Positions 1-64,000 of a DNA stretch of 64,000 bases are shown piece by piece (within the stretch, counting starts at the first letter, position 1; each line of letters starts with the position of its first letter). A program made the position numbers and the translations under genes. Source of the stretch: Halichondria panicea (Eukaryota > Porifera > Demospongiae > Suberitida > Halichondriidae); contig NC_087389.1 in NCBI RefSeq assembly GCF_963675165.1, positions 5,752,621-5,816,620 on the forward strand, read 5' to 3'. The notes under the pieces were generated by a model, which was not told the origin of the DNA, did not search any database, and was given only the letters and a program-made list of their open reading frames with translations.

Positions 1-339
1 CGTAGTATGCTGGTACGTTACAAAATAAACGATAAAAATACGCTCAAGATACGCTACGTATCGTTGCGTTTTTTTTCTAATCAACCGTTGTTAAATTTTT
101 CCTTCGGCCACACCCAATGCTGCTCTGCACGCAGCTAGCTAGCTAGAACTCTTGCAGCAGTTAGCTGTTAGATATAATTATAGCTAGCTAGCTAGCGTTT
201 TCTAACCTTGTAGAACAGAGATAGGACTCTATAGAGACTGCAGACATCCTTTTTGATGAGAAGGTTAAAGAACTTGTGAATGGTACGTTTTATGTCTTTG
301 TTGTAGATCTAGAGCTAGGCTTACAGCTAGACTTAGCCA

Positions 340-507
340 TAGCATAGCTAAGTAGCTAGACTAGCTACAATACTCGAGATGACTAGGATTGTCTCTTTGT
401 TCGTTTTCTAAAACTTTTCTGCAAAACGCATAGCATAAGCTAAGTAGCTAGACTAGCTACAATACTCGTCTTTGTTCGTTTCCTAAAACTTTTCTGCAAA
501 ACGCACT
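340..507. repeat. Tandem duplication of about 80-90 bp
   Basis: Two copies of a stretch containing AAGTAGCTAGACTAGCTACA and later CTTTGTTCGTT with AACTTTTCTGCAAAACGCA. The interval 1-800 contains no gene that I can support; 660-1040 is repeated near 42360-42720 and partly at 21200-21440. Confidence 0.65.
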
Positions 508-1089
508 TGCAACGTGCAATGGTAATTAGCAACGGTACAGTAAATTCAACGCTTTTGATGCGGTGTCAAAACGGAAACGCTTCGAATGTACAACGGACGT
601 ACTACGTAAACGGAACGGGTACTTTTTTTGACCGCTACTGTAGCTTATGTTTTACAAAACTTAAGTTATGGACAGTCTAAGTTAGCAAATAATTATTTCG
701 AAAAGTAGTGGCTATTTTTATTTCTAAATCTCCCCTAAAATGTAGAGGCCGGTGGTTAGTACCAACCACCACCACCGACCAGTGTGGGCACATCACTAGC
801 AACCTATAACTAGGTATACACACACGCATGAACAGCTAGTCGGACAATACGCACAATTAGCGTGTGCTACAACAATACACAAACAAACAAACTAACAACA
901 ACACATTGCTACCAATCAGCACACACTCATCAATACCATATAGCTATTTCAAAGGGATACAAAATTAATCTTTTAATCGTGAAAATGCATAATTCAAGTT
1001 ACGAGCACTCAAAGTTAGCTATCAAACAGAACCATGCAGTTTGGATAATCACCAAGGTTGGATAACAACTATTTGAACGACAATAACTT

Positions 1090-1115
1090 GCGTACCTAGG
1101 ACCTTGGTCTTGCCT

Positions 1116-1148
<33 letters not shown>

Positions 1149-1958
1149 GGGGGGGTTACTACGGTAGATGAATAGCAATGGTATTGTATATAGGAGGGGG
1201 GTTGTTAAAACACTTTAAATTCCACTACAACATGACCTTAGAAAGTACAAGTGGTACTGGGGCTCTTTAAACAGCCATAACTTTAGTTGCAATTTCAAAT
1301 TTTTGGGGATTTTCTGAAAGCTAGGAATCAAATGATATGTTTAAATTCAAAATTTGGTGAGGGAATAGAACGGAATAGTTAGATCGCAAAGATTTTTTAC
1401 CGACAAAATATTCTAGTAATACGGTAGGCCTGGATCTGAGCAGTAACACATCTTCATGTTTGTTAGGGTACTTCCGTTTCAGATGACCGGCTGCCACCAA
1501 CACTGACTGGACTGCACGCATGCCTACAGTGTACAATAGTGAGTAGGTCGAGTATACAGTACAGTGGGTTGTACCCACCATAGTCAGAATGGAGTTGGCT
1601 GGAGAGTTGCTCTCAACACAGTCTATGCATAGGTCATGACAATCTTGACGGCCAGATTACGAGCATCCACAAAACCATAAGAGTAGAGAGAGATCTCTCC
1701 AATCATGGCATAGTCTGGCACCATCATGGCCACTGTACGAAACAACACCTACAGAGAGAAATATTGAAATGCATAAAGGCTAAATAGAAAGTACCGATAG
1801 TTACCTTTAGATTGTCTGGTAGTTCAGAGCAGCCAGCATAACCTGGGTTCATGGTTCATGGTGATGCAGACAAAGCACGATGGACGCAGGTTCAGAGTAG
1901 TGCCCTCAAATACAAATGTCTTTAGATGAGTTTTCACTGCTCTCAAGATGGACAAAAT
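1090..1958 (-). pseudogene. Dynein heavy chain AAA1-AAA2 fragment, copy 1
   Basis: Exons 1805-1958 (FVFEGTTLNLRPSCFVCITM, then PGYAG and SELPDNLK out of frame), 1579-1748 ([20 protein letters not shown]), 1437-1523 ([15 protein letters not shown]) and a P-loop remnant near 1096-1117 match the axonemal dynein heavy chain motor. The first exon carries a 7-bp duplication (ATGAACC twice) that shifts the frame. The second has extra bases inside MTYRLC that create a stop, and the third ends in a deletion. Not functional. Confidence 0.8.
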
Positions 1959-2124
1959 CTATAGAGTAATTATAGGGATTGTTGAACGGCCATAATAATT
2001 ATAATTATATAGATAATAAAATTATGCATCTCAATGGACTACAAAATGCATCTCTTAATTGTGAAAATGCACAATCCTAACTCAAGTTATGAGCACAGTC
2101 AAAGTTAGTGGATCATGTGCCTAC

Positions 2125-2877
2125 CTTTACAGTCATGTGACCCGGCAGTATTCTCACAGTAGGTACCACTTGAGCACAACGACTCCACCTCACACTCGTC
2201 CACATCTGGGGAGAGGGTTATCATGTGACTGTACTGTGATGAGACGCACCTTCACAGACTCCCTTGTTGTTCCTAGTGTATCTCGTAGAGCAGTCCCCAC
2301 ACTTTGATGGTCCCGCTCCATTGCACACGCTACAACACTTGTCACACACTGTCATCACAACACAACACTCAGTAAATAGCAATTATATCCAAAATGCTCA
2401 ACTACAGCGTAGTACAGTACATGCACAGACTATAATTATGTAATACAATGTTTCTGGTACCAATTAACAATATCCAACAATATCCTTCAGCTCATGAGGA
2501 CAGTGAACGTTGCATCAACTAAACAGGAAAGCTGGAGCCTACAAAATACACAATTTACATAATTATTTATCCTACTCAGTATTGCACATGTCACTAGAGA
2601 ATTAGCTGCTTCCTCTGAATGTGAGGTGACTTGTGTTGAGTTATTACTCACCCTGACAGCGATGCTTCCCCGGGGTGTTGAGACAGTAGGTACCATCAGA
2701 ACAGATGGAGTCATCTTCTCTCACTCATCAATATCTGGTGGGCCAGGGTGAGTCACACTGTGTACTAGTACAAGCCAGTCTCCTCACCTGTACAAGATCC
2801 CTCCACCTCCTCATATCCCAGGGCACACTCCTTACAGCTGTCAGCCCCCAGACCTGTCAGGCATGCCCTATCACACA
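2125..2877 (-). pseudogene. CRELD-type EGF/furin-like exons, copy 1
   Basis: Four exons: 2788-2877 (ADSCKECALGYEEVEGSC), 2652-2734 (calcium-binding EGF, DSICSDGTYCLNTPGKHRC), 2250-2348 (VCDKCCSVCNGAGPSKCG) and 2125-2205 (DVDECEVESLCSSGTYCE). They alternate furin-like and EGF-CA modules as in CRELD. 2652-2734 is 83 nt: one base is missing, giving a stop right after DIDE. The (TG)n tract at 2897-2925 lies just upstream of the first acceptor. Confidence 0.7.
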
Positions 2878-3431
2878 CTGCATGGATGCATGTGTGGGTG
2901 TGTGTGTGTGTGTGTGTGTGTGGGGTGTGGGGGTGGGGAGATGGTGAAAGTACATGTCACTGTGGGTCACATGTAAATTATGACATTATTATGTTGAAGA
3001 GCTTATGGTTGAGTCATGTGACCACCGCCTTAGGGTACCGCCCACACCACAAGATCTGGTGTGTGTGAGTGAGAGTTTGAATAAAGTATGCATCGCCACC
3101 ATGGCACAGAAAGTTAAGGGTTAGCTAATGTAATGGGCTCTCCCTGCAAGTGCAGAAAATTACCGTTTGATTAGTTAATGCTTAACTACATTTTCTGGTG
3201 AGCATATACAGTCAGTGGAGATAGTTCGACCATAGGGAGAATACACGGATAACTGCAAACATGTTATTAGTGGAAATTCTAAGACTTTAACTATGGAAAG
3301 TGAACTGTTTATTGAAGTGTCTCTGCTAATTTCATGTGCTTCTATTGAGTTGGGACTTCCCCTGATTATAATGCCTGATTATAAGAGGTGTCTTTATTTC
3401 AAGGGTGGTCAGTGTAGCCACACCCCCTCAC

Positions 3432-3660
3432 CTGTAATGACGTGCTGTATCTTCCTCTTCCTCTCTAGGATGCTCCTCTCCTGGTCCTCCACTGACTTGT
3501 GATAGAGCTACTCTCCACACAGCCTCATCTGACAACACACCTGAAACAAGGGACAACAATTTGTTATAATTATGTTGGAGAACAATAAATACTGTAATAG
3601 TGCTGCTCACAAGCATCACTTACAGGAAGATAGGCTCCTTTAAGCCTACACTCAGTATCC
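3432..3660 (-). pseudogene. Coiled-coil exon pair, copy next to gene A
   Basis: Same exons as at 29472-29759. The LYHKSVEDQERS exon is retained, but the upstream exon is truncated and shortened compared with the 29.7-kb copy. Copies near 38.3, 44.5 and 62.0 kb show similar decay. Confidence 0.5.
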
Positions 3661-3730
3661 TAGCTGTCTCTTGCTTTGTGTTGAACACTTTTGATCTACA
3701 TGCATGTACGTACATGGCTGATCAGCAAAA

Positions 3731-3830
3731 GTAGGCGGAGTGGGAGGGGGCGGGGCTGGTGTTTTATTCATTTCCCTTTAGCCTAAAAAGGAAATGAATA
3801 AAACACCAGCCCCGCCCCCTCCCACTACTT
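3731..3830. repeat. Perfect-arm hairpin element
   Basis: Arms of more than 40 bp (GGCGGGGCTGGTGTTTTATT and its complement) around a loop of about 10 bp. Related hairpins follow the coiled-coil exon pair at about 29791-29860, 38560-38640 and 44690-44785; one arm remains at 62243-62285. Possibly a MITE carried along with that module. Confidence 0.75.
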
Positions 3831-4130
3831 TAGCTCAAAAGTGATCATAGCTATATATATAGCTGCAAGAACTTCTGACAATTAACACCAATAATTCTAC
3901 TATTGATGATGAACACAAGTGTACGATAAAATTTAACATTGATGCAGCAAGATACAGTAGCTAAAACCATTCATTTGTATCAAATATTTATTGTTCAATG
4001 CAAACTAACTAACAAAAACATATTATCAAAAATGTAGTTAAATAGATCTTCTCCTGTTGCACACCACATGTTTCCTGCATGTGAAATAATTGCATGATTC
4101 ATTTGGTATAATTATAGGACATTGGTTCAC

Positions 4131-4477
4131 TTACGTAGCTGCTGTCTGACACATTTTAAAGGCCAGTGTTTCCTTTCCCATTCTCAACAGCATCTTCACC
4201 AGAGCTCTGTAAGTAGCTGCTCCTGGATTATGCTGTCTCCATAGTCTCAAGGCCTTGTCTATCGCTGTCCTTGTGTCATAATTGGAGGCAGTAATTTTAA
4301 CATCTCTTCGCTCGCTAGGATCTAGTCCCAGTTGTACAGCGTAGGTATCCACATTGTCAAAGTGAGCTGCCAGAACGATCATGTCTGTCTCTTCAATTTC
4401 AGTGTCAAGTTGAGAGTCGGTCACTTTTGTACGTTCCTTCAATTCCTCAATGGTCACAGTCCTCGGTCCATCAGCTC
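4131..4477 (-). CDS. Gene A terminal Death-type domain exon
   Basis: Encodes about 114 residues with TIEELKER, QLDTEIEETD, YAVQLGLDPSE, ALRLWRQHNPGAATYRALV and a final FKMCQTAAT, then TAA. The helix spacing fits the Death-fold domains common in invertebrate signalling proteins. The stop codon sits inside a perfect donor (AC|GTAAGT), so splicing there would remove the stop and extend the protein. The paralogous exon of gene D (62646-62992) keeps the same stop-in-donor arrangement. Confidence 0.75.
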
Positions 4478-7400
4478 CTGGGAGAAGGAAAGGATGTAGT
4501 TAAATGGGCGGAATGTCCGATATAATTATTGTGTTATACATAATTGTAGACATGAAATTCCTATAGTTCTAAAAGTAAACTGTACAGAACACTATATATA
4601 CAATGTATGCACATACCTGAGGGAATGGTGTGTGGATATGAAGTGAGGACATCTTGTGAGGTATCTCCTTTAGTGACATCAGATGGTACAGCATCAGTCA
4701 GTACAGTAGAGGCTGTGTGCATTCATTAATAACATAACTGTCATTGTGAAAATACACTACACATCTTACGTGCAAGTATATAGATTGCCGACAAGGATAG
4801 CAACACTCACCTGTTGTATGTTGGTCTGTTCTGTGTGTAGACTGCAGGGCTGTAGTACAAGTAGCCTCGTCACTAGCTGTGGGGTGGTGCTCTACTGGTG
4901 ATGCTTGAGAGAAGCTCTGTTCATTGATAAGAGTGTCTGGATCAGTGACATCACTAGGAGTGTCCACTGTATCTACAACCTCATCTATTGGGTGGTGCTC
5001 TACTGATTCGTTAGTGGAATGCCATGAATCACTGCTGTCATCATCATCATCATCATCGGGATATCTCATCTACAATAAGATCACGATAAGTGTTAAAGAA
5101 TGATATGACACAACACTCACTTGAGTACGTTCCTTCAATTCCTCAATGGTCACAGTCCTCGGTCCACCAGCTCCTGGGAGAAGGAAAGGGGTGTGGTTAA
5201 TGGGGCGGAATCTCCGACAGTGAACAAACATTGAATTACCTAACTCTCTAAAAGTACACCCAGATATAGAACACTACAAATCCAATTTGAATTAACAGAA
5301 GCATACTTTACATCATTATAATAATTATTGTATACTGTATAGTGCAAAATTTTCAAGGGGCTTAATTTTCACTGATTTCGTGGGTTAGCAATCCTACACA
5401 AAAATAAACTCCATGAAAATTGTTAGAATTATCTGCTATAACGTGCAAAGATTAAAGGCGTGGTAAGCAGTCATTTCCACGAACATTGTGCAACGAAATG
5501 CTTTAAGAGCTATATAGGCTATTCCACGATATATAAGTGCCTCAAAAATTTCACACTATATATACGGTACGTAATTCACACATACCTGAGGGAATGGTGT
5601 GTGGATATGAAGTGAGGACATCTTGTGAGGTATCTCCTTCAGTGACATCAGCAGCTGTGTCTAATATTGAGATACAGTATTCAGCTGTATCTACACTACA
5701 ACTACGTATATATTAATGACAACATGCATAACAGCGTAAAACCATCACGTTGTAGTCAATAATGTTCCACATAATATTATTAGAGCTTACATTATAATGA
5801 TTGTACGTACGCTGTATGTACTTACTAGAGTATTGCTGCTGATCACTCTTTCTCTCAGTACAAGTACCTCCCGTAGCAGACGATGGTTTTCCTAATTATG
5901 AGTAAAAATATCAATAAGTATAAGTATACTGAATTTTGAAGTGTTAATTGATAGAAGAAAAGCCCAATGCATGTGTCTCACTGTCAAGCACATACTGATA
6001 CGTGGTGAAGTTAAAAAAATGCACAAACACTGAAAATATATAGTTACCTGTGATGCTATCAGCCAAATTGATGAGATCCACAGTGGGCCTTCTGAGAGCG
6101 TCTGATAGGAGACTCCATGTTACATGTTGTGTACTCAGGAGCTTGGCCAACATTTCACGCAAGCACAACACATTATCTTCACGACACTTGATATTGATGT
6201 TGGTGAGATCAGGATGAGTTAGACCTAGAGCCAATCCCAGATTGAACCAGTGAGGGCTGGCACTTTTATGTAGTTTCTCGTAAACATGTTGTAGATCGTT
6301 GATTATCAAAGCCTGTATGTACAAAAGCAACAATCAACAGGGTTTCATTTGGTGAGGGTACCCCCTCGGAAATACCTTCTAGAGGAAACTCAATGGGAAT
6401 ACAATTGAGGGGTTCTGTTGAACAATATTCTTAACAGGGCAGTCCTAGGGTCACGAACCCTCTAGATATATACATGTCATCAACACCCTAATATCATGCA
6501 CGTGCACCATTTGCTCCCCTTGCCAAAATGTCAGGAGGATAAGTAGATACAAGATTTAGAGTACTGCCTACCTTGTGCACGTTCAGCAGATGAGGAAATT
6601 TCTCCGCGATTAGAATGATGTCACTCTCAAGGATTTCTTGATCTAGTTGTTGGTCCCTCACTCCAGTCTTCTTACACACATCTTCCATTACTGTAACAGA
6701 GGACAATTTACCGGAAGTGAAGAAAGAAAAATATAACAAAGAAACAAGTAAAAATAATTATTGGGCCAAAAGTAAAAGTATTCTTTATAAGCGACATAAA
6801 AAACTTAATTACAGCAACCATTGGAGATATTTTAGGACACAATAAACTGTTAAGTCTGAGTTGGTGCTACAATTACATCAACTACACAGTATCAACTACA
6901 CAGGCACTGAATTATACACGAGGATTAACATGATCAGGCACAGGACAAATTAATGATCATAACCTGTCGACCAAACGACACTTTCTTACTGGTATATTGA
7001 TGTGGATCGCTCGTTGTATTGACCACATGTTCCATTGCAGGAGACAATTTGTCTGAGGAGGGAATATTTATAATACAAAAGTGATTACAAAACAAAGCTT
7101 ACCAGAAGTAATGCACTGATCATGATCATGTACTTCCGTCTTCAAGCACACATCTTCCATTACAGAATTACCTGAGGAAAAGCAGACACAGCTCATGTAG
7201 TACGTCTGTCAATTAACATGCTCACTCAAACAAGGCTGTTGATCACTCATTCCAGATCCAGTGCTACTAACAACATTGGCCAGAGTCCCACATTGATTGA
7301 CTGAAAACAACAAGAATTACTATAAATTGACATCATGCGCATTGAACCCTGAACCGTCATACATATACAGGTATATTATACACGTACGGTGTATGTGCTT

Positions 7401-10400
7401 ACTAGAGTATTGCTGCTGATCACTCTTTCTCTCAGTCTTCCTACCAGTACCTCCCGTAGCAGACGATGGTTTTCCTAATAGAAGAATTTGAGGAGAAACT
7501 ATATAATTGGTAAAATAATACTTATCCACCGGAAACTTCCTTACTGGTATATTGATCACTCATTCTACACACAGGTTCCATTACAGGGGACGATGGACCT
7601 GAGGGGGATAATACAATGATACGAAAATACTTTGTTATACTAATGTAGTACACAAATATAAAAGCTGCAAATATTTACGTATAGTGCTACATAACTACCG
7701 GAGTATTGCAGCTGATGTCTCTTTCTTTCAGTGTTCACCTCTGAGGAGGCTTCACCTATAACAAAGGAAACATGATAGTTAGGTAATTAACATATTCAGT
7801 ATTAAGTAACCTAATAAGTGATAGTAAAGCAATGTATGTCATGTACTTACCAGATTGTTGCTGCTGATCACTCAATGTCATCTTTGTAGACATGTCTCCC
7901 GTAACAGAGGATAACGCACCTAATTGAGGGGGAGAGATAATAAACTACATGCATAATTAGAGACAATACATGAAACTATAAATACACTGTAATGCATGTA
8001 CTGCTATCACAATGCCCTACACAGAATGTATACCATAGTTGCTATTCATCTACCCCCTCCCCGGAAGTTACAAGGAAAGGAAATATAAAGTAATAACTCA
8101 CCTTCCGCAGGAATAATTGCCGTACCTAACCAAACAGTATGACTCGTCTTGAGATCCCCATCTAGATCAAAATCTTCAGAACAGCACCACAGTTTTGTCG
8201 ATAAGTGGATATCAGCAAAATGGCGTTTGCCTTGTTGTGTTGCTCCTTCGTGAGGGCAGAAGATGCTAATGACTGGCTTGTCGTTGTTGTAGTGAAGTGC
8301 ATCAGAAGCAGCATCTACACCTTCAAGGACACTGGCTCTAACTAGAGGACACACGGTCAGAAGCACATGTGGTCGGGCTTTGACATGGACCTCCATATAA
8401 GAGAAGGAATCAATCAGTGTAACGCTACCAGGAGAATCGGGTAACCGAAACTTGACACAGTTCCTAGCTAAAAGAACCGGCTTTCCAGAAGGAAGACACA
8501 CTATCCACCCACACTTCTTCATGAGGAACACCACTAGACAACAGAAGACCCCACATCGAATACAGCCACTGACAAATCGGATGAGAAGAGGATCAGCTGA
8601 GGAAGTGAATACACGATGGTCCTCTAGCTCAGAGGGTGGAACAGATCTGAGGAGACTGGGCATGAGAAACTCCACTTGAGAGAAAGAGCAATCAACTCGA
8701 CCAAGTAGTGGGATGGTGAGAGGGGCTATTATCAGAAGCTCCATCATGATTGCTATCATATCAGCAGGTGTGAAAAGGCCGTCTTCGTAATGCTTCTGGA
8801 ACTCTTCCGATTCGAGCATATCAATAGTAAAAATACCTTGATCTCTGAACTTGAGCCATTTTGCAGCCTTGGCAGAAGGACGTTTTCTTTGATCCCTCAG
8901 GGAGACAGCATGTTGTGTTAACTCACTAACTTTGTCTAGTGGGACTTGAGGATCCACAAACACAGTGTGGGGCAGGATGTGTGGGTAGTAGTGGACAATG
9001 CACATGTCATTGAAGTAGTCGAGAGCAGCATCCAACGCAGATGGATGGAATCCAAGCTGTTGAGCCAAAGCGATACACTCACTCTTACTAAGGATACCTC
9101 TTTTCATGATCTTGCAAAGCTTTTGTAGAGCTAACTCGAGGATGAACCACCACAGGGGAACTTTGAGGTCGAATGTAGGCGAATTTTCCACAGCTTTCCG
9201 AATTTCTTTGGCAACCTCTTGTGCATTTTCATCACGACTGCAAGCATTGACGGTGAATATCACCTGTTTCAATGGCAGATTGCTGTAGATGACTTCTTCT
9301 TTCAGTTCAGGAGGCAAAGCATCAAGCAGGGCTTGGTTTTTCTTGTCGATAACTTTTTGATCTTTGATTTTATCGGAGAAAGTGCCCACAAAGATGGGGC
9401 GTGGCGTTTTCCCATCCCTCTTGCAGGAGAGAAAGGATCGCAGTAAACTCATATTGGTTTCCAGATAGGAAAGGTGAGATGGAGATGAGGGACCGACTGG
9501 CTTTCCATCCTTGTACAAGTCGTCGTGGGGATAATCTGCAAAATCATCAGTGAGCCTGGAAACAAACAGCCCTGCTGAAGCATGTCGAATGAAGAGAGGG
9601 GCCACATCGTGAAACTGAGGCTGTCCTCCATTGTCGGTCACACGCATCGTTTTCGTACCAAACAGTTCTTTGCCTTCAGTTGAGGAGATTGAGGCTTCTT
9701 GTTGTGACGGTGTTGACACCATAGCTTCAACGACTAACGCGACAACATCTTCGATTGCTTGCTGCACAGGAGAAACACTCTCTTGAGAAGGTGGGATTGA
9801 AGTAGCTTCGGTTGCTGCACTGGTACTGGCTTCAGTGGACAATTCCTTGAGCCTGGTCTGAAGGTCACTAGGTAGCTTGTCACGAGAGCTCTGGGGTAGA
9901 TGCTGAATGGCCTTTGCCAACATGTTGACCAAATCCTCTTCACTTACTTCCTCCCATTTGTTGTCAGAACCCTGGAAACGACCCTGAAAAAGGAGATTGG
10001 TGACTGGTCGAACGTGGGCTATTCTATCTCGACAAGGAGTACTGTTTCGTACTTCTGAAGGTGGATTGCCAAGCAAGAGATTCTTTGTGGCTGATTTACC
10101 GCTACCAGCTGCACCCATGAGTAGGAGGTTGATGTTGCGAAGAATAACGTATCCATCCTTCATGGCCTCATCAAAGAGATGCTGCGCAGACTCTGTGATT
10201 AAAATTGCACAACTAGCTATAATTATATTGAATATTTACGCCAGACAAAAAATTTGATTACTTTTTTAGAACCGATGCAGGTAGGAAAAATATGCGCTCA
10301 TGCATGGGGTCAATAGCAGATGCTTATATTCGAGAATGCGCCTATAATGCAGTCATATTCTAGCCCCACCCAGTAACCGGATGTCTCTGTGACGAGTGAT

Positions 10401-13400
10401 GTTTCGAGGCAAGCTAACTCGATCTATATCATAATTATGTTACAGTTCATTTTACAGTTCATTTTAAATTCATAATTATTATAATTTATTATAAAAATAT
10501 TCATAAATATTGAGCAAGAACTTGGAACAAAAAGACGTCTCACATTCTCTCAGCATGATCAGACAAGATAACGGCATGCCCAGAGAGTCCTTCCAGATGG
10601 ATATCATCAGCTATAATTATAGCTACCATGCACTGTACAAGCTAGCTCATAGGAATCAATTCAAAATGTTCACCAAATAATATATTATCTTTCGCATGCC
10701 ATGTAAACGTAGCGGGTAATTTTTTTGGGGTAAAAATTCGTTCCACTCGAACACGGTGATGTTCGTGAGTCAAAATGTTCATTGCCTGCACTGCATTGCA
10801 TGCGTTCCAGTAAACCACGCCTAGGTCAGCTTGCCCACAAAAATAATTTACCCCACAAAAATTATCCGCTATATGGTAGTCTGTCAATTGGCTTGGCATA
10901 ATCAACCCTACAGGTTAGGTAGTCCATTGGTTTGGATATAGCCTAAACAAAACAAGTTATTAGTTTTTCAGATTTTGATGTTAAAGTCTCCCACACGCCT
11001 CAGGGTTAATTGTATTGACATTCTGCGCAACCAAGACAGTGTGAAAACACAATACAATAACAGTACTTGTGATCACACATACATGTTGTATTGTAAACAA
11101 AATTACATTAAATCATACGTAACTTGGTGCATGTACAATAGAGTACATTGAGTGTGGAAGGCAACTAGGTAGCTCTAGTTATACAATAGAAAAGCATTTA
11201 ATGGAAGGACCGGCATCGATCTGCTACAAACAATGGATACAGCAGCTGTACGTACATAAAACTTTAAAGCTTGCTAAGTGAGTGACCCACCAATGACAGG
11301 GAATGTGGCTGATCATTACAGGAATGTGCTATGAATGAATTAACATGATGATGTCACTAAGTACACAGTACAACGTTACCAACCCAATCACTCAATCACA
11401 GTGACTGTACATGTATGTGTGCATATATTGATGCAATGTCCGATAAACAGTATCCATAATTAATTATAACACATGTACCACAGTGTGTGGAATATAGTCA
11501 AAGGAACAATGCTCTAGCTTGATCAAACCAGGACCACATGGAAGGGAGTAAGCAACTAATACACACCATATAAATACATGTCAGGTATGTCAAACACACT
11601 TGTAGTAATGTAATTTGTGTGTGTTGACCAAGGCTAGGCGGGCTAATCATAGATTAAGTCTACGCATGTGCTTGTGCAATTAATCCATGATTTGAGTGGT
11701 TGCATACAAACCTTATTAAGGTAATGAAAGAGGTGAAGCTAACAGTTTAATAAGAGCGGGATTACCAACATTGAAACATTGAGACAGCGAACAACAGCTG
11801 TACGTACACACTACATGTATACAGTAGAGGACAAATTAAAGTTTATGATGCGTTTGTTAACCCGAGGCACTCCACGGGCTATAGTAGTCAATCTGTGTGT
11901 CTGTGGATATGAGTCTATACTCACCCGGATGTGATAGCACTGTATTGGTACCATGGATAGCCTCAACACAACAAGGTTTTATAATATTAAAGGTTAAAGC
12001 TTTGTTGTCGAGCAAAAGCTAAAAAGCATAAACTGCACTGCAAGTTGGCCTAGATATACACGTGACTTTGACTCGAGGCTGTAAACGTATAGACCTCAAA
12101 CTAACACCGAGGGTATGCACTTCAGTTTGATTCTGTTGCACAAACAAAATAATTGTTTTTGTGCATGTGCGCTCAAGCTTGCAATATATAGGTACTGAGA
12201 GCAAAAACGTTTTAACTTTCCTCGTAAATAATTGGAAAATGCAGAGCGGGATTACAAACATTGTACAATGGATTTTGTACGTACAGTCTACTAATAACTA
12301 TAGTCACGGTAGAGGACAAATTAACGTTTCTGTTCTGTTTGCATATAATTATAGTCTCTGCATTTGTGCTGATTCTGTTGCACAAGCCAGTGGGAAATGC
12401 AGTAGCTAGGAAGGTACTGAGAGCGAGTGGAAAACATGTGAACGCCCAAGCACAGGAAGCCACACCCACTTTCCTGCGCATGACAGGTGTGGTCACTAAA
12501 CGTACAAAAGCTCAATCTGAATACCTAGTGCTGCTCACTGCTTATGAATAGCTCCACTTTAGCTTATACTATAAGGCCTAGAGGAGTGCTCATCTCATAG
12601 CTGGATAAGCAAAATAATTGTTTTTGTGCATGTGCAATCAAGCTTGCAATATCAAACCACTAATCATATTCATAGTAATTAAGGCTGATAATGTAAACAC
12701 AGTAATCACTAAACTATGCACAGGTGGTACAGTCAAATTCCTCAGTCACCAAATATTCCAGTTATATGGTACTATATGCGAACGAAACAGAAACTTTAAT
12801 TTGGCAAGTTGCTACAGGTACGAGTGATTGCAACTATGAGCATCAACACTCACTGTACTATAAAGTTCCTTGCTCCCCTCACCTTCCTTTCTCTGCCTCT
12901 CTGGTCTTCCTCGTATCTCAGCAATCCTATTCTCCTGGTCATGTATCCACCTCTCACGCTCTTGTATATCTGAGACACACTTCTTGATCTTCCCCTCCAC
13001 CTCCTCCAGCTCTCCCTGCAGTTGTCTCTGGTCCTGGTAAGTGATGTCATCAGACAGTCTCTGTTGGAGGGCAGCTCTTCTCTGGGGGGAGTAAAGAATA
13101 TATATACGACTGAATGAACATTCCACCAAATAGAACATGCAGCTGATACAAATCACTACTGCACGTTATAAGGTTAACAAATTGCGTACAATCCACATAA
13201 CAAAATATAAAGGTCAGCAACCACCAACCTATTCAATCAGTAAAAGTGGACTTATAAAACATACACAAAGGTAGACAAAAAGCAACCATTCATCATACAA
13301 TGGACAGTACATGTACACACATTGTCGTTCTGCTAGACTACGTGTACCACTCTAACCACGAGAGTAGTAAGTGCAACTGTCAACACTCACCGTCTCATAA

Positions 13401-16400
13401 CTCTTCAGTTCACTCTCCTTCTCAGCCTTCGTCTGGACAAGGTGAACAAGACAAGAGTGGGTTAGACTGTGTGTTTGTGGTCACACATTATGAGTTGTCT
13501 ATAGGTGTAGCTACGAGGGTCAGGTAAGGATATGAGACTATTACAAACTGAATGCACATGAGGTGTAGGGTATGTTTGCCAACATTGTTTGACTCACTTT
13601 CTATCGTTCCAGATATTCAGTAACCATGGAAATGTATGGAGAAAAAAGAATATAATCACAAACCTGTACACTATGATGTCAATAATTTATATTACACGGC
13701 ATGTACTCATACGTACAAATCAAACATTACTGACACAAGTACAGTCACAAGTCAGTGCAGTGTCCCGCTCACCTTCTGTTTAGTCCAATGAGACACCAGC
13801 GTAAGACACACATGGAAACAGAGAGAGGGGATGATGGTAGGAGCAGTGAGTGCATTCATACATGTCTGTATACTGTAACTTACAAACTGTTGTTCCAGTA
13901 ATCATTAGCAGTAGTCACATTAACAAGTAGTAGGACACGGACATGTAGAGAAATGAACATGTTCAAATACACGAATGCATTCACACATGTATACATCAAT
14001 TATTGCAAGTACACGTCTGTACAGCATGAAACTATCAAGAGCAGTACCAATCCTAAATAAAGCCACACAATTTCTGCCTTCATGCAGTAGTACATGTACA
14101 CAAGTCAGTCTAGTTTGCCATTAAATATAAAATGCTCAGCTAGCACACACTGACAATAATAAACTCACGTGCTGTTGTTGAGTAACAGTCCACAGAGGGT
14201 ACATGTGAGGAGAGAGGGATATGAACACACTTGTAGTAACACAGTACACACACTGGCTAGTACACACACAGGTACTTAGTACTAGCAATGGCAGATAATG
14301 GAAGGGTCAGTGGGTGGGTCAGTGGAAGGGGCGGTAAACGGTACAACAAGCATCTTACATGTACAACTTTGATACGTATGATTTTGTTTGTCGTACAATA
14401 CAACACACGCACTCCATGAGACACACACACAATCACAACGTACCTCAATGGAAACCTGAGACACATCAAATGGTACATGTGAGGGAGAGATTTAATCTTA
14501 ACACACATACAAGACATCAGATCAGTTGAACGCTGGTGTGTATGGGACTGACTACACATAGCAACAAGTGGAATACATCTAGACCTGGCACATTAAAGCT
14601 CTTGGGAACAATCTTGAGAAATCAAGAACTTAATTAGTTGGGGAATTTACATGTACACAATGTACACAATGCATGTACATGTGTGGTATTTCTAAATTGT
14701 GCGTAAAAATAATGGGACTATGAATAGTACAAGGTTACTGTTCGGAAATTTACGTACATGCAGATTTAGGAAAGTTAGTCAGTACAAACATTTTGGGCAA
14801 GTTTGGAGCATGTGTAATGTACCCTGGCCTACACCTGGGGTAACCACAAACTGTGAGGCTGATATCGTCCTCGTAGCCGTGGTCTACCCTATACGAGGGA
14901 GAGGGTCAGCTCTAGAGGACAAGGGACACACTAGTCATGCTAGGTAACCAGTACATCCGTACACATTGCAGCTGAACCATTTTAGTGTGTGGACATTGAG
15001 TACCCATAAGAAGCTCACCTCCTACAGTAGTCCAAATCAGTGTGAGGTCCAACATAGGAATGAGTGTGTGCATGGGAAGAGACAAACACGATAATGTACC
15101 AACTTAGATGCATATTCTATGAACCAACAAAAGTATTAAAAGTACAACCTAATAAGTTTTGTAGTTGGCAATATGCAAATTGAGAGATAAAGACTTTTAC
15201 AATTTCCTACAATTAGTGTAGGAGTTCCTATAGTAACCATTAAAATTAGTGTACACGTGCAAACACAACTTACAGCCTGTTGATCCAGAGAGGGAGAGTC
15301 CACAGGGCAAACACGTGGGAAGATAGTAAATGAATGATTACGAGGTTGAATCTGATCATACTAAATATTTCCCTATATAACACTATGGCACTGCACACAC
15401 ACAAGAGTAATAATGGGGAAGTAGAAACATCACAGACTAGTGTTCAAGCTGGCGCTGTGCTAATGCCTCTCGCCATGTTTTTGCTTTCGCTCAAAAGTAT
15501 TAGAGTGTTATCTATAATGAATTTTATATTAAAGTTAGCTTATCTATATAAAGTCACTGAGAAGAAAAGACTTATTTACATGCATCTATTGTTGTTATTT
15601 ATTGTATTATGTGGCTTACCAGGACCTCAAGAAAGAAGAAAATTGATTCTTCCAGGATCTGTAGTTCAGTGTATATAATATCTAAGAAGAAAAGACCTGT
15701 GTACATGCATATTGTTATCTATATTGTTATATGGTAGTGTTTTGTGGCTTACCAGGCCCTCAAGACAAAGATGATTCTGCCAGGAGGATCTGGATCTGGA
15801 TCTTGGATATTATTTTCTCACACATGGGGAATGAGCGCGCATGCGCATTACATCCACAGGAATAATTAAAGGGTGTGTCCAAAGAGATCAATTTCACAAA
15901 ATTAATGGCTACTGCTAGCTAGCTGTTTTAACAGATATTTTCTGAGTATTGTAGCTAACAAAAAGCTAGCGCTTTAGTGCAAGGCTAACTCATATGTTGA
16001 ATAGAAAGTTTGTGAGGACAGATGATGCTATGAAAGATTCTGAAGAGACTGCAACAGCCTTCAATGTGAGTCAAACTAGCCATAACTCGAGAAAGAAGCT
16101 TTAGTTTGCTAATCCACGAATCAAAATCCAAGAGAACGTGGCTAGAAGCCTATAGAAGCTGTTAGTTTTCGTCGCATTGTAACCGTTGAGCAGTTATAGC
16201 TGGAATACACACACACACAGACAGACAGACAGACAGACAGACACACACACAGTCAGCTTTACCGTATCCCTCGTGCGGCTACGCCTCGAGGCATAAATAT
16301 GCAACAGGCACTAAATACTCTGACAACACACACCAACTTACATCCTGTTGTTTCAGAGGGTCGGTCAAAGGTGAGGTGGAGATGCATGAAATGGAAGGAA

Positions 16401-16913
16401 GAGAACATTAGTGCAGTGATAAAGCCAAACATGCAGACTGAAACACTTGATTAACCATGCATACTTTCAGGGAATACTATACGAGTAGATCTACTGGTCT
16501 CAATTAAGGAATAGTATCACATTCAGTTATCCGTATGTGCTCTTCTTTACACTGTCTACCTCCTAACAACAAGTGCTCAGACCACAAGCATTTCAGCTTG
16601 GTAGAATGTGATTGCACACAACGTACCTCAATGCTTGTCTGTTGTCCATCCAGGGAGAGTGGTACATGTGGAGAGAACAACAACATGAGATAAAACACCT
16701 CACACTGACAGGGTAGAGTGTAGGCACTATACTGTGATGAATGAATGATGCCAAGTGTGTTTATGGGTGGTCAACAAGTACATCTAGGCACTAGGAGAAT
16801 GCACTGATCATGAGTATCTATCTATCATGTGAATATCATACCCTTTCATCCTCAGTAAGTCCATCTGTCAACTGTAGGGAACTAGCAGCATCCAGTGTTG
16901 TAGATTCAGCCAT
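4131..16913 (-). CDS. Gene A: multi-exon Roc-COR-like GTPase with helical N-terminus and Death domains
   Basis: Spliced minus-strand gene, 28 exons by inspection, 4209 nt of coding sequence and frame closed from ATG (16911-16913) to stop (4131-4133). Order: leader exon (16842-16913); nine microexons (16638 down to 13598); coiled-coil exons (13391-13432, 12883-13081); GTPase/COR exon (8102-10192); seven mini-exons (7919 down to 6990); half Death domain (6572-6711); Death domain (6048-6312); mini-exon (5826-5891); linkers (5586-5660, 5121-5173, 4811-5069, 4617-4712); terminal Death-type domain (4131-4477). Phases agree at every junction. All sites are GT donors and AG acceptors except the acceptor at 6712, which reads CG. 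GTPase plus Death domain suggests an intracellular signalling adaptor of the ROCO or NLR-like kind; that role is inferred. Gene B is a paralogue. Whether the microexons are all used needs a transcript. Confidence 0.72.
4617..5891 (-). CDS. Gene A linker exons between Death domains
   Basis: Exons 5826-5891 (mini-exon, KPSSATGG start), 5586-5660, 5121-5173, 4811-5069 and 4617-4712. The exon 4811-5069 opens with MRYP and seven Asp residues, then a Ser/Thr/Glu-rich stretch. 5586-5660 and 4617-4712 are duplicates sharing DTSQDVLTSYPHT. 5121-5173 duplicates the first 17 codons of the terminal domain (TIEELKER) and then splices away. Phases fit throughout. Low complexity and acidity suggest an unstructured spacer. 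Confidence 0.65.
6048..6711 (-). CDS. Gene A Death-domain exons (half domain plus full Death domain)
   Basis: The exon 6572-6711 encodes VMEDVCKKTGVRDQQLDQ and the following helix, the same N-terminal half found in the gene B Death domain. It then joins in frame (phase 0) to 6048-6312, which has Death-domain hallmarks: an early DLQHVYEKL helix, WFNLGLALGL, CLREML and a late TWSLLSDAL segment. The natural continuation of the first half is absent, so the two look like an exon-shuffled chimera. The acceptor of 6572-6711 reads CCGG where gene B has CAGG, so this exon may be skipped or mis-spliced; skipping it would break the frame. Confidence 0.7.
6990..7919 (-). CDS. Gene A mini-exon array (seven phase 1-1 exons)
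   Basis: Exons at 7851-7919, 7699-7755, 7545-7598, 7403-7474, 7226-7300, 7103-7171 and 6990-7052. Each is 54-75 nt, a multiple of three, with one coding base before the donor, so any can be skipped or duplicated without changing frame. They are mutually related: a start like SSVTGD or SSPVME and an end like SDQQQYS or SDQYTS. They form a flexible Ser/Thr/Gln-rich linker between the GTPase/COR exon and the Death domains. All have GT donors and AG acceptors. The pattern suggests growth by exon duplication and an opportunity for alternative splicing. Confidence 0.7.
8102..10192 (-). CDS. Gene A large exon: P-loop GTPase plus COR-like region
   Basis: A 2091-nt exon, phase 1 at both ends, encoding 697 residues without a stop. 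Visible motifs in order: Walker A GAAGSGKS about 30 residues in; STPCRDR near residue 55; a G3-like motif TDNGGQPQFHD near residue 180; VGTFSDK, which occupies the place of G4, near residue 270. The C-terminal half has the features of a COR (C-terminal of Roc) region: a WW-containing helix, ALDYFNDMCIVHYY, TVFVDPQ and later FLMPSLL. GGQPQFHD-type GTPases are widespread in sponges, cnidarians and molluscs. Likely activity is GTP binding and hydrolysis that switches the attached Death domains. The Roc-COR assignment rests on motif order only. Similarity to the gene B exon looks like about half of residues by eye. Confidence 0.85.
10193..12882 (-). other. Long intron of gene A between coiled coil and GTPase exons
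   Basis: No supported exon was found in this 2.7-kb stretch. It is nearly identical to 52561-55177 of gene B, apart from the 75-100 bp nearest the GTPase exon where similarity stops. Open frames here, such as those at 12.0-12.5 kb, occur on both strands in both copies and carry no domain. One 15-nt AG/GT-bounded segment (11925-11939) could be a further microexon but does not differ between copies. Confidence 0.6.
12883..13432 (-). CDS. Gene A coiled-coil exons
   Basis: Two exons. 13391-13432 encodes 14 residues (TKAEKESELKSYET). 12883-13081 encodes 66 residues plus one base, rich in Glu, Lys, Gln and Leu (for example QLQGELEEVEGKIKKCV), typical of a coiled coil. The donor at GAAG|GTGAGG gives phase 1, which matches the start of the GTPase exon; the alternative donor 40 nt further on would put a stop in the next exon. 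The segment probably mediates oligomerisation. Between genes A and B the residues around SDIQERERWIHDQEN are heavily substituted, while the first part of the exon is conserved. Confidence 0.75.
13598..16638 (-). CDS. Gene A microexon series (12-nt and 3-nt exons)
   Basis: Nine candidate exons, all phase 0, each bounded by AG and a strong donor: 16627-16638 (TSIE), 16342-16344 (GAT), 15274-15276 (GCT), 15019-15021 (GAG), 14444-14455 (VSIE), 14169-14171 (CAC), 13884-13886 (TTT), 13773-13775 (AAG), 13598-13600 (AAA). The sense-strand acceptors share an AACAG-like ending and the donors are GTAAGT, GTGAGT or GTACGT. Joined to the flanking exons they make a continuous charged helix leading into the coiled coil. 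Support comes from gene B, where the same nine slots exist and the coding letters differ at 10 of 45 positions while the introns are nearly invariant. Single-codon exons are very unusual. Some could instead be decoy splice sites, or the exons could extend through a non-AG acceptor. Confidence 0.5.
15434..16296 (+). mobile_element. Insertion present only in the gene A copy
   Basis: About 860 bp between the GCT and GAT microexons of gene A that is absent at the gene B site (around 57735). The ends carry related inverted words (TAATGCCTC and GAGGCATAA). It includes (AC)n/(AG)n tracts but no recognisable gene. It shows insertion after, or loss since, the duplication. Confidence 0.7.
16842..16913 (-). 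CDS. Gene A exon 1: start codon and acidic leader
   Basis: Encodes 24 residues starting MAESTTLDAASS and ending TEDER, followed by the donor GTATGA. The start is chosen because the homologous exon of gene B (58281-58355) has the same ATG and first seven residues, and the coding phase (0) fits the next exon. The two copies differ at about half of their later codons and by one codon of length, although the DNA on either side is almost identical. No signal peptide is visible, so a cytoplasmic product is expected. Confidence 0.7.
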
Positions 16914-17166
16914 TACCAATCTCAAATTAGTTCTTTGTTGTTCAAGGGCTGTTCAAAGAGGGGCGTAGCTTGTAGGTTAAATGAGGGAATTCCCCACAGC
17001 AGCCAATTATGTAAGGGAATTTCCCAGCAATTAAATTTGATTTGCAAAAACATTTCATACAACATTAAAATTGTAGACCACAGTCAATAATTGTATCAAA
17101 TGATCACTTGAGGACAACACAATGAATGAGGTATAATTATACAAAAACAAAGTGTGTAAATTATGT

Positions 17167-17260
17167 TCAGTTCAAGTCCAGGAAGCAGCTGTCACAGACT
17201 CTGACCAACTTCTTTGAGAAGGGCAGCTTTGTGAAGTGCACTGTGTTGGCAGAATATCAT

Positions 17261-17261
<1 letters not shown>
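17167..17261 (-). pseudogene. FYVE exon, copy 1 (frame-broken)
   Basis: Related to 44974-45073 but with 7 nt deleted before the LPSSKK motif and 2 nt inserted near the start, so the VCDSC motif is out of frame. The matching exon upstream of gene B (58609-58701) carries the same 7-nt deletion. Confidence 0.65.
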
Positions 17262-17318
<57 letters not shown>

Positions 17319-17891
17319 TGGGTGAGTGGGTGAGTGTGTGTGTGTGTGTGGGTGGGGGTGTGTGTGTGTGTGTGTGGGGATGTGGGGGGGATCCATTAAT
17401 TAATGAATGTCTGAACATACGTAACAGTACACACATGACTGTACATGTAGACACGGCTTATAATAATCATCTGTTGGAATCTACAGGTAGGCAGTGGTAT
17501 CCATTAGTATCTGTTACTGAGGTATGCACTAGAATAGCCTAGCATATATAGACTAACAGGGAATTAGTATCTGTGAGGTATGCAACGGAATAATAGCCCA
17601 TAGCATGTAGCAAACAGCCTTATTCTATACACTACTGCAATTACCAGCTTAAAGCAGAACAGGGAGTTAGATACGTGTGCAATCCTGTACAATGGTAACA
17701 AGTATACAAACAATTTATTTTAGAGACAAATTAGCCAAGGAACAATGTAGGGCCAATAAAAGGATTGTTGTCATAGCAACAATGAGAATTGCCCGATAGT
17801 GTTAGCTAGTACCAGCCAATCAACTGATAGCGTTCTATTAGAGAAACATGGTCGAATAAGCACACGCCCACACACTCACACGCCCACTCAC

Positions 17892-19072
17892 CCACGCAGA
17901 TGTTCTCCATCCTGTAGCCACTCTTACACTCATCACAGCCCTCGCTCCAGAGCAGCTCAGCTGACAAGAGACGCTGTGTGTGTGCGTGTGTGTGTGTGTG
18001 TGGGTGTCCTAAAATCCTTATCATTACCACAAAATCACCATAGAATGTTGCTATTCTAACAACATCCTGAGCAATGATGGCTTCCAGAACTTGTATGGTA
18101 CTTTTTGAGGGCTAATATTTTCTGGCTAATCTGCGATAAAATTAGACCCTCGACAATTCTCCGCTATAAGGTGGTATCAATGGTAGATGCTCTTATCTAC
18201 TCTTGGTGGTATGGAAACTCACATATAAATTATGGTGAGGATTTGAAGTAGAGAATGGGCTGGGACTAGCTTGCATATACCAGCAGATATACCTGTATAG
18301 CTACTAATCTATCCACTGCATGTATGGAAAGCAGTGTGAAGGCTGAACAGCATGCAAGTCTCAGCATAAAGTGTTAATTGGTAGATCCCTACTGTTCTAC
18401 ATGGTCGAATAAGCACACGCCCACACACTCACACGCCCACTCACCCACGCAGATGTTCTCCTCCATCCTGTAGCCACTCTTACACTCATCACAGCCCTCG
18501 CTCCAGAGCAGCTCAGCTGACAAGAGACTGTGTGTGTGTGTGTGTGTGTGTCCTAAAATCCTTATCATTACCACAAAATCACTATACAATGTTGCTATTC
18601 TAACAACATCCTGAGCAATGATGGCTTCCAGAACTTGTATGGTACTTTTTGAGAGCTAATATTTTCTGGCTAATCTGTGAGATAAAATTATACCCTCGAC
18701 AATTCCCCGCTATAAGGTGGTATCAATGGTAGATGCTCTTATCTACTCTTGGTGGTATGGAAACTCACATACAAATTATGGTGGGGATTTGAAGTAGAGT
18801 ATGGGGTGGGACTAGCTTGCATATACCAGCAGATATACCTGTATAGCTACTAATCTGTCCACTGCATGTATGGAAAGCAGTGTGAAGGCTGAACAGCATG
18901 CAAGTCTCAGCATAAAGTGTTAATTGGTAGATCCCTACTGTTCTACATGGTCGAATAAGCACACGCCCACACACTCACACGCCCACTCACCCACGCAGAT
19001 GTTCTCCTCCATCCTGTAGCCACTCTTACACTCATCACAGCCCTTGCTCCAGAGCAGCTCAGCTGACAAGAG

Positions 19073-19111
<39 letters not shown>

Positions 19112-19375
19112 TAAAATCCTTATCATTACCACAAAATCACTATACAATGTTGCTATTCTAACAACATCCTGAGCAATGATGGCTTCCAGAACTTGTATGG
19201 TACTTTTTGAGAGCTAATATTTTCTGGCTAATCTGTGAGATAAAATTAGACCCTTGACAATTCCCTGCTATAAGGTGGTATCTTACTCACCCACACAGAT
19301 GTTCTCCTCCATCCTGTAGCCACTCTTACACTCATCACAGCCCTCGCTCCAGAGCAGCTCAGCTGACAAGAGACG

Positions 19376-19437
<62 letters not shown>

Positions 19438-19832
19438 TAAAATCCTTATCATTACCACAAAATCACTATACAATGTTGCTATTCTAACAACATCCTGAGC
19501 AATGATGGCTTCCAGAACTTGTATGGTAGTTTTTGAGAGCTAATATTTTCTGGCTAATCTGTGAGATAAAATTAGACCCTTGACAATTCCCTGCTATAAG
19601 GTGGTATCAATGGTAGATGCTCTTATCTACTCTTGGTGGTATGGAAACTCACATACAAATTAATTATGGTAAGGATTTGAAGTGGAGAATGGGCTGGGAC
19701 TAGCTTGCATATACCAGCAGATATACCTGTATAGCTACTAATCTGTCCACTGCATGTATGGAAAGCAGTGTGAAGGCTGAACAGCATGCAAGTCTCAGCA
19801 TAAAGCGTTAATTGGTAGATCCCCAGTGTTCT
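17892..19832 (-). repeat. Tandem array of about 550-bp units each carrying a CRELD-type exon
   Basis: Four exon copies at 17892-17973, 18445-18527, about 18988-19070 and about 19291-19375, encoding GCDECKSGYRMEENICV preceded by LLSAELLW. Each has a (CA)n tract directly before its acceptor on the sense strand. The third-to-fourth spacing is shorter by a deletion. Exon lengths differ by 2-3 nt (loss of CG or of one codon), so not all can keep the same frame. Flanking unit sequence (CTAAAATCCTTATCATTACC and so on) is shared. Confidence 0.75.
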
Positions 19833-19988
19833 ATGAGTTCCCATAGTCTAGTTCTAGAAGCCATCATTGCTCTTCTTATTTATAACTATACTACATGCAT
19901 GTACATGTATTTATACTATTTGCATAGCAACATTGTATGGTGGTTTGTGGTAATGCAGTGAATGATTTAGCAAGGTCTGTGCTAACAT

Positions 19989-20495
19989 AGGGATTGGAAA
20001 CGGAAGTAGCGTCACGTGACATTTTACATTGAATTTGCAGCATGGCACCAGAGAGCCTTTGATGTCAATCCGTGTTACGGTTGCTCAACACGCGGGAAAC
20101 AATGTTTCATGAATTATGATCACTACAAGATATTCAGAGCCTCCCTAAAACGTCATTCTCATGCCCACTAATGATGAGCATAAGTTGGAAAAGAAAAATA
20201 CAATTTTGACTTTGTGAAGATAGCTAGAGGTACAAAATGTTCTTCGTCACGCTATGAAATCTTTATGTACCTAGAATGTTTCTAATATAGCTAAGACTGT
20301 GCAACTCATCGGTGTACTGTGTCCCACCCCATATGGTCTCAAGTGTCAGTTGGAAGTGCAAGTTTTAGTACAAATGTAGTAGCAGACAGTCGAAGGTACT
20401 ATCTAGCCTAGATTTTACTAACGTTAGATACACAGCCTCGATTACACCCCGGCGTAATGCGGATATAATTCGGGGAACTTCCGTTTCCAATCCCT
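19989..20495 (+). mobile_element. Inverted-repeat insertion present only in copy A
   Basis: Ends AGGGATTGGAAACGGAAGT and its near-perfect inverse. The paralogous sequence near 59950-59965 lacks it. About 505 bp, no coding capacity. Confidence 0.7.
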
Positions 20496-21612
20496 CTCCC
20501 TATTCAATCTATAGTAGCACTCACTGTACCTGTAGTCCTGCCTGCAGCTGTTGGGTCTGTCCTGCCAGACAAGAACTCTCTTGTATCAGCTCCTGTCTTC
20601 CTCACTATCCTGTGAGGGTGTGTGAGGTATGTGTTGAGTGTGAGGGTGTGTGGAGTGTGTGTGGGGGTGTAGGGTGTGTGGAGTGTGTGGGGTGTGGAGT
20701 GTGTGAAGGTTACCAATTATATGACAGATTTTCATCAACAATTCAAGGACTAGTAAAAAACAAAAATTAAGAGGGAGGTTTTAGATGGTATAGTTGGTTA
20801 TTTTCGAGGTTTTCGAGGATTGACCCAGAAACAGGCAGGCTGGTAAAAAAATTAAATGAAAAGGGACATCGAGTTTTTAGATAGTTTCTGCACATAGAGA
20901 ATGTGTTAGGCTTTCCCGAACATGTTGTGGTAACAACAGTAGTTGTTGGGTTAACAAAAGGGACCATGAAACTTGTAGCTTCCAAAACAGGGAAGCTAAA
21001 GCTGCACCAAATAGCAGTGTGTGCTGACTGGAGGTCAGAGGTCAAGTGCACCAAATTGAGTTGATTAAAGTATCAAGTCTCCAATGGATACGATAGATAC
21101 ATGTACAATGGAGACACAAGACTAACAACCAAAAGAGTCTGTTTTTACCCAGCGTATACGTTACATTAGAGACAAGTTGTCCTAGGAACAAGCAATGCAA
21201 TAGCAACCTATAACTAGGTATACACACACGCATGAACAGCTAGTAGGACAATACGCACAATTAGCGAGTGCTACAACAATACACAAACAAACAAACTAAC
21301 AACAACACATTGCTACCAATCAGCACACACTCACACTCATCAATACCATATAGCTATTTCAAAGGGATACAAAATGAATCTTTTGATCGTGAAAATGCAT
21401 AATTCAAGTTATGAGCACTCAAAGTTAGCTATCAAAACGCAAAGCTTCTAATCAGAAAAATCACAAGCTACAAAGGAAGTCAGCCCTTTCTAGTAACCAC
21501 GCTTCCTGTGTTAACTTACCATCGAGGTTAGTTGAGCACAACCACTACTACTTTAGATCATCATAGCCCTCCTCCTTATGTCTCCTGTGTGCAGGGACAC
21601 TACATTAGTCAC

Positions 21613-21725
21613 ACCAACTACAACCCCAGAGGAGGATCGTCAGGGTCAAAAGGTCTAGTCTTAATCATAAAACTGCTTCTGGGGGACTTTCCACTCAGCT
21701 ATTGACCCTGACAATCCTCCTCTGC
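21613..21725. repeat. Inverted repeat
   Basis: GAGGAGGATCGTCAGGGTCAA and TTGACCCTGACAATCCTCCTC form arms about 50 bp apart. The 20.8-21.9 kb interval otherwise holds segments shared with dynein-intron sequence near 35.7 and 60.3 kb and with 780-1040. Confidence 0.6.
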
Positions 21726-21908
21726 TCCAACCGCATGTGCAAATTCAACAGTCTCCTGTACAACACTTAGTATAAGTCACTTAATTCAACACCAGTTTAA
21801 CAACTTCCTTTCTCAAATTCAGGCGTTATTTTAACAACTTTACACACACAGTCAGAGTCACATATTCAACACAACCGTTGTATTACTGGCTGTTGTAAAT
21901 GAACTCAC

Positions 21909-22570
21909 AGCTTGAAGCACCATCTCTCAATATCCTCCTCATAATTCTCCAGCAGTCGATGGCACTGCATTGAAACACACACAGCTTTATACATTGCAGG
22001 CACTCGTGTATGTATGTATGTCACTATATAACTCCCTAACAACCAATGAGGAGCATGGATACATAGTGACAGAGCTTACACACATTTTTATACATTGCAG
22101 GCACTCGTGTATGTACGTATGTCACTATATAACTCCCTAGCAACCAATGAGGAGCATGGATACATAGTGACAGAGCTTACATCATAATCTGAATGTTTAC
22201 AAACATCGTCCAGCATCTCGATCAATCGAACCTCACTGCAAGACCTCACTGCAAGAAAATAAAATCAACTTTTTAAGAGTGTTAGTGCAATTAGATGGAG
22301 GCTACCTGTTAGCGTAGGAGCCGAGTTTCTCCTGCTCCCAATTCGTGTCCCCACCAGCAAAGTTTGACTTGGCCGTGTCGTCCATCCTCTGGGGGGAGGG
22401 GCAGCGTATGAATTACCCCATACACCTCAACACATTTTAATAGATGTTCACACTCACTTTGTTGAAGGCTTGGACAAAGTCTTTGCATACTTTACATGAT
22501 GGTTTGACAGCCAGAGAGTAGCTGCCAGGAGGAGGACAATGAGTACCAAGGATCTGTCGAGTGTATTCAT
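21909..22570 (-). pseudogene. CRELD: CRELD-type gene, 5' exons (DUF3456/canopy-like domain)
   Basis: Exon 22458-22570 starts with ATG and a strong signal peptide (RSLVLIVLLLAATLWL), then in another frame KPSCKVCKDFVQAFNK. Exon 22306-22388 has SNFAGGDTNWEQEKLGSY; 22181-22235 has EVRLIEMLDDVCKHSDYD; 21909-21964 has CHRLLENYEEDIERWCF. Order and spacing match the N-terminal domain of CRELD proteins, secretory-pathway Cys-rich EGF proteins involved in ER folding and calcium signalling. Exons 2-4 join in phase. The signal peptide and the first Cys motif are out of frame by one base, so this copy is broken or the assembly has a one-base error. The expected EGF exons are not contiguous; related ones lie at 17.9-19.4 kb. 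Confidence 0.7.
21975..22180. repeat. Tandem duplication of about 104 bp
   Basis: Two successive copies running from the TTTATACATTGCAGGCACTC stretch to GTGACAGAGCTTAC, inside the intron between CRELD exons 3 and 4; the second ends at the exon 3 donor. Confidence 0.7.
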
Positions 22571-22917
22571 ACCCTTAAGCTGGCGTAGCTGTGATAGTCA
22601 CTCAACTCAGTTTAGAATGTAGAAAATGTGAAGATTGGTACGGGTCGTTTCACCCACCTGAATATTATAGCCTCGATCCCAGGCCGCACTTCCTATGCAT
22701 GGGGCCAGTGATGATGAAGGTACTCCAAACATGTGTTCAGTCTCTTGACTATAGAATCAATTGCAAGGCCAGGTCTTAGTGATTAATCGTGTGAGCGTTG
22801 CTATAGTGTTCATAATAATGATTGCGCATGCTCTTTTCACATTCCATCACAATAATTATAAGCAGACACATAAAACAGCATCAATAAAACAAAACGTTAA
22901 AGTAATTATTTCAGTTT

Positions 22918-23383
22918 TGTTCAGTTCTGCAATGAATCTACAAATGTGTGTAGCAGTGTCTCCTCTTTGCTACACTCTCAATGCATGAGCCACTCCAGTT
23001 TGATTGCCTTCGTACTTTCTCTTTCGAGTAGCATCGCTTTTTTCAGCAGTAGTGAGTTCGAGTCTTCCAAGCATGCTGGGTGTCATCTCAGCTACACAGT
23101 AGATGTCACTGTTGGGGATTTCTTGATCGAGCTGCTGATCAGTCACTCCAGTCTTCCTGCACACATCTTCCATTACAGAGGATGATTGCAATTTACATGA
23201 AGTTCAAAATCACTTTAAAGTCCTCCAAATCGTAATTGACTATTTATTGAGCAATGTATATAGCGCTATGTACTTACTATGATCATACACGTACGCTGTA
23301 TGTACTTACCAGAGTATTGCTGCTGATCACTCCTTCTCTCAGTCATTGTACAAGTTACCTCCCGTAAGCAGAGGATCGTTTTC
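22918..23383 (-). pseudogene. Gene C: relic of a gene A/B type 3' end
   Basis: 23310-23383 is a mini-exon copy with indels (74 nt, no longer a multiple of three). A Death-domain exon ending at 23196 keeps VMEDVCRKTGVTDQQLD but reads ATG where the acceptor AG should precede GTAAAT, lacks a few codons after AE, and runs into TAG after VAHALRV because about 100 nt of the domain are deleted. No GTPase exon lies upstream. A decayed partial duplicate. Confidence 0.7.
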
Positions 23384-24321
23384 CTAATTATGGGTAAGCA
23401 AGTACGTACATGACATTGTAAGTACTTGTAATTGCTGTACAAGTACTTGTATAGTTTACTCATAATTTGAATCTCATATCTGCACAGCAGGTCAGGTTAA
23501 ACAGCTAGCCACCATACCTATTTGCAAAGCACCATAATGCATATAAATTATGTATGACCTGCATAATTACAGCTTCAACAAAAATTATACAACTAGCTTC
23601 ATAATTCCCAGCTCCTGAACCTATAAACATGCAGGACAAAGTTTATAGGCCTCTGAAGAATTCTCTACTAAGTATGAACTTCCCCCTGTGTTGCTACACC
23701 TAGCTTGAGGCATTATAATTAAGTTACTACCCACATGCAGGCACTTGACTCAAGAGGTTGGTATAGTAGGTTGGTACACAATCATTATTGTAAGGAATGA
23801 GCAATATAACTTGGTATAGCACGTACACTATATATGCAGACTAGCAACTTGATCTACTCAAGAAGTGAACAAGCAGTACATGTATAACTATAGCAATCAA
23901 GCAACAACTTGGTAAGAAATTTAGGTGGTACCATACACAAAACCAAGAGTTCATTAGGAAGAGTATGCAACTCCACTTAAAACTGTAGAAGGCGTTTCTT
24001 CCAACCTACGTCACAACCACCTAATGAACCTCTTGGCAAAACTAACTTAGGAGCTAGACAATAATTATGTACCACTATAGCGTGTACAGTACTTGCATGT
24101 ACTATTGACGTGCTTGCAGTCAGTGCTCTAACAAGGTCATCAGTTATCATCAAATCTTACTCTACAGTCCACCCTAATCCTATACGTGTACAGTGCTTTT
24201 CAAGTAGGCATGCACATGCAGACATGTTCGACCCATCAACAAAAACTTGGAAAGACAATCACCCATTAAATTTGGATGCACTTTCTATATAAATCTTATA
24301 CAGGACATTCCCTATTATAAC

Positions 24322-24640
24322 TTATGCTAGTACCAGCACAGCACCCACTGAAATATCATTTATAGGCTCCCTGTACCGTATTGTTGTCATGGCGAGCATA
24401 TGGCCATGATGATTGCTGGCCCCATTCAGATCGTTACTACGTACATGTACGTGGTGACCCTCAAGCTGTAATGTCCAAGTATTTGCAAATCTGCAGAGGA
24501 ACAAACAAAATCATGAATAGGCCTAGTAGGTTTAGCAAGAAAAATTGAGCACAAGTGATGACACGAGAACAAAGAGCACCTGAGTGACTTGCAGAGAGCC
24601 AGCTTCTTCTTCAGTTCTGTGCATTGATTGTCATTAGCTC
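24322..24640 (-). CDS. Small gene end, two exons, unknown function
   Basis: 24580-24640 (ANDNQCTELKKKLALCKSLR) ends in phase 2 and joins in frame to 24322-24490 (FANTWTLQLEGHHVHVRSND to ISVGAVLVLA, then TAA). AG and GT borders are present. Amphipathic start and mixed composition look like real protein, but no family is recognised and upstream exons were not found. Confidence 0.45.
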
Positions 24641-24763
24641 CTGTGATCGTAAGTAGCACAAAATTAAACTTAGCACGCAGTCTAAGTCGATTTATAGCAA
24701 TTATTTATGTCATGTGCATGCGTACGAAATAGTGTCGCTATGATAAAGCTTGTATTTCATTCC

Positions 24764-25870
24764 ATACAGACGAAGTTTACATGGAAAGATCCAATTGATA
24801 TATACCAAGGATCATTCCTTTCGAACTGCCATGCAGTCTTCATAAAGCACTTGAAGGAAGTTCATAGTAAGTTTTGACTTTCATATATATGGCAGATACT
24901 ATAATGCCATTTCCATTACGCCAACTAATTGCATGGCTGCAAGCGTTGCACTGCTGGCGTATATGCGTAGACAACATTTTGAATTTCCCGCTTGCCATTT
25001 TTCTTTTTGCAAAGAGTCACGTGATGGTTGCTATAGCTAGATACAACGACAAATCCAGTTAATTTCAAGACATTGTATGTAAGCAAGCTTAGAGTGGTCA
25101 GGCCAACTTATGTCTAGGTATCAAGGCTAACTATTTTAATTACAAAATTGAAATTGACAATCATTACCAGGAAACCTGGCTACATGTATAGAATCTCGAA
25201 TTCATTCCATCTTTTACTAATAATGTATTTTCTCCCAGACATTTCTGGATGCTTGTAAAACGGGTAATGTGGGTGTGGTTCTGGAGCTCATAATTTCAAC
25301 AGTCTCAAGGCTAACTATTTTCATTAATCGATTACAAAATTGACGATCATTACCAGGAAACCTGGCTATAGAATCTTGAACAGTATTATAACATGTACAT
25401 ACAATTTTTGTCATTGGGTGTTTACTAATAATGTATTTTCTCCCAGGCATTTCTGGATGCTTGTAAGACAGGTAATGTGGGTGTGGTTCTGGAGCTCATA
25501 ATTTCAACATAATCACGACCATTACCTATGATGTCAGTAACGACTGCATGCAGTTGGCATCCATGTAAAGCCGTATTTGCTAAGTTTGTTATGCTTGACA
25601 GCCCACTCCTTTAATTGTATGTGGTTAAGGACTGATCAACTTCCGAGCCTTTTTTATCCGTGATCTGTTTATCTATGATTCTTCAATTTACAGACGCCCT
25701 CGTACCCAGCCCCAACATAAAGTTTGTTGAAAATCAACTCCGAAACTTAGACTATGCAATTTGGCTACGATCTACCAAATATCCCACGGACATAGAAGAT
25801 CAAGGAGGTACGGACTTAGGTACGGCCGCGTGTTCGGGAGGGCAGGGACATAATTATAACAACAGTTGAG
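24764..25870 (+). other. Plus-strand exon candidates with a duplicated ankyrin-like exon
   Basis: Candidates: 24769-24868 (TKFTWKDPIDIYQGSF, donor GTAAGT); about 25242-25300 and 25446-25510, two copies of TFLDACKTGNVGVVLELI, which resembles an ankyrin helix pair; and 25693-25806 (IKFVENQLRNLDYAIWLRS). The ankyrin-like segment sits in a tandem duplication (25120-25300 and 25300-25510). Phases do not chain convincingly. Confidence 0.3.
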
Positions 25871-26509
25871 CGGCTTCTCGAAACTAACGTAAGTTTATTA
25901 CAGACATGATCGATAATTCATCGCTATATAACATTTTGTTACTCATGTTAACGATTATTTATCACAGTATTTTATTTTCTTGCAGAGGGAGCTACTACGA
26001 GTAATACGAGAGGTAGTAAGTTTAGTCCCGTGCATACCTCCACGGCTTTCCACCAACATAAACTATAAACTCTTTAATTAAGAGACTACTCGTATTAGTG
26101 GATCGATGGCAACAAACACCCCGACAACGACTACTACCAATAAGCCACTAGCTATGTGCGATGCTATTACTACTGATAAATCTACGACACATACCATCAA
26201 GGATCGGCCCACTCCCCAAAGTACAAGGCAAGATTACCAGATTGAAGCAGAAGAACTAAATCCAAACTCGTCAGGGAGCCCCATACTACACCATTATAAA
26301 ATTAAACATCAAACAACTAAAAATCAAGCAACAAACACAAACACGAAAATTACGAGAGGGCAGGCAATTACTATCAAAATCTTTTTTTGGGGAGATCTTT
26401 TTTCATTCTTTTTTCCTAGGCTTTTGAGGGGACCTCGAAATAATAAATAATAATAAAGTTCAAACCAGCTATACCAGTTCAACGACAATGTTCAATCCAC
26501 AGTAGTCAC

Positions 26510-26790
26510 AAGACATCTCAGGTTTCCAGGACATAAAGACCAGTTAACACATCTCAGAGATACAAGAGGACAATTAAGACCATGCAGCTATATAACAACG
26601 CTCATGCATAAGAGGTTTCCAGGACAACAAGACCGTTAACATATTTCAGAGGTTTCCAGGACAATAAGACCGTTAACACATCTCAGAGGTTTCCACGACA
26701 ACAAATACCGTTTAATAACACATCTCAGAGGTTACCAGGACAACAAGACCGTTAACACATCTCAGAGGTAGTTTTCAGTACAAGCACTAT
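26510..26790. repeat. Minisatellite
   Basis: Imperfect tandem units of roughly 38-45 bp with AGGTTTCCAGGACAACAAGA and ACCGTTAACACATCTCAG. No gene seen in 26.45-27.5 kb. Confidence 0.75.
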
Positions 26791-26924
26791 TATCAAATCA
26801 TTTTACTTTAATGGCAGACCACACTACTATAACTTAAAATAGTAAGAAATGGGTAGTGACCCCATAATACTATAATTAGAATAATAATGCGCATGGCAAT
26901 TGAGATGGTGAGATGCTGAGTCAG

Positions 26925-27125
26925 CTAGTAGATGTTGCCGTGCTCACGAGTTCAAGTTGTCTTCGCTTCAATCATCCGGGGAGGTAACCCAGTATTAGGT
27001 GTTGCCGTGCTCACGAGTTCAAGTTGTCTTCGCTTCAATCATCAGGGGAGGTGACCCAGTATTAGGTGTTGCCGTGCTCACGAGTTCAAGTTGTCTTCGC
27101 TTCAATCATCAGGGGAGGTGATTTA
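26925..27125. repeat. Three tandem copies of a 66-bp unit
   Basis: Each contains GTTGCCGTGCTCACGAGTTC and TTCGCTTCAATCATC followed by GGGGAGGTGA; the units are nearly identical. Confidence 0.8.
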
Positions 27126-27192
27126 AAATTATGTTTATCCAGCGAAATTGTTTATCCAGCGAAATGATCGACATATCCATATTGTGGTGGTG

Positions 27193-28200
27193 TCAAAGAT
27201 TTGAGACTTCCCACAGTATTAGTGACGATCGAGACATCAGGAGATAGCGAAAATTAAGCCCCTCGAAATTTTTCCCTATACGGTAGGCTTCTGCTTTACA
27301 TCGGAGAGCGATCGAGGTCCGGTGGTAAGTTGTGTGTACTTTCACTAGCATCAAGTTCATAAAATGTCCCAGTATAGCGTTGAGAAGTATTAGTGGCCAT
27401 AGGTGGGAGGGGTCAGGGCTGCAATGGAGATTTATCCCACGTGCACTGAATGATATAGCGGAGGTCTTACATCTGGAGGAGGCTTTTGCAACATCGTAAG
27501 GAGAGGGCAATTACATAATTATAGTCATATCAGTTGAAAGTTGAAATTTGAGATGAATCCGGTAGTTTCTGGCCTGACATCAGTTGAGCGATAGCATCGA
27601 AGAATGTCACCCAAGGAGAGTATGAGAGATGGAATGATGTGGAGCATAACATAATTATGACGAGGGGGGTGAAAGTAATCATGACTGTACAACGAATGCT
27701 GTAGTTTGCCTTAGTTAACATGAGAGATAGAAATAGCTCTAGGTTTTGCATGCTAATTATAAGGATGATCAAAAATAATGTGGAAGACAATGTGACATCA
27801 GGGATAAAGTCATGACAACACAAAGTGTTAGAGACAAAAATTAACAACGAGCTTGAAATGATATGGTCTATCACCGAATTACAAACTGATAATGTGGGTG
27901 AGTTAACGACAGTTAATGCATGTAATGATGTGTAGACCACATTGGAATTAGTATCAAAATAATAATAATAATAATAATAACAATATAGCACATGGCCTGC
28001 CTTATTTTTAGGGAGAAATTGAAGATTCCATTTTATATCTCTCCACGATCCCGAGAAACAACCAGTCCAAGAGACAGCTAAATTTAAGCAACCAGTCTAA
28101 GCTCGGCAATAAAAAGCACCTATCGTATAACAGAGTACGTTACATCTATTCCAGTCAGTGTAATCAACTTCCCGTCAAACGATATTCCGCAATAAAAAGT
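27193..28200. other. Interval without supported gene
   Basis: A 153-codon minus-strand open frame (27530-27991) starts in an ATA/ATT repeat and has hydrophobic patches, but shows no motif, splice context or second copy. I do not call it a gene. Confidence 0.4.
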
Positions 28201-28224
28201 ACCCATAACCTAATACTTACAAGC

Positions 28225-28660
28225 ACAATCCATACGTAGGAATAGAGAGATCCACCAAAGAAACTGCACAACCTATGTATTCCATCGAAACAATTTATAA
28301 TTAAACTTAAAATTGGTCCCCTTCTAATTATGAATATTAATATTTAGCCTGCCCTGAAATCAAACAACTTACAAACATCAATTGTCCCTCCCACAAGCAC
28401 TGCTGTATATGTCCTTTGCGCGTATTCTTAGCGTGATATTCTTAGCGTGTATTATTCTGATATTTTTTTAAGTACAATCCGTACGTAGCAATGGAGATCC
28501 ACCAAAGAAACTGAACAACCTATGTATTCCCTATACAATCGAAATAAACTTAAAATTGGTCCCCTCCTAATTATGAACATTAACAAAAGCTTGCCCTCAA
28601 ATCAAACAACTCACGAACATCAATTGTCCCTCCCATAAGCACTGCTGTATAATTATGTCC
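28225..28660. repeat. Tandem duplication of about 240 bp
   Basis: Shared words GAGATCCACCAAAGAAACTG, AACCTATGTATTCC and AACATCAATTGTCCCTCCCA occur twice in order. No gene seen here. Confidence 0.65.
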
Positions 28661-28705
28661 TTTGCGCGTATTCTTAGCGTGTATTATATTATTATAATAT
28701 AACAC

Positions 28706-28935
28706 CCTGACAGCGATGTTTCCCCGGGGTGTTGAGACAGTAGGTACCCCAGATGGAGTCATCTTCTCTACACTCATCAATATCTGGTGGGCCAGGGTGA
28801 GTCACACTGTGTACTAGTACAAGCCAGTCTCCTCACCTGTACAAGATCCCTCCACCTCCTCATATCACAGGGCACACTCCTTACAGCTGTCAGCCCCCAG
28901 ACCACCACACTCTGTCAGGCATGCCTTATCACACA
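28706..28935 (-). pseudogene. CRELD-type EGF exons, copy 2
   Basis: 28837-28935 encodes CLTECGGLGADSCKEC, then a TGA replaces the Gly codon of the ALGYEE motif. 28706-28783 encodes DIDECREDDSI and YCLNTPGKHRC, with codons lost and the donor changed from GTGAG to GTGTT. Broken duplicate of copy 1. Confidence 0.7.
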
Positions 28936-29471
28936 CTGCATGGATGCATGTGCGTGGGTGTGCGTGGGTGTGTGTGTGGGGAGATGGTGAAAGTACATGT
29001 CACTGTGGGTCACATGTAAATTATGACATTATTATGTTGAAGAGCTTATGGTTGAGTCATGTGACCACCACCTTAGGGTCCCGCCCACACCACAAGATCT
29101 GGTGCATGAGTGAGAGTTTGAAATAAAAGTATCGCCATGGTACAAAAAGTTAAGGGTTAGCTAATATTTAAGGGGCTCTCCCTGCAAGTGCAGAAAATTA
29201 CCGTTCGATTAGTTAATGCTTAACTACATTTTCTGGTGAGCATATACAGTCAGTGGAGATAGTCAGACCATATAGGGAGAATACACGGATGACTGCAAAC
29301 ATGTTATTAGCGGAAATTCTAAGACTTTAACTATGGAAAGTGAACTGTTTATTGAAGTGTGTCTGCTAATTTCATGTGCTTCTATTGAGTTGGGACTTCC
29401 CCTGATTATAATGCCTGATTATAAGAGGTGTCTTTATTTCAAGGGTGGTCAGTGTAGCCACACCCCCTCAC

Positions 29472-29759
29472 CTGTAATGGCGTGCTGTATCTTCCTCTTC
29501 CTCTCTAGGATGCTCCTCTCCTGGTCCTCCACTGACTTGTGATAGAGCTACTCACCACACAGCCTCATCTGACAACACACCTGAACGTCGAACAGGGGAC
29601 AATGGCAATTTGATTATGTTGGATTAAATAAATGCTGTACTAGTGCTGCTCATAGACCACACTTACAGGGTAGACTCTCTTTAAGCCTGCAATCAATATC
29701 CTAGCTGTCTCCAGCTCTTCATCCTTCATTGATTCTTGCTTCTTTTGTTTCTGATCCAC
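29472..29759 (-). CDS. Coiled-coil exon pair, unrecognised gene (best copy)
   Basis: Exon 29667-29759 is open (31 codons, VDQKQKKQESMKDEELETAR and on to GLKRVYP) with acceptor CAG and donor GTAAG. The next exon, 29472-29580, contains LYHKSVEDQERSILERKRK, strongly helical, but an in-frame TAG precedes it. Other copies lie at about 3432-3660, 38279-38480, 44440-44640 and 61963-62190, each followed by the same hairpin element. The parent protein was not identified. Confidence 0.45.
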
Positions 29760-29949
29760 CTGGCATATCGCATGATGCTAGCCAGCAAAAGTAGTGGGAG
29801 GGGAGGGGCTGGTGTTTTATTCTTCATTTCCAAACACCAGCCCCTCCCCTCCCACTAGAAAAGGCCTGTATAGATCTATTTCTCTGGATCTATTTAGGCC
29901 TTTCTGTGATCTACAATTGTTAATTGTCTCTCAAAAATGATAGCTGCAA

Positions 29950-30430
29950 GAGAATGCAGTCTGCCGCCTTTATGCAGCTTTATGCAACTTATACTGCCTT
30001 TATGCAGCCTGTGCATACGCAGCCACTGCCTTTATGCAGCCGGGTGGACTGGCCATCCGCTTTGTTTTTACTTACGTATAATTATACGATCTCTTTTTTA
30101 TTTCAAAAAAGGCGCCAGACATGAATAGAAGCAACATAAATTTATTGTAAGCAACATGATACTGCCTTGATGCAGTCTGTTGTGCCTTATATATGCAACC
30201 TGCTGCCTTGATTGCAGCCTGCTGCCTTATATGCAATTAACCTTCTGCCTTGATGCAGCCTGTTGCCTTGATGCAACCAAATTTATTGTAAGCAACATGA
30301 TACTGCCTTGATGCAGTCTGTTGTGCCTTATATGCAACCTGCTGCCTTATATGCAATTAACCTTCTGCCTTGATGCAGCCTGTTGCCTTGATGCAACCTA
30401 TACTGCCTTGATGCAGTCTGTTGCCTTTAT
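29950..30430. repeat. TGCCTTGATGCAGCC minisatellite
   Basis: Degenerate units of 15-25 bp with TGCCTT(T/G)ATGCAGCCT, including a roughly 127-bp higher-order duplication (about 30145-30270 and 30280-30400). No gene is supported from 29.9 to 31.6 kb. Confidence 0.75.
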
Positions 30431-30855
30431 AATTAACTAGATAGCTTATAAGACAACAGAAAATGTATTACACTTTAGTATAGCTGACTGTTAGTGATAC
30501 ACCATTATATCCATATAGATACTGTAATTTATAGTATCTATGATTATATCTATGGCAAAACTTCATTAATCCAAGTTTCCGGTAATCGCTATAATATACA
30601 TGCATGTATATAGTTACACATAATGTTATTACAATAGTCACGCTTAGAAACAAATTTATGCAATGAATAAAGTAGCTATTATAATTATATATCTGAGACC
30701 TGTAACAACACATTATTATAATAATTATTATTACCATACATGCACTTAAACTAGTTGAAGAAACTGTGTCACAGATTTCAAAGCGTTCGTATCGAATTTT
30801 AGTGAGTTCCATTCTCTAATAAATATTATTCTTGGGAAATAAGAGTAATAGTATA

Positions 30856-31075
30856 TACCGTATATACCGTATATAGCGGGTATATTTCGATGGTATAAAT
30901 TTTCGCGGATGTGGCTTTAGAAAGGTTTTCGCGGATTTAATTTTCGTTGAATAGCGCCTTTTTTGCAGCATGCATGATGAAATATTAAATTCGCGGTTAT
31001 AAATGTTCGCGGTTCATGCCTAATCCGCGAAAACCACGAACATTTATACCGTCGAAATATATACTGTGTTAGCAT
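30856..31075. mobile_element. Short palindromic element, copy 1
   Basis: Rich in TTCGCGGAT and TTCGCGGTT motifs with a symmetrical layout. An inverted relative lies at 31976-32176, so the possible membrane-protein remnant has one copy on its left and one inside. Confidence 0.65.
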
Positions 31076-31654
31076 ATCTGCATGTGATGATACTGGGCTC
31101 TCTGTATAATTATATAAAACCATGCAGTTTGTCTTTTTGCACTTTCCCTTATGTGCAGTGACCAATTCAAGATAGGTCTGCCGAAAAAATTATACCAAGG
31201 TATACTAACCAGTAGCTATTTGGTTGTTATTATTGTCGAGTGGAATAGCTGATTCGAAAAACCATGCGCTTAACAGCATTTATAATTACCTTTTTTTCAA
31301 TCGCATAAAGATAATAATACAGTAGATCTATTATAGCACACAATTTTGGAGGAAATGTTTTTAACAACAATCATGGTCATGCAATCATTACCCAACCGAA
31401 CTTTTAACAGTGAATGTGTTCGGCATGCACACTTTGATGCCTGGCATGGCATGCAGCAATGCAAAAATGCTCATTTATGATAATTATAATAATACAAAAA
31501 AAACCTATTGCTAATAATTATATATGCTAGCTATATATAATTATAGTAGCTTTATTTTTTTTAAATTGACATCTCTACCGAGGCATCAGCAACCGTGGTG
31601 CTTTCATTATAAGTGATATATCCTACAACAATTCAATATTAAACAAACATCTCT

Positions 31655-32478
31655 TTGGGAATAGCTATATTATGTCTCTTTAGTAATCATTTTTCAGATA
31701 GTTTCGTCAGTGCTGAAAAAGTTGTTAAAAAGTTGCTGAAGAGACGTGTGAAGAAAACGAGATCGCCTGATTGGTACACTGCGCTTGATTTGATCACGAT
31801 GTTTATCAAGATCAACACCATCTACTCGGCTATTGTTGGGATGACACAATCCACTGATTTCTGCAGCAGCACTGAAGTTGCTGCAAGCTCAGTTTTCCTG
31901 TCCATCTGTGTTCTACTGGGTATTGCTAGCGAGTTAATCGATGCTTTGGATACAAATTTAAAGAGCAACAAAGAATACCGTATATATATATAGTAGAGGG
32001 TATAATAATGTTCGTGGTTTTTGCGGATTAAGCATGAACCGCGAATTTAATATTTCATGCATGCATGCTGCAAAAAAGGCGCTATTCCACAAAAATTAAA
32101 TCCGCGAAAACTTTTCTAAAGGCACATCCGCGAAAATTTATACCCTCGAATTATACCCGCTAATATACGGTATATCAATAAGTCATTCAATCAATTGGTA
32201 ACTATCGGCATGATTCTTATTGTCACTATTTGCCTTCCCTTTTATTTACGGCCGATAATTTCCAGCCTCTCGATTGTGCGTTCAGTTGTGACACCATTGT
32301 TACCACATGCAACCGGACGGCCAACAGTGGAGTTAGACTGGGGTTTACCCTAACCGCACTTATTATCGTCCTCATCTTCTCCGGTGTTTATTTCTATCAT
32401 GTTCGATTAGCTGAAATAAATCGAAAGAAGCTGAAGAGTAACATTGTTATAATTACTGGGAAAGAAACAGTGGTGTAG
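31655..32478 (+). pseudogene. Possible membrane-protein remnant split by a MITE-like element
   Basis: 31700-31975 encodes a helical stretch with a hydrophobic segment (VFLSICVLLGIASEL) and runs into the element at 31976-32176. After the element, 32230-32478 contains a Cys-rich part and a clear transmembrane helix (LTALIIVLIFSGVYFYHV) followed by a basic tail and stop. The two open frames do not join in phase. Family unknown. Confidence 0.3.
31976..32176. mobile_element. Short palindromic element, copy 2 (inverted)
   Basis: Reverse-complement relative of 30856-31075, sharing the segment with GAACCGCGAATTTAATATT and the GGCGCTATTC block. Its left end appears to cut the open frame that begins near 31655. 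Confidence 0.65.
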
Positions 32479-32718
32479 AATTTTAAATTTTTCATTATAA
32501 TTATCAAGTTGTATTGTCATAATTATAATTATGCTTTTTCTCAGAATTAACTATAATCAGGAGTAGCTATACATAAAGCTAATCAAACTTAATGATTCAA
32601 AGTTCCTAATATGTAGGTATGCAGTGAAAGTGATATAAGGTCTGAAGTGGTGTGGTCCATATTGTGCCCCGCATTATTGTTATCACTCCTAAAAGGGGTG
32701 GGGCTGGTCTTGCAGGTA

Positions 32719-33103
32719 CAGTAGACTTTCGCTATTCCGGCTCTCTGGAGTAAGGCCACCTCGATATACCGGCCATTTGGCTTGGCAGGGAATGCTAGCT
32801 ATATGTTTACTGCAAACAACTCACCCTGAACTACGGCCACTCGTTTAACGGCCAGTGCTGGCTGTCAGGTTTTCAACGTAATTTTATACGTATATTTCGG
32901 CCGGATATGACGTTGTGGGTGTGGTTTAGCAAATAAAATTGGATTACACTTAAATAGAGAACAGAATGATTCCTTATCCCTCGAGACAAGAACTGCAAAA
33001 GTAGTATTAGATTCGAGGTAAGGTCGTTAAGCCGCGGCTATTTCCTGAGCTGCAGCCACCTCGCTATTCCGGCCAAGCTGCATGAGTGACCGAGAGTCTA
33101 CTG
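32719..33103 (+). mobile_element. Pogo/Tigger-like MITE
   Basis: Terminal inverted repeats CAGTAGACTTTCG and CGAGAGTCTACTG bounded by TA. The interior repeats a motif like CTCGCTATTCCGGCC near both ends. About 385 bp, no coding capacity. Confidence 0.75.
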
Positions 33104-33461
33104 TACACTGTTATAGGAATGCTATGAACTTTACTTCCAACTTTAGGTATTGAAGAGTCTCACACTAGGCCCTCATAACATTATTTTTACCATTATTCTA
33201 TTAATTCTCGGATCGAAAAATGTGCTTATTATTAAAAATCCAAAAATTAATGCGACATAATAATTATAACATAAACACAGCACACATGCAAAGCTAACTG
33301 ACACATGTACACAACATTTTTAATATAATCATGATTCTCATAATAATTATTGGTGATAATCCTTCAAGCCATGAAAAGGTTGTTATGCAAAACTTAATGT
33401 AATGATCTTTACCAAAAATGGACATTGACATTGATTGCTATTAATTTATCTACACCTACTA

Positions 33462-33656
33462 CCGTAAACGTTGAAATTTTCGACGGCTGTTTAATTTCGT
33501 TTTTTTCGTCCTTGGACTCAACGCACGAAATTAAATATATACACCACACCTACCTTAATATAACGGACGAAAATTTATGCGCACGAAATTTAAGAATTGT
33601 GGGCCTAGTGCAGAAAGTGCGAAATTTTGATGCGTCAAAAATTTCAACGTTTACGG
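33462..33656 (+). mobile_element. MITE with 25-bp inverted ends
   Basis: Ends read CCGTAAACGTTGAAATTTT and its inverse, flanked by TA. About 195 bp; the open frame across it is a by-product of the palindrome. Confidence 0.8.
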
Positions 33657-33835
33657 TATAATGCTAAAAATTATTCTGAGCATAATTTATCAGGGCCTAC
33701 ATTACACACTGTGCATATGGCAAATGACACTATCATTAGTAACATACAAATCTCGAGTATAAGCAATAAAAATAATGAACAGTTTGTGCTATGCTAATAA
33801 TAATTTTTTTTTTCTGATGTGTTCCGAGCTTTCAC

Positions 33836-35429
33836 CTTTGACCCTCAGCGAGTCCCCACCCAACTTGCCATGGTGACTATGGGACGGACTTTGACCTGGG
33901 CCTGATACTGATTTGATCTCTGTCTGGTTGTCATAGCGACTGTAGTATGGAAACTCGGTAATAGTTTTAGAGAACTTGACTTTTGGAGCCGATCTCCTAG
34001 CGTCTCTACAGTGTGTGGGCGTGTGTGGGTGGGGGGTAATTTATAAAGAACAGAAATAATGCTGCAACTAAAGTGACTGCTATAGTGTACACACACGATT
34101 GGTAATACACAGTGACACTAGCAAGTGTATGCAATGGCCGAGTGGTCTCCCAGTAAAGTGTAGGGATAACTCACTCTGTGTGTCTCTGGCTCCTGGAGGA
34201 CCTCTCACTCTTGCTATCAGCCTGGGCACAGAAATCAAACAATGTAGGTGGCTACTAAATAAGTGTATGCTGTTTGTTACATTGAAACCTGTCTATACCC
34301 TACAACTACCCTCTATAATACAGCCAGGTTAATGGCTCCATAGCATGTGTTTGGACCTGTGTTAGCAGGCCACCCTCTATAATACAGCCGGGCCCCAAAC
34401 CTCTGCCCGGTGCATGGCCACAACCAAACAGGTATGATACAGTGCGTACGTAACTCTACTGTATTGCACACAAGCTACACACATGTACAGTGTCTCTCAC
34501 CTCATGTGACTTGCTTTAGAGGTGCTGTATGATAGGAGTGAGGGGGGAGAAGGTTCGGGTCATACCACCACCACGTTTACGAGCCTCTCCATTAGCATTC
34601 ATACGCTGAGCTACTGACGTCATCTGCTTCCTGTGTGTGGTGGGAGGGTGTGTGTGTGTGTGGTGGGAGGGTGTGTGCAAGTGTGTGGTGGGAGGGTGTG
34701 TGCGTGTGTGTGGTGGGAGGGTGTGTGTGTGCGAGGGTGTGCGTGTGAGTGTGTGTGTGTGGGTGGTGCAGTCATAGTGTGTGTGAGTGTGTGTGTGGGG
34801 GGGGGTGTGCAGTCATAGTGTGTGTATAGGTACACTAGTTATAATTCAAGCACAGACATTTACAGTAGTTGAACATCTTTCAGCAGCCATAACTTTAGTA
34901 CCGTGGCCTCAATTTCAAAAATTTGATGATTTTCTGAAAGCTTAGAAAGAGACCTTTCAAATGATGTATTTCAATCCAATATTTAGATGTGGCCATAATT
35001 CAACTTTGAACCCTGGGCTATTATTACATGGTATTGTGCTAAATCTGTCATCTCCCAAATATCTGGTACCATTTGAAAGGTCTTTTTCTAAGCTTTCGGA
35101 AAATCATAAAATTGGATCCACGGAATTCAAGTTATGGCGACTGAACGAGTCCACTAACCAATTGATTAAACGGGGGACATGTACATGTAGTACATACCTG
35201 CACATTAATTTATACTATTCACTCACTCTAACACTTCTTGGTGGGTGGCTGTTCGATAGTCAATGGTATTATGGTCCTCCCCTTTATCTGCCGCCTCATG
35301 ACCTCTGTCCTTTGACCCTCGTGACCTTTTCTTAGCAGCAGGACCCGGGGTACAGGGAGACGATTGGAGGATCGTTTAGGGGTAGTGGGTGGTTCAGGGG
35401 GCACCTTCCGCACAGGTACTTGACCCCTG
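33836..35429 (-). CDS. Ankyrin-repeat gene, possible 3' exons
   Basis: 35227-35429 is the basic tail exon (third copy; its frame is disturbed near the PPVP motif). 34566-34630 encodes KQMTSVAQRMNANGEARKRG, 34175-34221 a Ser/Arg-rich piece (SKSERSSRSQRH) and 33836-34005 FSKTITEFPYYSRYDNQTE. The last three occur once in the window, have GT/AG borders and look like ordinary protein, so they may be the original downstream exons. Confidence 0.4.
34636..34826. repeat. (TG)n/GGTGGGAGGGTG tandem tract
   Basis: Units of GTGTGTGGTGGGAGGGTGTG; on the sense strand it directly precedes the acceptor of the 34566-34630 exon. Related shorter tracts lie at 40160-40245 and 45768-45905. Confidence 0.8.
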
Positions 35430-35984
35430 CTGGGGGGAGGGGGTTGATAATTAGCACAAGAATAATAAGAAGCACTAACAAGCTGCTACTTGTAGCTACG
35501 TACATGTAGCTAGCTGCTGGTAATAATTGTTTTTGGCTGCCACGTGCAGAAATGCTAGAGTCAAAGTTCACTGTGGGGTTGTGAGGGTGCGAAGGTTACC
35601 AAGTATAACAAAATTAATTATGACAGATTTTCATCAACAATTCATGGAATAGTAAAAATAAAAATTAAGAGAGGGAGTTTTTAGATACCGTATAGTTGGT
35701 TATTTTAGAGGCACGAACTTATCGAGGTTTCGAGGATTGACCCAGAAACAGGCAGGCTGGTAAAAAATTAAATTAAAAGGGACATCGAGTTTTTAGATAG
35801 TTTCTGCACATAGAGAATGTGTTAGGCTTTCCTGAACATGTTGTGGTAACTAATAAGCCTTATAAGGAAGTAACAGTAGTTGTTGGGTTCACAAACGAAC
35901 CCATGAAACCTGTAGCTTGTAAAACAGCTGCAGGTACAATAGTACAGCACTCACTGATCTAAGCACATCATTAGATAGACCAAT

Positions 35985-36230
35985 CAATTCAAGCCCAAGC
36001 GGGGCCCAAGCGGGGCCCAAGCGCAAGCCAAGCACAATTCAAGCCCAAGCGGGGCCCAAGTGGGCCCAAGCCAGGCCAAGCGCAAGCCAAGCATAATTCA
36101 AGCCCAAGCGGGGCCCAAGCCAGGCCAAGCGCAAACCAAGCACAATTCAAGCCCAAGCGGGGCCCAAGCCAGGCCAAGCGCAAGCCAAGCGCAATTCAAG
36201 CCCAAGCCAAACCAAGCGCAATTCAAGAGT
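35985..36230. repeat. GC-rich AAGCCCAAGCGGGGCCC minisatellite
   Basis: Many units mixing CAAGCCCAAGC, GGGGCCCAAGC and CAGGCCAAGCGCAAGC, next to the GEIIQMS dynein exon. Only a two-unit relic exists at the paralogous site (60545-60580), so it expanded in copy 2. Confidence 0.8.
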
Positions 36231-36248
36231 GGTGTTATGTAGACTCAC

Positions 36249-36950
36249 CGAGGCTTGTGACAGATCATCTGCTTCAAAGATGAGGTTCATACAGTTGCTC
36301 ATTTGAATGATCTCCCCCGACATGAGACACAGCTTCTTGTTGTTATCCAGTACAGTGTTCATGGACTCCATCCACAGAGTGTCTATAGGACCATCAAACA
36401 CCACCCACTTACGGTCATCACTTTGTGCAGGTGCAAACTCCCTACACACACAGATATAAGCACTGATCAACCACGCAATGATACGTACGTAGCTATCAAA
36501 ATGGCTGTAAAAAGCGCAAGGCTATTATATACTTTGCTTTTGCTAAAATTGCCGGATTTCTACTAATCACAAAACTTACATCTACATGTAAGCACACCAT
36601 TGGAAAGGTTGTTCTCAGAGCTAGCAATTAGATTTGACAAAAATTACAGGCTACCAAAAACAGCTGAATTGTTGAAAAGCTATAGCCTTGTGCTTTTGTT
36701 ACAATAGAGCGCAACTATAATTATATGCACAGGCTTAGGCTCACCTGAATGTGTTGGCTACCACACCATCAGTCCACTCGTGTGACACAGGGTCAAACTG
36801 ACCAAACAGTTGACCCTTAGTGACAGCCTTGGGGTTGATGACTCTATAGCCTGTCTTGTTCTCTTCCATCTGTTCCCTCTCATTGATTAGTGTGAGTGTG
36901 TCAGCTAGTACATGTGACATTGTCTGGTGTGTGTGTGTGTGTGTGTGCGT

Positions 36951-36995
<45 letters not shown>

Positions 36996-37824
36996 GGGGG
37001 GTTACTACGGTAGATGAATAGCAATGGTATTGTATAGGAGGGAGGTTGTTAAAACACTTTAAATTCCACTACAACATGACCTTAGAAAGTACAAGTGGTA
37101 CTGGGGCTCTTTAAACGGCCATAACTTTAGTTGCAATTTCAAATTTTGGGGGATTTTCTGAAAGCTATGATTTGTTTAAATCCAAAATTTGGTAGGGGAA
37201 TAGTTAGATCGCAAAGATTTTTACCGGCAAAATATTCTAGCCATACGGTAGGCCTCTCCTAGCTTATAGTACCATACCTTGGGTAGGTTGACGTCCATGA
37301 TGGATGTGAGCAGTAACACATCTTCATGTTTGTTAGGGTACTTCAGTTTCAGATGACCGGCTGCCACCAACACTGACTGGACTGCACGCATGCCTACAGT
37401 GTACAATAGTGAGTAGGTCGAGTATACAGTACAGTGGGTTGTACACACCATAGTCAGAATGGAGTTGGCTGGAGAGTTGCTCTGAACACAGTCGATAGGT
37501 CATGACAATCTTGACGGCCAGATTACGAGCATCCACAAAACCATAAGAGTAGAGAGAGATCTCTCCAATCATGGCATAGTCTGGCACCATCATGGCCACT
37601 GTACGAAACAACACCTACAGAGAGAAATATTGAAATGCATAGAGGCTAAATAGAAAGTACCAATAGTTACCTTTAGATTGTCTGGTAGTTCAGAGCAGCC
37701 AGCATAACCTGGGTTCATGGTTCATGGTGATGCAGACAAAGCACGATGGCCGCAGGTTCAGAGTAGTGCCCTCAAATACAAATGTCTTTAGATGAGTTTT
37801 CACTGCTCTCAAGATGGACAAAAT
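36249..37824 (-). pseudogene. Dynein heavy chain AAA1-AAA2 fragment, copy 2 (most complete)
   Basis: Exons in transcript order: 37671-37824 (7-bp duplication and frameshift before PGYAG), 37449-37614 ([14 protein letters not shown] to [10 protein letters not shown]), 37278-37393 (GMRAVQSVL to MDVNLPK), 36745-36923 ([20 protein letters not shown]) and 36249-36441 ([27 protein letters not shown]). This is the AAA1 end and AAA2 of an axonemal dynein heavy chain, with normal splice junctions. Apart from the shared frameshift most exons are open. The rest of the roughly 4000-residue motor is absent from the window. Confidence 0.8.
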
Positions 37825-37902
37825 CTATAGAGTAATTATAGGGATTGTTGAACGGCCATAATAATGACAATTTTTTTTTTATATAGATAATAAATTATAC
37901 TA

Positions 37903-38254
37903 CCGTAAGACCTCGATTTAAGGCGACCCTCCCAATATGCGACACCCAGGAGCTTCAGCAATTTTCTGACCTCTAAAAGTAGCGACAGCTGCATTGATAT
38001 TTATTTTTTAATGTCGCGTTCTAAATAGAGGTAAATGTAGCCACTCCCTAGCCTCGATTGTAGCCCACTGGAAAATCAGTGTTTTTAAGCGGCCTGAAAT
38101 CGAGGCAAGTAGACTCTGTAAAGTTACCTCCAATTAGATGCGACCCTCTAAATATGCGACACCAGGGCTTCAATATAATTTTTCAACCTCCAAAAGATGC
38201 AACCTCTGGCTTCGTAATTATTAAAAAGTGTCGCTTTAAATCGAGATCTTACGG
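37903..38254 (+). mobile_element. MITE (CCGTAAGACCTCGATTTAA family), copy 1
   Basis: Inverted ends CCGTAAGACCTCGATTTAA and TTTAAATCGAGATCTTACGG, TA on both sides. Lies just upstream of dynein copy 2. A second copy sits at the same place beside dynein copy 3, so it was inserted before that duplication. Confidence 0.8.
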
Positions 38255-38819
38255 TATGAACCTACAGCATTCTCTAGGATGCTCCTCTCCTGGTCCTCCA
38301 CTGACTTGTGATAGAGCTACTCACCACACAGCCTCATCTGACAACACACCTGAAACAGGGGACAACAATTTGTTATAATTATGTTGGAGAACAATAAATA
38401 CTGTAATAGTGCTGCTCACAAGCATCACTTACAGGAAGATAGACTCTTTAAGCCTGCACTCAGTATTGTATTCATTCTTGCTTTGACTTTAGTTTCTGAT
38501 CCATGTGGCACCGGCCAGCAAAACTCAAAAGTAGGGAGGTAAGTAGGGAGGAAGCTGAGGGGGTGTGGCTGGTGTTTTATTCATTTCCCTTTAGCCTAAG
38601 AAGGGAAATGAATAAAACACCAGCCCCGCCCCCTTCCATTAATTAATTGTCTCTCAAGAACTTATGACAATGACAATTTATATAATATAGCACCAATAAT
38701 TCTATTGATGATGAACAACAGACAAATAGTAATGTAGACCACAGTGAATAATTGTATCAAAATAAATTATCACTTGAGGACAACACAATGAATGAGGTAT
38801 AATTGTGTGTAAATTATGT

Positions 38820-38918
38820 TCAGTTCAAATCCAAGAAGCAGCTGTCACAGACTCTGACCAACTTCTTTGAGGAGGGCAGCTGGGTGCTTTGTGAAGTGCA
38901 CTGTTGGCAGAATATCAT

Positions 38919-38919
<1 letters not shown>
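38820..38919 (-). CDS. C-terminal FYVE zinc-finger exon, copy 2
   Basis: Same 100-nt exon as at 44974-45073, with the FYVE cysteines, the LVRVCDSCF motif and the terminal stop retained. The acceptor follows a (CA)n tract of more than 40 bp. No upstream FYVE half is recognised nearby, so it is likely a stranded duplicate. Confidence 0.55.
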
Positions 38920-38972
<53 letters not shown>

Positions 38973-39203
38973 AGTGTGTGTGTGGGTGTGTGTGTGTGTG
39001 TGTGTGTGGCTAAATATCTGACCGGGAGGCTTAATTTATAAGGCCTAGGAACAGGCCTGTATTGTCGATCTGGGCCAGGTTTTGTGGTGGTAGTATCTGA
39101 TAATGGGGATGGGTCTATGTGGTTCTTCTTTCTATAGGTGGCAAGCACAATTAACCTCTAATTTTGGTTCCTAGAAATTAGCACAAGGCATTAGTCAAGA
39201 TAG

Positions 39204-39240
<37 letters not shown>

Positions 39241-39300
39241 TGGGGGTGTCCTAAAATCCTTATCATTACCACAACACCACCATACAATGTTGCTATTCTA

Positions 39301-39927
39301 CAGGGATTTGAGGAGTTCTAGCAACTGTAATGTCGAAAGCGGAAGTACCTGTCACGTGAACAGTTACGTAATTCTGGCTCATTCCAAACCAATTTTTCTC
39401 CAATAAAGCATTTAGGCCTTATTTATTTTGGGGAAAAATCGACCTATACAGGCTTTGCTCTGCATATATCTGCAAGCCTTTGCACCACAGCTAGCTAGCT
39501 AGCTAAAGCTATCCTTGAGCATTTCCAATCGTTTTGTGAGCTACTACTATTAGTCTGTCACACAACCTGTGTCACAGAACTGTGTATCCAGCTGCTAAGA
39601 GAGATTTTACTGAGACTTAGTGTCACTAGTCTCAGTAAAGTCACTAGTAATGATAAACTTTTCAACAGCTTACGGGCAGGCTGGGGCAAGTAGTAGCTCA
39701 CAAAACGATTAGAATCTCAAGGATAGCTTCAGCTGCATGCATGCTGTGGTACATGGTGCCGGTGGTGCAAAGCCTTTGCCAAAGCTTATGTAAGTCAACG
39801 TTTTCCCAGTTTAATAAGGCTCTATTGGAGAAAAATTGGATTGGAATTTAATCTTGTTACGTAACGGTTCACGTGACAGGTACTTCCGCTCTCGACATCA
39901 CAGTTGCAAGAACTCCTCAAATCCCTG
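39301..39927 (+). mobile_element. Foldback MITE with TA target duplication
   Basis: Starts CAGGGATTTGAGGAGTTCT and ends with its inverse; long inverted arms extend inwards, including GCTATCCTTGAG and its complement. It is flanked by TA on both sides. The paralogous empty site (TTCTAACAACATCC) is seen at about 18600, 19155 and 59440, so the insertion is recent. No transposase. Target TA suits a Tc1/mariner or pogo-type source. Confidence 0.85.
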
Positions 39928-40652
39928 TAACAACATCCTGAGCAATGATGGCTTCCAGAACTTGTATGGTACTTTTTGAGGGCTAATATTTTCTGGCTAA
40001 TTTGCGAGATAAAATTAGACCCTCGACAATTCCCCGCTATAAGGTGGTATCAATGGTAGATGCTCTTATCTACTCTTGGTGGTATGGAAACTCACATACA
40101 AATTATGGTAAGGATTTGATGTAGAGAATGGGCTGGGACTAGCTTGGATATACCAGCAGATGTGGTGGGAGAGTGTGTGTGGGGGGGGGGGGTGCAGTCA
40201 TAGTGTGTGTGTGTGTGTGTGTGGGGGGGGGGTGCAGTCATAGTGTGTGTATAGGTACACTAGTTATAATTCAAGCACGGACATGTTACAGTAGTTGAAC
40301 ATCTTTCAGCAGCCATAACTTTAGTACTGTGACCCCAACTTCAAAAATTTGATGATTTTCTGAAAGCTTAGAAAGAGACCTTTCAAACGATGTATTTCAA
40401 TCCAATATTTAGATATGGTCATAATTCAACTTTGAACCATGGGCTATTATTACATGGTATCGTGCTAAATCTGTCATCTCCCAAATATCTGGTACCATTT
40501 CAAAGGTCTTTTTCTAAGCTTTCAGAAAATCATAAAATTGGATCCACGGAATTCAAGTTATGGCGACTGAACGAGTCCACTAACCAATTGATTAAACGGG
40601 GGACATGTACATGTAGTACATACCTGCACATTAATTTATACTATTCACTCAC

Positions 40653-42296
40653 TCTAACACTTCTTGGTGGGTGGCTGTTCGATAGTCAATGGTATTATGG
40701 TCCTCCCCTTTATCTGCCGCCTCATGACCTCTGTCCTTTGACCCTCGTGACCTCTTCTTAGCAGCAGGATCTGGGGGTACGGGGGGACGATTGGAGGATC
40801 GTTTAGGAGTAGTGGGTGGTTCAGGGGGCGCCTTCCGCACAGGTACTTGACCCCTGCTGGGGGGAGGGGGTTGATAATTAGCACAAGAATAATAAGAAGC
40901 ACTAACAAGCTGCTACTTGCTGCTAGTAATAATTGTTTTTGGCTGACACGTGCAGAAATGCTAGAGTCAAAGTTCACTGAGGCCACTATTTGAGACTGAA
41001 TATTGCTCAACCACGAATATTTAACCCCCCGAAAATTACCGGCTATACGGTAGACACAAGCAGTAGCAATTCTCCCAGTGACACACTCTCATACAGACTT
41101 GCACACACACTCAGGTGCATTAAGGACTGGGACCAACATAAAAAAGACATTTATAAGAGGCACTTCAACCTGCTGCTGTTTACTGTGTATATTAATATGT
41201 GTAAAACTTTTATGATGAAATGAAACACTAGCTTCCATTCTCTAGGAAAATATTAAAATGAAGCCCCGCCCACTAATTGATCAGTGGGGGTGGTCCGTCT
41301 TGTCGAAGCACTATTTCACTTTTCTATTGAAAAATCGGCGTTTAAACACTAAGGCTACTAGCTATTGCTGCTGCTCATTATACTTAGTTCTATCTAAGCT
41401 AACAACTTACTCTAGCGCTTAGCCCTCCTGGTCTTTGCAAGGGAGAAATAACAGAAAGTTGTTTGATGTAGCAGTCTCATCTTGGATAGTAGGCTTCCCA
41501 GGGACACGGTCAACAATTTTTTGACAAAGTACAAGGATAAATCAGCTAAGGAAGGCTTATGGAAGTCATCTATTGCCTCGCAAGCTTTACTAGAGGGTGT
41601 TTTAAACGCCGACTAAGTCACTTCTCTAAACCAGCTGAATTACTGCAAAATGAAAAGGGAGGGAGTGGTACATGGTACGTTGAAGTAATGAACGCGTGGG
41701 CGGAACCATGGCGACCGTGTGGGCGGGGCTTATAATTTGCAAATTCAGCAATAATTGAAGGTCCCAGTCCTTAATGCACCTGAGCACACCACCATACACA
41801 CACACTACACAATCCCTAATTAAAGGCCCACCACTTACATAGCGAGCTGCTCGGCCATGTGTGTCAGTTCTCCAGAGAGTGCCCAAAAAGTCATGAGATA
41901 GCGGACACAGATATTCTGACCCATAGCATCGGCCCAATCCACCGGCTTCTGGTTCTCCCTGTCCGTGTGTGTGTGTGTGTGTGGTGTGAGCGGTGTGGGT
42001 GTGTGTGGGTAGGGGAGTGATACAGCTAGACTTAGAACCTAAAACCAAAAACACGATTGCAGTTATCGTTGCTACAGTAGCTATGCGATACACACGTTTC
42101 AGACTTGAGCAAGCACTTATTACACTAACAGCACACATCCACCCTCCCACTCATACATCCGCTCACTCACCTGTAGACAGTCGAGGTGTCCTCCCTGTGC
42201 GGAAAAGTGGGCGGGGGTAAACAGCAGTATCTATGTCACTTCCGACTGTTCGTTCCTCTTCTTCACCGTCTTGAGAAGCCACTCAAGGCACTTGGC
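40653..42296 (-). pseudogene. Ankyrin-repeat gene exons, cluster 2
   Basis: 42171-42296 encodes CLEWLLKTVKKRNEQSE, a stop, then AHFSAQGGHLDCLQ (two ankyrin helices); an indel breaks the frame. 41839-41964 is a shortened DRENQKPVDWADAMGQ exon missing its start. 40653-40856 is the basic tail exon, open. Duplicate of cluster 1. Confidence 0.55.
41020..41830. other. Interval without supported gene
   Basis: Single-copy sequence between two ankyrin-gene exon groups. The open frames here extend over microsatellite or intron sequence and show no domain. Confidence 0.4.
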
Positions 42297-42814
42297 CTGT
42301 CATGTGACGAGCACGTATACCATATAAATATCATGTGACAAATAGAATAAGTTATGGATAGTCTAAGTTAGCAAATAATTATTTCGAAAAGTATAGTGGC
42401 TATTTTTATTTCTAAATATCCCCTAAAATGTAGAGGCCGGTGGTTAGTTCCAACCACCACCACCGACCAGTGTGGGCACATCACTAGCAACCTATAACTA
42501 GGTATACACACACGCATGAACAGCTAGTCGGACAATACGCACAATTAGCGAGTGCTACAACAATACACAAACAAACAAACTAACAACAACACATTGCTAC
42601 CAATCAGCACACACTCATCAATACCATATAGCTATTTCAAAGGGATACAAAATGAATCTTTTAATCGTGAAAATGCATAATTCAAGTTATGAGCACTCAA
42701 AGTTAGCTATCAAAACAGAACCATGCAGTTTGGATAATCACCAAGGTTGGATAACAACTATTTGAGCGACAATAACTTGCGTACCATTCGTCCAATCTCA
42801 TAATTTTTGTATTT

Positions 42815-43420
42815 TTGTTGTTATCCAGTACAGTGTTCATGGACTCCATCCACAGAGTGTCTATAGGACCATCAAACACCACCCACTTACGGTCATCACT
42901 TTGTGCAGGTGCAAACTCCCTACACACACAGATATAAGCACTGATCAACCACGCAATGATACGTACGCAGCTATCAAAATGGCTGTAAAAAGCGCAAGGC
43001 TATTATATACTTTGCTTTTGCTAAAATTGCCGGATTTCTACTAATCACAAAACTTACATCTACATGTAAGCACACCATTGGAAAGGTTGTTCTGAGAGCT
43101 AGCAATTAGATTTGAAATTAGAGAATTTCAACAAAAATTACAGGCTACCAAAAACAGCTGAATTGTTGAAAAGCTATAGCCTTGTGCTTTTGTTACAATA
43201 GAGCGCAACTATATATGCACAGGCTTAGGCTCACCTGAATGTGTTGGCTACCACACCATAAGTCCACTCGTGTGACACAGGGTCAAACTGACCAAACAGT
43301 TGACCCCTAGTGACAGCCTTGGGGTTGATGACTGTCTTGTTCTCTTCCATCTGTCCCCTCTCATTGAGTAGTGTGAGTGTGTCAGCTAGTACATGTACCT
43401 CTAGGACCTTGGTCTTGCCT

Positions 43421-43483
<63 letters not shown>

Positions 43484-43988
43484 GGGGGTTACTACGGTAG
43501 ATGAATAGCAATGGTATTGTATATAGGAGGGAGGTTGTTAAACACTTTAAATTCCACTACAACATGACCTTAGAAAGTACAAGTGGTACTGTGGCTCTTT
43601 AAACGGCCATATTAAACTTTAGTAGTGAGTATACAGTACAGTGGGTTGTACCAGTCGATAGGTCATGACAATCTTGACGGCCAGATTACGAGCATCCACA
43701 AAACCATAAGAGTAGAGAGAGATCTCTCCAATCATGACATAGTCTGGCACCATCATGGCCACTGTACGAAACAACACCTACAGAGAGAAATATTGAAATG
43801 CATAGAGGCTAAATAGAAAGTACCGATAGTTACCTTTAGATTGTCTGGTAGTTCAGAGCAGCCAGCATAACCTGGGTTCATGGTTCATGGTGATGCAGAC
43901 AAAGCACGATGGACACAGGTTCAGAGTAGTGCCCTCAAATACAAATGTCTTTAGATGAGTTTTCACTGCTCTCAAGATGGACAAAATG
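42815..43988 (-). pseudogene. Dynein heavy chain fragment, copy 3
   Basis: Exons 43835-43988 (same 7-bp duplication), 43660-43778 (truncated), 43235-43418 (KTKVLE and [13 protein letters not shown]) and 42815-42919 (truncated before the GEIIQMS part). The MRAVQSVL exon is deleted. A MITE-like element follows the first exon at 44067-44410, as in copy 2, showing that copies 2 and 3 share a recent ancestor. Confidence 0.75.
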
Positions 43989-44066
43989 TATAGAGTAATT
44001 ATAGGGATTGTTGAACGGCCATAATAATTATAATTTTTTTTTTATATAGATAATAAAATTATACTA

Positions 44067-44410
44067 CCGTAAGACCTTGATTTAAGGCGACCCTCCAAAT
44101 ATGCGACACCCAGGAGCTTCAGCAATTTTCTGACCTCTAAAAGTAGCGACAGCTACGTTGATAATTATTTTATAATGTCGCGTTCTAAATAGAGGTATAA
44201 ATGTAGCCACTCCCTAGCCTCGATTGTAGCCTACTGGAAAATCAGTTTTTTTAAGCGGCCTGAAATCAAGGCAAGTAGACTCTGTAAAGTTACCTCCAAT
44301 TAGATGAGACCCTCTAAATATGCGACACCAGGGCTTCAATATAATTTTTCAACCTCCAAAAGATGCGACCTCTGGCTTCGTAATTATTAAAAAGTGTCGC
44401 GATCTTACGG
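44067..44410 (+). mobile_element. MITE (CCGTAAGACCTCGATTTAA family), copy 2
   Basis: Equivalent to 37903-38254, with a short deletion near the right end that removes part of the inverted repeat. Confidence 0.75.
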
Positions 44411-44973
44411 TATGAACCTACAGCATTCTCTAGGATGCTCCTTTCCTGGTCCTCCACTGACTTGTGATAGAGCTACTCACCACACAGCCTCATCTGACAA
44501 CACACCTGAAACAAGGGACAACAATTTGTTATAATTATGTTGGAGAACAATAAATACTGTAATAGTGCTGCTCACAAGCATCACTTACAGGAAGATAGAC
44601 TCTTTAAGCCTGCACTCAGTATTGTATTCATTCTTGCTTTGAATCTCTTTAGTTTCTGATCCTCGTGGCACCATCAAAGCAGAACTCAAAAGTAGTGAGG
44701 GAGGGGGCGGGGCTGGTGTTTTATTCATTTCCCTTTAGCCTAAGAGGGAAATTGTAGACTACAGCCCCGCCCCCGCCCCCTCCATTAATTAATTGTCTCT
44801 CAAGAACTTATGACAATGACAATTTATAGCACCAATAGAACAACAGACAAATAGTAATAATTAATGTCCAAAATTGTATATAGACCACAGTCAATAATTG
44901 TATCAAATGATCACTTGAGGACAACACAATGAATGAGGTATAATTATACAAAAACAAAGTGTGTAAATTATGT

Positions 44974-45072
44974 TCAGTTCAAGTCCAGGAAGCAGCTGTC
45001 ACAGACTCTGACCAACTTCTTTGAGGAGGGCAGCTGGGTGCTTTGTGAAGTGCACTGTTGGCAGAATATCAT

Positions 45073-45073
<1 letters not shown>
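44974..45073 (-). CDS. C-terminal FYVE zinc-finger exon, copy 3
   Basis: Encodes the second half of a FYVE domain, IFCQQC followed by [15 protein letters not shown], and then stops. FYVE domains bind phosphatidylinositol 3-phosphate on endosomes. The first half (RHHCR motif) is not visible. The exon is open and starts directly after a long (CA)n tract. The copy at 38820-38919 is also open. A C-terminal FYVE is typical of RUFY/EEA1-like proteins. Confidence 0.6.
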
Positions 45074-45142
<69 letters not shown>

Positions 45143-45209
45143 AGTGTGTGTTTGTGTGTTAGGGTGTGTGTGGGTGGGTGGGTGAGAGTGTGTGTGTGGG
45201 TGTGTGTGT

Positions 45210-45243
<34 letters not shown>
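45074..45243. repeat. Long (TG)n microsatellite before a FYVE exon
   Basis: About 170 bp of TG with interruptions; on the sense strand it is (CA)n abutting the acceptor of the FYVE exon. Comparable tracts lie at about 1120-1146, 17262-17385, 19376-19435, 36930-36993, 38920-39008, 39207-39240, 43422-43480, 45421-45482, 47004-47073 and 61280-61322. Confidence 0.9.
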
Positions 45244-45245
<2 letters not shown>

Positions 45246-45419
45246 CTAAATCTGACCTTGAGGGAGGCTTAGGAACAGGCCTGTATTGTCTGGGCCAGGT
45301 TTTGTGGTGGTAGTATCTGATAATGGGGATGGGTCTATGTGGTTCTTCTATAGGTGGCAAACACAATTAACCTCTAATTTTGGTTCTTAGAAATTAGCAC
45401 AAGGCATTAGTCAAGATAG

Positions 45420-45482
<63 letters not shown>

Positions 45483-46292
45483 GTGTCCTAAAATCCTTAT
45501 CATTACACAAAAAATCACCATAGAATGTTGCTATTCTAACAATCCTGAGCAATGATGGCTTCCAGAACTTGTATGGTAATTTTTAGGGCTAATATTTTCT
45601 GGCTAATCTGCGAGATAAAATTAGACCCTCGACAATTCCCCGCTATAAGGTGGTATCAATAGTAGATGCTCTTATCTACTCTTGGTGGTATGGAAACTCA
45701 CATACAAATTATGGTAAGGATTTGAAGTAGAGAATGGGCTGGGACTAGCTTGCATATACCAGCAGATGTGGTGGGAGGGTGTGTGTGTGTGGAGGGGGGC
45801 GCAGTCATAGTGTGTGTGTGTGTGGTGTGTGTGTGTGGGGGGGGCGCAGTCATAGTGTGTGTGTGTGTGTGTGGTGTGGTGTGTGTGTGGGGGGTGCAGT
45901 CATAGTGTGTGTATAGGTACACTAGTTATAATTCAAACGGACATGCTACAGTAGTTGAACATCTTTCAGCAGCCATAACTTTAGTGCTGTGACCCCAATT
46001 TCAAAAATTTGAAAGTGACCTTTCAAATGATGTATTTCAATCCAATATTTAGATGTGGCCATAATTCAACTTTGAACCCTGGGCTATTATTACATGGTAT
46101 TGTGCTAAATCTGTCATCTCCCAAATATCTGGTACTATTTGAAAAGTCTTTTTCTAAGCTTTCGGAAAATCATAAAATTGGATCCACGGAATTCAAGTTA
46201 TGGCGACTGAACGAGTCCACTAACCAATTGATTAAACGGGGGACATGTACATGTAGTACATACCTGCACATTAATTTATACTATTCACTCAC

Positions 46293-47008
46293 TCTAACAC
46301 TTCTTGGGGGGTGGCTGTTCCATAGTCATGGTCCTCCCCTTTATCTGCCGCCTCATGACCTCTGTCCTTTGACCCTCGTGACCTCTTCTTAGCAGCAGGA
46401 TCCGGGGGTACAGGGGGACGATTGGAGGATCGTTTAGGGGTAGTGGATGGTTCAGGGGGTGCCTTCCGCACAGGTACTTGACCCCTGCTGGGGGGAGGGG
46501 GTTGATAATTAGCACAAGAATAATAAGAAGCACTAACAAGCTGCTACTTGTAGCTACGTACATGTAGCTAGCTGCTGGTAATAATTGTTTTTGGCTGACA
46601 CGTGCAGAAATGCTAGAGTCAAAGTTCACTGAGGCCACTATTTGAGACTGAATATTGCTCAACCACGAATATTTTACCACCCGAAAATTACCGGCTATAT
46701 GGTAGACACTAGCAGTAGCAATTCTCCCAGTGACACACTCTCATACAGACTTGCACACACACCACCATACACACACACTACACAATCCCTAATTAAAGGC
46801 CCTCCACTTACATAGCGAGCTGCTCAGCCATGTGTGTCAGTTCTCCGGAGAGTGCCCAACAAGTCTCGTACATCATGAGATAGAGGGCACAGATATTCTG
46901 ACCCATATCATCGGCCCAATCCACCGGCTTCTGGTTCTCCCTGTCCGTGTGGACCATGCTGTAGCCAAAGTCCATGAGCAGCTGTGTGTGGGTGGTGTGT
47001 GTGGGTGG

Positions 47009-47077
<69 letters not shown>

Positions 47078-48215
47078 GTGACCTTGACTACCTTTACCTG
47101 CAGTGAAAGCAGCAACTACGAACATACTATCCACAAAGTGACTAAATATTGCTCAACCACGAATATTTGCCCTCCGAAAATTACCGGCTATACTGTAGAC
47201 ACTAGCAGTAGCAATTCTCCCAGTGACACACTCTCATACAGACTTGCACAAACACCACCATACACACACACTACACAATCCCTAATTAAAGGCCCTCCAC
47301 TTACATAGCGAGCTGCTCAGCCATGTGTGTCAGTTCTCCGGAGAGTGCCCAACAAGTCTCGTACATCATGAGATAGCGGACACAGATATTCTGACCCATA
47401 GCATCGGCCCAATCCACCGGCTTCTGGTTCTCCCTGTCCGTGTGGACCATGCTGTAGCCAAAGTCCATGAGCAGCTGTGTGTGGGTGGTGTGTGTGTGGG
47501 TGGGTGGTGTGGGGGGTGTGTGTGTGGGGTAGGGGAGTGATACAGCTAGACTTAGAAACTAAATATCTAAAAACCAAAAACATGATTGCAGTTATCGTTG
47601 CTACAGTAGCTATGCGATACACACGTTTCAGACTTGAGCAAGCACTTATTACACTAACAGCACACATCCACCCACCCACTCACACATCCGCCCACCCCTA
47701 TAACGCAGCGTGATGCATGAGAGTCTCTCCCCCAGTGTCCCTCACTTGGAAGGGGATCTTAGCCTCCTCCACTAACCATTGGAGACACTCCACTGAACCA
47801 CCCTAGTGGAGGGGGGGCAATGGTAGTCAATTATTAGGAGACTGAACGCAAAATTGCAAAATCAATTTTCAAACACAATTAATTTTATGATAGCGGGTTA
47901 TTTTCAAGGCATTAATTTTTCTCAGATTGTCCAAACGAAACATTTCGAGATTTTTGACGATATACAGAAATGTCAGTGTCAAACGGACAACCAGTAACTG
48001 CCTATTAGTAAGAGTTCCCTGTACCTGTATAGCGAGCATGGCGGGTGTGGTGAATGAGATGTGACTGATTAGGGGGCTGACTCTCGAGTAGTGGTTCTCT
48101 CCACGTCTCCTCAATCTGACGGAGGCTCAGGTTGTCTTGGTGAAGTTTCTCCTCACCCACACCATCTGGTAATGGCAGCTCGTATGTAGGTACCTCAATG
48201 TCCACCACTGGAAGC
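46293..48215 (-). pseudogene. Ankyrin-repeat gene exons, cluster 1
   Basis: Transcript order: 48025-48215 (LPVVDIEVPTYELPLPDG), about 47698-47792 (ankyrin, ECLQWLVEEAKIPFQVRD), 47305-47474 and 46812-46981 (duplicates: MDFGYSMVHTDRENQKPVDW to LSGELTHMAEQLA) and 46293-46487 (basic Pro/Lys/Arg tail, KAPPEPPTTPKRSSNRPP). Ankyrin units plus a basic disordered tail suggest a scaffold or cytoskeletal protein. The duplicated exon and a missing donor at 47698 argue that the locus is rearranged. Parent family not identified. Confidence 0.5.
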
Positions 48216-48607
48216 CTGCACACAAGGATCACATGATCATTACTATATGTACATACCGACATTGAGCAAACACACACAACATAGAATGTTTAGGGTAGGT
48301 GTGATTGTGCTATAATGAAGGAGCTGCTTTCACCTGTCTTTTAATTTCTCCAGGCCTTGTCCACAACTCTCTCCAGGAGCCCAGAATTAGGGTGTGCATA
48401 TTAATTAAAGACAACTTGCTGCCATGTGTTCTCCATTAAATTAGATATGAGGTGTCTCTTGACTATAAGTAATATTGAAATCAAGGCCTTCACATTGATT
48501 GTGTGGGCGTTGCTAAGTGTTCATACTGCGCATGCTCGATCAGTTTACAAAAAAGCAGACACACAAAACAGCATCAATACGTTGTAACAGATTTCAGATT
48601 TCAGTGT

Positions 48608-48978
48608 TCAGTTTAGTTTATCAGTTCCACTAGTATTGTCTACAATGAATCTACAAATGTCTGTAGCAGTGTCTCCTCTTCTCAGTCCTATGGCAATTTC
48701 CACCAAGGCCCTGAAGGTAGCTCTGGAAGGATTCACTCTTCGCCACACACTCAACGCATAAGCCACTCCACTTTGATTGCCTTCATAGTTTCCCTTTCGA
48801 GTAGCATCGCTTTTTTCAGCAGTAGTGAGTTCGAGTCTTTCAAGCAGGCCAGGTGTTATCTCAATGTGTTCAGCTACACAGTAGATGTCACTGTTGGGGA
48901 TTTCTTGATCGAGCTGTTGATCAGTCACTCCAGTCTTCCTGCACACATCTTCCATTACAGAGGATGATTGCAATTTAC
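48608..48978 (-). CDS. Gene B Death-domain terminal exon
   Basis: Phase 1 acceptor CAG|GTAAAT, then SSSVMEDVCRKTGVTDQQLD, AEHIEITPGLLERLELT, VAYALSVWRRVNPSRATF and RALVEIAIGLRRGDTA, ending in TGA. The helix pattern and the W in the penultimate helix fit a Death-fold domain related to the terminal domain of gene A. It supplies the complete version of the half domain seen in gene A and of the broken one in gene C. Confidence 0.75.
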
Positions 48979-51900
48979 CTGAAGAAAACGGTATATTCAA
49001 TATCAAGCGGCAGTCTAATCGTATGATGTACTTATTAGTGAGCAATTAATATCCAGACTAGTAATTTCACGGAGCTTGTTTAGAATTAACAGCCGCGGCT
49101 GAAAATGTTACGGAGTACTAGTACTATGTACTTACCAGATTGTTGCTGCTGATCACTCAATGCCATCTTTGTACACTTGTCTCCTGTAACAGAGGATGAC
49201 GCACCTAATTGAGGGGGAGAAATAATAGAGCTGTTACATAAAGATAATAATGAAAGTACTTCCATCACAATGCACTATACGCCGAATGTCCTCTAACCCC
49301 AGTATATGATTATACATACACTGTTCTGTGCTTACTAGAGTATTGCTGCTGATCACTCTTTCTCTCAGTCTTCGTACAAGTACCTCTCGTAGCAGACGAT
49401 GGTTTACCTGATAGAAGGATTTGAGGAGAAACTAATTAATAATTGTAATGATCAAGTAAAATAACTTATCCACCGGAAACTTCCTTACTGGTATATTGAT
49501 CACTCATTCTCATCTTCTTACACACCGGTTCCATTACAGGGGACGATGGACCTGAGGGGGATAATACAATGATTTGAAAATACTTTGTTATACTAATATA
49601 GTACACAAATATAAAAGCTGCAAATATTTACGTATAGTGCTACATAACTACCGGAGTATTGCAGCTGATCTCTCTTTCTGTCAGTGTTCACATCTGAGGA
49701 GGCTTCACCTGTAACATAGGGAAACATAATAGTATAGTTACAATTTACCTGAAGGTATAACAGTATAATGATTATTCAGTAATCTGCTGATCACCGAATG
49801 TCATCTTTGTACACATGTCTCCTGTAACAGAGGATGACGCACCTAATTGAGTGGGAGAGATAATAGAGCTGTTACATAAAGATAATAATGAATGCTATGA
49901 AGTACTTCCATCACAATGCACTATACACAGAATGTCATCTAACCCCAGTATATGATTATACATACGCTGTTCTGTACTTACTAGAGTATTGTTGCTGATC
50001 ACTCTTTCTCTCAGTCTTCCTACAAGTACCTCTCGTAGCAGACGATGATGCACCTGATAGAAGGATTTGAGGAGAAACTAATTAATAATTGTAATGATCA
50101 AGCAAAATAACTTATCCACCGGAAACTTCCTTACTGGTATATTGATTACTCATTCTACACACAGGTTCCATTACAGGGGACGATGGGCCTGAGGGGGATA
50201 ATACAATGATACGAAAATACTTTGTTATTCTAATTCAGTACACAAATATAAAAGCTGCAAATATTTACGCATAGTGCTACATAACTACCGGAGTATTGCA
50301 GCTGATGTCTCTTTCTTTCAGTGTTCACATCTCTCGTAACAGAGGAGGCTTCACCTGTAACATAGGGAAACAAGGATAATTTTCTAATATTGCTGAACAA
50401 TGCACTTACCAGAACCTTCACTATTGTCCAGCCAGATTCTATGTTGGTCACTGAGCTCTCCCCACTCACGTGCATGAAGGGAGCACATCCAATAGCCATC
50501 CACACTCACATCGGCAACGTGCAACTTGTTTCCACTCTTCTTGCATGGGCAAAAGATCGCTGCTTTAGGTGTATCATTGTTGTAATTCAAAACAACACAA
50601 GCAGCTTTGATGGATTCCATTAGTTGAGAACAAACTATGGGACACAACTCTTTGCGTAATGGAGGGGGGGCTTCGACATACACTTCAATACGGGAGAAGG
50701 AATCAACCAATGAGATGACACAAGGACGACTCGGAATTCGAAATTGAATACAATTCTTAGCGAAAAGTATCGGACCACTTGAGGGGAGAACAGCTTCCCA
50801 ACCAAGCCTCCGCATTACATCAACAACCGTACAGCAGAAGACACCAGAACGAATACACCCACTAGGGAAGTGAATAGCGAGGGGGACAGATGAGGAACGG
50901 ACTTTGTCCAGTTCAGCAATGGGAGCAGATTTAAGTAGAGATGGCATGAAGAACTCGACTTGGTGGGTAGTGGACTCCACTAGTGGAATGGGAGCAATCA
51001 CGAGAAGCTCTTTCATGATCAACAGCATATCTTCTGGAGAAAAGATGCCTTCAACGTAATGCTTCTCAAAGAATCGTAGGAACTTTAAATTGATTATGCC
51101 TTCGTCTCGAAATCTCTTCCATTCGGCCTCGATCCCTCCTGAGCTTAGAGTAGAGTGTGATTTGACTTCAGCACTCCTCAGGGAGATGGCGTGCTGTGAG
51201 AGCTCGGTGATCTTGTCTAGTGGAATCTGGGCATCCACAAACACTGTGTTGGGGAGAATGGAGGGATAGTAGTGCGCTATACACACCTCGTCAAAGAAGT
51301 CCAGAGCAGCTTCAAGATCTTGGAGCGCATAACGAAATCGAGTGGCTAATCGGAGACATTCTTGCTTGCTTAGTACACCTCGCTCGAGAGTGGCAGATAA
51401 ACTCTGGAGAAGTGAATCCAAGAAGGACCACCAGATGGGCATTTTGACTTGTAGTGGAATAGAACGCTCAACAGTAATTCTAATCCTATTGGCAGTGGCC
51501 AGTGAATCATCATCTCGGCTGATCGTGTTGAGGCCAAAAATCAGATTGTTCAATCCAAGATCTTCGTACACCAAAAGCTTCTTGATATCAGGTGGCAGCA
51601 TGTCGAGAATTTCTTGATTCCTCTTGGTAAGTGTATTCAAGCTCTTGAGCTGATCCAAGAATGTGCCCACAAAGATCATCTTCGGCTTCTTGTCCTGTGA
51701 GGTATGGGACTCAATGGATCGAATGAGACTCTGAAGTGTCTCCCCGAGGGTCATGTGAGATGCATGAGGACTACCAACAAGTTGCCCATCCTTGTAGTAC
51801 TCGTCAGAAGGGAAACTGGAGAGTTCGTCAATCAAACGCAGGACTATCAACGCCACCGAAATGTGCTTGATGAAGAGAGGGCTGATGTCGTGGAATTGGG

Positions 51901-54900
51901 GTTGTCCGCCGCAGTCGGTAACGTACACCCAGTTGGAATCAAACAGTTCTCCTTCTTGCTGGTCACTGCTCGACAGTTGGTCAGTTCCCTGTGTGGCTGG
52001 CTTCAGCTCTTCTGCCACACCACTCACTACACTCGCTATCACTTCATCGATGGCTTCGTCCAACTTTGCAGAGCCAGAAATTTCATCGGAATCGTTGCTC
52101 GAACTGCAATCAAAAATTAGCTCATCGAAACTAAAATCATCTGAATAATCAGAAAATGGCTCATCGGAATCAGAAAGTTGCTCATCGGAACCAGATATCG
52201 ATCTTGGCTCGGTTGTGGTCATCTTCTTCAAGCTTTCGGCAACCCTTGATGCCGTAGATGGATCAGTGCTTTCTTTTGGTAGCTTGGCGATGATTTGAGC
52301 TAGTAGATTGCGCAGTTTTGACTGAGACATCTCTTCCCAGCCTCTTCCAGTTGACCTGAATTTTGCGTTGGACACAGGTCGAATGCGTACTGGCTTTTCC
52401 ATACAAGGAGTGCTGTCTCGCTGCGGTGGAGGGGGCTTGTCAGTTAGCAGGTGCTTGAGGTTGGTCTTCCCTGTTCCCGCCGGTCCAAACACGAGTATGT
52501 TGACAATGTTGACCAAGACGTGTCCGTGCTTCATCCCCTCATCAAACAACCGCTTCGATTCTAAACAGGATGTGTGAATGTAACTAACTATATGCAATAC
52601 TTCAGAGCTAGGTGACAAGATGGACTATCGTAGAAACTGGATTATTAGCGCATGCGCTCATGCATGGGGTCAATAGCAGAGCTCTATGTGCTTATATTCG
52701 AGAATGCGCCTATAATGCAGTTATATTCTAGCCCCACGCAGTAACCGGATATATCATGATTATATATGTTCAGTTCATTTTACAGTTCACTTTAAATTCA
52801 TATCATTATACATATTGACAAGGAACTTGGAACAAAAGGACGTCTCACATTCTCTCAGCATGATCAGACAAGGTAACAGCATGCCCAGAGAGTCTTTCCA
52901 GATGGATATCACCAGCTATAATTATAGCTACCATGCACTGTACAAGCTAGCTCATAGGAATCAATTCAAAATGTTCACCAAATAATAATTATTATCTTTC
53001 GCATGCCATGTAAACGTAGCGGGTCCTTTTCGTGGGGTAAAAATTCGTTCAACTCGAACACGGTGATATTCATGCGTTCATTGCCTGCACTGCATTGCAT
53101 GCGTTCCAGTAAACCACGCCTAGGTCAGCTAGCCCACAAAAATAATCTTACAACACAAAAGTAATCCGCTATACGGTAGTCTGTCAATTGGCTTGGCATA
53201 ATCAACCCTACAGGTTAGGTAGTCCATTGGTTTGGATATAGCTTCAACAAAACAAGTTATTAGTTTTTCAGATTTTGATGTTAAAGTCCCCCACACGCCT
53301 CAGGATTAATTGTATTGACATTCTACGCAACCAAGACAGTGTGAAAACACAATACAATAACAGTACTTGTGATCACACATACATGTTGTATTGTAAACAA
53401 AATTACATCAAATCATACGTAACTTGGTGCATGTACAATAGAGTACATTGAGTGTGGAAGGCAACTAGGTAGCTCTAGTTATACAATAGAAAAGCATTTA
53501 ATGGAAGGACCGGCATCGATCTGCTACAAACAATGGATACAGCAGCTGTACGTATACATAAAACTTTAAAGCTTGCTAAGTGAGTGACCCACCAATGACA
53601 GGGAATGTGGCTGATCATTACAGGAATGTGCTATGAATGAATTAACATGATGATGTCACTAAGTACACAGTACAACGTTACCAACCCAATCACTCAATCA
53701 CAGTGACTGTACATGTATGTGTGCATATATTGATGCAATGTCCGATAAACAGTATCCATAATTAATTATAACACATGTACCACAGTGTGTGGAACATAGT
53801 CAAAGGAACAATGCTCTAGCTTGATCAAACCAGGACCACATGGAAGGGAGTAAGCAACTAATACACACCATATAAATACATGTCAGATATGTCAAACACA
53901 CTTGTAGTAATGTAATTTGTGTGTGTTGACCAAGGCTAGGCGGGCTAATCATAGATTAAGTCTACGCATGTGCTTGTGCAATTAATTCATGATTTGAGTG
54001 GTTGCATACAAACCTTATTAAGGTAATGAAAGAGGTGAAGCCAACAGTTTAATAAGAGCGGGATTACCAACATTGAAACATTGAGACAGCTCACAACAGC
54101 TGTACGTACACACTACATGTATACAGTAGAGGACAAATTAAAGTTTATGATGCGTTTGTTAACCCGAGGCACTCCACGGGCTATAGTAGTCAATCTGTGT
54201 GTCTGTGGATTATGAGTCTATACTCACCCGGATGTGATAGCACTGTATTGGTACCATGGATAGCCTCAACACAACAAGGTTTTATAATATTAAAGGTTAA
54301 AGCTTTGTTGTCGAGCAAAAGCTAAAAAGCATGAACTGCACTGAAAGTTGGCCTAGATGTACACGTGACTTTGACTCGAGGCTGTAAACGTATAGACCTC
54401 AAACTAACACCGAGGGTTTGCACTTCAGTTTGATTTTGTTGCACAAACAAAATAATTGTTTTTGTGCATGTGCGCTCAAGCTTGCAATATATAGGTACTG
54501 AGAGCAAAAACATTTTAACTTTCCTCGTAAATAATTGGAAAATGCAGAGCGGGATTACAAACATTGTACAATGGATTTTGTACGTACAGTCTACTAATAA
54601 CTATAGTCACGGTAGAGGACAAATTAACGTTTCTGTTCTGTTTGCATATAATTATAGTCTCTGCATTTGTGCTGATTCTGTTGCACAAGCCAGTGGGAAA
54701 TGCAGTAGCTAGGAAGGTACTGAGAGCGAGCGGAAAACATTTGAACGCCCAAGCACAGGAAGCCACACCCACTTTCCTGCGCATGACAGGTGTGGTCACT
54801 AAACGTACAAAAGCTCAATCTGAATACCTAGTGCTGCTCACTGCTTATGAATAGCTCCACTTTAGCTTATACTATAAGGCCTAGAGGGTGCTGATCTCAT

Positions 54901-57900
54901 AGCTGGATAAGCAAAACAATTGTTTTTGTGCATGAGCTTGCAATATCAAACCACTAATCATATTCATAGTAATTAAGGCTGATAATGTAAACACAGTAAT
55001 CACTTAAACTATGCACAGGTGGTACAGTCAAATTCCTCAGTCACCAAATATTCCAGTTATATGGTACTATATGCGAACGAAACAGAAACTTTAATTTGGC
55101 AAGTTGCTACAGGTACGAGTGATTGCAACTATGAGCATCAACACTCACTGTACTATAAAGTTCCTTGCTCCCCTCACCTTCCTTTCTCTGCCTCTCTGGT
55201 CTTCCTTGTATCTCAGCAATATCATTCTCATTGCCATGTATGAACCGCTCATACTTCTGTATCTCTGAGACACACTTCTTGATCTTCCCCTCCACCTCCT
55301 CCAGCTCTCCCTGCAGTTGTCTCTGGTCCTGATCAGTGATATCACCAGACAGTCTCTGTTGGAGGGCAGCTCTTCTCTGGGGGAGTAAAGAATATATATA
55401 CGACTGAATGAACATTCCACCAAATAGAACATGCAGCTGATACAAATCACTACTGCACGTTATAAGGTTAACAAATTGCGTACAATCCACATAACAAAAT
55501 ATAAAGGTCAGCAACCACCAACCTATTCAATCAGTAAAAGTGGGCTTATAAAACATACACAAAGGTAGACAAAAAGCAACCATTCATCATACAATGGACA
55601 GTACATGTACACACATTGTCGTTCTGCTAGACTACGTGTACCATTCTAACCACGAGAGTAGTAAATAAGTGCAACTGTCAACACTCACCGTCTCACAACT
55701 CTTCAGTTCCCTCTCATACCTAGCCTTCGTCTGGACAAGGTGAACAAGACAAGAGTGGGTTAGACTGTGTGTTTGTGGTCACACATTATGAGTTGTCTAT
55801 AGGTGTAGCTACGAGGGTCAGGTAAGGATATGAGACTATTACAAACTGAATGCACATGAGGTGTAGGGTATGTTTGCCAACATTGTTTGACTCACTCTCT
55901 ATCGTTCCAGATATTCAGTAACCATGGAAATGTATGGAGAGAAAAGAATATAATCACAAACCTGTACACTATGATGTCAATAATTTATATTACACGGCAT
56001 GTTCTCATACGTACAACTCAAACATTACTGACACAAGTACAGTCACAAGTCAGTGCAGTGTCCCGCTCACCTTCTGTTTAGTCCAATGAGACACCAGCGT
56101 AAGACACACATGGAAACAGAGAGAGGGGGATGATGGTAGGAGCAGTAAGTGCATTCATACATGTCTGTATACTGTAACTTACATGCTGTTGTTCCAGTAA
56201 TCATTAGCAGTAGTCACATTAACAAGCAGTAGGACACGGACATGTAGAGAAATGAACATGTTAAAATACACGAATGCATTCACACATGTATACATCAATT
56301 ATTGCAAGTACACGTCTGTACAGCATGAAACTATCAAGAGCAGTACCAATCCTAAATAAAGCCACACAATTTCTGCCTTCATGCAGTAGTACATGTACAC
56401 AAGTCAGTCTAGTATGCCATTAAATATACAATACTCAGCTAGCGCACACTGACAATAATAAACTCACGTGCTGTTGTTGAGTAACAGTCCACAGAGGGTA
56501 CATGTGAGGAGAGAGGGATATAAACACACTGGTAGTAACTCAGTACACACTGGCTAGTACACACACAGATACTTAGTACTAGCAATGGCAGATAATGGAA
56601 GGGGTCAGTGGGTGGGTCAGTGGAAAGGACGGTAAACGGTACAACAAGCATCTTACATGTACAACTTTGATACGTATGACTTTGTTTGTCGTACAATACA
56701 ACACACGCATTCCATGAGACACACACACAATCACAACATACCTCAATCCAATCCTGAGACACATCAAATGGTACATGTGAGGGAGAGATTTAATCTTAAC
56801 ACACATACAAGACATCAGATCAGTTGAACACTGGTGTGTATGGGACTGACTACACATAGCAACAAGTGGAATACATCTAGACCTGCCACATTAAAGCTCT
56901 TGGGAACAATCTTGAGAAACCAAGAGTTGGGGAATTTACATGTACACAATGCATGTACATGTGTGGTATTTCTAAATTGTGCGTAAAAATAATGGGACTA
57001 CGAATATTACAAGGTTACTGTTTGGAAATTTACGTACAAGCAGATCTAGGAAAGTTAGTCAGTAAAAACATTTTGGGCAAGTTTGGAGCATGTGTAATGT
57101 GTCCTGGCCTACACCTGGGGTAACCACAAACTGGGAGGCTGATATCGTCCTCGTAGCCGTGGTCTACCCTATACGAGGGAGATGGACAGCTCTAGAGGAC
57201 AAGGGACACTCTAGTCATGCTAGGTAACCAGTACATCCGTACACATTGCAGCTGAACCATTTTAGTGTGTGGACATTGAGTACCCATAAGAAGCTCACCT
57301 CCTACAGTAGTCCAAATCAGTGTGAAGTCCAACATAGGAATGAGTGTGTGCATGGGAAGAGACAAACACGATAATGTACCAACTTAGATGCATATTCTAT
57401 AAACCAACAAGAGTATTAAAAGTACAACCTAATAAGTTTTGTGGGCCTCGGCTAATACCAAGTTGGCAATATGCAAATTAAAAGGCAAAGACATTTTACG
57501 ATTTCCTACAATTAGTGTAGGAGTTCCTATAGTAACCATTAAAATAAGTGTACACGTGCAAACACAACTTACACGCTGTTGATCCAGAGAGGGAGAGTCC
57601 ACAGGGCAAACACGTGGGAAGATAGTAAATGAATGATTACGAGGTTGAATGTGATCATACTAAATATTTCCCTATATAACACTATGGCACTGCACACACA
57701 CAAGAGTAATAATGGGGAAGTAGAAACATCACAGAATATGCAACAGGCACTAAATACTCTGGCAACACACACCAACTTACATACTGTTGTTTCAGAGGGT
57801 CAGTCAAAGGTGAGGTGGAGATGCATGAAATGGAAGGAAGAGAACATTAGTGCAGTGATAAAGCCAAACATGCAGACTGAAACACTTGATTAACCATGCA

Positions 57901-58355
57901 TACTTTCAGGGAATACTATACGAGTAGATCTACTGGTCTCAATTAAGGAATAGTATCACATTCAGTTATCCGTATGTGCTCTTCTTTACACTGTCTACCT
58001 CCTAACAACAAGTGCTCAGAGCACAAGCATTTCAGCTTGGTAGAATGTGATTGCACACAACGTACCTCAATGCTTATCTGTTGTCCATCCAGAGAGAGTG
58101 GTACATGTGGAGAGAACAACAACATGAGATAAAATACCTCACACTGACAGGGTAGAGTGTAGGCACTATACTGTGATGAGTGAATGATGCCAAGTGTGTT
58201 TATGGGTGGTCAACAAGTACATCTAGGCACTAGGAGAATGCACTGATCATGAGTATCTATCTATCATGTGAATATCATACCCTTTCCCAATCCTCAAGTT
58301 CATCCTCCATCAACTGTGGGGAACTAGCAGCATTCAGTGTTGTAGATTCAGCCAT
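48608..58355 (-). CDS. Gene B: paralogue of gene A with a single Death domain
   Basis: Spliced minus-strand gene, 21 exons, 3336 nt, frame closed from ATG (58353-58355) to TGA (48608-48610). Order: leader (58281-58355); nine microexons (58077 down to 55896); coiled-coil exons (55689-55730, 55178-55376); GTPase/COR exon (50410-52560); seven mini-exons (50354 down to 49136, omitting a damaged one near 49.8 kb); Death domain (48608-48978). Same layout as gene A but one Death domain instead of several. 5' introns match gene A closely; the coding parts do not. Role inferred as for gene A. Duplication, gene conversion, or two haplotypes assembled in tandem could all explain the pair. Confidence 0.75.
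49136..50354 (-). CDS. Gene B mini-exon array
   Basis: Usable phase 1-1 exons: 50289-50354, 50135-50188, 49982-50053, 49652-49708, 49489-49551, 49336-49407 and 49136-49204. The order repeats as a block: an EASS-type exon, a PSSPVMEP-type exon, a KPSS/ASSS-type exon and a SSVTGD-type exon, twice in tandem. An eighth, ending at 49842, keeps its acceptor and SSVTGD coding start but has lost the donor after DQQ, so it is probably dead. The array links GTPase and Death domain. Confidence 0.7.
50410..52560 (-). CDS. Gene B large exon: P-loop GTPase plus COR-like region
   Basis: A 2151-nt, phase 1-1 exon encoding 717 residues. Walker A GPAGTGKT about 30 residues in; STPCMEK; an acidic Ser/Asp-rich insertion (residues roughly 120-170) absent from gene A; G3-like TDCGGQPQFHD; VGTFLDQ at the G4 place; COR-like features LDFFDEVCIAHYY, TVFVDAQ and FFMPSLL. 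Same role as the gene A exon, but with many replacements across its whole length, while introns and mini-exons on both sides remain close to gene A. Confidence 0.85.
55178..55730 (-). CDS. Gene B coiled-coil exons
   Basis: 55689-55730 encodes TKARYERELKSCET and 55178-55376 encodes the 66-residue coiled coil, ending phase 1 at GAAG|GTGAGG. It has the same length as in gene A, but 19 of 199 nt differ in the second exon. About fourteen of these lie in a roughly 55-nt patch encoding SEIQKYERFIHGNENDI. The 165 nt of intron between 55731 and 55895 show no difference from gene A that I could see. Confidence 0.75.
55896..58355 (-). CDS. Gene B leader exon and microexons
   Basis: Leader 58281-58355 (25 residues, MAESTTLNAASS to ELEDWER). 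Microexons: 58066-58077 (ISIE), 57781-57783 (TAT), 57573-57575 (CGT), 57299-57301 (GAG), 56742-56753 (DWIE), 56468-56470 (CAC), 56183-56185 (CAT), 56071-56073 (AAG), 55896-55898 (AGA). Against gene A all ten nucleotide differences within these 45 nt change the amino acid. The joined peptide reads as one amphipathic helix (for example ISIEYREDWIEHHK), which supports real splicing of the tiny exons. Confidence 0.5.
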
Positions 58356-58608
58356 TATCAATCTCAAATTAGTTCTTTGTTGTTCAAGGGCTGTTCAAAG
58401 AGGGGCGTACCTTGTAGGTTAAATGAGGGAATTCCCCACAGCAGACAATTATGTAAGGGAATTTCCCAGCAATTAAATTTGATTTGCAAAAACATTTCAT
58501 ACAACATTAAAATTGTAGACTACAGTCAATAATTGTATCAAATGATCACTTGAGGACAACACAATGAATGAGGTATAACTATACAAAAACAAAGTGTGTA
58601 AATTATGT

Positions 58609-58701
58609 TCAGTTAAAGTCCAGGAAGCAGCTGTCACAGACTCTGACCAACTTCTTTGAGAAGGGCAGCTTTGTGAAGTGCACTGTTGGCAGAATATCAT
58701 C
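58609..58701 (-). pseudogene. FYVE exon, copy 4 (frame-broken)
   Basis: Carries the same 7-nt deletion as the copy at 17167-17261, so the deletion predates the A/B duplication. A (CA)n tract precedes the acceptor. Confidence 0.65.
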
Positions 58702-59287
58702 CTGTGTGTGTGTGTGTGTGTGTGGGTAAGTGGGTGAGTGGGTGAGTGTGTGTGTGTGTGTGGGTGGGTGGGTGTGTGTGTGTGGGGGGGATCCATTAAT
58801 TAATGAATGTCTGAACATACGTAACAGTACATACATGACTGTACATGTAGACACGGCTTATAATAATCATCTGTTGGAATCTACAGGTAGGCAGTGGTAT
58901 CCATTAGTATCTGTTACTGAGGTATGCACTAGAATAGCCGAGCGTATATAGACTAACAGGGAATTAGTATCTGTGAGGTATGCAACGGAATAATAGCCCA
59001 TACACTGCATGTAGCAAACAGCCTTATTCTATACACTACTGCAATTACCAGCTAAAGCAGAACAGGGAGTTAGATACGTGTGCAATCCTGTACAATGGTA
59101 ACAAGTATACAAACAATTTATTTTAGAGACAAATTAGCCAAGGAACAATGTAGGGCTGATAAAAGGATTGTTGTCGCTATGACAACAATAAGAATTGCCT
59201 GATAGTGTTAGCTAGTACCATGCAGCCAATCAACTGATAGCGTTCTATTAGAGAAACATGGTAGAATAAGCACACGCCCACACTCAC

Positions 59288-59372
59288 CCACGCAGATGTT
59301 CTCCTCCATCCTGTAGCCACTCTTACACTCATCACAGCCCTCGCTCCAGAGCAGCTCAGCTGACAAGAGACG
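59288..59372 (-). CDS. CRELD-type exon, intact single copy
   Basis: Same exon as in the 17.9-19.4 kb array. It is 85 nt, phase 0 to 1, open throughout, with donor GTGAGT and acceptor CACACAG. It lies upstream of gene B in the position equivalent to the array upstream of gene A, so the array expanded in copy A only or contracted in B. Whether it is still part of a working gene cannot be told. Confidence 0.5.
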
Positions 59373-60598
59373 CTGTGTGTGTGCGTGGGTGTCCTAAAAT
59401 CCTTATCATTACCACAAAATCACCATAGAATGTTGCTATTCTAACAACATCCTGAGCAATGATGGCTTCCAGAACTTGTATGGTACTTTTTGAGGGCTAA
59501 TATTTTCTGGCTAATCTGCGATAAAATTAGACCCTCGACAATTCCCCGCTATAAGGTGGTATCAATGGTAGATGCTCTTATCTACTCTTGGTGGTATGGA
59601 AACTCACATACAAATTATGGTGAGGATTTGAAGTGGAGAATGGGGTGGGACTTGCTTGCATATACAAGCAGATATACCTGTATAGCTACTAATCTGTCCA
59701 CTGCATGTATGGAAAGCAGTGTGAAGGCTGAACAGCATGCAAGTCTCAGCATAAAGCGTTAATTGGTAGATCCCCAGTGTTCTATGAGTTCCCATAGTCT
59801 AGTTCTAGAAGCCATCATTGCTATTCTTATTTATAACTATACTACATGCATGTACATGTATTTATACTATTGCATAGCAACATTGTATGGTGGTTTGTGG
59901 TAATGAAGTGAATGATTTAGTATTAAATTTTTTTTAGCAAGGTCTGTGCAAACAGCTGATAGTAGTAGCACTCACTGTACCTGTAGTCCTGCCTGCAGCT
60001 GTTGGGTCTGTCCTGCCAGACAAGAGCTCTCTTGTATCAGCTCCGGTCCTCCTCACTATCCTGTGGGGGTGTGTAAGGTGTGTGTGTGTGTGTGGGGTGT
60101 GTGTGTGGAGTGTGTGGGGGTGTAGAGTGTGTGGGGTGTGGAGTGTGTGGAGTGTGTGAAGGTTACAAATTATATGACAGATTTTCATCAACGATTCATG
60201 GACCAGTAAAAAATAAAAATTAAGAGGGAGGTTTGGTTATTTTCAAGGCACGAAATGTTTGAGGTTTTCGAGGATTGACCCAGAAACAGGCAGGCTGGTA
60301 AAAAAATAAATTAAAAGGGACATCAAGTTTTTAGATAGTTTCTGCACGTAGAGAAGTTGTTAGGCTTCCCCAAACTATGTTTGTGGTAACTAATAAGCCT
60401 TATAAGGAAGTAACAGTAGTTGTTGGGTTCATAAACGAGCCCATGAAACTTGTACCTTGTAAAACAGCTGCATTTCTAACATATTTATTAGGTACAATAG
60501 TACAGCACTCACTGATCTAAGCACATCATTAGATAGACCAATAATTCAAGCCCAAGCCAGGCCAAGCGCAATTCAAGAGTGGTGTTATGTAGACTCAC

Positions 60599-61279
60599 CG
60601 AGGCTTGTGACAGATCATCTGCTTCAAAGATGAGGTTCATACAGTTGCTCATTTGAATGATCTCCCCCGACATGAGACACAGCTTCTTGTTGTTATCCAG
60701 TACAGTGTTCATGGACTCCATCCACAGAGTGTCTATAGGACCATCAAACACCACCCACTTACTGTCATCATTTTGTGCAGGTGCAAACTCCCTACACACA
60801 CAGATATAAGCACTGATCAACCACGCAATGATACGTACGTAGCTATCAAAATGGCTGTAAAAAGCGCAAGGCTATTATATACTTTGCTTTTGCTAAAATT
60901 GTCGGATTTCTACTAATCACAAAACTTACATCTACATGTAAGCACACCATTGGAAAGGTTGTTCTCAGAGCTAGCAATTAGATTTGAACAAAAATTACAG
61001 GCTACCAAAAACAGCTGAATTGTTGAAAAGCTATAGCTTTTGTTACAATAGAGCGCAACTATATATGCACAGGCTTAGGCTCACCTGAATGTGTTGGCTA
61101 CCACACCATCAGTCCACTCGTGAGACACAGGGTCAAACTGACCAAACAGTTGACCCTTAGTGACAGCCTTGGGGTTGATGACTCTATAGCCTGTCTTGTT
61201 CTCTTCCATCTGTCCCCTCTCATTGATTAGTGTGAGTGTGTCAGCTAGTACATGTACCTCTAGGACCTTGGTCTTGCCT

Positions 61280-61324
<45 letters not shown>

Positions 61325-61620
61325 GGGGGGGGGGTTACTACGGTAGATGAATAGCAATGATATTGTATATAGGAGGGAGGTTGTTAAACACTTTAAATTC
61401 CACTACAACATGACCTTAGAAAGCACAAGTGGTACTGGGGCTCTTTAAACGGCCATAACTTTAGTTGCAATTTCAAATTTTGGGGGATTTTCTGAAAGCT
61501 ATGATTTGTTTAAATCCAAAATTTGGTAGGGGAATAGTTAGATTGCAAAGATTTTTTTACCGGCAAAATATTCTAGTAATACAGTAGGCCTCTCCTAGCT
61601 TATAGTACCATACCTTGGGT
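60599..61620 (-). pseudogene. Dynein heavy chain fragment, copy 4
   Basis: Exons 61085-61277 ([23 protein letters not shown]) and 60599-60791 ([20 protein letters not shown]) are open. The upstream exons are gone: sequence from the end of the NLPK exon (about 61600-61630) runs straight into a CRELD EGF exon at about 61640. A recombinant fragment. Confidence 0.75.
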
Positions 61621-61639
61621 AGGTTGACGTTAGAGTTAT

Positions 61640-61709
61640 GTGACCCGGCAGTATTCTCACAGTAGGTTACCACTAGAGCACAACGACTCCACCTCACACT
61701 CGTCCACAT
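61640..61709 (-). pseudogene. CRELD-type EGF exon, copy 3 (truncated)
   Basis: Matches 2125-2205 (DVDECEVESLC) but contains a one-base insertion and lacks its donor, because dynein-intron sequence is joined directly to it. Remnant only. Confidence 0.6.
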
Positions 61710-62645
61710 CTGGGGAGATGGTCTGATCATCTGCACACACTGCATGGGGAGAATACACGGATAACTGCAAACACACTATAGTGGAAATTACAATAATAAG
61801 GACACTTTAACTAATGGAAAGTGAACTGTTTATTGTAGTGTGTCTGCTAATTTCATGTGCTTCTATTGAGTTGGGACTTCCCCTGATTATAATGCCTGAT
61901 TATAAGAGGTGTCTTTATTTCAAGGGTGGTCAGTGTAGCCACACCTCCTCACCCGTAATGGCGTGCTGTATCTTCCTCTTCCTCTCTAGGATGCCCCTCT
62001 CCTGGTCCTCCACTGACTTGTGATAGAGCTACTCACCACACAGCATCATCTGACAACACACCTGAAACAAGGGACAACAATTTGTTATAATTATGTTGGA
62101 GAACAATAAATACTGTAATAGTGCTGCTCACAAGCATCACTTACAGGAAGATAGAGCCTGCACTCAGTATCCTAGCTGTCTCTTGCTTTACTCTTCTCTT
62201 TCTTCAGTGATCCACCATGTGGCATGATTTCCAGCCCAGCGAAGTAGTGGGAGGGGGAGGGGCTGGTGTTTTATTCATTTCCCTTGAAGATAGCTTGATC
62301 CACTGGCCATGGTAGTTGTATACTAAGCTATAGCTAGAAAGAAATATTCTCACACTCAACATTTTTTGTCTCTATCTCAAAATTACTTCTTTCAGGACAC
62401 AATGAGCACACCAATAATCCTACGAAATCAAACGATCTGTACAAACACTGGGATCAACTAATGCAGCAAGAAAATATTGATTCAATAAAACCGTATTTTT
62501 ATCTCGAGCTCTCTACCTAAAAGGGGCTGGGAATGTTTATTGTTCAAATAGATCTTCTCCTGTTGCACACCACATCACACATCATTGGTTTCCTGCATGT
62601 GAAATAATTGCATGATGAAATTTAATTATAGGGCTATTGGTTCAC

Positions 62646-64000
62646 TTACGTAGCTGCTGTCTGACACATTTTAAAGGCCAATTCTTCCTTTCCCATTCTC
62701 AACAGTATCTCCACCAGAGCTCTGTAAGTAGCGGCCCCTGGATTATGCTGTCTCCACAGTCTCAAGGCCTTGTCCATCGCTACTTGTGTGCCATTAGCAA
62801 GTTGAGCAATTCTGACATCACTTTGCTCTGCAGGACTCAGTCCCAGTTGTACAGCATAGGTGTCCACATTGTCAAAGTGAGCTGCCAGAATGATCATGTC
62901 AGTCTCTTTAATTTCAGTGTCAAGTTGAGAGTCTGTCACTTTTGCATGCTCCTTCAATTCTTCAATGGTCACAGTCCTCGGTCCACCAGCTCCTAGGAGA
63001 AGGAAAGGGGTGTGGTTAATGGGCGGAATCTCTGAGAGTGAACAGAACTGTTTGTCAATGACAGAGACATGAAATTCCTAGCTCTCTTAAAAGCAGAACA
63101 CATTAAATTTCTATATAGTTCCTATAAGAACATAATTAATTACCCCAAATTCAATTATTTTATGCATGCATGGTTAACTGTAATCACGTACTGATCCACA
63201 CATACCTGAGTGACTGGTGTGTGGATGTGAAGTGAGTCCTTCAGTGACATCAGATGGTACAGCATCTGTCATTGCTGCATGTATTAATAATAACTGCTAT
63301 AATTAATGCAGTGTAATATAATGTGTTCTGCTTTTAAGAGAGCTAGGAATTTCATGAATACGTAGATGTATATGGATTACCGACAAAGATGACTCACCTG
63401 TTGTATGTTGGTCTGTTCTGTGTGTAGACTGCAGGGCTGTAGTACAAGTAGCCTCGTCACTAGCTGTGGGGTGGTGCTCTACTGGTGATGCTTGAGAAAA
63501 GCTCTGTTCATTGATAAGAGTGTCTGGATCAGTGACATCACTAGGAGTGTCCACTGTATCAACAACCTCATAAACAATTCTGTTGTATTCCGCTGGTTCG
63601 TTAGCGGTTGACCATGAAAGGATACTGTCGAAAACAGCTGAAGATATCTATAATGGATAAGATCGCAGTAAAAAGTTAAAAATAATGATGTATTAATTGC
63701 TACACTCACCGTTTGAGCCTCATCAATCATCTTCGACAGTAGCGTATCCCAAAGAGAATGGAAAGTACGATTCATCTAGGAAATTATAAGATAATTTTTA
63801 TGCATGAATCAAGAATTCACCTCTTCATTTAGTGGAGGTAAACATGTTCTCTCCCACTCAGTCAGCACTGCAGAATTCCTTGATTCCCGTATGATCTGTG
63901 TATTAAGATAAATGCAACATAATCATGAACTATTGAGTGAGTACCTTCAACTGTTCATTGCACATGAGTATCAACTCCTCGTTCACAGGATTACCATAGA
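62646..64000 (-). CDS. Gene D: 3' part of a further Death-domain gene, cut by the window edge
   Basis: Exons on the minus strand: 63943-64000 (partial, ends CNEQLK), 63823-63897, 63709-63774 (MNRTFHSLWDTL), about 63393-63651 (ISSAVFDS start, then the same TPSDVTDPDTLINEQSF stretch as gene A), about 63205-63272 (short copy of the gene A linker) and 62646-62992 (terminal Death-type domain with YAVQLGLSPAE and FKMCQTAAT, TAA). Phases join cleanly for the first four. The terminal domain is close to that of gene A with scattered replacements. The upstream exons resemble helical protein but no domain was recognised. GTPase exons, if any, lie outside the window. Confidence 0.7.

What the first reader, a model, noticed from the sequence alone, without database searches (positions are those of the whole stretch)
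13598..16638. Series of single-codon and four-codon exons in gene A
Six 3-nt segments (GAT, GCT, GAG, CAC, TTT, AAG), a seventh (AAA) and two 12-nt segments sit between AG and strong donors, all in phase 0, spread over 3 kb. Splicing them yields one continuous charged helix that runs into the coiled coil, and the total keeps the frame. A chain of single-codon exons is, to my knowledge, extraordinary. It would let single residues of a helix be swapped or skipped without frame change.
Basis: partly seen in the sequence, partly recalled or inferred. Interest (0 to 1): 0.95.

Follow-up and report, generated by a model that had tools for sequence, protein, structure and literature searches.

The report
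Single-codon exons carrying hypervariable residues
In a family of about 45 related genes of one eukaryotic genome, a helix appears to be spelled out by a chain of exons most of which are one codon long, and the codons on one face of it differ from gene to gene while the introns around them hardly change.

Summary
In detail: seven 3-nt and two 12-nt phase-0 segments lie between acceptors and strong donors on the minus strand, where stated. There is no RNA, but paralogs give strong indirect support. Each of six units tested recurs 39-46 times in the genome. In 27 loci AG and GT are kept at every unit found while the codons are hypervariable: of 25 columns with diversity >=0.6 among 2217, 16 fall in the 45 micro-exon bases, 7 in other exons, 2 in 2058 intron columns. 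Among 333 variable codons there is no stop; shuffled columns give 11. Joined in order, the exons spell xxIExxExxIExxKxxKAxx: one conserved, one hypervariable helix face, as in the uninterrupted next exon. Single-codon exons E and K are conserved and sit on the conserved face. The two closest pairs (about 1% intron divergence) differ at 9 and 12 of 12 variable residues. Best reading: a recognition gene family, perhaps with a Roc-like GTPase region, whose binding helix is encoded by single-codon exons under extreme diversifying selection, probably spliced stepwise. Targeted codon change is possible but less likely. Five of 27 loci lack blocks of units.

The parts
16842..16913 (-). exon 1 of gene A, MAESTTLDAASSLQLTDGLTEDER, donor gtatga; its last codons are variable in paralogs
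16627..16638 (-). 12-nt exon TSIE (26 loci: xxIE or xxIK)
16342..16344 (-). single-codon exon GAT (D); hypervariable, 14 residues in 46 genome-wide hits
15439..16296 (.). about 857-bp insertion in the intron after GAT, absent from the 20 paralogous loci compared
15274..15276 (-). single-codon exon GCT (A); hypervariable, 11 residues in 45 genome-wide hits
15019..15021 (-). single-codon exon GAG (E); conserved (21 E, 3 K of 24)
14444..14455 (-). 12-nt exon VSIE (25 loci: xxIE or xxIK)
14169..14171 (-). single-codon exon CAC (H); hypervariable, 11 residues in 39 genome-wide hits
13884..13886 (-). single-codon exon TTT (F); hypervariable, 11 residues in 39 genome-wide hits
13773..13775 (-). single-codon exon AAG (K); invariant in 24 of 24 loci
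13598..13600 (-). single-codon exon AAA (K); 8 K, 8 E, 6 R, 2 N in 24 loci
13391..13432 (-). 42-nt exon TKAEKESELKSYET; codons 1, 4, 5 hypervariable
12854..13081 (-). 228-nt coiled-coil exon (76 aa) with the same IxxxExx-type variable pattern uninterrupted
8049..10187 (-). long open stretch with a P-loop GTPase-like region (GxxGSGKS, DNGGQ by eye); Roc-like below Pfam cut-off; exon ends not determined
58066..58077 (-). second copy of the array in the window (gene B = L014): 12-nt exon ISIE
57781..57783 (-). gene B single-codon exon TAT
57573..57575 (-). gene B single-codon exon CGT
57299..57301 (-). gene B single-codon exon GAG
56742..56753 (-). gene B 12-nt exon DWIE
56468..56470 (-). gene B single-codon exon CAC
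56183..56185 (-). gene B single-codon exon CAT
56071..56073 (-). gene B single-codon exon AAG
55896..55898 (-). gene B single-codon exon AGA

Best explanation
Gene A is one of about 45 paralogs that encode a recognition protein, probably intracellular: an N-terminal module with two variable helical segments, followed by a long exon with a Roc-like P-loop GTPase region. The first helix is encoded by the end of exon 1, two 12-nt exons, seven single-codon exons and a 42-nt exon, all phase 0. Conserved codons (I, E/K) form the face that packs; codons at heptad positions c, d, f, g (with I as a) form a recognition face that differs from paralog to paralog. Strong diversifying selection for amino-acid change acts on these codons, while recent duplication and exchange between copies keep the introns nearly identical. 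The micro-exons are probably joined stepwise: each acceptor-NNN-donor unit acts like a ratchet point that adds one codon at each hop. Shown from DNA: the anatomy, the copy number, hypervariability concentrated in exons, no stops, the helix-face pattern. Inferred: actual splicing, stepwise order, intracellular recognition, GTPase identity, and what is recognised.
For: AG and GT stand at all 269 acceptors and 296 donors found in 27 loci. Of 25 columns with diversity >=0.6 among 2217 examined, 23 lie in the 159 predicted exon columns; micro-exon against intron 16 of 45 versus 2 of 2058, Fisher p 1.5e-26. 333 variable codons from whole-genome patterns, 0 stops, shuffle mean 10.98, none of 5000 shuffles with 0; synonymous one-step codon pairs 12 of 202 against 205 of 998 for all one-step neighbours. 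pN far above pS at variable codons (0.619 and 0.240), not at conserved ones (0.077 and 0.106). Diversity along the joined helix peaks at period 3.6; at 3.5, 1 of 20000 residue shuffles and 8 of 20000 exon-order shuffles do as well; r = 0.91 with the pattern of the uninterrupted next exon, reached by 4 of 50000 exon orders. The 30 nt upstream of units D, A, H, F have diversity 0.004-0.01, below the intron means of 0.015-0.123, as expected for splice signals.
Against: No RNA; none of 94 matches of the joined peptide spans the array, so no intronless copy was found. Five of 27 loci lack blocks of units (L015, L023, L029, L031, L032), and one of 42 genome-wide copies of the first 12-nt unit has lost its AG. 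Acceptors lack a pyrimidine run directly before the AG. The upstream flanks of the E, K, AAA and 12-nt units are less conserved (0.034-0.129 in the first 30 nt). Full inclusion ranks 13 of 327 in-order subsets. pS is also higher at variable than at conserved codons (0.240 against 0.106; in the next exon 0.133 against 0.046), which selection alone does not predict. The Roc match is below Pfam's cut-off, the profile found no PDB relative at E 0.1, and structure prediction failed. Recognition rests on the substitution pattern alone.
Confidence: 0.7

Rival explanations
1. A dedicated germline (or somatic) process replaces or mutates the codons: each single-codon exon is a cassette whose flanks guide a targeted change, so diversity is generated, not only selected.
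For: Even close pairs are near saturation: L020 and L012 differ at 12 of 12 variable residues with 1.1% intron divergence, and codon difference hardly follows intron divergence (Spearman 0.116, p 0.08). Five loci on two contigs share an identical 205-nt D-A intron yet carry three D codons and five A codons at its ends. With 60 identical nt on both sides the codon differs in 132 of 144 pairs, six units pooled. pS is raised at variable codons, and third bases vary in units H and in three of the four variable codons of the 12-nt units.
Against: In units D, A and F of the genome-wide listing the third base is 45 T and 1 G, 40 T and 5 G, 27 T and 12 G, never C, although T to C would be silent; selection on the amino acid explains this, blind codon change does not. 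(One locus, L011, has CTG in unit A, silent against CTT.) Equally variable codons sit inside the ordinary coiled-coil exon, so micro-exons are not needed for the diversity.
Confidence: 0.12
2. The segments are not exons; they are short hypervariable tags or leftover splice-like motifs in introns, and the real mRNA joins exon 1 to the 42-nt exon.
For: No transcript evidence. Skipping all nine keeps the frame. Units resemble each other modestly, so splice-like motifs could have spread by duplication. Five of 27 loci lack some of them.
Against: Variation is codon-like, stop-free and mostly amino-acid changing. Conserved and variable units alternate in the heptad pattern of the next exon. The AAG unit is invariant in 24 of 24 loci.
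Confidence: 0.06
3. Some units are parts of longer exons that use another acceptor or donor.
For: For D, A, H, K and the two 12-nt units no in-frame stop begins within 36 nt upstream in gene A.
Against: In gene A no other AG lies closer than 41 nt upstream of any of the nine; for GAG, AAA and TTT in-frame stops exclude it; residues added in numbers other than sevens would shift the helix register (inference).
Confidence: 0.05
4. Optional use of the units tunes the helix by alternative splicing rather than constitutive joining.
For: Symmetric phase-0 exons; 12 in-order subsets fit the helix pattern better than full inclusion.
Against: Units are not alternatives at one position: together they fill successive heptad positions once each. 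No RNA bears on it either way.
Confidence: 0.15

Closest known systems
Micro-exon genes (MEG) of Schistosoma mansoni (PMC10526429, abstract passage seen)
   Same: Genes built from short exons, given there as 3-81 base pairs, with long introns; a multigene family.
   Different: MEG proteins are described there as secreted. Here only the 5' part is micro-exonic, larger exons follow, and single codons are themselves the hypervariable units while introns are near-identical among copies.
bicycle genes of aphids (PMC9168663, passages seen)
   Same: Many unusually small internal exons of one phase in a large family under very strong positive selection.
   Different: Exons there are almost all phase 2 and the proteins are implicated as gall effectors; here exons are phase 0, most of one codon, and take up helix positions one by one.
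Recursive splicing at ratchet points (PMC8605326, listing and abstract start only) and the single-nucleotide exon of Arabidopsis APC11 (PMC4674806, passages seen)
   Same: Acceptor and donor almost touching; [quoted passage not shown]
   Different: Ratchet points leave nothing behind; here each unit would leave one codon, and seven such exons sit in one gene.
Fungal NLRs with hypervariable repeat positions (PMC4986451 and PMC12222747, listings and abstract starts only; details recalled)
   Same: P-loop recognition genes in which a few codons vary inside otherwise uniform DNA (recalled).
   Different: Variable codons lie in tandem WD-type repeats (recalled), not on separate single-codon exons.

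Membership tests
Schistosoma-type micro-exon genes | internal exons of a few nt, multiples of 3 | tested here: met
   predicted internal exons of 3 (seven), 12 (two) and 42 nt
Schistosoma-type micro-exon genes | short exons make up the gene throughout | tested here: not met
   a 228-nt exon and a long open stretch of about 2.1 kb follow
Schistosoma-type micro-exon genes | secreted product | not tested
   no obvious hydrophobic signal at the predicted N-terminus by eye; no predictor was run
bicycle genes | small internal exons almost all of phase 2 | tested here: not met
   the micro-exons here are phase 0
recursive-splicing ratchet point | acceptor AG directly followed by donor GT | tested here: not met
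   three bases lie between them
recursive-splicing ratchet point | stepwise removal of an intron | not testable with these tools
   needs splicing intermediates
Roco (Roc-COR) proteins | Roc domain above the Pfam cut-off | tested here: not met
   PF08477 at E<=1 in 14 of 17 paralogous stretches, best E 0.01; in the two members whose scores were shown, 12.0 and 14.7 bits against a cut-off of 27
Roco (Roc-COR) proteins | COR domain next to Roc | not tested
   resemblance seen by eye only; fold prediction failed
death-domain proteins | death-fold domain near the C-terminus | tested here: inconclusive
   looked like one by eye at 5944-6333; Pfam and PDB profile searches gave no death domain
hypervariable recognition gene family | amino-acid-changing variation far above the intron level at defined residues | tested here: met
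hypervariable recognition gene family | binding of a variable partner | not testable with these tools
   needs binding assays

The most novel reading that the evidence does not exclude
The single-codon exons are exchangeable codon cassettes of a dedicated diversity-generating system: intron flanks guide replacement or mutation of one codon at a time across the roughly 45 genes, giving a eukaryote a combinatorial recognition repertoire built from codons rather than gene segments.
Probability: 0.12. Interest if true: 0.98.

Novelty: new variant of a known kind. Interest (0 to 1): 0.9.

Why it matters
Single 3-nt exons are known one at a time. A conserved chain of seven, in about 45 genes, would show that a spliceosome can place single codons in series, and would be a natural test bed for how such exons are recognised. 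It also separates variable residues of a binding helix by homogenised introns, which makes it testable whether gene structure helps a recognition repertoire to diversify by recombination. If these proteins recognise self or microbes, the codons of each copy would be a readable recognition code.

Tried and rejected
Pfam on the two long ORFs gave nothing at E 0.001 and weak, mixed hits at E 10; a PDB search with one of them gave only weak small-GTPase and unrelated hits, best E 0.24, and the profile of 17 gave 0 at E 0.1. A death domain near the C-terminus was suspected by eye and not supported: Pfam gave none, and the best PDB matches of its five-sequence profile are designed TIM-barrel and repeat proteins. 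A search for an intronless or retroposed copy, which would prove the join, found separate exons and weak unrelated hits among 94 matches. The subset test does not single out full inclusion. Unit-to-unit likeness is modest in gene A: 7 of 45 pairs with p<0.01 upstream or downstream, and one 25-nt repeat family that links the D, A and F units. A model in which the codons are old balanced alleles in younger introns was considered: it predicts raised diversity next to the codons, and the two intron ends differ (mildly raised 10-45 nt from donors, low near acceptors), so it is left open. I first took the organism to be a sponge; nothing here tests that.

Rows dropped: units that did not align with score >=100 were left out, so of 27 loci 26, 26, 25, 24, 25, 25, 24, 24, 24 and 26 were used for the nine units and the 42-nt exon in order, and 20 for the coiled-coil exon (L029-L034 were fetched too short, L015 keeps only its end). 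A recheck of the five incomplete loci with looser patterns did not find the missing units, apart from one 3-mismatch D-type match in L032 at the place of its F unit. Pair tests use the 22 loci with all units. Introns of 1200 nt or more were left out of the intron alignments. L014, one of the 27, lies inside the window.
Full report
What is there. On the minus strand, between exon 1 (16913-16842) and a 42-nt exon (13432-13391), nine segments lie between an AG and a strong donor: two of 12 nt and seven of 3 nt. Between exon 1 and the 42-nt exon all seven sense-strand matches to AGNNNGTRRG are these seven; three matches lie on the other strand. The window lies at G000:C13:5752621-5816620 of a 131-Mb genome in 39 contigs.

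A family. Exon 1 has 40 scored matches (of 45 candidates), 16 on C13 and 24 on C10; the 42-nt exon has 40 of 41. I fetched 20 loci of about 10 kb and 6 shorter ones; with gene A that makes 27. One of them, L014, is a second copy inside the window at about 55.7-58.4 kb. Whole-genome patterns with two mismatches allowed give 46, 45, 39, 39, 42 and 40 hits for units D, A, H, F and the two 12-nt units, with 0 in every reversed control. All listed hits lie on C10 and C13 except one A-type match on C17. Of the 27 loci 22 have all units. L015 lacks F and what follows up to the 42-nt exon, L023 all but D, L029 the block E-VSIE-H, L031 F-K-K, L032 D-A-E. Since every unit is a multiple of 3 these losses would keep the frame; whether such copies are active is unknown.

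Hypervariable codons in conserved introns. Column diversity against gene A in 20 paralogs has a mean of 0.042 over 6167 columns with at least 12 sequences. From exon 1 to the 42-nt exon 2217 columns had at least 16 sequences; 25 reach 0.6, of which 16 are among the 45 micro-exon columns, 7 among 114 other exon columns and 2 among 2058 intron columns. Nine intron columns reach 0.5, so introns are not free of variable sites. Codon positions 1 and 2 of units D, A and H have diversity 0.62-0.75, position 3 has 0.08, 0.28 and 0.48. Units E and AAG are conserved: 21 E and 3 K of 24, and 24 AAG of 24. At the units found in the 27 loci all 269 acceptors are AG and all 296 donors GT; in the genome-wide listings one of 42 copies of the first 12-nt unit has TG for AG.

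Why this is coding. Of 333 variable codons read from the genome-wide listings none is a stop; shuffling bases within each column gives 10.98 on average and never 0 in 5000 runs. Codon pairs one step apart are synonymous in 12 of 202 cases, against 205 of 998 for all one-step neighbours. All twenty residues occur, W (36), R (35), N (33), T (28) and D (27) most often. For the fetched loci the same test gives 0 stops in 376 codons against 5.67 expected, with 0 reached in 0.1% of shuffles. Three of the seven single-codon units cannot belong to a longer upstream exon because of in-frame stops.

One helix with two faces. Joined in order, the exons read ER-xxIE-x-x-E-xxIE-x-x-K-x-xKAxxESELKSHET. Counting I as position a, conserved or weakly variable residues stand at a, b, e and hypervariable ones at c, d, f, g. 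The diversity profile peaks at period 3.6; at 3.5, 1 of 20000 residue shuffles and 8 of 20000 exon-order shuffles do as well. The next exon, 72-77 codons and uninterrupted, carries the same pattern: between and after I39, I46 and I53 its columns above 0.6 are 41, 42, 44, 45, 48, 49 and 52; two more, 38 and 60, do not belong to the pattern. The joined array follows the template of columns 39-52 with r = 0.91, reached by 4 of 50000 exon orders. This is an internal control, since the pattern appears there without any splicing. It does not prove full inclusion, which ranks 13 of 327 in-order subsets.

How fast. Of 231 pairs among the 22 complete loci the two closest (0.96% and 1.13% intron divergence) differ at 9 and 12 of 12 variable residues; the 25 closest differ at 7 to 12. 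The mean over all pairs is 88%, with little relation to intron divergence (Spearman 0.116, p 0.08). Where 60 nt on either side are identical the codon differs in 132 of 144 pairs, six units pooled. Five loci, four on C13 and one on C10, share an identical 205-nt intron between D and A; their D codons are AAT, TTT, CGT, TTT, AAT and their A codons TAT, CTT, CAT, CTG, TGG. The upstream 30 nt of D, A, H and F are nearly invariant (0.004-0.01), those of the other units less so (0.034-0.129, measured without gaps). The long downstream stretch was found in 18 of the 20 long loci: 96-99.7% identical in protein between gene A and L010, L013, L020, and about 40-43% in the other 15. So the N-terminal block seems to have been shared among genes whose downstream parts are old. 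I assume that the nearest downstream copy belongs to the same gene.

Mechanism. Selection for amino-acid change explains best why third bases stay put in units D, A and F (45 T and 1 G, 40 T and 5 G, 27 T and 12 G, no C) while positions 1 and 2 are near saturation, and why the same happens in an ordinary exon. Against a pure selection reading: third bases do vary in H (26 C, 11 T, 2 G) and in three of the four variable codons of the 12-nt units, one locus has CTG beside CTT in unit A, and pS is higher at variable than at conserved codons (0.240 against 0.106, and 0.133 against 0.046). A targeted process is therefore not excluded. Exons this short can hardly be defined across the exon; removal of the two flanking introns one after another has been suggested for the single-nucleotide exon of Arabidopsis (PMC4674806, passages). 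By analogy each unit here would be a ratchet point that leaves one codon. That is inference.

Known relatives. PMC4674806 says that the smallest alternatively spliced exon known then had 3 nt. S. mansoni MEG genes have exons of 3-81 base pairs (PMC10526429, abstract passage); bicycle genes have many small exons of one phase and strong positive selection (PMC9168663, passages). A 3-bp exon in Drosophila homothorax (PMC7392893) was seen in a listing with its abstract start only. On a run of single-codon exons or on hypervariable ones: none of the 7 papers matching any of six phrases holds 'single-codon exons', none of the 15 listed of 725 holds 'single-codon exon', and the lists show no such report in titles and abstract starts. 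The library lacks most subscription journals.

What is not known. There is no RNA, no second individual and no second species. 

Noticed in passing
window 15439-16296: About 857 bp present in gene A's intron after the GAT exon and absent from all 20 paralogous loci compared, with a 4-base overlap at the empty site in most; parts match at 69-77% elsewhere in L009, L015, L019 and L028: looks like a mobile-element insertion.
   Followed up: partly
window 17860-19480 (minus strand): Tandem repeats of about 550 bp, each with a segment that reads like a cysteine-rich EGF-like exon (by eye: ELLWSEGCDECKSGYRMEENICV), next to TG runs.
   Followed up: no
window 7068-7944 (minus strand): A run of short similar ORFs downstream of the GTPase-like stretch, with variable columns at 7739-7735 and 7718-7717: possibly a second small-exon array.
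   Followed up: no
window 5944-6333 and 6494-6757 (minus strand): C-terminal segments also found in several paralogs; the first resembles a death domain by eye but no profile supports it.
   Followed up: partly
A-type unit, C10:354717, 591105, 664877, 715854 and C13:6029996: The TGG codon of the A unit comes with donor gttagt in 5 of 5 listed cases, on two contigs: a shared haplotype that marks exchange or common descent between clusters.
   Followed up: partly
exon 1 of the 27 loci (L027: 30 codons): The end of exon 1 varies in length by whole codons (24 in 8 loci, 25 in 15, 26 in 3, 30 in 1) as well as in residues.
   Followed up: no
L015, L023, L029, L031, L032: These loci lack blocks of neighbouring units, so the array can lose codons in frame-neutral steps.
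   Followed up: partly
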